Of a stretch of 64,000 bases of DNA, positions 1 through 64,000 are shown one piece after another (positions within the stretch are counted from its first letter, which is position 1; the number at the start of each line of letters is the position of its first letter). Made by a program: the position numbers and the translations under genes. Below the pieces are notes generated by a model. That model made no database searches. It was given only the letters and a program-made list of their open reading frames with translations, and was not told the origin of the DNA. The DNA is from Williamsia serinedens (lineage in GTDB: Bacteria; Actinomycetota; Actinomycetes; Mycobacteriales; Mycobacteriaceae), in the NCBI RefSeq assembly GCF_024171725.1, contig NZ_JAMTCG010000007.1:62001-126000 (forward strand). The letters are read 5' to 3'.

Positions 1-796
1 TCACGCGGGCGGCGACGTCGATCAGTCGCGCATCTGCTCCCACCAGGATGCGCCTGCGGCCGCGGGCGACCCCGGTCAGGACGGTCTCCGCTGCCGACGA
101 CGGCGAGGTGGCGGGGAGCAGACGGTCGAAGACGAGCGTGGTCCGTCGCCGGACCGCGTCGTCGGTGTAGACCGCGTCGTCGGCGATCGCGGTACGGACC
201 GCACCGGGATGGACACAGTGCACGCGCACGGGTGAGGACCGCCGGATCAGCTCGGTCTGCAGCGCCTCGGTGTACCCGCGCACGGCGAACTTCGACGCGC
301 TGTAGGCGCTCTGCAGCGGCGACGCGCGGAGACCGAACGCGCTGCCGATCGTGACCAGCGACCCGCGACCTCGTCTCTCCATCCGCGGCAGATACGCCTC
401 GACCCCGTACCAGTTGACCGCCAGCACTCGACGCGCGGCGTCGTCGTCCTCGTTCTCGACCAGGGCGACCATCGTGGTCCCGGCCGCGGTGGCGGCGAGC
501 GCCGGTGCGCCCAGGTCGGCCTCGACCCGCTCGGCGTGGGCCAGTACGGCGGGTCGGTCGGCGACGTCCAGACGGTCGACGACGACCCGGCCGCCCCGGT
601 CACGACACCGGGCCGCGGTGACGGCGAGACGCTCGTCGTCGATGTCGACGAGCGCGACGTCGAACCCCGCGTCCGCCGCGGCGACGGCGATCGCGCGCCC
701 GATCCCGGAACCGGCGCCGGTCACGACCGCCGGACCGGCGGAGGCAAGGGTGCGCAGCGCCGGGAGGACCGCTCTCTGCGACGACCTCGACCTCAT
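1..796 (-). CDS. SDR family NAD(P)-dependent oxidoreductase, 3'-truncated by the window edge
   Basis: Classical short-chain dehydrogenase/reductase; the substrate cannot be told. The frame begins at ATG 796 and is still open at base 1, so the C-terminus (probably a short stretch) lies outside the window; 265 residues are visible. The cofactor motif VVTGAGSGIGRAIA starts about residue 24, the usual NNAG is degenerate (ATAAG), and the catalytic SAYSASKFAV (Tyr-x3-Lys) is present with an upstream Ser. It is divergent from the FAD oxidoreductase at 898. Start choice is moderate: no strong ribosome site was seen. Family assignment is secure; the physiological role is unknown. Confidence 0.85.
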   Translation of the reverse strand, partial: MRSRSSQRAVLPALRTLASAGPAVVTGAGSGIGRAIAVAAADAGFDVALVDIDDERLAVTAARCRDRGGRVVVDRLDVADRPAVLAHAERVEADLGAPALAATAAGTTMVALVENEDDDAARRVLAVNWYGVEAYLPRMERRGRGSLVTIGSAFGLRASPLQSAYSASKFAVRGYTEALQTELIRRSSPVRVHCVHPGAVRTAIADDAVYTDDAVRRRTTLVFDRLLPATSPSSAAETVLTGVARGRRRILVGADARLIDVAARV

Positions 797-863
797 GACA
801 TCCAGCACGCGATGCGTGTACCCCGCCGGGAGCGGTTCCAATCATGACGCCGGTCCCGGCGTT

Positions 864-885
864 TACCCCGAGGACGCGAGGGGTA
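864..885. promoter_or_regulatory. Inverted repeat TACCCC-N10-GGGGTA, possible operator
   Basis: A perfect 6-bp inverted repeat (864-869 and 880-885) lies between the divergent SDR and FAD oxidoreductase genes, 12 bases upstream of the ATG chosen at 898. If the FAD gene started at 844 this element would be coding, so it weakly favours the 898 start. Operator function is inference only. Confidence 0.3.
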
Positions 886-897
886 GACCCTGCCGCG

Positions 898-2511
898 ATG
901 ACGACGACACCACGACCTCGATCCGGCACCGTCTCCGACGCCGTGGTGATCGGTGCGGGACACAACGGCCTGGTGGCGGCCATCCGCCTCGCCGACGCCG
1001 GGTGGGATGTGACCCTCCTCGAGGGCCAGGACACCCCGGGCGGGGCGGTACGCAGCGCCGAGCTCACACCGGGATACGTCACCGACCTCTACAGCGCGTT
1101 CTATCCGCTCGTGGTGGCCTCGCCCGCCTTCGCCGGCCTGGACCTGGAGTCGCACGGGTTGCGGTGGCGCCACGCCCCCACCGTGTACGGCCACCCGCTC
1201 TCCCCCGACGACACCGACGCAGCCGTCGTCCTGCGTGACCCGGCGGCGACCGCCGCCGGACTGGCCGCGCACGATCCCCGTGACGGCCGCACGTGGATCG
1301 AACTGGTCGAGCGGTGGCAGACGATCGGGCCGGCTCTGCTGGACACCCTGTTCCGTCCGTTCCCGCCGGTGCGTGGACCGGTTCAGCTGCTGCGCGCGCT
1401 CGACGCCGCCGACCTGCTCCGCCTCGCCCGGTTCCTCATCCTGCCGGCTGCGCGGATGGTGTCGGAGCTGTTCCACAGCGACCACGCGCGGATCCTGTTC
1501 CTGGGCAACGCGATGCACGCCGACATCCCGCTCGACGCACCGGGCAGCGGTCTGATGGGACTGCTGCTGACGATGCTCGCGCAGGACGGCGGGTTCCCGG
1601 TGCCCGAGGGCGGGTCCGGCGGACTCACCGACGCCCTGGTGGCCCGGGCACGTGCGGCGGGCGTCGAGATCGTGACGTCGGCCCCGGTCGAGAGGATCAC
1701 GACGAGCGGCACGCGGGCGACCGGGGTGATGACCCGCGACGGCCGGCACCGGTCGGCGCGCCGCGCGGTGCTCGCCGACGTGTCCGCGCCCGCGCTGTAC
1801 CGGCGCCTGCTCGACCCGGCCGTCGTGCCCGCACGGATCGCGGCCGACCTCGACCACTTCGAGTGGGACATGCCGGTGGTCAAGATCGACTACGCCGTCG
1901 GCAGCGCGATCCCCTGGCGCAGTGCGTCGTTGGCCGGGGCCGGAACCGTCCACCTCGGCGCCGACCAGCACGAGATGGTCCGCTGGATGGCCGACCTGAC
2001 CACCGGCGAGGTCCCGCGACACCCCTTCCTGCTGATGGGCCAGATGACGACGGCGGATCCGACCCGCTCACCGGCGGGGACCGAGAGTGCCTGGGCCTAC
2101 ACGCATCTGCCACGTGGGGTGGTCGACGACGACTCCGCCCTGTCGCTGGCCGCACGGGTCGACGAGACCATCGAGGCACACGCTCCGGGCTTCCTCGACG
2201 CGGTGGTCGGGCGTCACGTGCAGACACCGGCCGAGCTCGCCGCGTCCGACGACAACCTCGAGGGCGGCGCGGTGAACGGCGGCACCTCGCAACTGCACCA
2301 GCAGCTGGTGTTCCGTCCCACCGCCGGCCTCGGTCGGCCGGAGACGCCGATCGAACGGCTCTACCTCGCGAGTGCGTCGGCGCATCCGGGCGGCGGCGTG
2401 CACGGTGCCTGCGGCAACAACGCCGCCCTGGCGGCGCTGCGGGCCGACGGCCTGCGCGGCGCACCACGACGACGCCTGACCCGATCGCTGGTCCGACGCT
2501 TCTCCACCTGA
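898..2511 (+). CDS. FAD-dependent oxidoreductase, phytoene desaturase (CrtI)-like
   Basis: A 537-residue flavoprotein of the NAD(P)/FAD-dependent amine oxidase/phytoene dehydrogenase superfamily. The dinucleotide-binding motif VVIGAGHNGLVAA is near the N-terminus, followed by the acidic strand end TLLEGQDTPGGAVRS. The C-terminus carries the family's second FAD-contact block, SAHPGGGVHGACGNNAA. There are no neighbouring carotenoid genes (no crtB or crtE), so pigment synthesis should not be assumed; many actinobacterial paralogues have unknown substrates. The start is uncertain: ATG 844 has a possible GGGAG ribosome site, while ATG 898 places the FAD motif at the usual distance from the N-terminus. 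It is followed after 40 bases by the SRPBCC gene, so the two may be co-transcribed. Confidence 0.85.
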   Translation: MTTTPRPRSGTVSDAVVIGAGHNGLVAAIRLADAGWDVTLLEGQDTPGGAVRSAELTPGYVTDLYSAFYPLVVASPAFAGLDLESHGLRWRHAPTVYGHPLSPDDTDAAVVLRDPAATAAGLAAHDPRDGRTWIELVERWQTIGPALLDTLFRPFPPVRGPVQLLRALDAADLLRLARFLILPAARMVSELFHSDHARILFLGNAMHADIPLDAPGSGLMGLLLTMLAQDGGFPVPEGGSGGLTDALVARARAAGVEIVTSAPVERITTSGTRATGVMTRDGRHRSARRAVLADVSAPALYRRLLDPAVVPARIAADLDHFEWDMPVVKIDYAVGSAIPWRSASLAGAGTVHLGADQHEMVRWMADLTTGEVPRHPFLLMGQMTTADPTRSPAGTESAWAYTHLPRGVVDDDSALSLAARVDETIEAHAPGFLDAVVGRHVQTPAELAASDDNLEGGAVNGGTSQLHQQLVFRPTAGLGRPETPIERLYLASASAHPGGGVHGACGNNAALAALRADGLRGAPRRRLTRSLVRRFST

Positions 2512-2551
2512 TCCATCCACCATCGACCCCCGACCACAGGAAGGTGCCACC

Positions 2552-2986
2552 ATGCCCGCAGTGACCTACGAGACCTCCGCGACGCCCGCCCAGGTGTGGT
2601 CGGTGCTGTCGAACGGATGGCTCTACTCCTCCTGGGTGGTCGGCACGTCACGCATCCGTGACGTCGACCCCGAGTGGCCCCGCGCCGGCGCACGCATCCA
2701 CCACTCGGTCGGAGCGTGGCCCGTGCTGCTCGACGACGAGACCCGGTCACTCGAGTCCAGCGCCGGCCATCTCGAGTTGTCCGCGCACGCATGGCCTTTC
2801 GGCAGCGCGCGGATCGCCCTCACCGTCGAGAAGACCGACGGGGGGTCCCGCCTGGTGATGGACGAGCACGCCGAGACCCCGCCCTTCGCGTGGGCGCCGG
2901 ACGAGGTGCAGCGGATCGCGATGGCGCCCCGACTGCGTGAATGCCTGCACCGTCTGGCCCTGCTCGCGGAGAACGGGGCCGGCTGA
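2552..2986 (+). CDS. SRPBCC family protein (polyketide cyclase/START-like fold)
   Basis: A 144-residue protein whose opening, VTYETSATPAQVWSVLSNGW, is typical of the SRPBCC helix-grip fold, a hydrophobic-pocket family that binds lipids, polyketides or aromatic ligands. It is preceded by a good ribosome site (AGGAAGGTG) and sits 40 bases after the FAD oxidoreductase, suggesting one transcript and perhaps shared lipid or isoprenoid chemistry. No catalytic residue can be assigned. The gene ends just before a convergent terminator hairpin. Confidence 0.8.
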   Translation: MPAVTYETSATPAQVWSVLSNGWLYSSWVVGTSRIRDVDPEWPRAGARIHHSVGAWPVLLDDETRSLESSAGHLELSAHAWPFGSARIALTVEKTDGGSRLVMDEHAETPPFAWAPDEVQRIAMAPRLRECLHRLALLAENGAG

Positions 2987-3008
2987 CCCACCGCGCCCCG
3001 AGACGAGA

Positions 3009-3041
3009 ACGGCGTCGACGCGATGATCGCGTCGGCGCCGT
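3009..3041. terminator. Bidirectional hairpin terminator between convergent genes
   Basis: A near-perfect inverted repeat (16-nt arms ACGGCGTCGACGCGAT and ATCGCGTCGGCGCCGT, one mismatch) fills the gap between the SRPBCC gene and the ferritin-like gene, which converge. There is no T-tract, as usual for high-GC actinobacteria. Confidence 0.6.
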
Positions 3042-3053
3042 CGTGTGTCGGCG

Positions 3054-3920
3054 TCAGTTCTCGATGCCGACGATGTCCTGCGCGATGCCCGCGAGCCGCG
3101 TCTGCGCGGCCGAGACGATGCCACTGCGGTTGCGGTGGGTCTCTTCGTAGGCGACGACGGTCCGGATGTCGGACGGGTCGTCGATCTCCTTGATGCGCGC
3201 CACGATGTCGGTGACCGTCTTCGCGTCGTAGTCGGCGATCGGGAGGGTGTCGACGTCGACGTCCTCACCGGCCACCTCGTCACGGACCTTCTGCGCCTCC
3301 TTCTGGCCCTCCTCGACGACCGCCGCGGCGGTGTCCGGCGCGCGCCGGACCGACTCGACGACCTTGTCGATCGTGCGCATCGCGACGTTCGCCGGAACGG
3401 CGGCGGCGCGCAGCGCGACGCCCGCACCCCACTGACCGGGACCGCGGCGCAGGGCGACCGGTCCGCCGATGGCCTCCTCGGCGAGGACGGTCGTCAGCCA
3501 CTCGACGGTGGCCTCGTGGGCCTCCACGAGCCGCTCCGCGAGGTCCTTCACCCCGTCGTCGCCCGCGGCCGTGGCCAGCGCGAGGAGGTAACGGGACCGG
3601 TCGAGCAGCTGGTGTTCGAGCGCGAGGTCGCCGAGGAGCGCCTCGTCGAGCGGCGCGACCTGCTCGGCGAGCGCCTTGCCGAGTGCGGTGAGCCGGCCCA
3701 GCAACGGCCGGACCACATCCGGTGCGGCGCCGATCGCACGGATGGCGCCCTCGATCTCGAGGGCGCGACGCCGGGCGTTCTCGGCGTTCTCGCCCAGTTC
3801 GGTGCGCACGGCCTCGGTGCGGGCCTGCGCGATCCGGGTGGTGGCCACCTGGATCTCGGTGTTGGTGAGGGCGAGCAGTGCTCGCAGTTGGTGGGTGATG
3901 GTCGTGGTCGACACGGTCAT
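3054..3920 (-). CDS. Ferritin-like domain protein, function unknown
   Basis: A 288-residue, almost entirely alpha-helical protein. Residues about 1-170 look like a ferritin-like four-helix bundle (HQLRALLALTNTEIQ...; EHQLLDRSRYLLALA; VEAHEATVEWLTTVLAEE), with spaced Glu/His residues that could bind metal. The C-terminal part is a charged helical tail ending IVGIEN. It has a strong ribosome site (AGGAAGGA) ahead of ATG 3920. Similar proteins occur in mycobacteria and Gordonia without a known reaction. A metal-binding or stress role is plausible inference only. Confidence 0.65.
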   Translation of the reverse strand: MTVSTTTITHQLRALLALTNTEIQVATTRIAQARTEAVRTELGENAENARRRALEIEGAIRAIGAAPDVVRPLLGRLTALGKALAEQVAPLDEALLGDLALEHQLLDRSRYLLALATAAGDDGVKDLAERLVEAHEATVEWLTTVLAEEAIGGPVALRRGPGQWGAGVALRAAAVPANVAMRTIDKVVESVRRAPDTAAAVVEEGQKEAQKVRDEVAGEDVDVDTLPIADYDAKTVTDIVARIKEIDDPSDIRTVVAYEETHRNRSGIVSAAQTRLAGIAQDIVGIEN

Positions 3921-4062
3921 CTCGACGTCCTTCCTGCCTCGTCGGCATGGATCTCGGGGACGAGGACAGGGATATCCGGCGCGCGGGGGCCGCAAACCGG
4001 TGATGTGCGTCGCATCCCCGCGGTGGCGTTTCGCCGGGTGCGGGACCGGGAAGCCCGCCCGC

Positions 4063-4728
4063 ATGGGTTCGGACTCCTCGCCGCTGCTCTCCGGGCTGGT
4101 CGGTGTCCCGTTCCGCGCCGCGGGCGTCCTGCGTCACGCGAGGGCGTTCCATCCGACCGGTCGCACCGTCACCGGCGCCCTCGACGTGGTCGAACCCGCG
4201 TTCGGTGCGGTCCGCCCGGGCCCGTCGGTGACCGTGCGCCTGTCGAAGGGCGTCGGACTGCCCGGCGGTGTCCCCGACATCCTCGGCGTCGCGATCCGGT
4301 TGTCGGTCGCCGACGGCGCGCCCTGGGACCTGTTGCTGGCCTCGTCGACCCGGTGGACCACACGCCTGCCCGTCCCGGTGCCGGCCGCGACCTGGTCCCG
4401 GACGACGTTCTCCTCCCTCACGCCGTTCGCCTGTGACGACGCGCTGTGGTGGGTCCGGGCGGAGACCGTCACCGACTCGCGGACCGCGGATCTCCCCGAC
4501 GGGCCGGTCCACATCGTCCTGTCCCACGCGCGCGGGGGATCGTCGTTCCGACCGTTCGCCCGTGTGGACACGGACACGCGGACCGTGGCCGACGTCGACA
4601 TGGACCCCGTGCGGAACCTCCCACCGGGCGTGACCATGGCGCCGCGCCCGCTCGCCCGGGTGCGCGCGGCCGCCTACGACAACAGCCGCGCGGGACGCCG
4701 GATCAGTCGCGGGTCGGGAAGACCTTGA
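4063..4728 (+). CDS. Conserved actinobacterial protein of unknown function
   Basis: A 221-residue protein that I do not firmly recognise. The segment RLSKGVGLPGGVPDILGVAIRL followed by DLLLASS resembles a group of actinobacterial proteins annotated loosely as phosphodiesterase or catalase-like; neither activity can be shown from sequence. No signal peptide and no membrane segment were seen. ATG 4063 is chosen because GGGAAG lies 9 bases upstream; longer in-frame starts exist. Its last 26 bases overlap the end of the convergent tesB gene, so the two 3' ends share sequence. Coding potential looks real from codon bias, with G/C third positions throughout. Confidence 0.55.
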   Translation: MGSDSSPLLSGLVGVPFRAAGVLRHARAFHPTGRTVTGALDVVEPAFGAVRPGPSVTVRLSKGVGLPGGVPDILGVAIRLSVADGAPWDLLLASSTRWTTRLPVPVPAATWSRTTFSSLTPFACDDALWWVRAETVTDSRTADLPDGPVHIVLSHARGGSSFRPFARVDTDTRTVADVDMDPVRNLPPGVTMAPRPLARVRAAAYDNSRAGRRISRGSGRP

Positions 4729-5581
4729 TCAACGCCTCCTGCGCGACCGTCGTCGCCAGGACGCCGTCACGGGTGAAGAACCGACCCGACGCGAGGCCCC
4801 GGGACCCGGCCGCGACCGGCGACTCGGTCGCGTAGAGCATCCAGTCGTCGAACCGGAACTCGCGGTGGAACCACATCGAGTGGTTGACGGTCGCCGCGAA
4901 CAGTCGGTCGATCCCCCACGACAACCCGTGGGTGCTGATGACGGAGTCGAGCACGGTCGTGTCCGAGGCGTAACACATGGTCGCGACGTGCATCAGCGGG
5001 TCGTCGGGCAGGGTGCCGTCGGCGCGCATCCACACCCGGTTCTTCTCGATCCGCTCACCGGTCTCGCGCGCCTTCCACGTCGGGTCGTTGGCGAAGCGGA
5101 TGTCGACCGGGTGGATGGCGTCGACGAACGCCGCGATGCGGTCCTCGTAGCCCTTGAAGTGCTCGCCGAGCGGCGGCAGATGCTCCGGGTAGGGCACCTC
5201 GGGGATCTCGACGGCGTGCTCCAGACCCGCCGCGTTGTCCTGGAACGCGACGAGCATGGTGACGATCTCGGCGTCGCCCTGCATCGCGGTGACCTGGCGG
5301 TTGGCGAAGCTGCGCGCGTCGCGGGACCGGTGCACGTGGTACTCGAGCGGCTTCGACGTGTCCCCACCGCGGATGAAGTGTGCGTGCACCGCGTGGACGG
5401 GCGGCGACCCCTTGGTGATGGTGTGCCCGGCGGCGATCACGCCCTGCGCGAGCAGTTGCCCGCCGAACGTCCGCGGCGTCTTCTGCTCGGGGTGCCGACC
5501 GACGAACACGTCGTCGCCGGCATCGGTCAGGTCGAACAGGTCGAGCAGCTTGTCCAGGTCAGACTGCATCGTCAGGTCCAC
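4703..5581 (-). CDS. tesB: Acyl-CoA thioesterase II
   Basis: Hydrolyses medium and long-chain acyl-CoA to free fatty acid and CoA in the cytoplasm. At 292 residues it has the normal length for a double hot-dog TesB. Family blocks visible are TPRTFGGQLLAQGVIAA, the HSMWFHREFRFDDWMLY segment and the C-terminal ASGRFFTRDGVLATTVAQEALIK. It lies 23 bases downstream of pyk on the same strand, the same order as pykA-tesB1 in M. tuberculosis. GTG 5581 is used; ATG 5569 (MQSDLDKLL) is an equally good start. Confidence 0.93.
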   Translation of the reverse strand: MDLTMQSDLDKLLDLFDLTDAGDDVFVGRHPEQKTPRTFGGQLLAQGVIAAGHTITKGSPPVHAVHAHFIRGGDTSKPLEYHVHRSRDARSFANRQVTAMQGDAEIVTMLVAFQDNAAGLEHAVEIPEVPYPEHLPPLGEHFKGYEDRIAAFVDAIHPVDIRFANDPTWKARETGERIEKNRVWMRADGTLPDDPLMHVATMCYASDTTVLDSVISTHGLSWGIDRLFAATVNHSMWFHREFRFDDWMLYATESPVAAGSRGLASGRFFTRDGVLATTVAQEALIKVFPTRD

Positions 5582-5604
5582 ACGTCCGCCCCCCGGTCGG
5601 TCCG

Positions 5605-7023
5605 CTAGTGATCCTCTTCCCCGATCCGGTGCACGTGGATCAGGTTGGTGGACCCCACCGTACCGGGAGGGGCACCGGCGACGATGACGACCTGATCGCC
5701 CGCGACGAGGCGACCGATCTGCAGCAGCGACTGGTCGACCTGACGGATCATCGCGTCGGTGGTCTCGACCGAGTCGACCAGGAACGTCTCGGTCCCCCAG
5801 CTCAACGCCAACTGGCTGCGCACCTCGGGCAGCGGGGTGAACGCCAGCAGCGGCAGCCGGGTGTGCAGTCGGGCCAGGCGCCGCACCGTGTCGCCGGACT
5901 GGGTGAACGCGACGAGCGCCTTGGCGTCGAGTCGCTCCCCGATGTCGCGAGCGGCGTAGGAGATGATGCCGCGCTTGGTGCGCGGGACGTGGCTGAGCGG
6001 CGGGACGTCGCGGGTGCCGTTCTCCACGGCGTTGACGATGCGGGCCATCGTCCGCACGGTCTCCATCACGTACTTGCCGACGGAGGTCTCCCCCGACAGC
6101 ATCACCGCGTCGGCACCGTCGAGGACGGCGTTCGCGACGTCGGAGGCCTCCGCGCGGGTCGGCCGCGAGTTCTCGATCATCGACTCGAGCATCTGGGTCG
6201 CGACGATGACGGGCTTGGCGTTCTCCCGCGCCATCTGGATGGCCCGCTTCTGCACGAGCGGCACCTCCTCGAGCGGCAGCTCGACGCCGAGATCACCGCG
6301 GGCCACCATCACCGCGTCGAACGCCAGCACCACGGCCTCGAGGTTGTCGATCGCCTCGGGCTTCTCGAGCTTGGCGATGACCGGCACGCGTCGGCCGACG
6401 CGGTCCATCACGTCGTGGACGAGCTCGATGTCCGACGGTGAGCGCACGAACGACAGGGCGATGAGGTCGACACCGAGCCGGAGCGCGAACTCGAGGTCGG
6501 CGATGTCCTTCTCCGACAGCGCCGGCACGGACACGTTCATGCCGGGCAGGGACACCCCCTTGTTGTTGCTGACCGGTCCGCCCTCGGTCACCCGGCAGAC
6601 GACGTCGTTTCCGTCGACGTCGGTGACCGTAAGGCCGACCTTGCCGTCGTCGACGAGCAGGCGGTCACCGGGCTGCGCGTCGAGGGCGAGTTCCTTGTAC
6701 GTGGTCGACACGCGGTCGTGCGTGCCCTCGATCTCGTCGACGGTGATGCGGACCTGCTCGCCGGTGGCCCACTCGGTGCGACCCTGCTCGAAACGGCCGA
6801 GCCGGATCTTGGGGCCCTGCAGGTCGGCGAGCACACCGACCGCCCGCCCCGTGGTGTCCGACGCGGCACGCACGCGCTCGTACATCGCCTGGTGGTCGGC
6901 GTGGCTGCCGTGGCTGAAGTTCAGCCGCGCGACGTCCATCCCGCTCTCGACGAGCTCCCGCACGCGCTCGGCGCTGTCGGTCGCAGGGCCCAGCGTGCAG
7001 ACGATCTTGGTGCGGCGATTCAC
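5605..7023 (-). CDS. pyk: Pyruvate kinase
   Basis: Final ATP-yielding step of glycolysis, phosphoenolpyruvate plus ADP to pyruvate plus ATP. The 472 residues match the bacterial family length. N-terminal TKIVCTLGPAT, catalytic IAKLEKPEA and the signature MVARGDLGVELPLEEVP are intact, and the C-terminal allosteric domain is complete. The start is GTG 7023; it is preceded by TAGGCT (7031-7036) with a 7-nt gap, so the mRNA is probably leaderless and pyk has its own promoter despite lying downstream of lgt. The tesB gene follows closely. Confidence 0.97.
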   Translation of the reverse strand: MNRRTKIVCTLGPATDSAERVRELVESGMDVARLNFSHGSHADHQAMYERVRAASDTTGRAVGVLADLQGPKIRLGRFEQGRTEWATGEQVRITVDEIEGTHDRVSTTYKELALDAQPGDRLLVDDGKVGLTVTDVDGNDVVCRVTEGGPVSNNKGVSLPGMNVSVPALSEKDIADLEFALRLGVDLIALSFVRSPSDIELVHDVMDRVGRRVPVIAKLEKPEAIDNLEAVVLAFDAVMVARGDLGVELPLEEVPLVQKRAIQMARENAKPVIVATQMLESMIENSRPTRAEASDVANAVLDGADAVMLSGETSVGKYVMETVRTMARIVNAVENGTRDVPPLSHVPRTKRGIISYAARDIGERLDAKALVAFTQSGDTVRRLARLHTRLPLLAFTPLPEVRSQLALSWGTETFLVDSVETTDAMIRQVDQSLLQIGRLVAGDQVVIVAGAPPGTVGSTNLIHVHRIGEEDH

Positions 7024-7030
7024 GACGGTG

Positions 7031-7036
7031 AGCCTA
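7031..7036 (-). promoter_or_regulatory. -10 hexamer TAGGCT of a leaderless pyk promoter
   Basis: TAGGCT read on the minus strand lies 7 bases before the GTG of pyk, so transcription would begin at or next to the start codon. No convincing -35 or ribosome site is visible. Confidence 0.5.
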
Positions 7037-7140
7037 GTCCTCCCCAGGGGGCGCCACCACGACCGCGCCGAGCTGTCATCCGCCGTCCACCCGCCGGTTC
7101 TCCAACGGGGTTGTCGCGCCGCGGATGTCGGGCGGGAACG

Positions 7141-8214
7141 TCAGCGGGCGGGGTGGACCGGCGAGTCCGTACCGCCGTCGGTGCTGTCCGACGCGGAGCC
7201 CTCGACGTCGGTGGGCTCGTCGGCGGGCGCGGCGTCGTCGGAGTCGACCGGGGCGTCGTCGTGCTCGGCGTTGTCGTGGCCGGCGTTGTCGCGGTCCGCG
7301 TCGTGGTCATGCTGATCGTCGACGGTCGCGGGACGGGCACCGGCGCGATAGACCTCGTCCGGTGTCTCACGGCCCTTCGTCGCGAGCACGATGTAGGCGA
7401 CGGCGCACAGGAACACGATGGCCGCGGTGAACACGTTGATCCGGATGCCGAACACGTGTGTGGCCGTGTCCTCCCGGAGGAGTTCGATGACGAAGCGTCC
7501 CAGGCAGTACCCGGCGACGTAGCCGGCGAACAGGCGGCCGTGACCGATGCGCAGTCGTCGGTCGAGGACGACGAGCACGATCACCACGAGGACGTTCCAG
7601 AGCAGCTCGTAGAGGAACGTCGGCTGCACGACGTCGACGACGGTGCCGGTGGAGCGGCCGTCGATGAGGCCCGGCCCGACGTTGCCGTTGGCGTCGACGC
7701 GTTCGTAGATCTCCAGGCCCCACGGCAGCGACGTGTGCCCCCCGTAGAGCTCCTGGTTGAAGTAGTTGCCGAGCCGACCGATGGCCTGTGCCAGCAGGAT
7801 CGGCGGGGCGATCGCGTCGCCGAAGGCCGGCAGGGAGATCCCGGCGCGTCGGGTGCCGATCCAGGCACCGACCGCTCCCAGGAGCACCGCGCCCCAGATG
7901 CCGAGCCCACCGTCCCAGATCTTCAGCGCGTCGATCGGTGTCTTCGGGCCGTCGCCGAAGTAGGTCCGCCAGTCCGTCGCGAGGTGGTAGAGCCGACCGC
8001 CGACCAGACCGAACGGCACCGCCCAGATCGCCACGTCGAGGACCTCGCCCTCGCCGCCACCCCGGGCGACCCACCGGCGGTTGCCCCAGAACACGGCGAC
8101 GACGATCCCGACGATGATGCACAGCGCGTAGGCGCGCAGCGGGAAGTCGCCGAGGTACCAGACACCCTGCGGGGGGCTCGGGATGTACGCGAGCACCGTG
8201 GTCGATGCGGTCAC
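7141..8214 (-). CDS. lgt: Prolipoprotein diacylglyceryl transferase
   Basis: Membrane enzyme that moves diacylglycerol from phosphatidylglycerol to the lipobox Cys of prolipoproteins, the step before LspA (also in this window at 57202). Of 357 residues, the first about 275 form the multi-pass core, with GGRLYHLATDW and the Lgt signature GRLGNYFNQELYGG. The last about 80 residues are a hydrophilic Asp/His/Glu/Ala-rich tail (including DDQHDHDADRDNAGHDN), longer than in model Lgt enzymes but a known tendency in actinobacteria. Its GTG start overlaps the trpA stop by 4 nt, so it is translationally coupled to the trp genes, as in M. tuberculosis. Confidence 0.96.
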   Translation of the reverse strand: MTASTTVLAYIPSPPQGVWYLGDFPLRAYALCIIVGIVVAVFWGNRRWVARGGGEGEVLDVAIWAVPFGLVGGRLYHLATDWRTYFGDGPKTPIDALKIWDGGLGIWGAVLLGAVGAWIGTRRAGISLPAFGDAIAPPILLAQAIGRLGNYFNQELYGGHTSLPWGLEIYERVDANGNVGPGLIDGRSTGTVVDVVQPTFLYELLWNVLVVIVLVVLDRRLRIGHGRLFAGYVAGYCLGRFVIELLREDTATHVFGIRINVFTAAIVFLCAVAYIVLATKGRETPDEVYRAGARPATVDDQHDHDADRDNAGHDNAEHDDAPVDSDDAAPADEPTDVEGSASDSTDGGTDSPVHPAR

Positions 8215-9005
8215 CGGCGCACACCCGCGGCGCGGACGCCGTCGGCCAGTTCGCCGACGATCGCGGCAAGCGCGGCGTCACCCTCGTCGGCGGCAGTGAC
8301 GAGCGCGGACCCGACGATGACGCCGTCGGCGTAGGCGGCGATCTCCGCGGCCTGCGCACCGCTGCGCACGCCCAGGCCGACCCCGATCGGGATGTCGGAG
8401 TGTTCACGGATCCGGCCGCACAACTCGGGGGCCGCGTCGGAGACGGCGTCGCGGGCACCCGTGACACCCATCGTGGAGGCCGCGTACACGAACCCGGAGC
8501 TGGCCTCGACGGTCATCGCGAGACGTTCCTCGGTCGAGGACGGAGCGACGAGGAAGATGCGGTCGAGACCGTGGGCGTCGGACGCGACGACCCACTCGTC
8601 GGCCTCGTCGGGGATGAGGTTCGGCGTGATGATCCCCTGGCCACCCGCCGCGGCCAGGTCCCGCGCGAACGCGTCGATGCCGTAGCGCAGCACCGGGTTC
8701 CAGTAGGACATGACCACCGGTGAGCCCCCCGCGTCGGCGACGACCTCGGCGGCGGCGAACACGTCACGAACACGCGCACCGGCGGCGAGCGCGGTGTCGG
8801 CCGCGGCCTGGATGGTGGGTCCGTCCATGACCGGGTCGGAGTAGGGGATGCCGAGTTCGACGATGTCGCAGCCGGATTCGACGAGGACACGCAGCAGCTC
8901 CCGTGAGCGTGCGGGGTCGGGGAAGCCGACGGGCAGGTATCCGATCAGGGCGGCGCGGCCCTCGGAGCGGCACCGCGCGAAGACGTCGGCGAGCCGATCG
9001 CTCAC
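8211..9005 (-). CDS. trpA: Tryptophan synthase alpha chain
   Basis: Cleaves indole-3-glycerol phosphate to indole and glyceraldehyde-3-phosphate and channels indole to TrpB. The 264 residues form a TIM barrel with the catalytic Glu in [15 protein letters not shown] and the phosphate-binding [14 protein letters not shown] near the C-terminus. GTG 9005 is chosen because it overlaps the trpB stop as GTGA, a coupling seen throughout this operon. A longer frame upstream would run into trpB. Confidence 0.97.
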
Positions 9006-10282
9006 GACGCGGCGTCCGGCGCGTCGAACAGGCCGAACCACCGCGCGGCGGTGTCGACGTCCTTGTCACCGCGCCCGGACAGGTTCACCAGGATCGCGGC
9101 CCCGTCGCCCAGTTCGCGACCCAGCGTCAGCGCACCCGCGACGGCATGGGCCGACTCGATCGCGGGGATGATGCCCTCGGTGCGACTCAGCAGCGACAGC
9201 GCGTCCATCGCCTCGACGTCGGTGACCGGGCGGTACTCGGCCCGACCCGTCTCGAGCAGGTGCGCGTGCTCCGGTCCGACACCCGGGTAGTCCAGCCCGG
9301 CGGAGATGGAGTGCGACTCGATCGTCTGACCGTCGTCGTCCTGCAGCAGGTAGGAGTAGGCGCCCTGGAACGCACCCGGCGTCCCGCCCGAGAACGTCGC
9401 GGCGTGCCGACCCGACTCGACACCGTCGCCCGCGGCCTCGAAGCCGACGAGCCGCACGCCCGCGTCCTCGATGAACGGGTGGAAGATGCCGATCGCGTTC
9501 GAGCCGCCGCCGACGCACGCCGTCACCGCGTCGGGCAGACGTCCCAGCGACGACAGCATCTGCGCGCGCGCCTCGAGCCCGACGATGCGCTGCAGATCGC
9601 GCACCATCAGCGGGAACGGGTGCGGACCGGCCGCGGTGCCGAAGCAGTAGTAGGTGTTGTGCGCGTTGGTGACCCAGTCGCGCATCGCCTCGTTGATGGC
9701 GTCCTTCAGCGTCGCCGAACCGGCCTCGACGGCGACGACCTCGGCACCGAGCAGCCGCATGCGGGCGACGTTGAGCGCCTGCCGCTCGGTGTCGACGCGA
9801 CCCATGTAGACGATGCACTCGAGGCCGAAGAGCGCGCAGGCGGTCGCGGTGGCGACGCCGTGCTGTCCGGCGCCGGTCTCGGCGATGACGCGGGTCTTGC
9901 CCATCCGCCGGGCCAGCATCGCCTGCCCGAGCACGTTGTTGATCTTGTGCGAGCCGGTGTGGTTCAGGTCCTCCCGCTTCAGGAAGACACGGGCGCCGCC
10001 GGCGTGCTCGCGCAGTCGGGTCGCCTCGAACAGCGGCGACGGGCGACCGCTGTAGTCCCGCTGCAGGCGGTCGAGTTCGGCGAGGAAGTCGTCGTCGACA
10101 CGGGCCTTCTCGTAGCTCGTCGTCACCTCGTCGATGACCGCCATGAGCGCCTCGGGCACATGCCGTCCGCCGTAGGACCCGAAATAGCCACGGGCGTCGG
10201 GGTCGGACGAGGTTCGCTGGGCCAGTCCCGCACTGGCGGTGGGGAACTCGGTGTCGAAGGGTGACCGATCGTGCGTGGTCAT
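9002..10282 (-). CDS. trpB: Tryptophan synthase beta chain
   Basis: PLP enzyme that condenses indole with serine to give tryptophan, in an alpha2-beta2 complex with TrpA. The 426 residues are of normal length. The PLP lysine is in [10 protein letters not shown], the phosphate cup is VGGGSNAIG, and the active-site [10 protein letters not shown] is intact. ATG 10282 opens the protein 3-4 bases after the trpC stop, so trpC, trpB, trpA and lgt form one tight unit. Confidence 0.98.
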
Positions 10283-10286
10283 CGGA

Positions 10287-11105
10287 TCACCGGACCGGCT
10301 TGGGGCAGGACGGGTGGGTGCCGGCGGTGACCAGCTCCGCGACGGCGGCACGCGGGTCGCCGCGCGTGACCAGCGCCTCGCCGACCAGGACGGCGTCGGC
10401 CCCGGCCCCCGCGTAGGCGAGCAGGTCGGCGGTGCCGTTGACGCCGCTCTCGGCGACGCGGATGGTCTCGGTCGGCAGGCCGGGGGCGATGCGGGCGAAC
10501 ACGTCGCGGTCGACCTCGAGGGTCTTGAGGTTGCGCGCGTTCACGCCCACGACGGTCGCGCCCGCCGACAGCGCACGGTCGGCCTCGGCCTCGGTGTGGA
10601 CCTCGACGAGGGCCGTCATGCCCAGCGACTCGGTGCGGTCGAGCAGGGAGGCGAGCACGTTCTGCTCGAGCGCGGCGACGATGAGGAGCACGACGTCCGC
10701 GCCGTGGGCCCGGGCCTCGTGGATCTGGTACGGCCCGATGATGAAGTCCTTGCGCAGCACGGGGATCCCGACGGCCGCGCGGACCGCGTCGAGATCGGCC
10801 AGGGAGCCGCCGAACCGGCGCTCCTCGGTGAGCACGCTGATGATCCGGGCGCCGCCCGCCTCGTAGGCGCGGGCGAGTTCGGCGGGATCCGGGATGTCGG
10901 CGAGCGGGCCCTTCGACGGGCTCGACCGCTTGCACTCGGCGATGACGGCGATCCCGGGCTCCCGCAGCGCGGCGGTCGCGTCGATCGGGTCCGCCGCCTT
11001 CGTTGCGGCCGCCTTGACGGCCGCGAAGTCGAGCACGGCCTCCCGGGCGGCGACGTCGGCGCGGACGCCGTCGATGATCGAGTCGAGGACGGTGGGCGAA
11101 CTCAT
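10287..11105 (-). CDS. trpC: Indole-3-glycerol phosphate synthase
   Basis: Ring-closing step from carboxyphenylamino-deoxyribulose phosphate to indole-3-glycerol phosphate. A 272-residue TIM barrel with [10 protein letters not shown] (catalytic Lys and phosphate site), the [10 protein letters not shown] block and [15 protein letters not shown] 11105 has a strong GGAAGGGG ribosome site. Unlike the other trp genes it does not overlap its upstream neighbour: a 129-base gap with a TACCCT hexamer (11176-11181) suggests an internal promoter. Confidence 0.97.
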
Positions 11106-11175
11106 GCGCGGTCCCCTTCCGGCGTCTCGAGATCGATCGGCGACACCGTCTCGGTGTGACCTGTGATGTGGATCC

Positions 11176-11181
11176 AGGGTA
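11176..11181 (-). promoter_or_regulatory. Possible internal -10 (TACCCT) ahead of trpC
   Basis: TACCCT on the minus strand would start RNA about 64 bases before the trpC ATG. The leader contains a 6-bp hairpin (ACACCG/CGGTGT, 11143-11157) and a 14-codon GTG frame (11102-11146) whose TGA overlaps the trpC ATG. No run of Trp codons is present, so a classical attenuator is not supported. Confidence 0.3.
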
Positions 11182-11234
11182 GCCGGGCGGCGGGGACCCA
11201 CCCGTCCCGGGGTCGGTGTGTCACGCGTGAGCCG

Positions 11235-11996
11235 TCACCGCGCCGTCGCGTCGCGCGGCGGATCGTCGTCCGGTCGCCCGTCCGGGGCGGCGGGCCTGGT
11301 CGTGGACGGATCGGTGGGGTCGGCACCGGTGTCGAGGGCATCCCACAGCATGCGTTCGGTGACCTGCTCCGACGGGCCGTCGGGGGCGTCGCCCGTCGTG
11401 GTCGCGGACGGGACCTGTCGTTCCGCCGCGGCACGCTCCGCGAACACGGTCTCCTCCAGTTCGGCGCGGCGGGCGGCCGGTGACCGGTACCGCGACGACA
11501 TCGACGTGGCGCCGCGCGCCACCCGCAGCAGGACCGTCGCGGCGGACACCGCGAGCACCGCACCGAGGACGACCACGATCGCCACCCACGGCCGGGTGTC
11601 CACCGAGGCGACCTGGTAGCGCCCGGCCAGGTCGATGGACCGGGCCGCGTACGCACCCGGGTCGTCGCCGGTGAGCAGGGAGATCACCGGCAGCACCGAG
11701 ACGATCCCGATCACCGCGACGACGAGGGCGGTGAGACGCAGCGCCCACCCCTTCAGCGCGACGGTGGCCGCGACCGCCGCGACCAGCACGATGGCGACCG
11801 GGGTGAGCCAGGGACTCCAGTCCGAGCCGTGCACGGTGAAGTCGCGGGCCGGGCTCAGACCGTCCTGCGCGGTGAGCGTCGCCCAGGGCAGTCGCGACGC
11901 CCCCCACAGCGCGGCCGCGGCGAGCACCAGGAGGACGGCGGCGGTCCGGACGTTGCGGCGGCGGATCAGGGCGGCGTCGGCCGCGGCGTCGGTCAT
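11235..11996 (-). CDS. Trp biosynthesis-associated membrane protein (TIGR02234 family)
   Basis: A 253-residue membrane protein of the actinobacterial family found next to trp genes (Rv1610 in M. tuberculosis). Four hydrophobic helices are visible: about residues 18-37, 62-80, 85-107 and 135-157. The remainder is a charged cytoplasmic tail with repeated Asp/Thr/Pro. It contains the family-like RLPWATL segment after helix 1. Its ATG overlaps the trpE stop as ATGA, so it is translated with trpE. The biochemical role is not established; its constant trp linkage suggests transport or assembly, which is inference. Confidence 0.85.
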
Positions 11997-13537
11997 GGGT
12001 GGACTCCTGCCGTTCCCGAGGCGACGGCCGGGGTCATCGTCTCCGCCGCCGCGATGGCGGTGAGGACCGTCCGGGCCTTGTTGCGGGCCTCGTTGTACTC
12101 GTAGTCGGCGTCGCTGTCGGCGACGACTCCCCCGCCCGCCTGGACGTAGGCGGTGTCGCCGGACATGACGGCGGTGCGGATCGCGATGGCCGTGTCGGCG
12201 TCGCCGGCGAAGTCGAGGTATCCCACCACGCCGCCGTAGAGGCCGCGTCGGGTGATCTCGTGCTCGTCGATGAGCTCCATCGCCCGCACCTTCGGGGCGC
12301 CGGTGAGCGTGCCGGCCGGGAAACACGCGGCGACCGCGTCCAACGCGGTGGCCTCGTCGCGCAGACGACCGGTCACCGTCGACACCAGGTGCATGACGTG
12401 GCTGTACCGCTCGATGTGCCGGTAGTCGTGCACCGCGACGCTGCCCGGTTCGCACACGCGCCCGAGGTCGTTGCGTCCGAGGTCGACGAGCATGAGGTGC
12501 TCGGCGTTCTCCTTCTCGTCGGCGAGGAGGTCCTTGGCCAACAGGTGGTCCTCGTCCTCGGTCGCACCGCGCCAGCGGGTGCCCGCGATCGGGTGCGTGG
12601 TCGCGGTGCCCTGCGACACGGTGACCAGCGCCTCCGGCGACGACCCGACGATCGTGAACGGCTCACGTCCCATCCCGGGCATCCGCAGCAGGTACATGTA
12701 CGGGCTGGGGTTCGACGACCGCAGCACCCGGTACACATCGACGGGGTCGGCGTCGGTGGTCATCTCGAAGCGCATCGACGGCACCACCTGGAACGCCTCA
12801 CCGGCCTCGATCTCGCCGACGAGCGAGGTGACGACGGTGGCGTACTCGTCGCGGGTGCGCTGCGCGCGGTACTCCGGGTCGGGCCGGTGGTAGGTCGACA
12901 CGGTGGACGGCGCGGGGGCCGCGAGCGCGGCGGTCATCCGGTCCAGACGCGCGACCGCGTCGTCGTAGGCCTCGTCGACGCGTTCGTCGGTGCCGTCCCA
13001 GTTGATCGCGTTGGCGATGAGGGTGATCGAACCCTCGTGGTGGTCGACCGCCGCGAGATCGGCCGCGAGCAACATCATCATCTCGGGCAGGTGCAGGTCG
13101 TCGACGCAGGTGTCGGGCAGACGTTCGAGCCGACGGACCGCGTCATAGGCCAGGTACCCGACGAACCCGCCGGTCAGCGGCGGCATACCCGGCAGGCGGT
13201 CGGTGGCGAGCAGTCGCAGCGACTCGGCGAGCGCGGCGAGCGGGTCACCGTCACGGGGTGCGCCGTCGGGCACGGTCCCCCACCAGTGCGCCTCCCCCTC
13301 GACGACGGTCAGCGCGGCGGGCGCCCCGGCACCGATGAACGACCACCGCGACCACGACCGGCCGTTCTCCGCCGACTCCAGCAGGAACGTGCCGGGGCGG
13401 TCACCGGCGAGCTTGCGGTAGGCCGACAGCGGCGTCTCCGAGTCGGCGACGACCTTGCGGGTCACCGGCACGACGCGGTGGTCGCGCGCGAGGTCGACGA
13501 ACTGCTCGCGGGTGGTGGTCCCGTCGGTGGTGCTCAC
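11993..13537 (-). CDS. trpE: Anthranilate synthase component I
   Basis: Makes anthranilate from chorismate with ammonia from TrpG glutaminase, which is not in this window. The 514 residues include the N-terminal feedback region ([20 protein letters not shown]), the chorismate-binding core [14 protein letters not shown] and [15 protein letters not shown]. The start is GTG 13537, 6 bases after the tautomerase stop. A small leaderless-like or attenuator element was not found; expression seems to come from the upstream his operon. Confidence 0.97.
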
Positions 13538-13543
13538 GGTTGC

Positions 13544-13726
13544 CTAGTGTCCCAGCGGTTCGCCGCCGACGCCCCAGTGGGACCGCGGCACCTCGGTGAT
13601 GGTGACCCACACCGAGTCGGGGTTCTTGCCCGTGGCCTTGGCGTACGCCTCGGTGACCGCGGCGATGGTCTCGCGCTTCACCCGGTCGCTCAGGCCCGGT
13701 GTCTGACTGATCTGGATCAACGGCAT
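13544..13726 (-). CDS. 4-oxalocrotonate tautomerase family protein
   Basis: A 60-residue complete small tautomerase. After removal of Met the N-terminal Pro (PLIQISQTPGLS) is the family's catalytic base; the Arg-rich helix VKRETIAAVTEAYAKATG and GKNPDSVWVTITEV strand fit the beta-alpha-beta monomer of a homohexamer. It sits between hisI (10 bases upstream) and trpE (6 bases downstream), squarely inside the his-trp operon, so co-expression is very likely. A role in histidine or tryptophan metabolism is not known; the substrate is unassigned. Confidence 0.88.
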   Translation of the reverse strand: MPLIQISQTPGLSDRVKRETIAAVTEAYAKATGKNPDSVWVTITEVPRSHWGVGGEPLGH

Positions 13727-13736
13727 CGGCAGCTCC

Positions 13737-14093
13737 TCATCCGGCCGGGGTCGTCAGCGGCAGGGTCCGGCTGACGTCGAAACAACTGTGGGTGCCGGTG
13801 TGGCAGGCGGGCCCGGTCTGCTCGACGGTGAGCAGTACGGCGTCCCCGTCGCAGTCGAGGCGGACGTCGACGACGCGCTGGACATGGCCACTCGTCTCGC
13901 CCTTCACCCAGTACTCGCGACGCGACCGCGACCAGTACGTCGCGCGTCCTGTGCGCAACGTGCGGTCGAGGGCCTCGGCATCCATCCACGCGAGCATGAG
14001 CACCTCGCCGGTGCCCCGCTCCTGGGCGATCGCCGCGATCAGCCCGTCCGCGGACAGGCTGAGTCGCCCGGCGATGTCGGCAGGCAGTGCCAT
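13737..14093 (-). CDS. hisI: Phosphoribosyl-AMP cyclohydrolase
   Basis: Third step of histidine synthesis: opens the purine ring of phosphoribosyl-AMP. A 118-residue monofunctional enzyme (no fused HisE). The zinc-binding region is visible as DCDGDAVLL and [12 protein letters not shown], and [10 protein letters not shown] is the N-terminal block. It has a GAGGAACTG ribosome site. The order hisF-hisI matches mycobacteria. Confidence 0.96.
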
Positions 14094-14120
14094 CAGTTCC
14101 TCCTCACGGACCGCGCCCGC

Positions 14121-14894
14121 TCAGCGGACGGTGATCCCGTCGCGGCGCATCGCGTCCTTGACCTCGCCGATCCGCAGCTCGCCGAAATGGAACACCGACG
14201 CGGCGAGGACCGCGTCGGCGCCCTCGCGGACGGCCGGCGCGAAGTGGTCGACCTTCCCGGCGCCGCCGCTGGCGATGACGGGGACGCCCACCGCGGCGCG
14301 GACCGCCGCGATCATCGCCAGGTCGAAGCCGTTCTTGGTGCCGTCGGCGTCCATCGAGTTCAGCAGGATCTCGCCCACGCCGAGGTCCTGGCCGCGTCGG
14401 GCCCACTCGACCGCGTCGATCCCCGTCCCCCGCCGACCGCCGTGGGTGGTGACCTCCCAGCCCGACGGGGTGCGCGGCGACCCCTCCGGCACGGTCCGCG
14501 CGTCGACCGACAGCACGATGCACTGCGACCCGAAGTGCCGGCTCATCTCCGCGAGCACCTCGGGGCGCGCGATCGCCGCGGTGTTCACGCCGACCTTGTC
14601 GGCACCGGCGCGCAGCAGCTGGTCGACGTCGGCGACGGTCCGCACACCACCGCCGACCGTCAGCGGGATGAACACCTGATCGGCGGTGCGGGCGACGACG
14701 TCGAGCATCGTCGACCGGCCCGAGCTCGACGCGGTGACGTCGAGGAAGGTCAGCTCGTCGGCGCCCGCGGCGTCGTAGGCGGCGGCGAGCTCGACCGGAT
14801 CGCCCGCGTCGCGCAGGTCGACGAAGTTGACGCCCTTGACCACCCGGCCGGCGTCGACGTCCAGGCACGGGATGACACGGACCGCGACGGTCAT
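14121..14894 (-). CDS. hisF: Imidazole glycerol phosphate synthase cyclase subunit
   Basis: Cyclase half of IGP synthase; takes ammonia from HisH and closes the imidazole ring, releasing AICAR. A 257-residue barrel with catalytic Asp in [16 protein letters not shown] and the second in [13 protein letters not shown], plus both phosphate sites ([20 protein letters not shown]). ATG 14894 is preceded by GGAGGATCGACG. It lies 22 bases after the inositol-phosphatase-like gene. Confidence 0.97.
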
Positions 14895-14916
14895 CGTCGA
14901 TCCTCCGGATCGGTGG

Positions 14917-15750
14917 TCATCGGAAGTCCTCCGGATCCCCGACACCGGCGATGATCTCGAGCAACTCCTCGTGCACCCCCGGGGACGCGGCGAGCATCGA
15001 CGACGACGACGCGGTCCAGGGTGCGCCGGTGAGGTCGGTGACGGTGCCGCCCGCGCCGGTGACCAGCGCCGCGCCCGGCGCGTTGTCCCAGGGATGGTGA
15101 CCGAAACACACGGCGCCGCCGAGGTTCCCGGCCGCGGTGAACGCCATGTCGATGCCGGTGCTGCCGAGCAGTCGCAGCCGCGACACCCGACGCGAGGCCT
15201 CGCCGAGCACGTCGACGCGCCACCGCCCGGGGAACCGTCCACGGCTGTCGAGGTTGAACGCACCGACGGCGATCACGGTGTCGTTCAGCGCGGTGTGGCG
15301 CAACGGCGGCAGGGGCTCGCCGTTACAGGTGACGGGACCGTCGACGGATGCGGCGTACCGCCGGTCGAGCAGGGGGAGCCAGGTGAGACCCAGCACCGGG
15401 TGCCCGTCGTGCAGGAGCGCGAGCAGCATGCCCGCCAACGGCAGCCCCGCCGAGTAGTTGAAGGTTCCGTCGACGGGGTCGACCACCCACACCGTGCCCT
15501 CGGTGGGATCGGGCCCGCCGAACTCCTCCCCGTGCACACCGATCCCCGTGGCGTCCGACAGCTGCGCGGACAGGGTGCGTTCGAGCTCGAGGTCGAGCTC
15601 GGTGGCGAAGTCGTTGCCGCCCTTGTCGACCGCGCTCGGTGCGCCGACGCCCTCGACGAAGCGCGGCTCGGCGGCGTCGAGGAGGTCCGCGGCGATCGAG
15701 AGCAGTCGCGGGGGGTCGAGATCGGACGGGAGTCCCGGGGGCAGTGCCAT
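14917..15750 (-). CDS. Inositol monophosphatase family protein, possible histidinol-phosphatase
   Basis: Mg-dependent phosphatase of the IMPase fold, 277 residues. Metal-site motifs: [37 protein letters not shown] (the DPxDGT signature), and [17 protein letters not shown] near the C-terminus. The gene sits between priA and hisF, where M. tuberculosis has impA. HisB here lacks a phosphatase domain, so an IMPase-type histidinol-phosphate phosphatase (HisN) must exist somewhere and this is a candidate; inositol phosphate is the alternative substrate. Its ATG shares one base with the priA TGA (TGATG). Confidence 0.88.
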
Positions 15751-16493
15751 CAGACCGCGGCCACCGCCGTCAGCGCCTCGCGCAGCGTGAAACGCCCGGC
15801 GTAGAGCGCCTTGCCGACGATCGCGCCCTCGACACCGACGTCGACGAGTCCCGCGATGGCGGTGAGGTCGTCGACGGTGGAGACACCACCCGACGCGACC
15901 ACCGGCGCCGACGCCGCCTCGGCGACCTCGCGCAGGAGATCGAGGTTGGGGCCGGTCAGCGTGCCGTCCTTGCTCACGTCGGTCACCACGTACCGCGCGC
16001 AGCCGTCGCGCTCGAGTCGCTCGAGGACCTCCCAGAGGTCGCCGCCGTCGGACACCCAGCCCCGCCCGCGCAGCCGCCACCCGCGGTCCTCGTGGACGGC
16101 GTCGAGTCCGATGGCGATGCGGTCGCCGTACTCGGACACGATCCGTGCACACCACTCCGGGTTCTCCAGCGCGGCGGTCCCGAGGTTGACCCGGGTGCAG
16201 CCGGTGGCCAGGGCGGCACGGAGCGAGTCGTCGTCGCGGATGCCGCCGGACAGCTCGACCTTCACGTCGAGCTCGCCGACAACCGCCGCGAGCAGCTCAC
16301 GGTTGTCGCCGCGTCCGAACGCGGCGTCGAGGTCGACGAGGTGGATCCATTCGGCGCCGTCGGCCTGCCAGGCCATCGCGGCGTCGCGCGGCGACCCGTA
16401 GGTCGTCTCCGACCCGGCCGCGCCCTGCACGAGGCGGACCGCCTGCCCGTCGGCGACGTCGACCGCCGGCAGCAGTTCCAGCGTGGTGCTCAT
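15750..16493 (-). CDS. priA: Phosphoribosyl isomerase A, bifunctional HisA/TrpF
   Basis: In actinobacteria this single barrel isomerises ProFAR for histidine and phosphoribosylanthranilate for tryptophan. The 247 residues carry the two catalytic aspartates in [12 protein letters not shown] (Asp12) and [11 protein letters not shown] (Asp176), the PriA-type [13 protein letters not shown] loop and C-terminal phosphate site [11 protein letters not shown]. No separate trpF is present in the his-trp cluster, consistent with dual function. Its ATG overlaps the stop of the small membrane gene as ATGA. Confidence 0.95.
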
Positions 16494-16744
16494 CCGATAT
16501 GCCCTTCCCGTCGGCTCTCGCCGTCCTCCTGTTCGCGGATCGCCCGGTCCACGCTGCGTCGCGCCACGAATCCCATCACCCCGATCACCGCGAGGATCCC
16601 GACCAGCGCCACGACGAGCGCGGCACCGGCAGATGCCTGCGCCACGGCGACGGTCACCGCAGCCACTATCGCGAGACCGACCACGCCGGCGCCCATGACG
16701 ATCACCGCGAGCCGCGCGACCGAGAACCCTGCGTCACCGCTCAC
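16490..16744 (-). CDS. Small two-helix membrane protein inside the his operon
   Basis: An 84-residue protein with two hydrophobic helices (about residues 10-31 and 38-60) and a strongly charged tail ending SRREGHIG. It starts at GTG 16744, overlapping the hisH stop as GTGA, and ends overlapping the priA start as ATGA, so it is locked into the translation chain. M. tuberculosis has no gene at this position. I do not recognise a function; because HisH must pair with HisF and not with a membrane protein, the link to histidine synthesis is only positional. Confidence 0.75.
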
Positions 16745-17372
16745 AGACTGCGCACCCAGTTCGACAGCAGCGCCGCCCCGGCGTCGCCGGACTTCTCCGG
16801 GTGGAACTGCGTCGCCGACAACGGACCGTTCTCCACCGCGGCGAGGAACGGACCCCCGTGCTCGGCCCACGTCAGCGTCGCCGGCTTCAGACGGCTGCCG
16901 TCGGAGTGCATCTCCCACTCCTGCACCGCGTAGGAGTGCACGAAGTAGAAGCGGGTGTCGGCGTCGAGGCCGTCGAACAGCACCGACCCCTCCCCCGCCT
17001 GGACGGTGTTCCACCCCATGTGCGGCAGGACGGGCGCGGGCAGCTGTCGGACGGTGCCCGGCCACTCGCCGCAGCCCTCCGCGTCCACGCCGAACTCGAC
17101 GCCGTGCTCGAACAGGATCTGCATGCCCACGCAGATGCCCAGGACGGGACGCCCCCCGGCCAGCCGTCGGCCGATGATGCGCTCGCCGCCCACCGCGGTG
17201 AGACCGGCCATGCACGCGGCGAACGCGCCGACGCCGGGCACCACGAGTCCGTCGGCCTCGAGCGCGGCGTCGCGGTCGGCGGTGACGGTGACCTCCGCGC
17301 CGGTGCGTTCGAGCGCCCGTTGCGCGGACCGCAGGTTGCCCGACCCGTAGTCGAGGATGGTGACGGATGCCG

Positions 17373-17376
<4 letters not shown>
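16741..17376 (-). CDS. hisH: Imidazole glycerol phosphate synthase glutaminase subunit
   Basis: Class I glutamine amidotransferase that feeds ammonia to HisF. The 211 residues include the oxyanion block [12 protein letters not shown], the nucleophile Cys82 in [11 protein letters not shown] and the His-Glu pair in [13 protein letters not shown] 17376 overlaps the hisB stop as GTGA. Confidence 0.97.
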
Positions 17377-20463
<3,087 letters not shown>

Positions 20464-20491
20464 GGGGTGGATCTCCTCGTCGGTGGGGTTC

Positions 20492-20505
20492 GGGGACCGG
20501 TCCCC
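20492..20505. promoter_or_regulatory. Perfect palindrome GGGGACCGGTCCCC at the hisD promoter
   Basis: A 14-bp perfect palindrome lies 28 bases before the hisD ATG, immediately downstream of a TACGCT -10 (20508-20513), so it covers the predicted start site of the his-trp transcript. It may be an operator or a 5' stem in the RNA. No T-box or histidine leader peptide was found. Confidence 0.4.
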
Positions 20506-20574
20506 TGAGCGTATTCGGTGGTGCGAGATGTTTTCGAATCGCGACCGTCGGGAGCCGGCCCGACGGACACACGA

Positions 20575-20612
20575 CGGCGGCCGCCGACCCCCCGAGGGGT
20601 CGACGGCCGCCG
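20575..20612. terminator. Strong hairpin downstream of adhC
   Basis: Arms of 16 nt (20576-20591 and 20596-20611, one mismatch) around the loop CCGA form a very stable GC hairpin. It follows the adhC stop on the minus strand and separates adhC from the hisD promoter. Confidence 0.65.
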
Positions 20613-20631
20613 GATGCGCGGACGCGCCGGG

Positions 20632-21681
20632 TCAGGCCAGCGAGGCCGTGTCGATGACGAAGCGGTACCGCACGTCGGAGGCGACGGCGCGGTCGTAGGC
20701 CTCGTTCACCTGGTCGGCGTTGATCGTCTCGATCTCGGCGGCGATGTCGTGCTCGGCGCAGAAGTCGAGCATCTCCTGGGTGAGCGCGATGCCACCGACC
20801 ATCGAACCCGCCAGCGACCGACGGTTGGTGAGCAGCGAGAACGCCGCCACCTCGAGCGCGTTCTCAGGGACACCGAGCTCCACGATCGTGCCGTCGACGG
20901 CCAGCATGCCGATGTACTTGTCCAGCGGCAGGTTCACCGAGACCGTGTTGATGATGAGGTCGAAGCGGTTCGCGAGGTCGTCGAAGACCGAGTCGTTGTC
21001 CTTGGTCGCGTAGTAGTGGTCGGCACCGAACTTCTTGCCGTCCTCCTCCTTGCTCAGCGTCTGGCTGAGCACCGTGACCTCGGCGCCGAGCGCGTGGGCG
21101 ATCTTGACGCCGACGTGACCGAGGCCACCCATGCCGATGATGGCGACCTGCTTGCCCGGGCCCGCTCCCCAGTGCTTGAGCGGCGCGTACAGGGTGATGC
21201 CCGCGCACAGCAGCGGCGCGGCGACGTCGAGCTCGATGCCGTCCGGGATCTTCAGGACGAACTTCTCCGTCACGACGACCTGCTGCGAGTACCCGCCGTG
21301 GGTGAACTCGCCCTCGTAGGTCGTCGAGTTGTAGGTCTGGACGACGCCCTTCTCGCAGTACTGCTCGTCGCCGTTCTTGCAGGGGGCGCACTCGCCACAC
21401 GAGTCGACGAAGCAGCCGACGCCGACGCGGTCGCCGACCTTGTGCAGGGTGACCTCGGAACCGACCTCGGCGACGACACCCGCGATCTCATGGCCCGGCA
21501 CGACGGGATACTTCGTGCCCTTCCACTCGTTGCGCGCGGTGTGGATGTCGGAGTGGCAGATGCCGGCGTACTTGATGTCGATCCGGATGTCCTTGGGACC
21601 CAGATCGCGGCGCTCGATGGTGGTGATCTCCAGCGGATCGGTCGCGGAGACAGCGGCGACGGCGTTGACGGTGGTCGTCAC
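20632..21681 (-). CDS. Zinc-dependent NAD(P) alcohol dehydrogenase (AdhC/cinnamyl type)
   Basis: A 349-residue medium-chain dehydrogenase. Catalytic zinc ligands are in GICHSD and PGHEIAG; the structural zinc lobe [17 protein letters not shown] is complete; the coenzyme motif is [13 protein letters not shown]. It matches AdhC-type enzymes that reduce broad aldehydes. The start is GTG 21681 with AGAGGAAA upstream. It is probably monocistronic: its terminator is at 20575-20612 and an inverted repeat (21711-21729) sits 30 bases upstream of the start codon. Confidence 0.92.
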
Positions 21682-21710
21682 GAAATCGGTTTCCTCTCGT
21701 ACGTCGTGGC

Positions 21711-21729
21711 ACGCGTGAAGCTCACGCGT
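21711..21729. promoter_or_regulatory. Inverted repeat ACGCGTGA-agc-TCACGCGT upstream of adhC
   Basis: Perfect 8-bp arms with a 3-base loop lie between the nadC stop and the adhC start. This could be the nadC terminator or an adhC operator; position alone does not decide. Confidence 0.35.
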
Positions 21730-21822
21730 AGTACGAGCGGGTTCAACTCACCGTGGCGCGAAACTATGCCCGTATGCGCATGAACGTCCGTACAGGCCAG
21801 GTGGGGTCGGACAAAGCGCCCC

Positions 21823-22719
21823 TCAGAGGTCCAGGCCGAGGTCCAGCGCCGTCACCGAGTGGGTGAGTCCGCCGACGGCGAGGAAGTCGACGCCGGTCCG
21901 GGCGTAGTCGTGGGCGTCGGCCAGCGACAGACCACCGGAGCTCTCGAGCAGCGTCGACGATCCCGCCCGGGTACGCCGGGCCACCGCCATCTGCGTCTCC
22001 CACAGCTCGAAGTTGTCGAGGAGGATCAGCTGCGCGTCCAGTGCGAGCGCCTCGTCGAGCTGCGCCAGCGAGTCGACCTCGATCTCCACGGCGATGTCGG
22101 GGGCTGCCGCCCGGACCGCGCGCCACGCCGCCTCGACCGACCCGGCCGCGGCGATGTGGTTGTCCTTGATCAGCGCGGCGTCGCCGAGACCCATGCGGTG
22201 GTTGAGCCCACCGCCGGCGCGGACGGCGTACTTCTGCAGCGCCCGCAGGCCCGGCAGGGTCTTGCGGCTGTCCCGCACCGCGGCGCCCGTGCCGTCGATC
22301 GCGTCGACCCATGCCGCGGTCGCCGTGGCGATCCCCGACAGGTGACACAGCAGGTTCAGCGCGGTGCGCTCGGCGGTGAGCAGCCCGGCCGTCGGACCGG
22401 TGAGCCGCAGGACGACGTCGCCCGGGCCGACGCGGGTGCCGTCGTCGACGCGGTCGTCGACAGCGACCGCGTCGCCCATCACCTCGGTGAAGACGGCGAG
22501 CGCCACGTCGACACCTGCGACGACGCCGGCCGCCCGACTGGCCACCACCGCGGTGGTCGTGGCCCCGGCGGGGACCGTCGCGGCGGTGGTCACGTCGGGG
22601 CCGTACCGCAGGTCCTCCGCCAGCCCCTCGGCGACGACGCGGCGCACGTCGTCGTCCGGGGGCGGGGTGAGGACGTGTCCACGGCGCTGCGTCTGGCCGA
22701 CGGCCCCGCTCGCGGTCAC
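21823..22719 (-). CDS. nadC: Nicotinate-nucleotide pyrophosphorylase (quinolinate phosphoribosyltransferase)
   Basis: Converts quinolinate plus PRPP to nicotinate mononucleotide. The 298 residues include [36 protein letters not shown] and the signature IKDNHI, with LDNFELW and SSGGLS phosphate-site strands. The start is GTG 22719, overlapping the nadA stop as GTGA, so nadC is directly coupled to nadA with no nadB in between. Confidence 0.97.
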
Positions 22720-23729
22720 TCCCCGCCGCCGCCGGGCGTGCCGATCGCGATCATCGCCTCGACGCTCGCGCGGGCGGCGTCGGCGACGGCGCGGTCGAGA
22801 TGGACCTCGTCGGTACCGTCGCGCAGGCTGCGCAGCAGCGCCTCCGGCGTGATCATCTTCATGTATCGGCACGACGCCTTGGCGTTGACCGGCTGGAAGT
22901 CGACTCCCGGTGCCGCACGGCGCAACTGGTGCAGCATGCCGATCTCGGTGGCCACGAGGACCTCGCGGGCGCCGGTCTCGCGGGCGGCGTCGAGCATGCC
23001 GCCGGTGGACAGGATCTTCACCTTCTCCGCGGGGACGGCGCCCTCCCCGGCGAGGTAGAGCGCAGAGGTCGCGCACCCGCACTCGGGGTGGACGAAGAGG
23101 TCGGCGTCGGGGTGGGCGGTGGCCTGCGCGCTCAGCTCGTCGCCGTTGATCCCGGCGTGTACGTGGCACTCGCCGGCCCAGATGTGCATGTTCTGCCGAC
23201 CCGTCACGCGCTTGACGTGGGCACCGAGGAACTGGTCGGGCAGGAACAGGACCGTGCGGTCGGGGTCGATGGAGGCGACGACCTCGACGGCGTTCGACGA
23301 CGTGCAGCAGATGTCGGTGAGCGCCTTCACCTCGGCGGTCGTGTTGACGTAGGAGACGACGACGGCGTCGGGGAACTCGGCCTTCCAGGCCCGCAGCTCG
23401 TCGGCCGTGATCGAGTCGGCCAGGGAGCACCCGGCGCGGGCGTCGGGGATGAGCACGGTCTTCTCCGGCGCGAGGATCTTCGCAGTCTCGGCCATGAAGT
23501 GCACGCCGCAGAAGACGATGGTGTCCTCCGGCGCCGACGCCGCGATCCGCGACAGGGCGAGCGAGTCACCGACGTGGTCGGCGACGTCCTGGATGGCCGG
23601 GAGCTGGTAGTTGTGCGCGAGCAGCGTGGCTCCCCGCAGCTCCGCGAGACGGCGGACCTCGGCGGCCCACTCGGGGCCGGGGTCGTTCGCGTCGACGACG
23701 TCGGGGGTGACGGCGGTGGTGATCGACAC
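22716..23729 (-). CDS. nadA: Quinolinate synthase A
   Basis: [4Fe-4S] enzyme that condenses iminoaspartate with dihydroxyacetone phosphate to quinolinate. The 337 residues include [30 protein letters not shown], the PECGCATS cluster ligand and [12 protein letters not shown] 23729 is chosen over more upstream starts because a near-perfect ribosome site (GAAAGGAGGG) lies just before it and because upstream frames would read into the NrtR box. The promoter TACGCT (23807-23812) starts RNA immediately before the operator. Confidence 0.96.
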
Positions 23730-23775
23730 GACCGCCCTCCTTTCGGTGGGGTCCTCGACGGGGCTGCGCCGAGAG

Positions 23776-23798
23776 GTTTTCGACTGTCGGTCGAAAAC
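23776..23798. promoter_or_regulatory. NrtR-type operator GTTTTCGAC-N5-GTCGAAAAC
   Basis: A perfect 9-bp inverted repeat with a 5-base centre between nadA and the divergent nrtR-like gene. It lies directly downstream of the nadA -10 (TACGCT, 23807-23812), where a bound repressor would block transcription, and just upstream of the nrtR promoter. NrtR regulators are known to control NAD genes in many bacteria; the pairing here is inference from position and symmetry. Confidence 0.7.
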
Positions 23799-23832
23799 GT
23801 GCCGCCAGCGTAACACCGCACGCCGCGGGCCC

Positions 23833-23838
23833 TACACT
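23833..23838 (+). promoter_or_regulatory. -10 hexamer TACACT of a leaderless nrtR promoter
   Basis: TACACT is separated by 6 bases from the ATG at 23845, implying a transcript that begins at the start codon. No ribosome site is present. Confidence 0.5.
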
Positions 23839-23844
23839 CCAGCC

Positions 23845-24534
23845 ATGCCACCGAGCATCCTGCACGAGGTGCTCACCGCCGTCTTCGGCGTCCGCGGTCT
23901 CGCCGAGGGCACCCCTCACCTGTCGGTCCTGCTGTGGGAACGCGGTCTCGACCCGCAGGCGGGGACGTGGTCGCTCCCGGGCGGTCTTCTCGGGGCCGAC
24001 GAGGATCTGCGCACCTCCGCCCGTCGCCAACTCGCCGAGAAGGTGGACCTGCGCGAGGTGGCGCACATCGAGCAGCTGTCGGTGTTCTCCGCACCCGACC
24101 GTGTCCCCGGCCCGCGGGTCGTCGCGTCGACCTATCTCGCGTTGGTGCGTCCCGAGTCGGTGAGCACTCCCCCGTCGGACACGCGGTGGCACCCGGTCGA
24201 CGACCTGCCGCCGACGAGTTTCGACCACGGGGCGGTGGTGGAGAGCGCGCGGCGCCGGCTCGCCGCCAAGTTGTCGTACACCAACATCGCGTTCGCGCTG
24301 GCGCCGACCGAGTTCTCGATGTCGACGCTGTCCGACATCTACGGCGCCGCACTGGGGTACCCGGTCGACGCGACCAACCTGCTGCGGATCCTGTCGCGCC
24401 GCGGGGTCGTGGTGGCCACGGGCACCACGGGACCGACGGGGCGGTCGGGCGGGCGTCCGCCCGCGCTCTACCGCTTCACCGACACCGGGTTACGGGTCAC
24501 CGACGAGTTCGCGACCCTCCGGCCGCCGCCCTGA
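23845..24534 (+). CDS. NrtR family Nudix-like transcriptional regulator of NAD synthesis
   Basis: A 229-residue two-domain protein. The N-terminal Nudix-like domain (about residues 8-140; LSVLLWERGLDPQAGTWSLPGG) has a degenerate Nudix box (LRTSARRQLAEKVDL, lacking the full REXXEE), as in NrtR, which binds ADP-ribose without hydrolysis. The C-terminal winged helix (about 150-225) contains [12 protein letters not shown]. It is divergent from nadA with the palindrome between them. This corresponds in position to Rv1593c of M. tuberculosis. Its last 45 bases overlap the convergent DUF2567 gene. Confidence 0.87.
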   Translation: MPPSILHEVLTAVFGVRGLAEGTPHLSVLLWERGLDPQAGTWSLPGGLLGADEDLRTSARRQLAEKVDLREVAHIEQLSVFSAPDRVPGPRVVASTYLALVRPESVSTPPSDTRWHPVDDLPPTSFDHGAVVESARRRLAAKLSYTNIAFALAPTEFSMSTLSDIYGAALGYPVDATNLLRILSRRGVVVATGTTGPTGRSGGRPPALYRFTDTGLRVTDEFATLRPPP

Positions 24535-25164
24535 ACCCGGCTGCGCGGCAGCGGTCTCGGCGGGGACGTCGAGATCGGGCGAGCGCGCCGCGAGGATCCG
24601 GATCAGCACCACGACGAGGCCCACGGCCGGCGCGACCACCAGCACCGCCCACGACATCCCCACGCCGACCGAGACGTCGAGACCACCGGTCAGATCGAGC
24701 TGAGCGCCCGACAACCGCAGACCCGGCGCACTGGTGAAGTACCGCCCGACGGCGGTGTCGCCCGGGCCGGGGTGCCGGACGTGGGCGACGAGCCCGCCGA
24801 GCCAGGCGCCGAGGGCGCCGCCGGCGATGGTGCCGACGGTGACGAGTACGGCACCGAGGGGCCCGCGCAGGGAGCGCACCGTCCACACGACGACGCCGGC
24901 GAGCACACCGACGACCGCCGAGATGCAGGCGAAGAGGGCGATCGCGTCGAAGCGATGGCCGGTGTCGGCACCGAGCGCACCTGCCCGGCCGGGGGCGACG
25001 ACGACCCCGGTGACCCCGGGGACGACCAGACCCCACACGACCCCGCCGGCCACACCGAGCACCAGCAGGATGCCGAGGGCGACGACGGCGGGACGCACCA
25101 GCGCCCGCGGGTCACGACGCACGACCACGCGGTCGGCGACCGTGGGCACGTCGGGAGCGGTCAT
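24490..25164 (-). CDS. DUF2567 family membrane protein
   Basis: A 224-residue protein with four hydrophobic segments (about residues 22-46, 66-86, 94-118 and 165-188) and a short cytoplasmic tail. It occupies the position of Rv1591 in M. tuberculosis, last gene of the bioB-bsaP unit. Its ATG overlaps the bsaP stop as ATGA. The function is unknown; genetic coupling to biotin genes hints at a membrane role in that pathway, unproven. The 3' end overlaps nrtR by 45 bases. Confidence 0.75.
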
Positions 25165-25418
25165 CGGCGGGTCGGGTCGGACGAGTCGACGGATCCGTGC
25201 CGCGAGCACTTCGCCGTCCAGCCCGTCGGGACCACCTGGACGACCATGCGGCGTCCGCAGCGTCCGCAATATCGCGGCGGTTCGAGGCCCAGTCGGGCCG
25301 CGGTCGGCACGTCGGTGTCGCCACCCTCGGCGACGGGGGTGCCGGTGTACACGCTGTAGACCAGCGGTTCGGTCAGCGGGGTCTCCGCCGACGCCGACGT
25401 CACGGACTCGAGGACCAC
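25161..25418 (-). CDS. bsaP: Biotin synthase auxiliary protein
   Basis: An 85-residue small protein directly downstream of bioB (6-base gap). The C-terminal half has [19 protein letters not shown] and AKCSRHGS, a Cys/His cluster typical of the actinobacterial BsaP family (Rv1590 position), reported in mycobacteria to support BioB activity. The N-terminal half ([19 protein letters not shown]) is also family-like. The start is GTG 25418. The iron-sulfur link is established knowledge of the family, not something this sequence alone proves. Confidence 0.82.
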
Positions 25419-25424
25419 GGTCGA

Positions 25425-26471
25425 TCAGATGCTGTCGTTGAGCGCCTTGATCGGCATCTGCAGGTCGGCCAGGAGATCGAGATCGTCCTCGGCCGGACGG
25501 CCCAGCGTCGTCAGGTAGTTGCCGACGATGACGGCGTTGATGCCGCCGAGGATGCCCTGCTTGGCGCCGAGGTCACCGAGGGTGATCTCGCGGCCACCGG
25601 CGAACCGGAGGATGGTCCGCGGCAACGCGAGGCGGAACGCGGCGACCGCGCGTAGAGCGTCCGACGCCGAGAGCACCTCGAGGTCCCCGAACGGGGTGCC
25701 GGGGCGCGGGTTGAGGAAGTTCAGCGGGACCTCGTCGGGCTCGAGGGCGGCGAGATCCGTCGCGAACTCGGCGCGCTGCTCGAGCGACTCGCCCATGCCG
25801 AGGATGCCGCCGCAGCAGACCTCCATGCCGGCGTCGCGCACCATGCGCAGCGTCTCCCACCGCTCCTCGTAGGTGTGGGTGGTGACCACGTTCGGGAAGT
25901 GGCTGCGCGCGGTCTCGAGGTTGTGGTTGTAGCGGTGCACGCCCATCGCGGCGAGCTCGTCGACCTGCTCCTGCGTGAGCATGCCCAGCGAGCAGGCGAT
26001 CTGGATGTCGACCTCGTCGCGGATGGCCTCGATGCCCGCGGCGACCTGACTCATCAGGCGCTTGTCGGGGCCACGGACGGCGGCGACGATGCAGAACTCC
26101 GTCGCCCCGGTCTTCGCGGTCTGCTTGGCCGCCTCGACCAGCGAGGGGATGTCGATCCACGCGCTGCGGACCGGGGAGGTGAACAGGCCCGACTGCGAGC
26201 AGAAGTGGCAGTCCTCGGGGCAGCCGCCGGTCTTCAGCGAGATGATGCCCTCGACCTCGACCTCGGGACCGCAGTGCCTCATGCGCACGTCGTGGGCGAG
26301 CTGCAGCAGTTCGGTGAGGCGGTCGTCGCCGAGCTGCAGCACGCGCAGCACCTCGTCGCGGGCGAGCGGGACGCCCCGCTCGAGGACCTTCTCGCGCGCC
26401 AGTTCCAGGATGTCGGACCCCTGCGCGTCCTGCGCGTCGGTCTCCTCCGGTCGGACTGGGGCCTGGGTCAC
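25425..26471 (-). CDS. bioB: Biotin synthase
   Basis: Radical SAM enzyme inserting sulfur into dethiobiotin. The 348 residues include the cluster motif [12 protein letters not shown] (CxxxCxxC), [14 protein letters not shown], the YNHNLET block and [10 protein letters not shown] for the second cluster. The start is GTG 26471 with GAGGAG nearby. It follows bioD after a 93-base gap, the longest inside the bio block, so a secondary promoter is possible though none is obvious. Confidence 0.97.
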
Positions 26472-26564
26472 GCGAACTCCTCGGGTCGAGATGTGGTCAT
26501 CCGTGGCGCCGCGGCCACCGTCCGATCGCTCGGTCGACGGCCGTGGGCCGGGGATCAGTGTGCC

Positions 26565-27251
26565 CTATCCGCGGCGCAGTGCGGCCACCCACTCCGCGGA
26601 GAACCAGGACGGTGCCCGATCGCGGAACGCCTCCCGCGGGAGTCGCCCGGCCCCGGCGGGCACGACACCGACGATCGGCACGCCGGTCAGGCGCGGCAGG
26701 TCGTCGCGGTTGCAGCGGGTGGCGAGGTCGGGGTCGTCGGGCCACGACCCGAGGACGACGCCCGCGACGGCGACACCCCGGGCGCGTGCCGCGGCGACCG
26801 TCAGCTCGGTGTGGTTGAGCGTGCCGAGTCCGGCTGCGGCGACCACGACGAGCGGCGCCGACAGCGCCTCGGCGACGTCGAGCGCGGTGAGGTCGGGGCC
26901 GAGGCGGACGAGCACGCCGCCGGCGCCCTCGACGAGCACGAGGTCGTTGTCGGACACCCGCGCCACCACGTCGAGCGCGTCCGACAGGGTCAGCGGCGGC
27001 ATGCCCGCGCGCGCGGCGGCGGTCTCCGGCGCGAGCGGATCGGGGTAGCGGATGCCCTCCGCGACCGAGTGGGCCCCGGTCAGGCGGACCACCTCGGCGA
27101 TGTCCCCCGGCTCGTCGCCGACGACACCGGTCTGCGCGGGCTTGCACACCCCGACCGTCATCCCGGCGGCCTCCGCGGCGACTGTGAGCGCGGCGGTCGC
27201 GACCGTCTTGCCGACGTCGGTGGAGGTCCCGGTGACGACGAGCCCGGTCAC
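26565..27251 (-). CDS. bioD: Dethiobiotin synthetase
   Basis: ATP-dependent ring closure of diaminopelargonate with CO2. The 228 residues have the P-loop [17 protein letters not shown], the KPAQTG substrate lysine and [15 protein letters not shown] 27251 overlaps the bioF stop as GTGA. Confidence 0.96.
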
Positions 27252-28429
27252 ACGGCCCCCGCCATCGCGGCCGTCCGCGCCGCGGTGACCACGTCCGCCG
27301 CGCGGGCGATCTCGGTGTCGGTGAGGTCGGCTCGGGCGGTCAGTCGCAGGCGCGCGGTGCCCGGTGGCACCGACGGCGGGCGGAAGCACCCGACGTCGAC
27401 GCCCTCGTCCCGGCAGCGCAGGGACGCCGCGAGCGCGGGTCCGGGCTCCCCCACGATCAGCGACACGACGGCGGAGTCGGGCGCGTCGCCGCCGCACGCC
27501 GCGGCGAGGCGTCGCGCGACCTCGCGGACGCGGTCGGCCAGATGCGGCTCGTCGCGCAGGATCGCCAGGGCGGCGTGCGCGGCACCCACCGCGGCGGGGG
27601 CGAGACCTGTGTCGAAGATGAACGTGCGTGCGCGGTCGACGAGGTGGTCGCGCAGCAGGTCGGAACCGGCGACGAACCCACCCTGCGCGGCCAACGACTT
27701 CGACAGCACCCCGGTCACGACGAGATCGGGTGCACCGGTGAGACCGACCTCGGCGACCACCCCGCGACCGCCCGGGCCACGGACGCCGATCGCGTGGGCC
27801 TCGTCGACGAGCAGCGCGGCGCCGTGGTCGCGGGCGGCCGCATACAGCTCGCGGATCGGCGCGACGGCGCCGTCGATGCTGTACACCGAGTCCGTGACGA
27901 CGAGCGCCCGCTCCTCGTCGCGGGCGGCGAGGACGGCGCGGACCGCGTCGTGGTCGCCCCGGTCGACGACGACCACGCGGGCCCGGGACAGCCGGCACCC
28001 GTCGATGAGCGAGGCGTGCGCGCCACCGTCGCTGACGATCAGGTCGCCGCGGCCCATGAGCGCCGACACCGCACCCATGTTCGCCATGTAGCCGGAGCTG
28101 AACACCAACGACGCCGGCAGGCCGAGGAATGCGGCGAGGTCCCGCTCGAACGCGTCGTGGGCCTGCGTGGTCCCGACGACCAGCCGGGAGGCCGTCGCGC
28201 CGCCACCCCACTCCTGTGCGGCGCGAGCGGCCGCCGCCGTGACGCGCGGGTCGCGCGCCAGCCCCAGGTAGTCGTTGGAGGCGAGGTCGAGTCGGTCGCG
28301 GACGGCGGCACGGGGGCGGAGCTCGCGGTGCAGTCCCTCGGCCTCGCGGACCCGCGCGGCCTCCCGCATCCACGCCAGCGCCACGGGGCGACGGGCGGCG
28401 TCGGGACGGGCGTCGGGCGTGTCGGTCAT
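27248..28429 (-). CDS. bioF: 8-amino-7-oxononanoate synthase
   Basis: PLP enzyme joining alanine with pimeloyl-CoA/ACP. The 393 residues contain [28 protein letters not shown] and the PLP lysine in [14 protein letters not shown]. It starts 13 bases after the bioA stop and overlaps bioD, so bioA-bioF-bioD is one operon. Confidence 0.96.
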
Positions 28430-28442
28430 CGCGGTCAGCGTC

Positions 28443-29765
28443 TCACACGGACGGCGGACCCCCGTCGCCGTGCGCGGTGACGACCGCGCGGATCCCCGCG
28501 ACGATCGTGTCGAGGTCGTCGGGGCTGCAGACGTACGGCGGCATCGTGTAGACGAGGTCGCGGAACGGGCGCAGCCATGCGCCCGAGTCGAGCGCCGCGG
28601 TGGTGGCGACGTCCATGTCGACCGGTCGGGTCAGCTGCACCACCCCGATCGCGCCGAGCACCCGCACGTCGGCGACCTGGGGCAGATCCCGCAGGTCGGC
28701 GAGCCCGTCGCGCAGGTGCTCGCCGATGCCGGCGACCTGGCCACGCCAGTCGCCCGACGCCAGCAGCGACAGCGACGCCGAGGACACCGCACACGCCAGC
28801 GGGTTGGCCATGAAGGTCGGGCCGTGCGCGAGCACGCCCATCTCGCCGTCGCTGATGACCTGCGCGACGTGGTCGGTGCACAGGGTCGCGGCCATCGTCA
28901 GGTAGCCGCCGGTGAGCGCCTTGCCGAGACACAGGATGTCGGGGGCGACACCGGCGTGGTCGGCGGCGAACATCTCACCCGTCCGGCCGAAGCCGGTGGC
29001 GATCTCGTCGAAGATCAGCAGCAGGCCGTGGTCGTCGCAGATGCGCCGCAGATCCCGCAGATACGCGGAGTCGTGGAAGCGCATCCCGCCGGCGCCCTGG
29101 ACGACCGGTTCGACGATCACGGCGGCCAGCTCGTCGCGGTGGGCGGCGACCGTCTCCTCGAGCACGGCGACGTAGGCGGGGTCGTGTTCGACCGGCGGCG
29201 CCGGGACGAACACCTGCTCGGGCAGCACCCCGCTCCACTGGGCGTGCATGCCGCCGTCGGGATCGCAGACGCTCATCGGGGTGACGGTGTCGCCGTGGTA
29301 GCCGCCGCGCCATGTCAGCATCCGGGTGCGTCCGTGGATGCCCTGTCCGCGCCAGTACTGCAGCGCCATCTTCGCGGCCACCTCGACGGCCACCGACCCG
29401 GAGTCGCAGAAGAACACCCGACGCAGCGGGTCGGGCGTGATGTCGACGAGGGTCTGCGCGAGCCGGGCCGCGGGTTCGTGGGTGAGGCCACCGAACATGA
29501 CGTGCGCCATCGACCCCAGCTGCTCGGTCACCGCGGCGTCGAGGACGGGGTGGGCGTACCCGTGGACCGCCGCCCACCACGAGCTCATGCCGTCGACCAC
29601 CGACCGCCCGTCGGCGAGGTGCAGTCGGGTCCCCGCCGCCGACTCGACGACGACCGGTGGTGTCCCCGGTCGCGCCGAACCGTAGGGGTGCCAGATGGCG
29701 GCCGCGTCGATCGCGGCGATCTCGTCGGCGCGCAGACGGGGGGTCGGCGGGGCGGGAGTGGCCAT
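28443..29765 (-). CDS. bioA: Adenosylmethionine-8-amino-7-oxononanoate aminotransferase
   Basis: Class III PLP aminotransferase using SAM as amino donor to make diaminopelargonate. The 440 residues carry [55 protein letters not shown] and the PLP lysine in [14 protein letters not shown] 29765 is preceded at 7 bases by TAGCGT on the minus strand, so the operon mRNA is probably leaderless. It is the first gene of the bio operon. Confidence 0.97.
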
Positions 29766-29772
29766 CTGGGCA

Positions 29773-29778
29773 ACGCTA
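29773..29778 (-). promoter_or_regulatory. -10 hexamer TAGCGT of a leaderless bioA promoter
   Basis: TAGCGT on the minus strand, 7 bases before the bioA ATG. It is divergent from the acyltransferase promoter (TAGATT, 29871-29876), leaving about 90 bases for shared control. I could not identify a convincing biotin-repressor palindrome there. Confidence 0.5.
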
Positions 29779-29884
29779 GCCGGTGCCGCAGGGGTCGCGA
29801 TCGGGTCGGTCGCGGCCCGTCGTCGAACCGGCGCACGCGTGGTGAACGTGGAATTCCCGGAGATGGCCGGTAGATTACGTGCAC

Positions 29885-32140
29885 GTGGTGACCGCCCCGA
29901 CCCGCTCGACGGAGCGGACACAGCCCCCTCGGGCACAGCGCGCGGGCGCCTACCGCGTCGATCTCGACGGTCTCCGCGGCGTCGCGATCGCCCTCGTCGC
30001 CTGTTTCCACATCTGGTTCGGCCGGGTCTCCGGCGGTGTCGACGTCTTCCTCACGCTGTCGGGGTACTTCTTCGTCGGCTCGCTGCTCAAGCACGTCCTT
30101 CTCAGCCAGACGCCGACGGTGTCGCTGTGGGCGGCGGTCGACCCGCGGACCCGGCTCACGCGCCTCGTCCGCCGCCTCCTGCCCGCGCTCGTCACCGTGC
30201 TGCTGGCCATCACGGTTCTCACGATCGTCGTGCTCCCCCAGACCCGGTGGGTCTCGGTCGGCCGCGAGGTGATCGCGAGCGCGCTGTACTACCAGAACTG
30301 GCATCTGGCCTTCAACAGCCAGGACTACACGGCCGCGAGCTCCGCGAACAGCCCGCTGCAGCACCTCTGGTCGATGTCGGTGCAGGGTCAGTTCTTCGTC
30401 GTCACGATGCTCACCGCGCTGGCCTTCTGCGGCGTGGTCAAGCTGGCGTCGCGCTGGGTCCCGGCGCTGACCCGTCCTACCGTGCTGCGCGCGCTCGTGT
30501 CGATCGCGATCCTCGGTGTCGCCGCCGTCTCGTTCTACTGGGCGCAGATGCGCATGGGCGTCAACCAGCAGTTCAACTACTACGACACGATCTCCCGCAC
30601 CTGGGAGCCGCTGGCCGGCGGACTGCTCGCGGTGTGGATGCCGAAGGTCCGCGTGCCGAACGCGATCCGTGCGCTGGTGGGACTGGTCGCCCTCGCGCTG
30701 ATCGTCACCTGCGGGTGGTGGATCGTCGGCGTCGAGGAGTACCCCGGGCCGATGGCACTCGTCCCCGTGCTGGCGACGCTGGCGCTGATCTGGGCGGGCG
30801 CCACCGCGACGCAGCGCGGGGACGAGGTCCCCCAACCGGTCGTGAACCGTGCCCTGGCCGGCCGCTTCCCGGTGTGGCTCGGGTCGGTCTCCTACGCGCT
30901 GTACCTGTGGCACTGGCCGCTGTTGATCTTCTATCTGGCCTGGCGGGACAAGAACCACGCCGCGTTCGTGGAGGGCGTCGGGCTGATCGCGGTGTCCCTC
31001 GCGCTGGCGTGGCTGACCAAGCGGTACGTCGAGGACCCGCTGCGGGCGCCACGGTCGGCTGCAGCCGCCCCGTCCGGTGGTCGGCACCGCGTCGCCGACC
31101 ACTCTCACGCCGACGGTGCCGCGACCGCCGAGACCCTCGGCGACCCCGCGCTGCCGCGGCGTCGTCCGCGACCGCGGTTCGCCGCCCCCGGCTACGCCGG
31201 CGTGCTCACCATCCTGCTCATCGTCGGCTCGCTGGCCACCGGCGTGGGGATCACCGCCTGGCAACGTCACGTCGACGGCATCGTCGTCGACACGACGAAC
31301 CTGGACCCGAAGATCTACCCCGGTGCGCGGGCCTTCCTCGACGGCGCCCCGGTGCCCAAGGTCGACGCCGTGCCGAGCGCGCTCGAGGTCCTGAAGGACC
31401 TCCCCGAGACGTCGTACAACGGGCACATCTCGAGCTTCACCGACCCCGCGATCCACGTCGGGGTGTACGGCAACCCGAACGCCACGCGCACCATCGCGCT
31501 GGCCGGCGGGTCGCACGCCGAGTACTGGATCTCCGCGCTGGACATCCTGGGGAAGCAGAACGACTTCAAGGTCGTCACCTACCTGAAGATGGGCTGCCCG
31601 CTGTCGACGGACCCCAACCCGACGTCCGACGGCGTGCCCTATCCGCAGTGCGCCGACTGGGTGCGTCGCGTGATGGACCGCATCGTCGCGACCCGTCCCG
31701 ACGCGGTGTTCACGAACTCGACGCGACCGCGGTACGGGATCACCGACGACTGGGTGCCGCCGGACTACATCGGCATCTTCCAGCGCTTCCACGACGCGAA
31801 CATCCCCGTCCTCGGGGTCCGCGACTCGGTGTGGCCGCACAACGCGAAGGGGCCGATCGACACGCCGACGTGTCTGGCCGACGGCGGCGACGCGAAGTCG
31901 TGCGGCAGTGACCGCGCCTCGAGCTACGGGCCGAGGAACCTGACCGACGACCTCGTCGCGCAGTTCCCGAACCTGCACCCGATCGACCTGTCGCGGGGCT
32001 GGTGCACCGACACGTTCTGCCCGGCGGTCATCGGCAACATCACCGTCTACCACGACTGGCACCACCTGAGCGCGACGTTCGTCCGCAGCCTGGCCCCCGA
32101 GCTGCAGCGGCAGATGCAGCTCGCCCTCCCCTGGGCCTGA
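29885..32140 (+). CDS. OafA/YrhL-type membrane acyltransferase with SGNH domain
   Basis: A 751-residue enzyme. The N-terminal acyltransferase-3 domain (about residues 20-380) has around ten membrane helices, with [20 protein letters not shown] carrying the conserved His and [14 protein letters not shown] near its end. After one more helix comes an extracytoplasmic SGNH-hydrolase-like domain: GGSHAEYW (block I), and DWHHLS near the C-terminus (block V). Such proteins transfer acetyl or other acyl groups to cell-envelope glycans or lipids; the acceptor is unknown. The start is set at GTG 29885, 8 bases after TAGATT (leaderless); GTG 29879 or 29888 are alternatives. It lies in the place of Rv1565c of M. 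tuberculosis. Confidence 0.88.
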
Positions 32141-32213
32141 TCGCTCCCGCGTGCGCGGTCGCCGGAGGGCTGTGACGCCGCGCGGTCGGGATGAGCGCAG
32201 CCCCCGCTGCCGA

Positions 32214-32219
32214 TAGGGT
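32214..32219 (+). promoter_or_regulatory. -10 hexamer TAGGGT of the treX transcript
   Basis: TAGGGT is 6 bases before ATG 32226, placing the probable RNA start on the mini-ORF start codon and not on treX, which begins 20 bases later. Confidence 0.45.
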
Positions 32220-32225
32220 CGTCCC

Positions 32226-32249
32226 ATGACGTCTCGAGCGCGGGAATGA
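32226..32249 (+). CDS. Putative leaderless 7-codon upstream ORF coupled to treX
   Basis: ATG 32226 opens the peptide MTSRARE and stops at TGA 32247-32249, overlapping the treX ATG (32246) as ATGA in another frame. With a -10 six bases upstream and no clear ribosome site for treX itself, ribosomes could load leaderlessly and re-initiate on treX. Real translation is inference; the peptide is too short for homology. Confidence 0.3.
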   Translation: MTSRARE

Positions 32250-34615
32250 CGACGGATCCCGACACCACCGGCGGCGACCCCGTCGACGACACCACCCCTG
32301 CCATCGCACCGGAGACGCTCGAGGTGTGGCCCGGCACGCCCTACCCCCTCGGCGCGACCTACGACGGGGCGGGGACCAACTTCTCGGTGTTCTCCGAGGT
32401 GGCCGACGGCGTCGACCTCTGCCTGATCGGCAAGGACGGCAGCGAGACCCGCGTGCGGATGGACGAGGTCGACGGGTTCGTGTGGCACTGCTACCTGCCG
32501 TCGGTCGCGCCCGGCCAGCGCTACGGGTTCCGCGTCCACGGCCCCTACGACCCCGCCCGGGGTCTGCGGTGCGATCCGTCGAAGCTCCTCGTCGACCCCT
32601 ACGGCAAGGCGTTCGCCGGTGAGTTCGACGGCGACCGGTCGCTGTACTCCTACCCGATCGAGCTGCCCGGCGACGAGCCCGCCGACGCGGAACCGGCCGC
32701 CCCCACGCCGGTCGCGGAGCCGGCCCCGACCGAGTCCGCCGACGCGGCCGAGGTCGAGGCGGTCGTGCATCCCGACGAGCCCCTGGTGCGCAGCGCCGAG
32801 GAGGAGGACCTGTCGGCCGAGCTCGCCGCGATCGACTCCTCCGACGACGCGACGGTCCCGGGCATGCCCGGGCTCGACTCGCTGGGCCACACGATGTCGT
32901 CGGTCGTCATCAACCCGTTCTTCGACTGGCAGCACGACCGTGCGCCGAACCGGCCGTACCACGAGACGGTGATCTACGAGGCCCACGTCAAGGGCATGAC
33001 CGCCACGCACCCCGAGGTGCCCGAGCACCTGCGCGGCACCTACGCCGGTCTCGCGCACCCGGCGATCATCGACCACCTCACCGAGCTGGGCGTGACCGCG
33101 ATCGAGCTGATGCCGGTGCATCAGTTCCTGCAGGACCAGACCCTGCTCGACAAGGGGCTGCGGAACTACTGGGGGTACAACAGCTTCGGGTTCCTCGCGC
33201 CGCACGCCGACTACTCCTCGACCGGACGTGCCGGCAGCGCGGTGACCGAGTTCAAGGCGATGGTGCGCACGTTCCACGAGGCCGGCATCGAGGTCATCCT
33301 CGACGTCGTCTACAACCACACCGCCGAGGGCAACCACCTCGGTCCGACGATCTGCATGCGCGGCATCGACAACGCCGCGTACTACCGGCTCGTCGACGGC
33401 CAGCCCGAGATGTACATGGACTACACGGGCACCGGCAACAGCCTCAACGTGCGCCACCCGCACACGCTGCAGCTGATCATGGACTCGCTGCGGTACTGGG
33501 TGCTCGAGATGCACGTCGACGGGTTCCGCTTCGACCTCGCGTCGACCCTCGCGCGCGAGCTGCACGACGTCGACAAGCTGTCGGCCTTCTTCGACCTCGT
33601 CCAGCAGGACCCGGTCGTCAGTCAGGTCAAGCTGATCGCCGAACCGTGGGACGTCGGCGAGGGCGGCTACCAGGTCGGCAACTTCCCGGGGCTGTGGACG
33701 GAGTGGAACGGCAAGTACCGCGACACGGTCCGCGACTACTGGCGCGGCGAGCCGTCGACCCTGGGCGAGTTCGCATCCCGCTTCACCGGGTCGTCGGACC
33801 TGTACGAGGCGACCGGCCGCCGGCCGGGCGCGAGCATCAACTTCGTCATCGCCCACGACGGGTTCACCCTGCGGGACCTGGTGTCCTACAACGACAAGCA
33901 CAACGACGCCAACGGTGAGGACAACCGGGACGGCGAGAGCCACAACCGGTCGTGGAACTGCGGTGTCGAGGGTCCGACGGACGACCCGCAGATCGAGGCC
34001 CTGCGGCAGCGCCAGCAGCGCAACATCCTCGCGACGCTCGCGCTGAGCCAGGGCACCCCGATGATCGCCCACGGCGACGAGATCGGCCGGACGCAGCTCG
34101 GCAACAACAACGTCTATTGCCAGGACTCCCCGCTGTCGTGGATGGACTGGACGCGGGCGGAGAAGAACGCCGACCTGCTCACCTTCACCCGTCGTGTGTT
34201 CGCCCTGCGGGGCAAGCACCCGGTGTTCCGTCGCCGCCGCTTCTTCGTGGGCCGCCCGATCCGGACCGGCGAGGAGGCCCGCGACATCGCGTGGCTGACG
34301 CCGGGCGGGACCGAGATGACGCCCGCCGACTGGGATTCCGGGTTCGGCAAGAGCCTCGCGGTGTACCTCAACGGCGACGGCATCAACGAGAAGGACATCC
34401 GCGGGCGGCTCGTCGTCGATGACACGTTCCTGCTCTGTTTCAACGCCCACTACGAGCCGCTCGACTTCGTGCTCCCGTCGAGCTACTACGGCTCGCAGTG
34501 GGAGGGCGTGCTGGACACCGCGAGTCCCGTCGGCGACACGGACGTGACCGCGGACTCGGGTGGCACCGTCGTGGTGCGTGACCGGTCGGTGCTCGTGCTC
34601 CGCAAGGTCGCGTGA
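32246..34615 (+). CDS. treX: Glycogen debranching enzyme GlgX/TreX
   Basis: Hydrolyses alpha-1,6 branches of glycogen to give the linear maltodextrins used by TreY-TreZ. The 789 residues have an N-terminal CBM48-like domain (GTPYPLGATYDGAGTNFSVF), then the GH13 barrel with DVVYNHTAEG, GFRFDLAST, AEPWDVGEGGYQVG and IAHDGF (catalytic Asp, Glu and Asp regions). Odd feature: about 65 residues (143-208), rich in Ala, Glu, Pro and Asp, are inserted between SYPIELPGD and LDSLGHTMSSVVINPF, where relatives have a short loop. treY follows after 4 bases. Confidence 0.95.
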   Translation: MTTDPDTTGGDPVDDTTPAIAPETLEVWPGTPYPLGATYDGAGTNFSVFSEVADGVDLCLIGKDGSETRVRMDEVDGFVWHCYLPSVAPGQRYGFRVHGPYDPARGLRCDPSKLLVDPYGKAFAGEFDGDRSLYSYPIELPGDEPADAEPAAPTPVAEPAPTESADAAEVEAVVHPDEPLVRSAEEEDLSAELAAIDSSDDATVPGMPGLDSLGHTMSSVVINPFFDWQHDRAPNRPYHETVIYEAHVKGMTATHPEVPEHLRGTYAGLAHPAIIDHLTELGVTAIELMPVHQFLQDQTLLDKGLRNYWGYNSFGFLAPHADYSSTGRAGSAVTEFKAMVRTFHEAGIEVILDVVYNHTAEGNHLGPTICMRGIDNAAYYRLVDGQPEMYMDYTGTGNSLNVRHPHTLQLIMDSLRYWVLEMHVDGFRFDLASTLARELHDVDKLSAFFDLVQQDPVVSQVKLIAEPWDVGEGGYQVGNFPGLWTEWNGKYRDTVRDYWRGEPSTLGEFASRFTGSSDLYEATGRRPGASINFVIAHDGFTLRDLVSYNDKHNDANGEDNRDGESHNRSWNCGVEGPTDDPQIEALRQRQQRNILATLALSQGTPMIAHGDEIGRTQLGNNNVYCQDSPLSWMDWTRAEKNADLLTFTRRVFALRGKHPVFRRRRFFVGRPIRTGEEARDIAWLTPGGTEMTPADWDSGFGKSLAVYLNGDGINEKDIRGRLVVDDTFLLCFNAHYEPLDFVLPSSYYGSQWEGVLDTASPVGDTDVTADSGGTVVVRDRSVLVLRKVA

Positions 34616-34619
34616 CGGG

Positions 34620-36932
34620 GTGGACGCACCCATCCGCCCACCGCTCGTCGCCACCTACCGCCTGCAGCTGACCGCGGACTTCACGTTCGCCGACGCCGAA
34701 TCGGTGCTCGACCACATCGCCTCGCTGGGGGTCAGTCACCTGTACCTCTCACCCATCAACACGGCCGCCGCGGGCTCGACGCACGGCTACGACTGGATCC
34801 CGCCGGTCGCCGTCGCACCGGTGCTGGGAGGGATCGACGGTCTTCGCAGCCTGCGCCGCGCGGCCGCCGAGCGGGGTCTGGGCGTCGTCGTCGACATCGT
34901 GCCCAACCACACCGGCGTCGAGGACCCGCGTCAGAACGCCTGGTGGTGGGACGTGCTGGCCCAGGGTGCGGCGTCGGAGTTCGCGCACTTCTTCGACATC
35001 GACTGGGACACCGACAACGGCGCCGACGGGAAGATCGCCCTCCCCGTGCTCGGCTCGGCCGATGACGTGGCCGCACTCGAGATCGACGCGCGTGCAGAGG
35101 AACTGGTCTTCTACGAACACCGTTTCCCACTGGCGCCGGGCACGCCGACCGACGATCCCGCCGCGGCGCACGCCGCACAGGCATATCGACTGGTGCCCTG
35201 GGATTCCGGGATCATCGGCTACCGACGGTTCTTCGCGGTGAACGGCCTCGCCGGCCTCCGGCAGGAGGACGATTCCGTCTACGCCGCGACGCACGCCATG
35301 GTGCACCAGCTCGTCGCCGAGGACCTCGTCGACGGCATCCGCGTCGACCATCCCGACGGTCTCGTCGACCCCGTGGGGTACCTGACACGCCTCCGCGCCG
35401 ACATCGGTGACGAGCGTTTCCTGTGGGTCGAGAAGATCCTCGGCACCGACGAGGCCCTCGACCCCGTCCTGCCCGTCGACGGCACCACCGGGTACGACGC
35501 ACTGCGGTGGATCGACGGGGTTTTCGTGGATCCCTCGTCCGAGGACGTGTTCACCTCCGTGCACCGCGACGTCACCGGGAACACCGGGGACGCGGCCTGG
35601 TTGCACGACGCCGAACACGACCGGAAGCGGGCGACGCTGGACGAGCTCTTCCCGGCCGAGCGGGCGCGGTTGTCGCGCGCGATCCGGCTGGCGGCGCGCG
35701 ACGCCGGCGAGGTCGATCCCACCGCGGTGCCCCAGGCCGAACTCGACGACACGCTCGCGGAGGTGATCGGGCAGCTGGGGGTCTACCGCGCCGACTACCC
35801 GATCCTCGCGGGGCTGCTGTCGGAGACGCTCGACGCCGTGCGTGCTGCGCGCCCGGATCTCGCCGCCGCGGTCGGACTGCTGCGCGCGACGGTCCTCGAG
35901 GACGGCGAACCGGCGATCCGGCTGGCGCAGGTGTGCGGGGCGACGACCGCGAAGAGCGTGGAGGACAACCTCTTCTACCGGACCGCACGTCTCGTCGCGC
36001 TGCAGGAGGTGGGTGGCGACCCCGGACGGTTCGGGGTGACCGTCGACGAGTACCACTCCCGCGTGGCGACGCGATCGGCGGACTTCCCGCGGTCGATGAC
36101 GACGTCGTCGACCCACGACACGAAGCGCGGTGAGGACGTCCGCACGCGCATCATCGCGCTCACCGCCCATCCAGGTCGGTGGCGCGGCCTGGTGGCGACG
36201 ATGCGGTCGCAGACGCCGCCACCCGACGGGGTGACCGGACTGTTCCTGCTGCAGAACATCATCGGCGTCTGGCCGGCCTCGGGATCCCCCGACGAGTCCG
36301 TGCGCACACGGTTGCACGAGTACGCCACGAAGGCGATCCGCGAGGCCTCGCTCATCACGACGTGGACGTCGGTCGACAGCGACGCGGAGGGCGCCGTGCA
36401 CCGGTGGATCGACGCCGTGGTCGACGGACCGGTCGGCGCCGAGATCGCGCAGCTGGTCGCGGACACCCGGGACGAGACGGAGTGGATGCTGCTCGCCCAC
36501 AAGGGGTTGTCGCTGCTGACGCCCGGGATCCCCGACGTCTACCAGGGCACCGAGTGGTTCGAGGACTCCCTCGTCGATCCCGACAACCGTCGGGCGATCG
36601 ACTGGTCGGCGTCCACGGATCATCCGAAGGTCGCCGTCGTGCGGCAGGCGCTCGCGGCACGACGCGCCAACGCCGGCGCATTCGTGTGCGCGCACGGCCA
36701 CAACCCGCTGCCGGTGACCGGCCCCGACGCACGTCGCGTCGTCGCGTTCACGGCCACCGACGACGACGTCCCGCGGGTCGCGGTCGTCGTGGCCACACGG
36801 CCCGGGTCGGACGCGACGGTCGATCTCGGCTCGGCCGAGTGGCGCGATCGGGACACGGGCGAGATCGTCTCGGGCACACTGGCGGTCGGAGCAGTTCCGG
36901 TGACCGTGCTGGAGCGTGACGCAGCGAGGTGA
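34620..36932 (+). CDS. treY: Maltooligosyl trehalose synthase
   Basis: Converts the reducing end of maltodextrins to a trehalosyl unit by intramolecular transglycosylation. The 770 residues open with [20 protein letters not shown] and show GH13 regions [33 protein letters not shown] and [16 protein letters not shown], with the family C-terminal [25 protein letters not shown] 34620 is chosen because it directly follows the treX stop; longer starts would overlap treX. The next gene is a sugar kinase and not the expected treZ. Confidence 0.95.
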
Positions 36933-36939
36933 CCCGGCG

Positions 36940-38337
36940 ATGACGCTGGTGGCAGGGATCGACTCGTCGACCCAGTCGTGCAAGGTGGTGGTCCGCGACG
37001 CCGACGACGGCACGCTGATCCGGTCCGGGCGGGCGTCGCACCCCGACGGGACCGAGATCCACCCCGACCGCTGGTGGGATGCACTGCAGACCGCGATCGG
37101 CGACGCCGGTGGCCTCGACGACGTCGCCGCTCTCGCGGTCGGCGCGCAGCAGCACGGGATGGTGTGCCTGGACGAGGGCGGTGCCGTCGTGCGGGATGCG
37201 CTGCTGTGGAACGACACCCGCTCGGCCGACGCCGCGTCCGCACTCGTCGACGAGCTCGGCGGCGGTCAGGCCTGGGCCGATCGCGTGGGGGTTGTGCCGG
37301 TCGCGTCGATCACCGCGTCGAAGCTGCGGTGGCTGGCCGATGCCGAGCCGGACTCCGCGGACAGGACCGCCGCCGTCTGCCTGCCGCACGACTGGTTGTC
37401 GTGGCGACTGGGCGGCGGCGACGACGTCGCCGCGGTGACCACCGATCGCAGTGACGCCAGCGGCACCGGATATTTCGCGGCAGCGAGCGGCGACTACGAC
37501 CGTGAGCTGCTGCGGATGGCGTTCCGCGATCGCGACCCCAGGCTGCCCCGGGTGGCGGGTCCCACCGAGGTCGTCGGCGAGACGTCGGCGGGCGCGCGGA
37601 TCGCGCCGGGCGCCGGCGACAACGCGGCCGCGGCACTGGCCGTCGGGGCGCGACCCGGCGACATCGTCGTGTCCCTCGGCACGTCGGGGGTGGTGTCGGC
37701 GGTGTCGGGGACGCCGACGCACGACGGATCCGGCTACGTGGCAGGCTTCGCCGACGCCACCGGACGCCACCTGCCGTTGGTGTGCACGCTCAACGGTGCA
37801 CCTGTCCTCTCCTCGACCGCCGCGATGCTGGGCGTCGACCTCGATCGCCTCGCCGCGTTGGCCCTCGGCGCACCGTCGGGGGCGGAGGGCGTCGTGATGG
37901 TCCCCTACTTCGAGGGCGAGCGGTCGCCGAATCTGCCCACCGCACAGGCGAGTCTGAGCGGGCTGACCCTGCGGACCGCGCGACCGGACCTCATCGCCCG
38001 GGCGGCCGTCGAGGGCCTGCTGTGCTCCCTGCGCGACGGCCTGGACTACATCCGCGGCTGCGGGGTCCAGGCACGTCGCATCCTGCTCGTCGGCGGGGGC
38101 GTGCGATCGGAGGCGGTGCGGGCGATCGCGCCCGTCGTGTTCGGCCTGCCCGTCGCGGTGCCGGCACCCGGCGAGTACGTCGCCGACGGTGCCGCCCGTC
38201 AGGCCGCGTGGGCACTGTCGGGTGCCGAGAACCCGCCGGAGTGGGCCGCGCCCGTCACCGAGACCGTCGAGGCCGACGAGGACCCCGCCGTCATCGAGCG
38301 CTACCGCGAGGCGCGCGCCACGCTCTACGGCATCTGA
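36940..38337 (+). CDS. xylB: FGGY family carbohydrate kinase, xylulokinase-like
   Basis: ATP-dependent ketose kinase, probably D-xylulose to xylulose-5-phosphate. The 465 residues have [18 protein letters not shown] (phosphate-1), [20 protein letters not shown], the ATP-site [11 protein letters not shown], and the second signature [16 protein letters not shown]. Its ribosome site (GAGGTG) overlaps the treY stop, so it is expressed with treXY, yet its partners by function are the polyol dehydrogenases beyond the repeat array. Substrate (xylulose, fructose or ribulose) is inferred from those neighbours. Confidence 0.85.
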
Positions 38338-38348
38338 CGGGCGCCCAC

Positions 38349-38603
38349 CTCGCCGAGCGTGCTCACAACCCCTCGCCGAGCGTGCCAAAACGACTCGCCG
38401 AGCGTGCAGTAGATCGCGCGCAGCGTGCATCAGATCGTTCGCCCACATGACGATGTGCACGCTCGGTGTGCATGTTCTGCCCGCTCGGCGGCATCTGGTG
38501 CACGCTCGGCGAGGGGTTTTCGCACACTCGGCGAGGGGTTGTGAGCACACTCGGCGGCGATCATCGGCCCACTCGGCGGGGAGTTTCGGCACGGTCGGCG
38601 GAG
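38349..38603. repeat. Mirror array of 14-nt repeats with about 22-bp period; 59-nt long inverted repeat
   Basis: Eleven units occur at regular steps. Forward CTCGCCGAGCGTGC starts at 38349, 38372, 38394 and, degenerate, 38415. The reverse form GCACGCTCGGCGAG and variants start at 38457, 38479, 38500, 38522, 38545, 38568 and 38589. Steps are 21-23 bp, with 42 bp across the orientation switch. Segments 38349-38407 and 38500-38558 are complementary over 59 nt without gaps (52 of 59 match, spacers included), so either RNA strand could fold into a long stem. It fills the gap between convergent xylB and the mannitol dehydrogenase gene. No coding potential was seen, and I recognise no named repeat family. 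Confidence 0.85.
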
Positions 38604-38612
38604 TGCCCCGGG

Positions 38613-40085
38613 TCAGCGGTCGCGAAGGAGCCCCTCGAGGGTCGCTCGGGTTCCGTTCTGGCGCAACGACGTCAGAACCCGCGTGTAGGGATCCATGAAG
38701 CGCGGATCGTCGACGAGGTCACCGAAGAGGTCACGCACGCCGACGAACGCCCGCGGGTCGTCGCGGCTGTCCCGCGCGAGCGGGGTCAGCTGCTCCGCAC
38801 GCCGGTCGACGACGTCGATAGGCGTACCGTCCTCGTCGACGCCTTCCGCGTATCGCGTCCAGGTCGCGATGACCGCGGCGCTGATGTCGACCGAGCCGCC
38901 CGCGGCGAGCCTCTCCCGGACGACCGGGACCATCCACTGGGGGATGCGATCTGACGACTCGGCGCACAGTCGGGCGACGGTGTCCCCGATCGCGTCGTTG
39001 GAGAACCGCTCGATCAGCGTGTCGATGTACTCGTCGAGGTCGACACCGGGCACCGGCGGGAGGCTCGGCCGCCCCTCGGTCTGCATGTAGGCCCGCAGCA
39101 GACCCGCGATCAGCGGGTCTCGGGTCGCGTCGGCGACGGCCCGGTATCCGAGCAGATACCCGGCGTAGCACAGGGTCTGGTGTCCGGCGTTGAGCAGTCG
39201 CAGCTTCATCAGCTCGTACGGTTCGACGTCGGCGACCATCTGCACCCCGACGTCCTCGAACGCCGGTCGACCGTCGACGAAGTCGTCCTCGAGCACCCAC
39301 TGGGTGAACGGCTCGGCCACCACCGGCCAGGCATCGACGATGCCGGTCCGCCCACGCACCTCGGCCGCGAGGTCCGGCGGCGTGGCGGGCGTGATCCGGT
39401 CGACCATGCTGTTGGGGAAGGTGGTGTGCAGGTCGATCCACTCGGCGAGGCCCGGGTCGACCGCCCGCGCGAACGTGGTGAACACGCCCCGCGCCATGTC
39501 GCCGTTGCCGGGGATGTTGTCGCACGACATCAGCGTGAACGACGTGGCGCCCCGCTCCCGACGTCGTCGCAGCGCCTCGACGACGAGTCCGAACACCGTA
39601 CGGGGCACGGCGTTCGGTGCGAGGTCCGCGACGACGGCGGGGTCGTCGAGGGCGAACTCCCCGGTCGTCGAGGAGATGTTGTACCCGCCCTCGGTGATCG
39701 TGAGCGACACGATCTTCGTCGTCGGCGCGGCCATCGCCTCGATCACCGCGGCGGGATCGTCGGGGGCGACGAGCAAGTCGACGATCGCGCCCATGGTGTG
39801 GGTCTCGACCGCACCGTCGGGATGCTTCAGCGTCAGCGTGTACAGGTGGTCCTGCGAGGCGAGGGCGTCCCGCATGCGACGATCCCCCGGCAGGACACCC
39901 ACCCCGCAGATCGTCCACGGGGCCTGCGGATCCGCCCGGAGCAGGCGATCGACGTACATGGCCTGGTGTGCGCGGTGGAACCCGCCGACGCCGATGTGCA
40001 CGATACCGGGCGCGACGTCGTGGCGGGGGTACGGCGGCGTCGAATCCGCCCACCCGCGGGCCGTCTGCGTGGTCGTCTCGCTCAT
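38613..40085 (-). CDS. Mannitol dehydrogenase family protein (polyol 2-dehydrogenase)
   Basis: Long-chain polyol dehydrogenase, NAD-dependent, oxidising mannitol, arabitol or a related sugar alcohol to the ketose. The 490 residues match MtlK/mannitol 2-dehydrogenase rather than the shorter MtlD phosphate enzyme. The N-terminal nucleotide site reads HIGVGGFHRAHQAMY, SCDNIPGNGDM is the family loop, and the catalytic lysine block LMKLRLLNAGHQTLCY (K-x5-N-x2-H) is intact. ATG 40085 overlaps the stop of the sorbitol dehydrogenase-like gene as ATGA. The two dehydrogenases form an operon divergent from the ABC transporter genes. Confidence 0.92.
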   Translation of the reverse strand: MSETTTQTARGWADSTPPYPRHDVAPGIVHIGVGGFHRAHQAMYVDRLLRADPQAPWTICGVGVLPGDRRMRDALASQDHLYTLTLKHPDGAVETHTMGAIVDLLVAPDDPAAVIEAMAAPTTKIVSLTITEGGYNISSTTGEFALDDPAVVADLAPNAVPRTVFGLVVEALRRRRERGATSFTLMSCDNIPGNGDMARGVFTTFARAVDPGLAEWIDLHTTFPNSMVDRITPATPPDLAAEVRGRTGIVDAWPVVAEPFTQWVLEDDFVDGRPAFEDVGVQMVADVEPYELMKLRLLNAGHQTLCYAGYLLGYRAVADATRDPLIAGLLRAYMQTEGRPSLPPVPGVDLDEYIDTLIERFSNDAIGDTVARLCAESSDRIPQWMVPVVRERLAAGGSVDISAAVIATWTRYAEGVDEDGTPIDVVDRRAEQLTPLARDSRDDPRAFVGVRDLFGDLVDDPRFMDPYTRVLTSLRQNGTRATLEGLLRDR

Positions 40086-41152
40086 CCCCGGTCTCCTGCC
40101 ACGTCGATCACGGCCTTGATGCTGCCCGGGACGCGGTCGGCGTCGAGCGCCTGCGCCGTCTCCGCCAACCGGAACCGTCCCGTGACCATGCCGTCGAGAT
40201 CGATCCGGCCGGAGGCGGCGAGGGCGATCGCCGCGGGCCAGGTGTTTGCGTAGCGGAACACGCCGGTCACGACGAGCTCGCGGTTCTGGATCACCCCGAG
40301 GGGCAGAGCGACGGTGTCGGGCCCCATGCCCACCAGCACGACGCGGCCCGCCGGACGCACCCGACGCATCCCGTCGACGATCGCCGGCGGTGCGCCCGAG
40401 GCGTCGACGAAGGCGTCGACCGGGTCGACCTCGCGTACGGCGTCCGGCGCGATGGCCTCGGTGGCACCGAAGCGCGGGGCGTTCCCCCGGCGTCGGTCGT
40501 CGGGGTCCGAGACGACGATCCGCGTCGCACCCATCGCGCGGGCGACCTGCGCGCACATCAGGCCGATCGGTCCGGCGCCGGCGATCAGCAGCGACGACCC
40601 CGCACCGACGCCCGCCTTGCGCAACGTCGCGACCGCGACCGAGGTCGGCTCCAACAGTGCTGCAGCGGTGTCCGACACGGAGTCCGGCACGGGGTGGGCG
40701 AACGCGGACCCGATCGTCACGTAGTCGCAGAGGGCGCCGTCGACCGGCGGTGTCGCGTAGAAGCGCATGTGCGGGCAGAGGTTGTAGTCGCCGCGCAGGG
40801 TCTCCGCCGACGACGGATCCGGGCGTTGCGGCTCGATCGAGACGCGTTCACCGACGCGGCCGCCGTCCACCCCCGCCCCGACGGCGACGATGCGCCCGGC
40901 CGCCTCGTGGCCGAGGACGAGCGGCGCCTCCACGACGAAGTCCCCGATGCGTCCCTCGCGGTAGTAGTGCGCGTCCGACCCGCACACCCCCACCGCCGTC
41001 ACCTCGACGAGCACGTCACCCGCCGCGGGCGTCGGCACCGGGCGGTCCTCCACGGCGATCCGGCCCGGTTCCGTGAGCACCGCTGCTCGCATCGTGCTCC
41101 GGGTGCTCTGTGAGCCCGTCGACTGCGACGGGCCAACTGTTGTCTGCGTCAC
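40082..41152 (-). CDS. Sorbitol/L-iditol dehydrogenase-like zinc alcohol dehydrogenase
   Basis: Medium-chain dehydrogenase oxidising a polyol to a ketose. Catalytic zinc ligands are in GVCGSDAHYY and LGHEAAG with Glu in LLEPTSVA; the coenzyme motif is IAGAGPIGLMCAQVA. Three of the four Cys of the structural zinc lobe are absent (PQRPDPSSAETLRGDYNLCP), as in sorbitol dehydrogenases that lack that zinc. The start is uncertain: GTG 41152 lies 7 bases after TAGCAT, suggesting a leaderless start (356 residues), while ATG 41092 (MRAAVLTEPGRIAVED) fits the family N-terminus and has GGAG upstream. Confidence 0.88.
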   Translation of the reverse strand: MTQTTVGPSQSTGSQSTRSTMRAAVLTEPGRIAVEDRPVPTPAAGDVLVEVTAVGVCGSDAHYYREGRIGDFVVEAPLVLGHEAAGRIVAVGAGVDGGRVGERVSIEPQRPDPSSAETLRGDYNLCPHMRFYATPPVDGALCDYVTIGSAFAHPVPDSVSDTAAALLEPTSVAVATLRKAGVGAGSSLLIAGAGPIGLMCAQVARAMGATRIVVSDPDDRRRGNAPRFGATEAIAPDAVREVDPVDAFVDASGAPPAIVDGMRRVRPAGRVVLVGMGPDTVALPLGVIQNRELVVTGVFRYANTWPAAIALAASGRIDLDGMVTGRFRLAETAQALDADRVPGSIKAVIDVAGDRG

Positions 41153-41159
41153 ACTCAGG

Positions 41160-41170
41160 ATGCTAGCGTA
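41160..41170. promoter_or_regulatory. Overlapping divergent -10 elements of the polyol operons
   Basis: TAGCGT (41164-41169, plus strand) and TAGCAT (41160-41165, minus strand) overlap by two bases. They would drive the sorC-ABC operon rightward and the dehydrogenase operon leftward. The two polymerases could hardly occupy this segment together, so the operons are likely co-regulated by exclusion and by the regulator site at 41190-41205. Confidence 0.4.
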
Positions 41171-41189
41171 CTGAGCACATGCCCGACCA

Positions 41190-41205
41190 GTGAGCATCTG
41201 CTCAC
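41190..41205. promoter_or_regulatory. Palindromic operator GTGAGCATCTGCTCAC
   Basis: Inverted repeat with 7-bp arms and a 2-base centre between the divergent polyol operons. A second, imperfect copy with the same TGAGCA half-site starts at 41172, 19 bp away. It lies next to the regulator gene at 41228 and is the obvious binding site for that SorC-type protein (inference). Confidence 0.6.
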
Positions 41206-41227
41206 ACCTCGACGACGAGGAGGCACC

Positions 41228-42229
41228 GTGCCGGACGACTCCGCACAGGACCTGCGTCTGCTCGTGCGTGCCGCCACGATGTACCACCTCGAGGGCGCGA
41301 CCCAGGCCGAGATCGCCGCACGCCTGGGGGTCTCCCGACCGACCGCGGGACGTCTCGTCGCCCGCGCCCGGGCGCAGGGTCTGGTGCGGATCGTCGTCGA
41401 GGTGCCCCCGCACCTGTCGGACTCGGTGCACACCGAGCTCGAGCGCGAACTCGAGCGGCGCTTCTCCCTCGACGAGGTGCTCGTCATCGACGACGAGGTC
41501 GACGGCTCACGGGGTGGGTACGCGGCCCTGGGCCGCGCCGGCGCGTCCGTGCTCACCCGACGCCTCACCCCGCCGGACACGCTCGGGTTCACCTGGGGAC
41601 CCGAGACGGTCGCCGTCGCCGACGCCCTCGGCGGACGGTCGGCGTCGTGTCTGCGGGTGGTGCAGATGGACGGCTCGGTCTCGACCACCGACTACCAGAC
41701 CGGTGTCGAACGCATCCTCACCGGCTGCGCACAACGACTCTCGGCCCGGCCCCTGCGGCTGACCGCACCGCTCTACGCCGACACCGGCACGGTCTCCGCG
41801 CTCGAGGCGGACTCCATCGTGTCCCAGGCACTCACCGCCGCACGGGAATCCGACGTGATGATGTTCGGCGTCGGCACCGTCTCCACGTCGGGGACGCTGT
41901 TCGCCGGTGCGTTCGTCGACGCCGCCGTCCTCGACGAGCTCGCCGACCTCGGGGCCGTCGGGGAGATCGGTGGCCACTTCTACGACGCCGGAGGTCGTCC
42001 CGTCGTCTCCAGCCTCACCGGGCGCACCGTCTCGGTGGGACTCGACGTCGTCCGCGCCTGCCCCACCACCATCCTGCTGTCCGGCGGGCCGCCCCGGTAC
42101 GAGTCGATCCTCGGCGCACTGCGTGGCGGTCTGGCGACCGTCCTCGTCACCGACATCGGTTGCGCCACCTGGCTCGCGGGTCAGGAACCCGCCCTCGCCA
42201 CCACCCCGAAGAGAAAGGCGGACCAGTGA
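41228..42229 (+). CDS. SorC/DeoR-type sugar-binding transcriptional regulator
   Basis: A 333-residue regulator. The N-terminal helix-turn-helix (about residues 12-55; YHLEGATQAEIAARLGVSRPTAGRLVARA) is followed by a ligand-binding domain of the SorC/phosphosugar family, with GTVSTSGTLFAG and ILLSGGPPRYESILGALRGG. GTG 41228 has a GAGGAGG ribosome site. It heads the ABC transporter operon and is divergent from the dehydrogenases. By analogy with SmoC/SorC proteins it would bind a polyol or ketose-phosphate inducer. Its stop overlaps the binding-protein gene (GTGA). Confidence 0.88.
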   Translation: MPDDSAQDLRLLVRAATMYHLEGATQAEIAARLGVSRPTAGRLVARARAQGLVRIVVEVPPHLSDSVHTELERELERRFSLDEVLVIDDEVDGSRGGYAALGRAGASVLTRRLTPPDTLGFTWGPETVAVADALGGRSASCLRVVQMDGSVSTTDYQTGVERILTGCAQRLSARPLRLTAPLYADTGTVSALEADSIVSQALTAARESDVMMFGVGTVSTSGTLFAGAFVDAAVLDELADLGAVGEIGGHFYDAGGRPVVSSLTGRTVSVGLDVVRACPTTILLSGGPPRYESILGALRGGLATVLVTDIGCATWLAGQEPALATTPKRKADQ

Positions 42230-43584
42230 TCCGCTCCCCCCGCCGGCGTCTGCTCGCCGGCATCACCGCGCTGGTCACCACGGCGCTGACCGCGACGGCC
42301 TGCGCCGGCGCAGGGTCGTTCACCGACGGCGGCGGTGACGCCGTCACCATCGCGCTGGTCTCGAACTCGCAGATGAAGGACGCGATCTCGCTGTCCGGGC
42401 AGTTCGAGCAACAGAACCCCGGCGTGAAGCTCAAGTTCGTCACGCTGTCGGAGAACGAGGCCCGCGCCAAGATCACCGCATCGGTGTCGACCGGCGGCGG
42501 CGAGTTCGACGTGGTGATGATCAGCAACTACGAGACGCAGATGTGGGCGCAGAACGGGTGGCTGGTGAACCTGTCGCCCTACATGGACCGCACCCCGGGC
42601 TACGACGCCGACGACTTCATCCCGACCCTCAAGGACGCCCTGTCCTACAGGGGCGGGATGTACTCGGCGCCGTTCTACGGTGAGTCGTCGTTCCTCATGT
42701 ACAACAAGAAGATGCTGGCCGCGGCCGGCGTCACCATGCCCGACAAGCCCACCTGGCCGCAGGTCGCCGAGGCCGCCCGCAAGCTCGACAAGCCCGGTGT
42801 CTCGGGGATCTGCCTGCGCGGCAAGCCCGGCTGGGGCGAGGTCCTCGCACCGCTCGACACCGTCATCAACGCCTTCGGCGGCCGCTGGTACGACGAGAAC
42901 TGGAACGCGCAGCTCACCAGCCCGCAGGTGAAGGCCGCAGTGCAGTTCTACGTCGACACCGTCCGACAGGTCGGCGAGCCCGGCGCGGCGTCGTCGGGCT
43001 TCCAGGAGTGCGGGAACCTGTTGTCGCAGGGGCAGACCGCGATGTGGTACGACGCCACCTCGGCCGTCTCGGTGCTGGAGAGCCCCGACACGTCGACGAT
43101 CGCCGGCGACGTCGGCTATGCACAGGCGCCGAGCATGGCCAAGGGCGACAACGGATGGCTGTACACCTGGTCGCTCGGCATCCCGTCCAGCAGCACGAAG
43201 AAGGACGACGCCTGGAAGTTCATCAACTGGATGACGGACAAGAAGTACATCGCCCACGTCGCCGACGCCCTCGGTGCCAGCCACGTCCCACCCGGCAGCC
43301 GGCTCTCGACCTACCAGCTGCCCGCCTACACGGCGGTGTCGCAGGCCTACGCCGAGCCCACACTGTCGGCGATGACCGCCGCGAACCAGCTGAAGCCGTC
43401 GCTGCAACCGGTGCCCTACACCGGGGTCCAGTTCCTGGCGATCCCGGAGTTCCAGGACCTCGGAACCCGCGTCAGCCAACAGATCAGCGCCGCGATCGCC
43501 GGTCAGATCAGCGTCGACGACGCGCTGAAGCAGTCCCAGACGTACGCCGAGGCAGTCGGCGACACCTACAAGAAGGAGAGGTGA
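42226..43584 (+). CDS. Sugar-alcohol ABC transporter substrate-binding lipoprotein (SmoE-like)
   Basis: A 452-residue extracytoplasmic solute receptor of the family-1 carbohydrate type. The signal peptide runs to the lipobox TALTATAC (Cys about residue 26), so it should be diacylated by Lgt. The mature part has VTIALVSNSQMKDAISLSGQFEQ, FDVVMISNYETQMWA and APFYGESSFLMYNKKML, matching polyol-binding proteins more than maltose ones. The start is GTG 42226, overlapping the regulator stop. Ligand (sorbitol, mannitol or arabitol) is inferred from context. Confidence 0.9.
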   Translation: MIRSPRRRLLAGITALVTTALTATACAGAGSFTDGGGDAVTIALVSNSQMKDAISLSGQFEQQNPGVKLKFVTLSENEARAKITASVSTGGGEFDVVMISNYETQMWAQNGWLVNLSPYMDRTPGYDADDFIPTLKDALSYRGGMYSAPFYGESSFLMYNKKMLAAAGVTMPDKPTWPQVAEAARKLDKPGVSGICLRGKPGWGEVLAPLDTVINAFGGRWYDENWNAQLTSPQVKAAVQFYVDTVRQVGEPGAASSGFQECGNLLSQGQTAMWYDATSAVSVLESPDTSTIAGDVGYAQAPSMAKGDNGWLYTWSLGIPSSSTKKDDAWKFINWMTDKKYIAHVADALGASHVPPGSRLSTYQLPAYTAVSQAYAEPTLSAMTAANQLKPSLQPVPYTGVQFLAIPEFQDLGTRVSQQISAAIAGQISVDDALKQSQTYAEAVGDTYKKER

Positions 43585-43587
43585 CCC

Positions 43588-44544
43588 GTGGCCACCGCAC
43601 TCGTCGACCCTGACGCCCCGGCGCCCAGCGACCGGGCACCGATCACCTCCGGTCGCGACCACATCTCGCGCGCCGAGGGATGGCGACGACGGGGACCGCT
43701 GCTGCCGGCACTGATCTTCATGGTCGTCGTCACCCAGATCCCCTTCCTGGTGACGCTGTACTACTCGACCCAGTCGTGGAACCTGGTGCGCCCCGGCTCG
43801 CGACAGTTCAACTGGCTGAACAACTACGTCGAGGTCTTCAAGGACAGGCAGTTCTGGACGGTCACCCTCAACACGGTGTTCCTCATCGTGGGCACGGTGA
43901 TCATCTCGGTCGTCCTCGGGCTGGTCTTCGCGCTGCTGCTGGACCGGAAGTTCGTCGGCCGCAGCGTCGTCCGCACACTGCTGATCACGCCGTTCCTGGT
44001 CACACCGGTCGCCTCGGCGCTGCTGTTCAAGACCAGCCTCCTCTCCCCCACCAGCGGCCTGCTCAACTACTTCCTCAGCCCGTTCGGTGTCCAGACCGAC
44101 TGGCTCAGCGAGCACCCGCTGGCCAGCGTGATGGGTGAACTGGTGTGGCAGTGGACGCCGTTCATGATGTTGCTCATCCTCGCCGGCCTGCAGTCGATGC
44201 CCAAGGACATCGCGGAGGCCGCGAAGGTGGACGGCGCCACCAGCTTCCGACTGTTCCGCGAGCTGACGTTGCCGCACCTGCGCCGGTTCATCGAGCTCGG
44301 CACCGTCCTCGGCGCCATCTACCTCGTCAACACCTTCGACGCGGTCTACATGATGACCTCGGGCGGACCGGGTGTCGCGAGCTCGAACCTGCCGTTCTAC
44401 ATCTACCAGCGCGCGTTCCTCGGCTTCGACATCGGCCAGGCCGCCGCCATGGGCGTCGTCACCGTCATCGGGACGATCGTCGTCGCGACGCTCGCCCTGC
44501 GACTCATCTTCAAGTCCTTCGACGGAACGCAGGAGGCGGTCTGA
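43588..44544 (+). CDS. ABC transporter permease, sugar type, subunit 1 (SmoF-like)
   Basis: A 318-residue inner-membrane permease with six predicted helices beginning at LLPALIFMVVVTQIPFLVTL. The EAA loop that docks the ATPase is EAAKVDGATSFRLFRELTLP. It starts with GTG three bases after the receptor gene and shares a base with the next permease (TGATG), so stoichiometric translation is expected. Confidence 0.93.
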   Translation: MATALVDPDAPAPSDRAPITSGRDHISRAEGWRRRGPLLPALIFMVVVTQIPFLVTLYYSTQSWNLVRPGSRQFNWLNNYVEVFKDRQFWTVTLNTVFLIVGTVIISVVLGLVFALLLDRKFVGRSVVRTLLITPFLVTPVASALLFKTSLLSPTSGLLNYFLSPFGVQTDWLSEHPLASVMGELVWQWTPFMMLLILAGLQSMPKDIAEAAKVDGATSFRLFRELTLPHLRRFIELGTVLGAIYLVNTFDAVYMMTSGGPGVASSNLPFYIYQRAFLGFDIGQAAAMGVVTVIGTIVVATLALRLIFKSFDGTQEAV

Positions 44545-45422
44545 TGGCCACCACGACCCCGACCCGCCCGGTCACCACCGACAGCGCGCCGACGCCGGTC
44601 ATCCGCCGCCGACGCAACCCACGGGGCGGACTGTTGACCGCCTTCACGTGGATCATCTCGATCGGGTTCTTCTTCCCGGTGCTGTGGATGGTGTTGACCG
44701 CGTTCAAGAAAGAGGCCGACGCCAACACCAACCCGCCGACGTTCCTCTTCACCCCGACGCTCGAACAGTTCCGCAACGTCTTCGATGCCGGGATCGCCAC
44801 GCCGCTGCTCAACTCGGTGTTCGCGACGGTCGCGTCGACGATCCTGGTGTTGCTGCTCGGCGTCCCGGCGGCGTTCGCGCTGTCGCTGCGTCCGGTCCGC
44901 AAGACCTCCGACGCGCTGTTCTTCTTCCTCAGCACGAAGATGCTCCCGATCGTCGCCGCGATCATCCCGCTCTACGTGATCGTCGGGAAGATCGGGATGC
45001 TCGACAACATCTGGACGCTGGTGATCCTGTACACGGCGATGAACCTGCCCATCGCGGTGTGGATGATGCGGTCGTTCTTCCTCGAGGTACCCAAGGAACT
45101 CCTCGAGGCGGCGAGCATCGACGGTGCGAGCCTGTGGACGTCGGTCCGCGAGGTGATCCTCCCGCTGATCTCCCCCGGGATCGCCGCCACCGCACTGATC
45201 TGCGTCATCTTCTCGTGGAACGAGTTCTTCTTCGCGGTCAACATGACCGCGGTCAACGCGCAGACGATGCCGGTGTTCCTGACCGGCTTCATGTCCGGAC
45301 AGGGACTGTTCTGGGCCCAACTGTCCGCCGCCTCGGTGCTCGCCGCACTCCCCGTCGTGATCGCCGGTTGGATCGCGCAGAACAAGTTGGTCCGCGGCCT
45401 GTCCTTCGGCGCCATCAAGTAG
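44544..45422 (+). CDS. ABC transporter permease, sugar type, subunit 2 (SmoG-like)
   Basis: A 292-residue partner permease of the MalG/SmoG class, six helices, first at TAFTWIISIGFFFPVLWMVL. EAA loop: EAASIDGASLWTSVREVILP. ATG 44544 has a strong AGGAGG ribosome site inside the previous gene's end. It is followed after 40 bases by the ATPase gene. Confidence 0.93.
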   Translation: MATTTPTRPVTTDSAPTPVIRRRRNPRGGLLTAFTWIISIGFFFPVLWMVLTAFKKEADANTNPPTFLFTPTLEQFRNVFDAGIATPLLNSVFATVASTILVLLLGVPAAFALSLRPVRKTSDALFFFLSTKMLPIVAAIIPLYVIVGKIGMLDNIWTLVILYTAMNLPIAVWMMRSFFLEVPKELLEAASIDGASLWTSVREVILPLISPGIAATALICVIFSWNEFFFAVNMTAVNAQTMPVFLTGFMSGQGLFWAQLSAASVLAALPVVIAGWIAQNKLVRGLSFGAIK

Positions 45423-45462
45423 CCCCACACACCCCAGACCCTCACGCACACAGGAGAACACC

Positions 45463-46572
45463 ATGGCTTCCATCACCTACGACAAGGCCTGCTGCGTCTA
45501 CCCCGGCGCCGACCGACTCGCCGTCGACTCCCTCGACCTCGACATCGCCGACGGCGAGTTCGTCGTCCTCGTCGGCCCGTCCGGCTCGGGCAAGTCCACC
45601 GCCCTGCGCATGCTCGCCGGCCTCGAGGAGATCGACAGCGGCGCGATCACGATCGGCGGCACGAACATGGTCGGCGTCGCACCCAAGGACCGGGACATCG
45701 CGATGGTGTTCCAGAACTACGCGCTGTACCCGAACAAGACCGTCGGCGAGAACATGGGTTTCGCGCTGAAGATGCGCGGTTTCGGCGTCGAGGAGCGCAA
45801 GCAGAAGGTCGCCGAGGCGGCCAAGCTGCTCGACCTCACCGACTATCTCGACCGCAAGCCCGGCAAGCTGTCCGGTGGTCAGCGCCAGCGCGTGGCCATG
45901 GGCCGCGCGATCGTCCGTGAGCCGCAGGTGTTCTGCATGGACGAGCCGCTGAGCAACCTCGACGCCAAGCTGCGCGTGCAGACCCGCACCCAGATCGCCG
46001 CTCTTCAACGGCGACTCGGTACGACGACCGTCTACGTCACCCACGACCAGGTCGAGGCGATGACGATGGGCGACCGCGTCGCCGTGCTGCGCGACGGCAA
46101 GCTTCAGCAGTTCAGCACCCCCACCGAGCTCTACGACCGCCCCGTCAACGCGTTCGTGGCGGGCTTCATCGGCTCCCCGGCGATGAACCTGTTCTCGGCG
46201 CCGCTGACCGACGGCGGTGTCTCCGTCGGCGGGGCCACCCTCGCGATCGAGCGGACCGCCCTCGCCGCCGCCGACCGCGCCGGCGCGACCGAGGTCCTGG
46301 TCGGTGTGCGGCCGGAGGCGTTGGGCCTGTCCGACGACGGTCAGGGCATTCCCGCGACCGTCGCCCTGCTCGAGGAACTGGGCAGCGAGACCTACGTGTA
46401 CGCCACCGTCGACGACCACGCGGTCCGCACGCTCGACGGTGGACCCGTCACCCTCGTGGCACGCACGCCGCATCGCGCGCCGGCGAAACTCGGTGAGCAG
46501 GTGCGGTTCCGGCAGACCGATCCCACCGTGCACATGTTCGCGGCGGACACCGGCGCGCGCCTCGGCGACTGA
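45463..46572 (+). CDS. ABC transporter ATP-binding protein, UgpC/SmoK family
   Basis: A 369-residue ATPase. Walker A GPSGSGKST, Q-loop in VFQNYALYP, signature LSGGQRQR, Walker B FCMDEPLSNLDAKLR and the switch His in YVTHDQVEAMT are all intact. The C-terminal TOBE/OB regulatory domain (about 240-369) contains LVGVRPEAL. Members of this family can serve several sugar transporters. It ends the operon, before a strong terminator. Confidence 0.95.
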   Translation: MASITYDKACCVYPGADRLAVDSLDLDIADGEFVVLVGPSGSGKSTALRMLAGLEEIDSGAITIGGTNMVGVAPKDRDIAMVFQNYALYPNKTVGENMGFALKMRGFGVEERKQKVAEAAKLLDLTDYLDRKPGKLSGGQRQRVAMGRAIVREPQVFCMDEPLSNLDAKLRVQTRTQIAALQRRLGTTTVYVTHDQVEAMTMGDRVAVLRDGKLQQFSTPTELYDRPVNAFVAGFIGSPAMNLFSAPLTDGGVSVGGATLAIERTALAAADRAGATEVLVGVRPEALGLSDDGQGIPATVALLEELGSETYVYATVDDHAVRTLDGGPVTLVARTPHRAPAKLGEQVRFRQTDPTVHMFAADTGARLGD

Positions 46573-46590
46573 GCGCCCCGGACCCGACCA

Positions 46591-46627
46591 CCCCCGCGCG
46601 GCGTGCCCACGTCCCGCCGCGCGGGGG
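46591..46627 (+). terminator. Hairpin terminator of the polyol transporter operon
   Basis: Perfect 13-bp arms CCCCCGCGCGGCG and CGCCGCGCGGGGG with an 11-base loop, 18 bases after the ATPase stop. treZ starts again from its own -10 just beyond. Confidence 0.7.
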
Positions 46628-46641
46628 TACCCACCGCTCCG

Positions 46642-46647
46642 TAGGCT
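46642..46647 (+). promoter_or_regulatory. -10 hexamer TAGGCT of a leaderless treZ promoter
   Basis: TAGGCT is 6 bases before GTG 46654, downstream of the operon terminator, so treZ is independently transcribed and probably leaderless. Confidence 0.5.
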
Positions 46648-46653
46648 GAGCTG

Positions 46654-48393
46654 GTGACGCAGCAGACGTTCTCGGTGTGGGCACCTACGGCGGAGAGCGT
46701 CGGGCTGTGGCACGACGGCACCGTCACCCCGATGGCGCGCGACGGCCAGTGGTGGAGCGCCGTCGCCGACGTCGAACCGGGCTCCGGCCGATACGGCTAC
46801 GTCCTCGACGGTTCCGACGACGACGTCCTCCCCGACCCTCGTGCACCCCGACTCCCCGAGGGGGTGCACTCCGCGGGCGCGCTCGACGACCCCACCGCGT
46901 TCGGATGGAGCGACCAGGCGTGGGCGGGCCGGCCGATCGCCGGCGCGGTGATCTACGAGATGCACATCGGGACGTTCACCCCCGACGGCACGTTCGACGC
47001 CGCGATCGACCGCCTGGGCCACCTCGTCGACCTCGGCGTCGAGTTCGTCGAGGTGATGCCGATCAACGGGTTCAACGGCGTGCACAACTGGGGCTACGAC
47101 GGCGTCGCCTGGTACGCGGTGCACGAACCCTACGGCGGGCCGGACGGTTTCCGGCGGTTCGTCGACGCCGCGCACGCCGCCGGCATCGGCGTGATCCTCG
47201 ACGTCGTCTACAACCACCTCGGGCCGTCGGGGAACTACCTGCCCCGCTTCGGCCCCTACCTCACCGAGGGCGCCAACACCTGGGGTCAGTCGCTCAACCT
47301 CGACCAGGCCGACTCCGACGCCGTGCGCGCCCACATCATCGACAACGCGCTGCGGTGGATGCGCGACTTCCACGTCGACGGTCTCCGGCTCGACGCCGTG
47401 CACGCCCTCGTCGACCACACCGCGATCCACCTGCTGGAGGAGCTCGCGGTCGCGACGGACGCCCTGGCGACCGCGCTGGGACGTCCGTTGTCGCTCATCG
47501 CCGAGAGCGACCTGAACGACCCGAGGCTGGTCACGTCGCGGCGCGACGGCGGCTACGGTCTCGCCGCGCAGTGGGACGACGACGTCCACCACGCCGTCCA
47601 CACGACGGTGTCGGGCGAACGCCAGGGCTACTACGGCGATTTCGGCAGCCTCGACTGCCTCGCGACCGCACTCACGCGCGGGTTCTTCCACGCGATGACG
47701 TACTCGTCGTTCCGACGCCGTCGGCACGGCCGACCGATCGATCCGGAGCGGGTCGCGCCGTCGCAGATGGTCGTCTACACGTGCGATCACGACCAGATCG
47801 GCAACCGCGCGATCGGCGACCGTCCGTCGGCATATCTCGACTACGGCCAATTGGCGATCAAGGCGGCATTGATCCTCACGTCGGCGTACACCCCGATGCT
47901 GTTCATGGGCGAGGAGTGGGGCGCGACGACGCCGTTCCAGTTCTTCACCTCTCATCCCGAGCCGGAGCTGGGGAAGGCCACCGCCGAGGGCCGCAAGGCC
48001 GAGTTCGCCGACCACGGATGGGACGCCGCGGAGATCCCCGACCCGCAGGACCCCGAGACGTTCCTGCGGTCGAAGCTCGACTGGTCGGAGCCCGCGCAGC
48101 CGCACCAGGCTCGCCTGCTCGACTTCTACCGCGCGCTGATCGCCCTGCGGCGGTCCGTGCCCGACCTCACCGACGACCGGTGGGACACGCTCTCGGCGTC
48201 CTACGACGTCGAACGCGGGTGGTTCGCGCTGCACCGCGGTGCGGTGAGCACGATCTGCGTCCTCGGCGACGGCCCGACGTCCGTGCCGATCCCGGTGGAG
48301 CCGCTGCTGGCGTGGGAGGCGGTCGAGGTGTCGGAGTCCGGCATCTCCTCCCCCGGCCACAACGTCGTCGTCGGGCGTCGGCTCGTACCCTGA
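46654..48393 (+). CDS. treZ: Malto-oligosyltrehalose trehalohydrolase
   Basis: Releases free trehalose from the TreY product. The 579 residues start [17 protein letters not shown] (E-set domain), then the GH13 barrel: [52 protein letters not shown] and [17 protein letters not shown]. It lies about 9.7 kb from treY, separated by the polyol island, whereas in M. tuberculosis treX-treY-treZ are contiguous. Confidence 0.95.
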
Positions 48394-48411
48394 GAACCGA
48401 AATATCGGTTC
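48394..48411. promoter_or_regulatory. Inverted repeat GAACCGAAATATCGGTTC after treZ
   Basis: Seven-bp arms with the AT-rich centre AATA, starting one base after the treZ stop and 22 bases before the luciferase-like gene's ATG. Its AT-rich centre is unusual for this genome. It could be an operator of the downstream gene or a weak treZ terminator. Confidence 0.4.
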
Positions 48412-48433
48412 AAGCGGAGGTGTTGTCTCCGGT

Positions 48434-49444
48434 ATGAGTGTGTCGTTCTCCGTCCTCGATCTCGCGCCCGTCGTCGACGGGTCGTCGGTCTCGGAAGCCC
48501 TGAACCAGTCGATCGCGCTGGCCGTCGCGGCCGAACAGCTGGGGTACCGCCGGTTCTGGCTGGCCGAGCACCACAACATGCCGGGCATCGCCAGCTCCAG
48601 CCCGGCGGTCATGATCGGCCAGGTCGCCCGCGCGACCGAGACCATCCGCGTCGGCTCCGGCGGCATCATGCTCCCGAACCACGCCCCGCTCGTCGTCGCC
48701 GAACAGTTCGGCACCCTCGACGCGCTGTTCCCCGATCGCATCGACCTCGGCATCGGACGTGCACCCGGTACCGACCAGGTGACCGCACACGCGCTGCGGC
48801 GTGCCGCGAACCTCTCCGCCGACGACTTCCCCCAGGAACTCGCACAGCTACGCGCGTTCCTCGCGGGCCAGTTCCCGCCGGAGCACCCCTACTCCGCCAT
48901 CACCGCCGTCCCCGGCGAGGGTGCGGCCGTGCAGATGTGGATGCTCGGGTCGTCGACCTACAGCGCGCAGGTCGCCGGGCTGCTCGGGTTGCCGTTCGCG
49001 TTCGCCCGGCACTTCGCCCCGGCCGCCACGTACGACGCGCTCGCGGTGTACCGCGACAGCTTCCGGCCCGGCGTCCTCGACGAGCCGTACGCCATGCTGA
49101 CCGTCACCGTCGTCGCGGCCGCCGACGACGAGGCCGCGCGGCAGCAGGCCGCGCCGCACCGGTTGGCGATGGCCCGACTGCGCGACGGCTCCCGCCCCGG
49201 CCGGTACCCCACCGTCGCGCAGGCCCTCGCCGAGCCGCTCACCCCGATGCAGGAGGCCGCGATCGGCGACTCCGCGTCGGCGTGGATCGTCGGCGGTCGT
49301 CAGCGCGTCGCCGACGACATCGGCGCCCTGGTCGAGTCGACCGGCGTGCAGGAGATCATGGTCAGCTCGATGCTGGCCGACTTCGATGCGCGGTTGGAGT
49401 CCCACCAGATCGTCGCCGACATCCTCGCGCCCGCCCACGCCTGA
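48434..49444 (+). CDS. LLM class flavin-dependent oxidoreductase (luciferase-like monooxygenase)
   Basis: A 336-residue single-domain TIM-barrel flavin enzyme. [20 protein letters not shown] is the hallmark of the MsnO8/luciferase-like subgroup, with [20 protein letters not shown] and [12 protein letters not shown] following. Uses reduced FMN or F420; the substrate is unknown. A moderate ribosome site (GCGGAGGTG) lies upstream. Convergent with ilvA across the second repeat array. Confidence 0.9.
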
Positions 49445-49457
49445 CGGGTCCCGCCGA

Positions 49458-49588
49458 ACCGCCCATGATCACTCGTCGAGTGGGCGGTTACCGACGTCGA
49501 GTGGGCGGTCGGGTCGCTCCGCCCGTCCGGAACCGCCCAGTCGGCGTCCGGAAACGCCCAACGAACGTCGGGAAGCGCCCACTCGACG
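49458..49588. repeat. Second mirror repeat array, about 21-bp period
   Basis: Forward units CGTCGAGTGGGCGGT start at 49474 and 49495 (identical, 21 bp apart). Reverse relatives start at 49532 (ACCGCCCAGTCGGCG), 49553 (AACGCCCAACGAACG) and 49574 (AGCGCCCACTCGACG), again 21 bp apart. A further half unit ACCGCCCA lies at 49458. Segments 49474-49509 and 49553-49588 are inverted copies with 29 of 36 matches. Like the array at 38349 it fills a gap between convergent genes, and the reverse units resemble the CCCACTCGGCG variant there. Confidence 0.8.
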
Positions 49589-49609
49589 CGGGTCGAGACT
49601 CGATTCAGG

Positions 49610-50986
49610 TCAGGTCAGGTAGCGATAGGCCGGTGAGTCGGGTTCAAGCCGCTCGACGCCGAGCCGGGACGCGTTCATGCGGTCCAACAGCGACGGCAGG
49701 CTGTCAGCCGAACCCAACTCGATGCCGACCAGCGCCGCTCCGGTCTCCCGGTTGTTGCGCTTGACGTACTCGAACAGGGTGACGTCGTCATCGGGTCCGA
49801 GCACCTCGTCGAGGAATCCCCGCAGCGCACCCGGCTCCTGCGGGAAGTCGACCAGGAAGTAGTGCTTGAGTCCCTTGTGCACCAGTGAGCGCTCGATGAT
49901 CTCGCCGTAGCGCGAGACATCGTTGTTGCCGCCCGACAGCAGGCACACCACCGTCGAGTCCGGTTGCAGCGCAAGGTGTTCGAGCGCGGCGACGGACAGC
50001 GCGCCTGCGGGCTCGGCGATGATGCCGTCGTCCTGGTACAGCTCGAGCATCGTCGAGCACAGCGCACCCTCGTCGACGTGGACGATGTGTGTCGACCCCG
50101 GCGCCAGGACACGCTCGGCGGGCTGGACGGTCGCCGAGGCGGGCAGATCGGGATGTGCCGCGACGGTGGGGGCCATCGGCGCCAGGGCGTCGACGACGAC
50201 GCTGCCGACGCGCTTGACCGCGGCACCGTCGACGAACGGGTCGATGTCACCGAGGGTGACCGGACCCCCGTGCACGAGCGCCGCCGACAACGACACCGCC
50301 CCGGCGGGCTCGACGCCGACGATCACGACATCCGGATGGGCGTCGCGCAGCAGCGTCGCCATCCCGGCGAGACAGCCACCGCCGCCGACGGGGATGACGA
50401 CGACGTCCGGCGCGGAGCCGAGCTGGTCGAGGATATCGGCCGCGATGGTGCCCTGTCCGGCGGCGGTGCGGACGTCGTCGAAGGCGTGGATCCACGTGGC
50501 GCCGGTGCGCAGCATGTCGGCCTGAGCCGCTGCTGCGGCGGCGTCATAGGTGTCGCCGACCGGGATCAGCTCGACGGCGTCTCCCCCGTGCCACCCGATA
50601 CGGTCGCGCTTCTGCTTCGGGGTGGTGGTGGGGACGTAGATGCGACCTTGCACGCCCATCGCCTGACACGCGTAGGCCACTCCCTGCGCGTGGTTGCCGG
50701 CACTGGCCGCGACGACGCCCGCGGCGAGTTCCTCGGCCGACAACTGCGCCATCGTGTTGTAGGCGCCCCGGATCTTGTACGACCGGACCGTCTGCAGGTC
50801 CTCGCGCTTCACCAGCACCGACGCGCCCGTCGCGCGGGAGAGCCGCGTGTTGCGCTGCAACGGCGTGCGGTCGACGACGTCACGGACGCGGACCGCGGCG
50901 GCCCGGACGTCGGCGGCCGTCAACCGGGCGCCGCCGTCGACGCCGTCGCCGGTCTCCTGTCGCGTCGCTGTGCTCACGCGTCCCAT
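49610..50986 (-). CDS. ilvA: Threonine ammonia-lyase (threonine dehydratase), biosynthetic
   Basis: PLP enzyme making 2-oxobutanoate for isoleucine. The 458 residues have the PLP lysine in TVRSYKIRGAYNTMAQ, the SAGNHAQGVAYAC substrate loop and VGGGGCLAGMATL. The C-terminus has one ACT-like regulatory unit (YFLVDFPQEPGALRGFLDEV), the short bacterial form. Chosen ATG 50986; GTG 50977 is an alternative. It corresponds to Rv1559, also next to a Ddn-like gene in M. tuberculosis. Confidence 0.95.
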   Translation of the reverse strand: MGRVSTATRQETGDGVDGGARLTAADVRAAAVRVRDVVDRTPLQRNTRLSRATGASVLVKREDLQTVRSYKIRGAYNTMAQLSAEELAAGVVAASAGNHAQGVAYACQAMGVQGRIYVPTTTPKQKRDRIGWHGGDAVELIPVGDTYDAAAAAAQADMLRTGATWIHAFDDVRTAAGQGTIAADILDQLGSAPDVVVIPVGGGGCLAGMATLLRDAHPDVVIVGVEPAGAVSLSAALVHGGPVTLGDIDPFVDGAAVKRVGSVVVDALAPMAPTVAAHPDLPASATVQPAERVLAPGSTHIVHVDEGALCSTMLELYQDDGIIAEPAGALSVAALEHLALQPDSTVVCLLSGGNNDVSRYGEIIERSLVHKGLKHYFLVDFPQEPGALRGFLDEVLGPDDDVTLFEYVKRNNRETGAALVGIELGSADSLPSLLDRMNASRLGVERLEPDSPAYRYLT

Positions 50987-51016
50987 CGTCTCATCCGTCG
51001 ACGGTGGGATCCTGCC

Positions 51017-51460
51017 TCACTCCGCGACGGCAGGTTCCAGGACGAACACCGGGATCTCCCGGTCGGTCTTCTTCTGGTAGTCCTCGTACGGCGGGTAGGC
51101 CTCGACAGCCCGCTCCCACCACTGCGCCTTCTCGCCGCCGAACACCTCGCGCGCGACCATGTCGAACACCTGCTCGCCGTCGCGCAACTCGACGTGGGGG
51201 TTCGCGACGACGTTGAAGTACCAGACGGGGTGGTTGGGCGCGCCGCCGAGCGACGCCACGACCGCGTACTTCCCGTCGTGCTCCACGCGCATCAGCGGCG
51301 TCTTGCGGAGCTTCCCGCTCTTGTTGCCGACGGTCGTGAGGAGCACGACCGGCATGCCGTTCATGTCGGTTCCCTCGGTGCCGCCCGACGCCTCGATCTT
51401 CTCGGCCTGCTCGCGTGCCCAGTCACTGGTGCTCGGCGCATATTCACCCTGCAACGGCAT
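51017..51460 (-). CDS. F420-dependent nitroreductase family protein (Ddn-like)
   Basis: A 147-residue split beta-barrel deazaflavin enzyme. [22 protein letters not shown] and [21 protein letters not shown] are the family blocks binding F420H2. It is adjacent to ilvA, as Rv1558 is to ilvA in M. tuberculosis. Such proteins reduce quinones or nitro compounds; the native substrate is not known. It is divergent from the small membrane protein at 51619, with a perfect palindrome between them. Confidence 0.9.
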
Positions 51461-51497
51461 GATCGTCCTCTCGTCGTCCGGTGGCCCGCGACACCAG

Positions 51498-51515
51498 AGT
51501 TCGGTGCACCGAACT
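51498..51515. promoter_or_regulatory. Perfect 18-bp palindrome AGTTCGGTGCACCGAACT
   Basis: Uninterrupted palindrome between the divergent Ddn-like gene and the small membrane protein gene, 16 bases upstream of a TACACT -10 (51532-51537), so it covers the -35 position of the rightward promoter. A dimeric repressor site is likely; the protein that binds it is not encoded next to it. Confidence 0.55.
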
Positions 51516-51618
51516 TTTCGACGCGGGTTGTCCTACACTGGGGTCAACGCGGCGGGAACACCGGCATTCCGGTGCCATACCCGTCGACGGCGGCCCTCGA
51601 ACGCGGCAGGAGGCGACG

Positions 51619-51840
51619 ATGACGACGATCGAGACGACGCAGGGTGTCCGCGCGGTCCCGTCCGTCGACGTCGCAGGCGTGCCGTGGCCCGCCTACAAGG
51701 TCCATGCGCTGCTCGTCGCGCTCGTGGTCGCGGCCGCGGTCCTGACCGTCACCCGGTCGCCGGAACTCACCGTGTGGGTCACCACCGCCTCCGCCACCGT
51801 CTCTTGGTGGGGCCTGCGGCTCGCGCACCTGCGCGCCTGA
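51619..51840 (+). CDS. Small membrane protein of unknown function
   Basis: A 73-residue protein with a hydrophobic helix HALLVALVVAAAVLTV (about residues 29-44) and a second weaker one ending WWGLRLAHLRA. ATG 51619 has a strong ribosome site (CAGGAGG); a TACACT -10 lies about 80 bases upstream, downstream of the 18-bp palindrome. No family recognised. The stop lies inside the shared convergent terminator with dnaE. Confidence 0.7.
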   Translation: MTTIETTQGVRAVPSVDVAGVPWPAYKVHALLVALVVAAAVLTVTRSPELTVWVTTASATVSWWGLRLAHLRA

Positions 51841-51867
51841 CGCCCGCGCCGCCGCGCGGGCGGGTCA
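51838..51867. terminator. Bidirectional hairpin containing both convergent stop codons
   Basis: CGCCCGCGC (51841-51849) and GCGCGGGCG (51854-51862) form a 9-bp stem. The TGA of the small membrane protein (51838-51840) and the TGA of dnaE (complement of 51865-51867) flank the stem symmetrically. Confidence 0.55.
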
Positions 51868-54800
51868 GCCGGCCAGGCAGCTCGGACCGAGCAGCGCCTT
51901 GAGATCACCCATCAGCGCCGAACTCGGCGTGACCCGGTAGGTGTCGTCGAGACGCAGCAACGTCGTCGAGTCCCCCGAGATGAGCCGTACGTGCACGTCC
52001 GCGGTACCCGGGTGCCGCGCGAGAACTCGCTTCAGTTCGCCGACGCGGTCCCGCGTGCACAGCCGCGTCGACATGCTGACGGCCACAGGACGGGACTCGC
52101 CCGCGTGCGACAGGTCCGGCACGGCGAGATCGTTGGCGCTGATCATCGTCGAGTCGTCGCGCTTGTTGATGCGGGCCTTGACGAGCACGACGGCGTCGGG
52201 CGTGATGTCCATGCCGTAGGCCTGGAAGGCGCGCGGGAAGAAGTACACCTCCACACCACCGACCATGTCCTCGAGTGTGACGACCGCGTAGGGCTCACCC
52301 TTCTTGTTCACGCGTCGGGTGACCGCCGAGATGATGCCGCCGATCACGATCTGCGCGCCGTCGGGGACGTTGCCCTCGAGCAGGCTGGTGATCGAGGTGT
52401 CGGTCTGCGCCGAGATGATGTGTTCGATCCCGCCCAGCGGATGCCCGGACACGTAGAGCCCCAGCATCTCCCGCTCGAGGGCGAGCTTGTGCTTGGTGTC
52501 CCACTCCTCGTCGGGGACCTTCACCGCGAAGACGTCGTCGACGACGGCGTCGTCGCCACCGGCGTCGCCGAAGAGGTCGAACTGGCCGACGGCCTCGGCC
52601 TTCTTCGTGCCGAGGACGGCGTCGACGGCGTCGGAGTGGATGAGGAACAGGCCCTTGCGCGGGTGGTCGAGCGAGTCGAACGCCCCTGCCTTGATGAGCG
52701 ACTCGGTGACCTTCTTGCTGCAGGCGGTCACGTCGATCTTGCCGAGGTAGTCCGAGAAGCTGGTGAACTTCCCTCGTTCGTCGCGCGCCCGCAGGATGGC
52801 CGAGACGACGTTGGTGCCGACGTTGCGCACCGCGGCCAGACCGAAGCGGATGTCGGTGCCGACGGCGGCGAAGTTGCGCTGCGATTCGTTGACATCCGGT
52901 GGTAGGACGGTGATCCCGAGCTTACGGCAGTCGGCGAGGTAGATGGCGGCCTTGTCCTTGTCGTCGCCGACGGAGGTGAGCAGGCCGGCCATGTACTCGG
53001 CGGGGAAGTTCGCCTTGAGGTACGCCGTCCAGAACGACACCAACCCGTACCCGGCGGCGTGCGACTTGTTGAACGCGTACCCGGCGAACGGGAGGATGGT
53101 GTCCCACAGCGCCTTGATCGCGGGCGAGGAGAACCCGTTCGCCTTCATGCCGGCCTCGAAGCCCTCGAACTCCGCGGCGAGGACCTCGGCCTTCTTCTTG
53201 CCCATCGCGCGGCGCAGGATGTCGGCGCGTCCGAGCGAGTACCCGGCCACCTTCTGCGCGATCTGCATGATCTGCTCCTGGTAGACGATCAGGCCGTAGG
53301 TGTCGGCCAGGATCTCCTTCAGGGGCTCGGCGAGCTCGGGGTGGATGGGCGTGACCTCTTGGCGCCCGTTCTTGCGGTCGGCGTAGTCGTTGTGGGCGTT
53401 CATGCCCATCGGGCCGGGCCGGTACAGCGCGAGCACGGCGACGATGTCCTCGAACCCGGTGGGCTGCATGCGCTTCAGCAGTTCGCGCATGGCGCCGCCG
53501 TCGAGCTGGAACACGCCGAGGGTGTCACCGCGGGCGAGCAGCTCGTAGGTCTTCGGGTCGTCGAGGGGCGCCGCGTCCATGTCGAAGTCGATGCCGCGGT
53601 TGGTCTTGATGTTCTCGATCGCGTCACCGATGACGGTGAGGTTCCGCAGACCGAGGAAGTCCATCTTCAGCAGGCCGATGGCCTCACACGACGGGTAGTC
53701 CCAGCCGGTGATGATGGCGCCGTCCTGCGCGCGCTTCCACACCGGGATCGCGTCGGTCAGCGGCTCCGAGGACATGATGACCGCGCAGGCGTGCACGCCG
53801 GCGTTGCGGATCAGGCCCTCGAGACCCAGTGCGGTGTCGTAGATCTTCTTGACGTCGGGGTCGGTCTCGATGAGACCGCGGACCTCGGAGGCCTCGCCGT
53901 ATCGCTCGTGGTCGGGGTCGGTGATGCCCTTGACCGAGATGTCCTTGGCCATGATCGGCGGCGGCAGGGCCTTGGTGATGCGGTCGGCGATCGAGAAACC
54001 GGGCTGCCCGAACTGCACGCGGGCCGAGTCCTTGATCGCGGCCTTCGTCTTGATGGTGCCGAAGGTGATGACCTGGGCGACCTTGTCGCTGCCCCACCGC
54101 TCCGTCGCGTACCGCACCATGTCGCCGCGACGGCGGTCGTCGAAGTCGATGTCGATGTCGGGCATGGACACGCGCTCGGGGTTGAGGAACCGCTCGAACA
54201 GCAGACCGTGCGGGATCGGGTCGATGTTGGTGATGCCCAACGCCCAGGCGACCAGCGACCCGGCCGCCGACCCACGGCCCGGGCCGACGCGGATGCCGAC
54301 CTCCTGCGCGTGCCGGATGAGGTCGCCGACGACGAGGAAGTAGGCCGGGAAGCCCATCTGGATGATGACGTCGAGCTCGTAGTCGGCGCGGGAGATGTAC
54401 TCGTCGGGGACGGGGCCGTCGGGGAAGCGGCGCGTCAGACCCGTCGCGACCTCACGGCGCAACCAGCTGTCCTGCGTCTCGCCCTCGGGCACCGGGAAGA
54501 CCGGCATCCGGTCACGGTGGGTGAACACCTCGGAGTAGTCGCCGATGCGCTCGCCGATCTCCACGGTGGTGTCGCACGCGCCGGGCACGACGTCGTCCCA
54601 GAGGGCGCGCATCTCCTCGGCGGACTTCAGGTAGTAGCCGTCGCCGTCGAACTTGAACCGGGTCGGGTCCGACAGCGTCTTGCCGGTCTGGATGCACAGC
54701 AGCGCCTCGTGCGTGACGGCGTCGGACTTGTGCACGTAGTGGCAGTCGTTGGTGACGATCGGCTTGATGCCGAGCTTGCGGCCGATCTCGAGCAGGCCGT

Positions 54801-55407
54801 CGCGAACGCGGCGCTCGATCTCGAGGCCGTGCTCCATCAGCTCGAGGTAGAAGTTCTCCTTGCCGAAGATGTCCTGCCACTTCGCCGCGGCCTCGAGTGC
54901 CTCGCGGTCGTGGCCGAGACGCAGACGGGTCTGCACCTCCCCCGACGGGCAGCCGGTGGTCGCGATGATCCCCGACGCGTGCGCGGCGATGAGCTCGGCG
55001 TCCATGCGCGACCACTTGCCGAGCTGGCCCTCGATCGAGGCGAGCGACGACAGCTGGAAGAGGTTGCGCAGGCCGGTCGCGTTCTCGGCGACCATCGTCA
55101 TGTGGGTGTAGGCACCCGAGCCGGAGACGTCGTCGGACTTCTGGTCGCGGTCGCCCCAGAGGACGCGCTTGGTGTCGAAGCGCGAGCCGGGCGCGATGTA
55201 CGCCTCGATGCCGATGATCGGCGTGATGTCGTGTTTCTTCGCGACGTTGTAGAACTCGCTGGCGCCGAACATGTTGCCGTGGTCGGTCATGCCGATCGCG
55301 GTCATGCCCAGGCGCTTGGCCTCGGCGAAGAGCGGCGCGACCTTGGCCGCCCCGTCGAGCATGGAGTACTCGGTGTGGTTGTGCAGATGGACGAACTGAC
55401 CTGACAC
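51865..55407 (-). CDS. dnaE: DNA polymerase III subunit alpha
   Basis: Replicative polymerase (DnaE1 type), 1180 residues. Domains in order: PHP domain from residue 3 ([16 protein letters not shown]), polymerase palm with the catalytic aspartates in [10 protein letters not shown] near residue 415, fingers, helix-hairpin-helix, OB fold ([20 protein letters not shown]) and the C-terminal tau-binding region. GTG 55407 is chosen because the PHP motif follows directly and AGGAAGG lies upstream; a longer upstream frame has no family similarity. A TAGACT -10 (55496-55501) predicts an 80-90-base leader. Confidence 0.97.
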
Positions 55408-55579
55408 TCCACGACCTTCCTGACCCGCATCCCCTGTCGCCGCGACCGGCGGCTGCACCCCCGGGACTGCGGGAGGGCGCCGACGCGACGCGCTCAGTCT
55501 AGGTGGCGGCACCGACGTCCTCGGGGACCGACGCGGCGTGCCCGGCCGACGGGGCGCGACACGCCCGGCGACGCGCCGG

Positions 55580-56293
55580 TCAGCGCGCGGGGACGGGCCC
55601 GGAGTCGGGCACCGGGGCGCCGCCGACGGTCTGCTCCGGCAGCAGGGGCACCACGGTGAACCGGGCGGTGGCGTCGGCCGGGAGCGCCTCGACGGCCCGG
55701 ACGCGACGGTCGGCCGCGATCTCCCGCAGCCGCGCGGCGGCACCACGGACGACGACGCCGACGACGCACGCGCACCCGGCGGCGAGCCGGGACCCGACCA
55801 CTCCCGACACCGCCTCGCCCCGGACGCCGTCCTGCGCGACGATCCCCCCGAACCCGGTCCCGTTCACCGCGGAACCGTCGAGGAGACCGATCGCCAGCGT
55901 GCGCGCCGTCGTGAACGATCCGGCATCGGGTGTGACCGGGACGACCGCGACCGGTGTCGCGACGCCGGCGATCGGCACGTGGAGCGCGACCCGCGCCGGC
56001 GTCGTCCCCGCGACGATCGTGCGGGCGACGTCGTCGGTCACCGCGGCACGCAGCGAGATCAGGGCCCAGCGTGTCCCCGACGCCGCGTCGAGCGAGCGCT
56101 GCGACGTCGCGCGGTAGTCGTCGACGGTCTCGCCGGGGTCGGGTCCCAGGCGGTCGGTGGCGATGCCCGGCGATCGGGGTGGGTGCGTCGCGCCGAGCCA
56201 GTACAGGCCCCCGACCACGACGGCGACCGCCAGGACGAGGACACCGACCGCCCGGGCGACCCGGGCCGCCCCGACGGGGCCGTCAGCCGGCAC
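55580..56293 (-). CDS. Hypothetical membrane-anchored extracytoplasmic protein
   Basis: A 237-residue protein with a single N-terminal helix ([23 protein letters not shown], about residues 11-33; positive side inside) and an Ala/Val/Asp-rich external domain. Repeated pairs of Val-rich strands and two adjacent Cys in AAGCACVVG suggest a folded, perhaps disulphide-bonded domain. I do not recognise the family. GTG 56293 overlaps the end of rluD by 11 bases, so it is co-translated with rluD and lspA. Confidence 0.7.
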
Positions 56294-57209
56294 GCAGGAC
56301 GTCCAGCGCGTGCTGCAGGTCGTCGGGATACGGGCTGGTGAACTCGACCATCCGCCCGTCGGCGGGGTGCGCGAACCCCAGGGCGCGGGCGTGCAGCCAC
56401 TGCCGCTCGAGGCCGAGCCGTGCGGCGAGGGTGGGGTCCGCGCCGTAGGTCGCGTCGCCGCAGCACGGGTGGTGCAGGGCCGAGAAGTGCACCCGGATCT
56501 GGTGGGTGCGGCCGGTCTCGAGGTGGACGTCGAGCAGGCTCGCCGCGGCGAACATCTCGACCGTGTCGTAGTGGGTGACGCTGGGCTTGCCCGCGGTGGT
56601 CACCGCGAACCGCCACTCGCTGCCGGGATGGCGGCCGATCGGGGCGTCGATGGTGCCGCTCGACGGGTCGAGGTGCCCCTGGACCAGCGCGTGATACCGC
56701 TTGTCGACGGTGCGCTCGCGGAACGCGCGCTTGAGCACGGTGTAGGCACGTTCGGAGACGGCCACGACCATCACCCCGGACGTGCCGACGTCGAGCCGGT
56801 GCACGATCCCCTGGCGCTCGTGGGCGCCGGAGGTCGAGATGCGGTAGCCCGCGGCCTCCAGACCGCCGATGACCGTGGGACCGGTCCAGCCGACGGACGC
56901 GTGCGCGGCGACGCCGACGGGCTTGTCGACGACGACGATGTCGGAGTCGGCGTAGAGGACCGACATGTCCACGATCTCGACCACGGGGTTCTCCGGCGCC
57001 CGGGCCGGTTCGGGCAGTGTCACCTCGAGCCAGGTGCCGGCGGTCAACCGGTGCGACTTCCCCACCGCCGTGCCGTCGACGGTGACGTCGCCGGAGTCGG
57101 CGAGGGTCGCGACGACCGTCCGCGACAGTCCCAGGATGCGGCTGACCCCGGCGTCGAGACGCATGCCGTCGATGCCGTCGGGCACGGGCATGGACCGGCT
57201 GTCACGCAT
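56283..57209 (-). CDS. RluA/RluD family pseudouridine synthase
   Basis: Isomerises uridine to pseudouridine in 23S rRNA. The 308 residues have an S4-like RNA-binding start ([21 protein letters not shown]) and the catalytic motif [17 protein letters not shown] (Asp). The C-terminal [18 protein letters not shown] is intact. It follows lspA with an 8-base overlap, an order conserved widely in bacteria (Rv1539-Rv1540). The exact target uridines are not evident. Confidence 0.94.
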
Positions 57210-57813
57210 CGGCGGACCGCTTCGGCCGTCCGGACGAGGTACGGGTGCCGTCGATCTCGACGCCGAACACGGTGAGCGCGACCAGCAGGATCGCACCGCA
57301 GACGACCGCGGAGTCGGCGACGTTGAAGACCGGCCACCACCCGACGGACACGAAGTCGACGACATGGCCACGCAACGGCCCCGGCGACCGGAAGAACCGG
57401 TCGACGAGGTTGCCGAGGGCGCCGCCGAGCACCAGCCCCAGACCGACCGCCCACCACGCCGACCGCAGGCGACCGCTGAACCGGATGATCCCGACAACCA
57501 CCGCCGCGGCGACGATCGTGAGGACCCAGGTGTAGCCGGTGGCGAAGGAGAACGCCGCCCCGGAGTTGCGGACCAGACGCAGCGTGACGGTGTCACCGAT
57601 GATCTGCACCGGTCGCTGCGGGTCGATGGTCGCGACGACCACGATCTTGGTGACCAGGTCGAGAAGCAGGATCACGAGCGCGACGGCGGGCAGGACGGCC
57701 AGGATCGCCCGCGATCGACGGACCGGAGTGGCCGCGTCGACGGGATCCCCGGAGTCGGCGACCGGTGTCGGCGCGGGGTCGGTCCGAGAGTCGTCGGTCA
57801 CGGGGTCCATCAT
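57202..57813 (-). CDS. lspA: Lipoprotein signal peptidase
   Basis: Aspartyl protease (signal peptidase II) that cleaves after Lgt modification. The 203 residues have four helices, an N-terminal hydrophilic extension of about 35 residues and the catalytic aspartates in GNLVDRF and [15 protein letters not shown] 57813 (or 57810) follows a G-rich ribosome site. It is divergent from a lipoprotein gene that would be its substrate. Confidence 0.96.
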
Positions 57814-57829
57814 CCCCCACCGCCGTCGC

Positions 57830-57835
57830 TAGCCT
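57830..57835 (+). promoter_or_regulatory. -10 hexamer TAGCCT of a leaderless lipoprotein promoter
   Basis: TAGCCT, a 7-base gap and then GTG 57843, only about 20 bases from the divergent lspA start. Confidence 0.5.
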
Positions 57836-57842
57836 GAATCGC

Positions 57843-58826
57843 GTGTCCGCCCCCGCCCCGTCTCCCGCCCGAACCGGTGGCCGACGACTGCCCGTGGCCG
57901 CGATGTCGATCGCGGGTGTCGCCCTCCTCACGCTGACCGCCTGCGGGTCCTCGGGCGGCCCGGATGCGCCCGCGTCGAGTTCGTCGGCGTCGCAGGGAGG
58001 CTGCGCCACGCAGACGACGGTGGGCGCGACGGGCGCGTCGCTGCTGCCCATCCCGCCGGCCGCCGTCACCCTCGACACGGCCGGCGCGGCTCCTCAGGCC
58101 GCCTTGATCGGCACGCCGGACCGGACGTCGGCGCAACAGGTGACGCTGCGGGTCGTGTCCTCGTCGACCACGGCGCGTCAGGGTGAGCAGCCGTCGACCG
58201 CGACGCAGGACGTCACCCTCCCGCTCACGGCGCGCGTCGCGTGCGCGGATCCGACCGACGTCGAGCTGCAGCTCGGCCAGGCCGCCTCACCGGACACCGG
58301 GCTCGCCGGGTCGCTGGCGGCCGTCGACGGGTCCCGTGCCGGGCTCGCCGTCGCGGCCGGGTCCGTGCCGGTGTCGTTGCGGATCCTGCCCGCCCAGGCC
58401 GCCGACGACGCCGCACGGTCCGCGGTCGAGCAGACACTGCTGTCGGCGCTGCAACGCGCGGTCGCGGTGCCGACCCAGCCGGTCGGTGTCGGGGCTCGGT
58501 GGCGCGCGGTCCGCACGCTCGACGGCGCCGCGACGGTCACGCAGACGACGACCGCCACGCTGCGCGAACGGACCGGGTCCCGCGTGGTCCTCGATGTCGC
58601 GGTCGACGAGGTCCCCGTCGACTCCGTGTTCACCGTCCCGGGGCGGGGCGAACGCCTGACCATCGGGTCGTACTCGTTCGGCGGCCAGGGGACGGTCACG
58701 ATCGACCTCGCGCGGGGCCTCCCGGTCGCCGGCACGTTGACCCTCACGGGCGGCCGCACCCTGATCGGCGACGACCCCGCGCGTCCGCTGGTGCAGCAGA
58801 CGTCGCTTGCGGTCACCTGGCAGTAG
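57843..58826 (+). CDS. Putative lipoprotein, function unknown
   Basis: A 327-residue exported protein with signal peptide ending in the lipobox LLTLTACGSSG (Cys about residue 34). A Ser/Ala/Gly linker follows, then beta-rich repeats with conserved-looking RVVLDVAVDEV and TVTIDLARGLPVAGTLTL, similar to large actinobacterial lipoproteins of unknown role. The leaderless start GTG 57843 puts the signal peptide at the very N-terminus; longer starts would bury it. A strong terminator lies 25 bases after the stop. Confidence 0.8.
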   Translation: MSAPAPSPARTGGRRLPVAAMSIAGVALLTLTACGSSGGPDAPASSSSASQGGCATQTTVGATGASLLPIPPAAVTLDTAGAAPQAALIGTPDRTSAQQVTLRVVSSSTTARQGEQPSTATQDVTLPLTARVACADPTDVELQLGQAASPDTGLAGSLAAVDGSRAGLAVAAGSVPVSLRILPAQAADDAARSAVEQTLLSALQRAVAVPTQPVGVGARWRAVRTLDGAATVTQTTTATLRERTGSRVVLDVAVDEVPVDSVFTVPGRGERLTIGSYSFGGQGTVTIDLARGLPVAGTLTLTGGRTLIGDDPARPLVQQTSLAVTWQ

Positions 58827-58850
58827 CGCCCGGTCGCAGCCCGCAGACGA

Positions 58851-58885
58851 CTCCGCCCCGTCACCGGATGGGTGACGGGGCGGAG
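58851..58885. terminator. Perfect 15-bp bidirectional terminator hairpin
   Basis: CTCCGCCCCGTCACC and GGTGACGGGGCGGAG around GGATG, between the convergent lipoprotein genes ending at 58826 and 58904. It can serve both strands. Confidence 0.75.
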
Positions 58886-58903
58886 GTCAGTCGAGGTGCG
58901 GTG

Positions 58904-59434
58904 TCAGCTGGCCGCCGGGCACATCGCGCTCTGGACGTTGTTGGCCAGCAGCAGCGGGCACACCGTGGTCTTGGCGAGCTTCCACTTGCCCTGGTCGTAG
59001 ACGATCGCGGCGTCGACGGTCTGCTCCGGGACGTTGGGGAGCTTGACCTGCACCTTGACGGTGGCCTGGCCGTTGCCGGTCGCGATCACCGGCGGCACGA
59101 GGCGGTAGGTCACGGTCGGGTTGTCCTGCTTGGCCTTGACGAGCTTGTCGAACAGCTGCGGGTCGGCCGAGGAACCCTGGACCAGGTCGGTCTTCTGCGA
59201 CGCCGGGATGCTGGGGTTGAGCGCCTTCTCCAGCAGCCCGTTCAGGGTCGCGGCACTCGGCGGCTGCGACGGATCGGTGACCGAGGTGCCCCCGGTGTCG
59301 ACGGCCGAGCTGGTCGCCGACGACGCGGCCGGGTCGGCGGTGGCGCCGTCGTCGCTGCTGTCACTGCACGCGGCGGTGAAGGTCAGGGCGGCGACGACCG
59401 CGAGGCCGGCGGTCAGGATCTTCTGCAGCTTCAC
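58904..59434 (-). CDS. MTB12-like low molecular weight antigen lipoprotein
   Basis: A 176-residue exported protein. The signal peptide ends in the lipobox ALTFTAACSDSS (Cys about residue 25), then an Asp/Ser/Thr linker, then an MTB12/CFP-2 C-terminal-like domain (about 60-170): LNGLLEKALNPSIPASQK, NPTVTYRLVPPVI, VDAAIVYDQGKWKLAK. GTG 59434 gives a standard signal peptide; an upstream GAAGGAG fits. Function of MTB12 relatives is unknown; they are secreted antigens in mycobacteria. Confidence 0.82.
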   Translation of the reverse strand: MKLQKILTAGLAVVAALTFTAACSDSSDDGATADPAASSATSSAVDTGGTSVTDPSQPPSAATLNGLLEKALNPSIPASQKTDLVQGSSADPQLFDKLVKAKQDNPTVTYRLVPPVIATGNGQATVKVQVKLPNVPEQTVDAAIVYDQGKWKLAKTTVCPLLLANNVQSAMCPAAS

Positions 59435-59633
59435 GAGGCGTGGGCTCCTTCGTTGTCGGGTGACGTCGTCGTCGTGGGGAGACGGCCGCGACCGGCCGTG
59501 ATTCCCCCCGGATCGGACACCACTATGCCAAACGGGTCGCGGAGCGGGCCCCGGACCGCGCCCCGCACCGTGTCCGCCACACGATGTCGGCCGAGTTGAC
59601 CAGCATCGGGACGACACGATGAGGTGATCGATC

Positions 59634-60563
59634 ATGAGCGCGCACGAGCGGGTCGTCGTCCTGGGCACCGGCGGGACCATCGCCGCCGTCGAGGGTCCCG
59701 GCGGCGCGGTGCCGGGAGTCGACGTCGGCGTGCTGGTCGGCACGGACGACCCCGCGGTCGAGGCGCGATCGGTGATGGCCGTCGACTCGTCCGCGATGAC
59801 CCCGGCTCTGCAGCGACAGGTCCTCGGGGCCGTCCGGGATGCGCTCGACGATCCCGACGTCGTCGGCGTGGTGGTCACCCACGGCACCGACACCCTCGAG
59901 GAGACCGCCGTGCTCCTCGACCTCACCCACACCGACCCCCGGCCTGTCGTGATGACGGGGGCGCAGCGCCCGGCGTCGGACCCCGACCCCGACGGCCCCG
60001 CGAATCTCGCCGCGGCCATCGCGCTCGCCCGTGATCCGGCGAGCCGCGACCGGGGCGTCCTCGTGGCGCTCGGCGGCTCGGTGCTCCCGGCGCGGGGTGT
60101 CGCCAAGCGGTCGACGACGGACGTCGACGCCTTCGCCGCACCCGTGCTGTCGCCCGCTCGCCCGCTCATGCCCCCCGCCGACGGTCCGACGCCGCGCGTC
60201 GACCTGCTCGCCGCCCACCCGGGCATGGACGTCGGTCTCGTCGACGTCTGCCTCGACCGCGGCGCCGCGGGACTCGTGATCTCCGCGCACGGGTCGGGCA
60301 ACGTCCACCCCGACCTCGCCGACCGGCTGCGGGCGGCCGTGCGGGCCGGCGTCGTCGTGGTCGTGACGACGCGTGTGCCCGACGGACCGGTGGTCGTGAC
60401 CTACGGCGGCGGCGGGGGCGCCGTCGACCTGGTCGCCGCCGGTGTGCTGGTCTCGCCGTGGCTGCGCGCGTCGCAGGCGCGTGTGGTCGTCGCCGAGGGC
60501 CTCGCGCGCGGCTGGGACGCCGCGACGATCAGGCCGTTCCTGGATCTGACGACACCGCACTGA
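59634..60563 (+). CDS. ansA: L-asparaginase
   Basis: Hydrolyses asparagine to aspartate and ammonia. At 309 residues without a signal peptide it is the cytoplasmic type. The two active-site threonine motifs are [14 protein letters not shown] and [13 protein letters not shown], followed by [13 protein letters not shown]. It overlaps the end of dinB by 35 bases in convergent orientation. The order ansA-dinX is as in M. tuberculosis (Rv1538c-Rv1537). Confidence 0.95.
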
Positions 60564-62052
60564 CGTCGTCGAGGTCGCGTTCCTGTTCGACGGCCCGCCC
60601 GTCGGAGGGGATGTCCCCGACGCCAGGGCCACCGGCCGGATCGCGTCCGGTGAGCGTGTCCGGCCAGTCGAGGCTGTCGAGGGGGTCGCCCACGCGCAGC
60701 TCCGGTGTCGACGTCTCGAAGGTGCGGACCGGTCCGACACCCGTCGTCCGCGTCTCGAACCGCACGGTCACCACGCCGTGTCCGCTGCCCTGCACCCAGC
60801 CGTGCCCGAGGTCGGGGTGGACGACGTCGGTCCCGGTCAGCCACGTCACCGCACCGTCGTCGGAGACGGTCCGCCCGGTCATCGTCTGCACACCGACATC
60901 CGGTGCGGGCGTGTCGTTCTCGTCGCCAGAGCTCGCCTCGGCCGTCGGGGTCGTCGTCGGGTCCTCGCCCGCGCCGAACAGCTGGAACTGCTCGTCGGCG
61001 GTCAGCCCGCTGTACCCGACACCGACGAGCCGTACCGGCCCGATGTCGACGGGATCGAGCGCGAGGCGTTGCGCGGCCGTGGCCAGCACCGACAACTCGC
61101 TCGTGGCGGGGCTGAACGTGGTCGACCGGGTCAGCACCGACATGTCCGACCGCTTCAGCTTGAGCACCACGGTCCGTGCTCCCCGACCGTCGGCGAGCAG
61201 TCGGCGGTGGGCCCCCGCGGCGGCGCCGTCGATCGCGGCGCGGAGGCGGTCGAGCGCCGTGATGTCCTCGGCGAAGGTCGATTCCGCGCTGATCTGCTTC
61301 GCCGACGCGCGCTCGGCGACGGGCCGGTCGTCGATGCCCTGGGCGAGCCGGTGCAGCGCCGGGCCGACCGTCGCCCCGAGTACCGACGCGACCTCGACCG
61401 ACGACAGGTCCGCGAGGTCTCCGATGGTGTCGATGCCGAGCCGGTGCAGTTTGTCGCCGGCCACGGGTCCGATGCCCCACAACTTGCGGACCGACAACGG
61501 GCGGAGGAACTCCCGGTCCTGCGCCGGGTCGACGACGACGACGCCATCGGGTTTGGCGAGCCCGGACGCGATCTTCGCGATCTGCTTGCCGCTGCCGGCG
61601 CCGATCGACGCGGCCAGACCGAGCTCGTCGCGGATGCGCCGACGCACCTCCTCGGCGAAGCGCGTGACGGCGTCCGCGTCCGCGCCGGCCAGCAACTCCG
61701 GTTCGCCGAACGCCTCGTCGAAGGACAGGGTCTCGATGACCGGGATGGACTCGCGGACCAGTGCGAACACCCGCGCGCTGACGACCCGGTAGACCGACCC
61801 GCGCGGCGGGACCACGACGGCGCCGGCCCCGACGAGACGCCGCGCCTGGTGCATCGGCATCGCCGAGCGGGCGCCGAACCGCCGGGCCTCGTAGCTCGCG
61901 CCCGCGACCACGCCGCGTCCGCCGACGCCGCCGACGAGGACCGGGCGACCGCGCAGCGTCGGCCGGGTTAGCTGTTCGACGGAGGCGAAGAACGCGTCCA
62001 TGTCGATGTGCAGGACCCACCGCGACGTCCGTGTCCGGTCAGGCTGCACCAC
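60529..62052 (-). CDS. dinB: DNA polymerase IV (Y-family)
   Basis: Error-prone translesion polymerase. The 507 residues are long because of a C-terminal extension past the little-finger domain. Catalytic carboxylates: [13 protein letters not shown] and LSFDEAFGE; the helix-hairpin-helix is [17 protein letters not shown]. The start GTG 62052 lies 6 bases after TAGGCT (62059-62064), so the mRNA is probably leaderless, and that -10 overlaps the TAG stop of the upstream F420 gene. No LexA/SOS box was seen. Confidence 0.95.
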
Positions 62053-62058
62053 CGGTCC

Positions 62059-62064
62059 AGCCTA
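62059..62064 (-). promoter_or_regulatory. -10 hexamer TAGGCT of a leaderless dinB promoter
   Basis: TAGGCT on the minus strand, 6 bases before GTG 62052. Its first three bases are also the stop codon of the preceding F420-type gene. Confidence 0.5.
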
Positions 62065-62541
62065 GGCAGCGCGCGACGACCGGTGGTCAGGGTGCGGGGT
62101 GAGGACGAAGGCCGGGACGTGGGGTGCGACGGCGAGGAGTTCGTCGTCGGTCGAGCGGTGCGACACCTTGGCGGGCAGGTAGTTCGCGACCTCCCATCCC
62201 CACCGCTTCAGGTACGGCCGCAGCAGCGCGACCTTGTCGGCGTCGGTGACCTCGGTGGCGTGGAAGGCCCGTACCGACCGGCCGTGGCGGATCTCGCACT
62301 CCCCGACCGCACGCAGGTTGCGCGACCACTGGGTGTTGCCGCGCGGGGAGATCAGGTACGTGCGGCCGTCGACGGTGATCGGGTTGACCGGCGTCGTGCG
62401 CGGCACGCCGCTGGTGCGGCCGACGACGGTGAGCGTGCGGGCGCCGGCCAGACCGATCCCGTGGTCGGACAGCCACCGGACGGCGGCGTTGAACGATGCC
62501 TGGGTGCGGCCGGTCGGGCGGGCGTAGTGGGTGGTGGTCAT
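62062..62541 (-). CDS. F420-dependent nitroreductase family protein, second copy
   Basis: A 159-residue deazaflavin split-barrel protein with LTVVGRTSGVPRTTPVNPI and YLISPRGNTQWSRNLRA, the Ddn/FDR family blocks. It is distinct in sequence from the copy at 51017. GAGGAG lies before ATG 62541. It is divergent from the TetR gene, and both operators lie in the shared promoter region, so it is the most likely target of that regulator. Confidence 0.9.
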   Translation of the reverse strand: MTTTHYARPTGRTQASFNAAVRWLSDHGIGLAGARTLTVVGRTSGVPRTTPVNPITVDGRTYLISPRGNTQWSRNLRAVGECEIRHGRSVRAFHATEVTDADKVALLRPYLKRWGWEVANYLPAKVSHRSTDDELLAVAPHVPAFVLTPHPDHRSSRAA

Positions 62542-62565
62542 GACGGTCTCCTCGACTCGGTGAAC

Positions 62566-62580
62566 GAGAGCACTGCTCTC
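62566..62580. promoter_or_regulatory. TetR operator site 1, GAGAGCACTGCTCTC
   Basis: Perfect 15-bp palindrome 25 bases upstream of the F420-type gene's ATG. It pairs with site 2, whose centre is 50 bp away (about five helical turns). Confidence 0.65.
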
Positions 62581-62615
62581 TGAAAATGAGTATGCATCGC
62601 CCGCCGACCAAAAGC

Positions 62616-62630
62616 AAGAGCACTGCTCTC
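62616..62630. promoter_or_regulatory. TetR operator site 2, AAGAGCACTGCTCTC
   Basis: Same 13-bp core AGAGCACTGCTCT as site 1, 22 bases upstream of the TetR start codon, suggesting autoregulation. Confidence 0.65.
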
Positions 62631-62651
62631 GAAATGTGCGACCATGACCCC

Positions 62652-63323
62652 ATGAGCCCCCGCCGCGCCGACGCCCGCGCCGAGACGGAACGCGACATCC
62701 TGCGGATCGGACGGGAGCACCTCGTCGCCTCCGGGCCCGGCGGACTGTCGTTGCGGGCGGTCGCCCGCGACCTGGGAGTCGTGTCGTCGGCGGTGTACAG
62801 GTACGTGCGCAGCCGCGACGAGCTGCTCACCCTGCTCGTCGTCGACGCCTACACCGAGCTGGCCGACGCCGTCGACGAGGCCGTCGACGGCGCGGACGAC
62901 GGCCACTCGCGCCTGTACGCGGCGGGCACGGCGATGCGGCGGTGGGCGCTGGCCGAGCCCGCCCGGTGGGCACTGCTCTACGGCACGCCCGTGCCCGGCT
63001 ACGAGGCCCCGGGGGAACAGACGACCGGCCCGGGCACACGCGTCATGGCGCGGGCCGTCGCCATCGCCGCCACGATGACACCCGCACCGGTCGACGCCGT
63101 GCCGCAGGCGCTGGGCGCCGACTTCGACCGCATCCGCACCGAGTTCGCGAGTCCGGTCACCGATGCCGGGCTGGTGCGGGCGCTGTCGCTGTGGTCGGTC
63201 ATGGTCGGCGCGATCAGCTCGGAGGTGTTCGGCCAGTATGGCCGGGACACCTTCTCCGACGCCGAAGCGCTCTTCGGGCTGCAGCTGCGATCGGCGATCG
63301 ACGCCGCGTTCCCGCCGGCCTGA
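62652..63323 (+). CDS. TetR/AcrR family transcriptional regulator
   Basis: A 223-residue repressor. Helix-turn-helix about residues 27-55: GGLSLRAVARDLGVVSSAVY then RYVRSRDELLTLLVVDAY. The C-terminal ligand domain begins near DGHSRLYAAG and contains WALLYGTPVPGYEAP, the TetR_C_33/WHG-type pattern. ATG 62652 is used because the HTH starts at the normal distance; a longer frame from 62586 would cover operator 2. The stop abuts the convergent ileS stop with no base between. Confidence 0.92.
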   Translation: MSPRRADARAETERDILRIGREHLVASGPGGLSLRAVARDLGVVSSAVYRYVRSRDELLTLLVVDAYTELADAVDEAVDGADDGHSRLYAAGTAMRRWALAEPARWALLYGTPVPGYEAPGEQTTGPGTRVMARAVAIAATMTPAPVDAVPQALGADFDRIRTEFASPVTDAGLVRALSLWSVMVGAISSEVFGQYGRDTFSDAEALFGLQLRSAIDAAFPPA

Positions 63324-64000
63324 TCAGACCCGGGACAGCTCCGCCCGCACCCCGTCGCCGAGATCGACTGCGTCGACACCGAGATCGTCGGGCGCGACGA
63401 CGTCGAGCCGGACCGCCAGCACCTCGCCCGCGACGAGATCCCGATGCCGCTGGGCCCACTCCTGCCGCTGCTCCGGCACCCCGAGACGCACCTCGATGCG
63501 GTCGGAGACGTCGAACCCGGCCGAGCGTCGCGCGTCCTGGAGTTCGCGGACCCGGTCCTTCGCCCAGCCCTCGGCCTCGAGCTCCTCGGTGACCGTGGTG
63601 TCGAGCACGACGAGCCCACCGCCCGAGGGCAGTTCGGCCGTCGACTCGGGTTCCACCGCGACGAGCTTGCGGCTGAACTCCCCGTCGACGAGGGCGATCC
63701 CGTCCGCGACGACCGTCTCGGCGCCGTCGACCTCCTGCAGCTGCCAGTCGCCCGACTTCACGGCCTTGATGACGCGCTGGACGTCCTTGCCCAGGCGCGG
63801 GCCCGCGGCACGCGCGTTGACGACGACCTCGACCCGGCCGAACTCCTCGGCGTCGTCGGCGAGATGGACTGCCTTGACGTTCATCTCGTCGGCGACGAGG
63901 CCGGTGAAGTCGGCGAGACGCGACGCCGCCGGGCCGGCGACGGTGATGGCGGGCAACGGGAGTCGGACACGCAGCTTGTTCGCCTTGCGCAGGCTCGACG
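63324..64000 (-). CDS. ileS: Isoleucyl-tRNA synthetase, C-terminal part only
   Basis: The frame runs into the right edge, so the N-terminal catalytic and editing domains lie outside. The visible 225 residues are the C-terminal region: [20 protein letters not shown], then [38 protein letters not shown] and [18 protein letters not shown], matching the DUF5915-like tail of long actinobacterial IleS. The order ileS-dinX is the same as in M. tuberculosis (Rv1536-Rv1537), with the TetR and F420 genes inserted between. Confidence 0.93.

Follow-up and report, generated by a model that had tools for sequence, protein, structure and literature searches.

Stoperators of mycobacteriophages are short directional sites at gene boundaries that have been proposed to stop transcription when bound; they are not known to share the sequence of the repeat core described here or to lie in phased inward-facing arrays. 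In placement, the arrays reported below are closest to REP and BIME elements, which are interspersed and mainly intergenic, occur in many copies, favour convergent gaps close to stop codons and are regularly grouped. Their architecture, however, is different: the unit is non-palindromic, its core CGYCGASYGKGC having no dyad (228 units tabulated by position), the units within each arm are direct tandems with at most one switch of orientation in 36/36 host gaps rather than alternating, and no Y1/RAYT transposase was found with them in 12 genomes. According to the accessible text of PMC3733652, most convergent REPs of two species have both neighbouring 3' ends no more than 20 bp away, and some REP families (CGTC) likewise have no dedicated transposase. 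Actinobacteria, Mycobacterium and Gordonia are mentioned 0 times in that article, and Mycobacterium, Gordonia and Williamsia 0 times in PMC12306157.

Strong sites of DNA gyrase (the E. coli Topo-Seq motif and BIME-2) have a symmetric centre, flanks with a period of ~10.75 bp and a location where positive supercoils gather, to all of which the arrays may correspond; in contrast, the arrays have a conserved 12-bp directional core, and the one-sided arrays have no symmetry. The accessible part of PMC6379681 describes E. coli gyrase sites as a 36-bp centre between two flanks with 10.75-bp GC periodicity, counts some BIME-2 elements among the strong sites and presents gyrase as a reader of DNA shape, while that of PMC5433769 reports that M. 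tuberculosis gyrase occupies the regions between convergent genes more strongly. BldC of Streptomyces, in the accessible text of PMC5859096, assembles cooperatively into multimers on direct repeats, which is how we propose that the arrays are bound; it is presented there as a developmental regulator, whereas the arrays lie mostly at gene ends, and the proposed likeness is in binding mode. A literature search with the core 12-mer sequences returned nothing on such arrays as judged by titles and the opening lines of abstracts, one on 22-bp direct repeats and Gordonia returned none by title among the matches listed, and searches on Williamsia or Gordonia repeats and on tandem repeats in convergent gaps of Mycobacterium gave no match with all terms; none of these searches shows absence from print.

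The array between a kinase and a mannitol dehydrogenase gene

The window, that is, the whole 64,000-nucleotide stretch of Williamsia serinedens DNA that was analysed, holds an array at 38351-38600 in which four CGCCGAGYGTGC-type units in forward orientation are followed by seven reversed ones, and which fills the gap between two convergent genes (Table 1). The product of the left neighbour is, in our reading, xylulokinase-like. The core positions confirm the unit counts and the 21-23 bp steps of the original prediction, and its ungapped pairing of the two 59-nt arms holds as well, with 52 positions matched against 28-30/59 in 12 block shuffles; the switch of orientation, which had been placed at exactly two steps (42-46 bp), is instead 40 bp from core start to core start. 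The longest ungapped arm pairing reported extends over 79 nt with 67/79 matched. Towards the centre, the spacers follow the same order in both paired arms (TCACAACCCCT, then AAAAC-type, then AGAT-type), the fourth forward core (38417) is degenerate (CGCGCAGCGTGC), and the right arm continues outward for two units beyond the paired stretch. The 28-bp centre falls within the commonest length range of the repeat family.

Table 1. Features of the array and its flanking genes, in window coordinates
Feature	Position	Strand	Basis
Carbohydrate kinase gene, FGGY family; left convergent neighbour	36940..38337	+	Script gene call; Pfam FGGY_N, FGGY_C on ORF from 36916
Leader, stop codon to first unit, CGGGCGCCCACCT	38338..38350	+	Sequence
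Left arm, four CGCCGAGYGTGC-type cores at 38351, 38374, 38396, 38417	38351..38428	+	Steps 23, 22, 21
28-bp centre, orientation switch	38429..38456	.	Length, but not sequence, often conserved between loci
Right arm, seven reversed cores at 38457, 38479, 38500, 38522, 38545, 38567, 38589	38457..38600	-	Steps 22, 21, 22, 23, 22, 22
59-nt inverted repeat, left arm	38349..38407	+	52/59 vs 38500-38558
59-nt inverted repeat, right arm	38500..38558	-	52/59 vs 38349-38407
Mannitol dehydrogenase family gene; right convergent neighbour, stop at 38613-38615	38613..40085	-	Script gene call; Pfam Mannitol_dh, Mannitol_dh_C

A repeat family in convergent gaps

The array is not the single chance copy whose finding would have ended the original idea of a repeat system. 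Across the host genome of 4.64 Mb, the core GCACRCTCGGCG has 112 matches and the reversed pattern 4, with corresponding figures of 34 and 0 for a two-unit pattern; many copies, a preference for convergent gaps, steps of 21-23 bp and, mostly, one inward switch all uphold that idea. We fetched 56 stretches around matches and 36 control stretches (720 kb), listing 100 of the 112 core matches and seeking only two-unit matches from the other 12, and called genes with a home-made script rather than a standard tool. Exact cores in the fetched stretches form 66 clusters, 25 of them within called genes (24 being single cores) and 41 in gaps; two called genes bound 38 of these 41, the remaining 3 lying at contig ends, and convergent genes flank 25 of the 38. 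A unit consists of a directional 12-bp core and a spacer of mostly 9-10 bp, and the spacers fall into two classes, one of 9 nt, often ending in GATCC (21-bp unit), and one of 10 nt that is GAAACCACC-like (22-bp unit). Of 167 unit steps, 85 are 21 bp and 77 are 22 bp. A weak preference for a CCCGG...ACYT leader is seen across 56 outer array edges.

When units were extended by phase, 36 host gaps contained at least three, of which 25 were convergent, 10 tandem and 1 divergent. The convergent share thus compares with 34/330 among control gaps (Fisher p about 2e-14), none of which (0/330) held three units by the same parser; as the control stretches were hand-picked with the match list in view, free of listed clusters and not random, this comparison covers gap type and not array frequency. 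Arrays in convergent gaps cover a median of 71% of the gap, and the median distances of their edges from the flanking stop codons are 16 and 19 bp. They are, like REP/BIME elements, extragenic and near 3' ends in convergent gaps, with an in-gene array at L170 as the exception. Orientation is inward in 21 of the 36 gaps, outward in 1 and one-sided in 14. The layout did replicate in a further 20 loci drawn from the genomes of three relatives, where 20 gaps held at least three units (two loci, L276 and L285, had no such gap): 12 were convergent, and 6 were inward, 1 outward, 1 mixed and 12 one-sided.

The outward, reverse-then-forward arrangement occurs in a tandem gap at L171:2948-3181 of the host and at L273 of a second Williamsia species (G006), between which it is apparently conserved; the two look like one locus, so that a single event may underlie the outward case. 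For one-sided arrays in tandem gaps, host and replicate taken together, 10 are in sense and 5 in antisense orientation, and since this gives no clear rule relative to the upstream gene we dropped a directional (polar) terminator for that gene as a candidate.

Beyond the host, a strict two-unit pattern was found in 16/401 genomes of the family and in 4/31 genera (g1, 6; g9, 4; g11, 4; g29, 2), with zero reversed matches among the matches listed; its absence from the other 385 genomes indicates that the system is not general. The name Williamsia is borne both by g1, the host genus, and by g11, and spacer likeness suggests that g9 and g29 are probably the Gordonia and Mycobacterium genera. With other spacers, the core recurs in other Williamsia, in Gordonia araii and in Mycobacterium ostraviense; like units are present in M. 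gastri, where, as at one of two loci in M. ostraviense, there are no more than two, lying side by side. The core is common to the genera and the spacers vary from one genus to another, with unit periods of 21 and 22 bp in g1, mostly 21 in g9, 21 in g11 and 20 in g29, which also has one 18-bp array. A search across phyla gave at least 118 stretches, from which L012, L016, L021, L029, L030, L056, L075, L076 and L083 were examined, all belonging to Williamsia, Gordonia or Mycobacterium (L012, L016 and L021 duplicate L233, L228 and L278, respectively). L076, from a Gordonia sp., lies within a called gene, and one viral-contig match (L288) has an open frame that reads as an AEKAAER repeat; in the light of these cases a two-unit match inside a gene is weak evidence, and seven codons make up a 21-bp step. 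By eye, the 20-bp arrays of named or probable Mycobacterium (L056, L075, L083, L210-L212) lie within a larger repeated cassette, GGGGAGATGGAAATCGCG ... CGCCCTAC, and farther from called genes than the Williamsia arrays.

Constraint on core and centre, and a putative protein array

The core is far more constrained than the spacers. Between neighbouring units, the ratio of spacer to core divergence was 4.5, 6.0, 6.4, 36 and 5.4 in five sets (52, 36, 42, 21 and 13 pairs), figures to be read with an estimated bias of up to about two-fold, as the seeds were exact cores. Both this test and the phase test below were designed after the data had been seen, the 20-locus set being the sole replicate.

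Measured between the end of one core and the start of the next, the centre spans 26-28 bp in 13/21 host cases, 28 bp in 5/10 cases from g11 and 18-19 bp in 4/5 from g9, and its sequence is not conserved across loci. At a 10.5-bp period, centre lengths gave R = 0.78 for the 38 centres below 110 bp that the test kept (g11 centres of 231 and 644 were left out) and, without the modal class, 0.63 for the remaining 18; these values overstate independence because missing units yield multiples of 21 and because L134 and L219 were counted twice. This suggests clustering of the lengths at 26-28 bp or at whole helical turns from that range, a result that depends on one modal value and on loci possibly sharing ancestry. 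The seven replicate centres, from the 20 new loci in three genomes, were 7, 27, 28, 33, 36, 48 and 99 bp, with phases relative to 28 of, in locus order, 0, 0, -1, -2.5, -1, 5 and -2.5 bp; with two at 27-28 bp and one half a turn out, they constitute a weak replicate. Against a phased row of sites, a 22-bp step leaves the helical phase over long arrays, and the step of one g29 array is 18 bp. At L134 (2914-3100 and 4622-4961), two similar inward arrays of the GAGTGTGC subtype lie 1.7 kb apart, and their 33-bp centre is shared by L283 from another species.

A directional core that is conserved, spacers that vary more freely, a constant step between neighbours and a preferred switch length without preferred sequence argue for a protein on duplex DNA, and placement at convergent gene ends suggests a boundary to read-through or a supercoiling site. 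We therefore put at roughly 40% the probability that the arrays are rows of duplex-DNA sites for a putative sequence-specific protein, acting as a two-way boundary of transcription or topology. Such a protein would bind each 12-bp core on double-stranded DNA, and neighbouring bound copies would contact one another along the tandem units, filling the row cooperatively. Two facing rows across the preferred centre could then give a rigid nucleoprotein block with dyad symmetry where the two genes end, and this block may stop or slow RNA polymerase from either side, fix local supercoiling, or both. Among the options named in the original prediction, an architectural protein site, here for a putative protein, is the best supported.

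If a dedicated protein does bind the arrays, it could provide a new kind of gene-end boundary and an easily tested DNA target, with a bearing on how high-GC actinobacteria, in which classic terminators seem scarce, keep convergent genes apart. We regard as doubtful the wider proposal that several Mycobacteriales genera share such a boundary system, in which a putative protein would fill inward, helix-phased arrays of 12-bp cores, the resulting blocks insulating transcription units, and in which the arrays would turn over fast in number and spacers but retain core, orientation and preferred centre.

Spreading repeat, gyrase site or RNA element

The proposed boundary has to account for L170:3001-3075, where four units at 21 bp lie in frame within a called gene of 1255 codons and are read as PAERAVD repeats. 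This is the only array inside a gene among the host stretches, and its spacer is the intergenic one. A gene-end boundary makes no sense there, which counts against the boundary explanation; arrays can evidently arise away from gene ends, as a spreading or slipping element would. The arrays could accordingly be a tolerated selfish or neutral repeat, in which a founder inverted pair of units spread and was then multiplied by slippage and recombination, convergent gaps being where insertion does least harm. Core identity fits the local tandem duplication that this predicts, with adjacent cores in an arm agreeing at 10.54 of 12 positions, non-adjacent ones at 10.36 and cores from other loci at 9.99, and the accessible text of PMC3733652 gives REPs elsewhere this same niche, close to 3' ends between convergent genes.

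Turnover among relatives points the same way. The mannitol dehydrogenase gene was matched in 8/8 genomes of the host genus, and three of them (G000, G005 and G006) have an inward array in the orthologous gap that follows. In G007, G003, G001 and G004 this gap measures 10, 22, 36 and 41 bp, respectively, and lacks an array, and in G002 the called genes overlap. Arrays were thus gained at, or lost from, this gap, and the three that are present keep core and layout and have, by eye, few spacers in common, which speaks for constraint on the core; the eight genomes provide natural pairs with and without an array. We nevertheless consider a selfish or neutral origin unlikely, as the core is far more constrained than the spacers and a preferred centre length without conserved sequence is not expected of drift. 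Moreover, the Y1/RAYT transposase family PF01797 was found in 0/12 genomes (5/14 control genomes were positive), and with the window array as query no phage, plasmid or viral-contig source emerged at the sensitivities used, the best places covering at most 20% of the array in phages and 17% in plasmids. The mobile miniature element of the original prediction thus gains from the in-frame L170 array and loses from the missing REP-type transposase and source. Should there be no dedicated protein, the arrays would still constitute a REP-like repeat family of different architecture, with no transposase found in the 12 genomes.

Gyrase is a serious rival to a dedicated protein on account of the symmetric motif with 10.75-bp flanks and of its higher occupancy between convergent M. 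tuberculosis genes, as given in the accessible parts of PMC6379681 and PMC5433769. The arrays would then be strong gyrase sites, with the centre in the DNA gate and the arms wrapped around the GyrA C-terminal domains, where positive supercoils are removed between converging transcripts. The prevailing unit steps of 21 and 22 bp are close to 2 x 10.75, and in 19 loci, which were chosen and aligned on units, the AT content of the arms has peaks at periods of 20-21 and 10.75 bp, the 10.75-bp component nearly equalling the 21-bp one, with maxima near 11, 20, 30, 41, 52 and 62 bp from the dyad. However, reading of DNA shape, as portrayed in the accessible text of PMC6379681, needs less than a 12-bp directional core kept across genera, 14/36 arrays are one-sided and the probable Mycobacterium arrays use 18-20 bp, so that we hold gyrase sites to be improbable.

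The mirrored arms would also yield a long hairpin in the transcript of either strand, and this could serve as a two-way terminator, as the original prediction had suggested, or as a block at 3' ends. The window transcript folds at -183.7 kcal/mol (z -11.5 against shuffles), and the pairing of its arms is unusually good (z -2.88 relative to 7 arm chimeras). Across 24 loci, the mean z against arm chimeras was -0.48, a mean that includes L206, whose left arm was mis-parsed at 1366 nt; values of -1.4 or below were reached at 6/24, namely the window, L175, L204, L221, L222 and the mis-parsed L206, whereas L136 and L141 folded worse than their chimeras (z 1.19 and 1.63). Over 34 loci, mirrored cores agreed at 9.96 of 12 positions (106 pairs), non-mirrored cores of the same locus at 10.04 (454) and cores across loci at 9.99 (16338). 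There is thus no general coadaptation of the arms, and the long stem is mostly a by-product rather than a general object of selection. Similarity of spacers between arms slightly exceeded permutation (46/2000 for 18 host loci; 67/2000 for 9 g11 loci), and perhaps the arms are at times copied onto each other, the window being possibly such a case.

Intrinsic-terminator signals, a GC-rich hairpin followed by a T run, are not enriched at array ends in a home-made scan: a hairpin with at least four T was seen at 3/50 array ends against 8/68 control convergent ends, and with at least five T at 1/50 and 0/68, while hairpins with T tails at tandem control ends numbered 10/110 and 3/87. Their rarity at the sampled ends implies that the genome needs other means of termination or tolerates overlap. 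No Rfam family exceeded its gathering score in window positions 37900-39000; the best match, the MIR8788 microRNA precursor at 38353-38509, reached 29.9 bits against 124 needed and is read as an artefact of the long hairpin. With no excess of mirrored-core identity, one-sided arrays in 14/36 gaps, no enrichment of T tails and 21 inward arrays against 1 outward where a bare hairpin would form from both alike, an RNA element is the least probable of these explanations, and the terminator acting through a long RNA stem is weakened accordingly.

As a separate observation, the convergent gaps at L157:2517-3106 and L275 are flanked by classic hairpins and contain, by eye, a second inward repeat, GTTCGCACGC.../...GCGTGCGAAC, which suggests that other repeat families share the convergent-gap niche.
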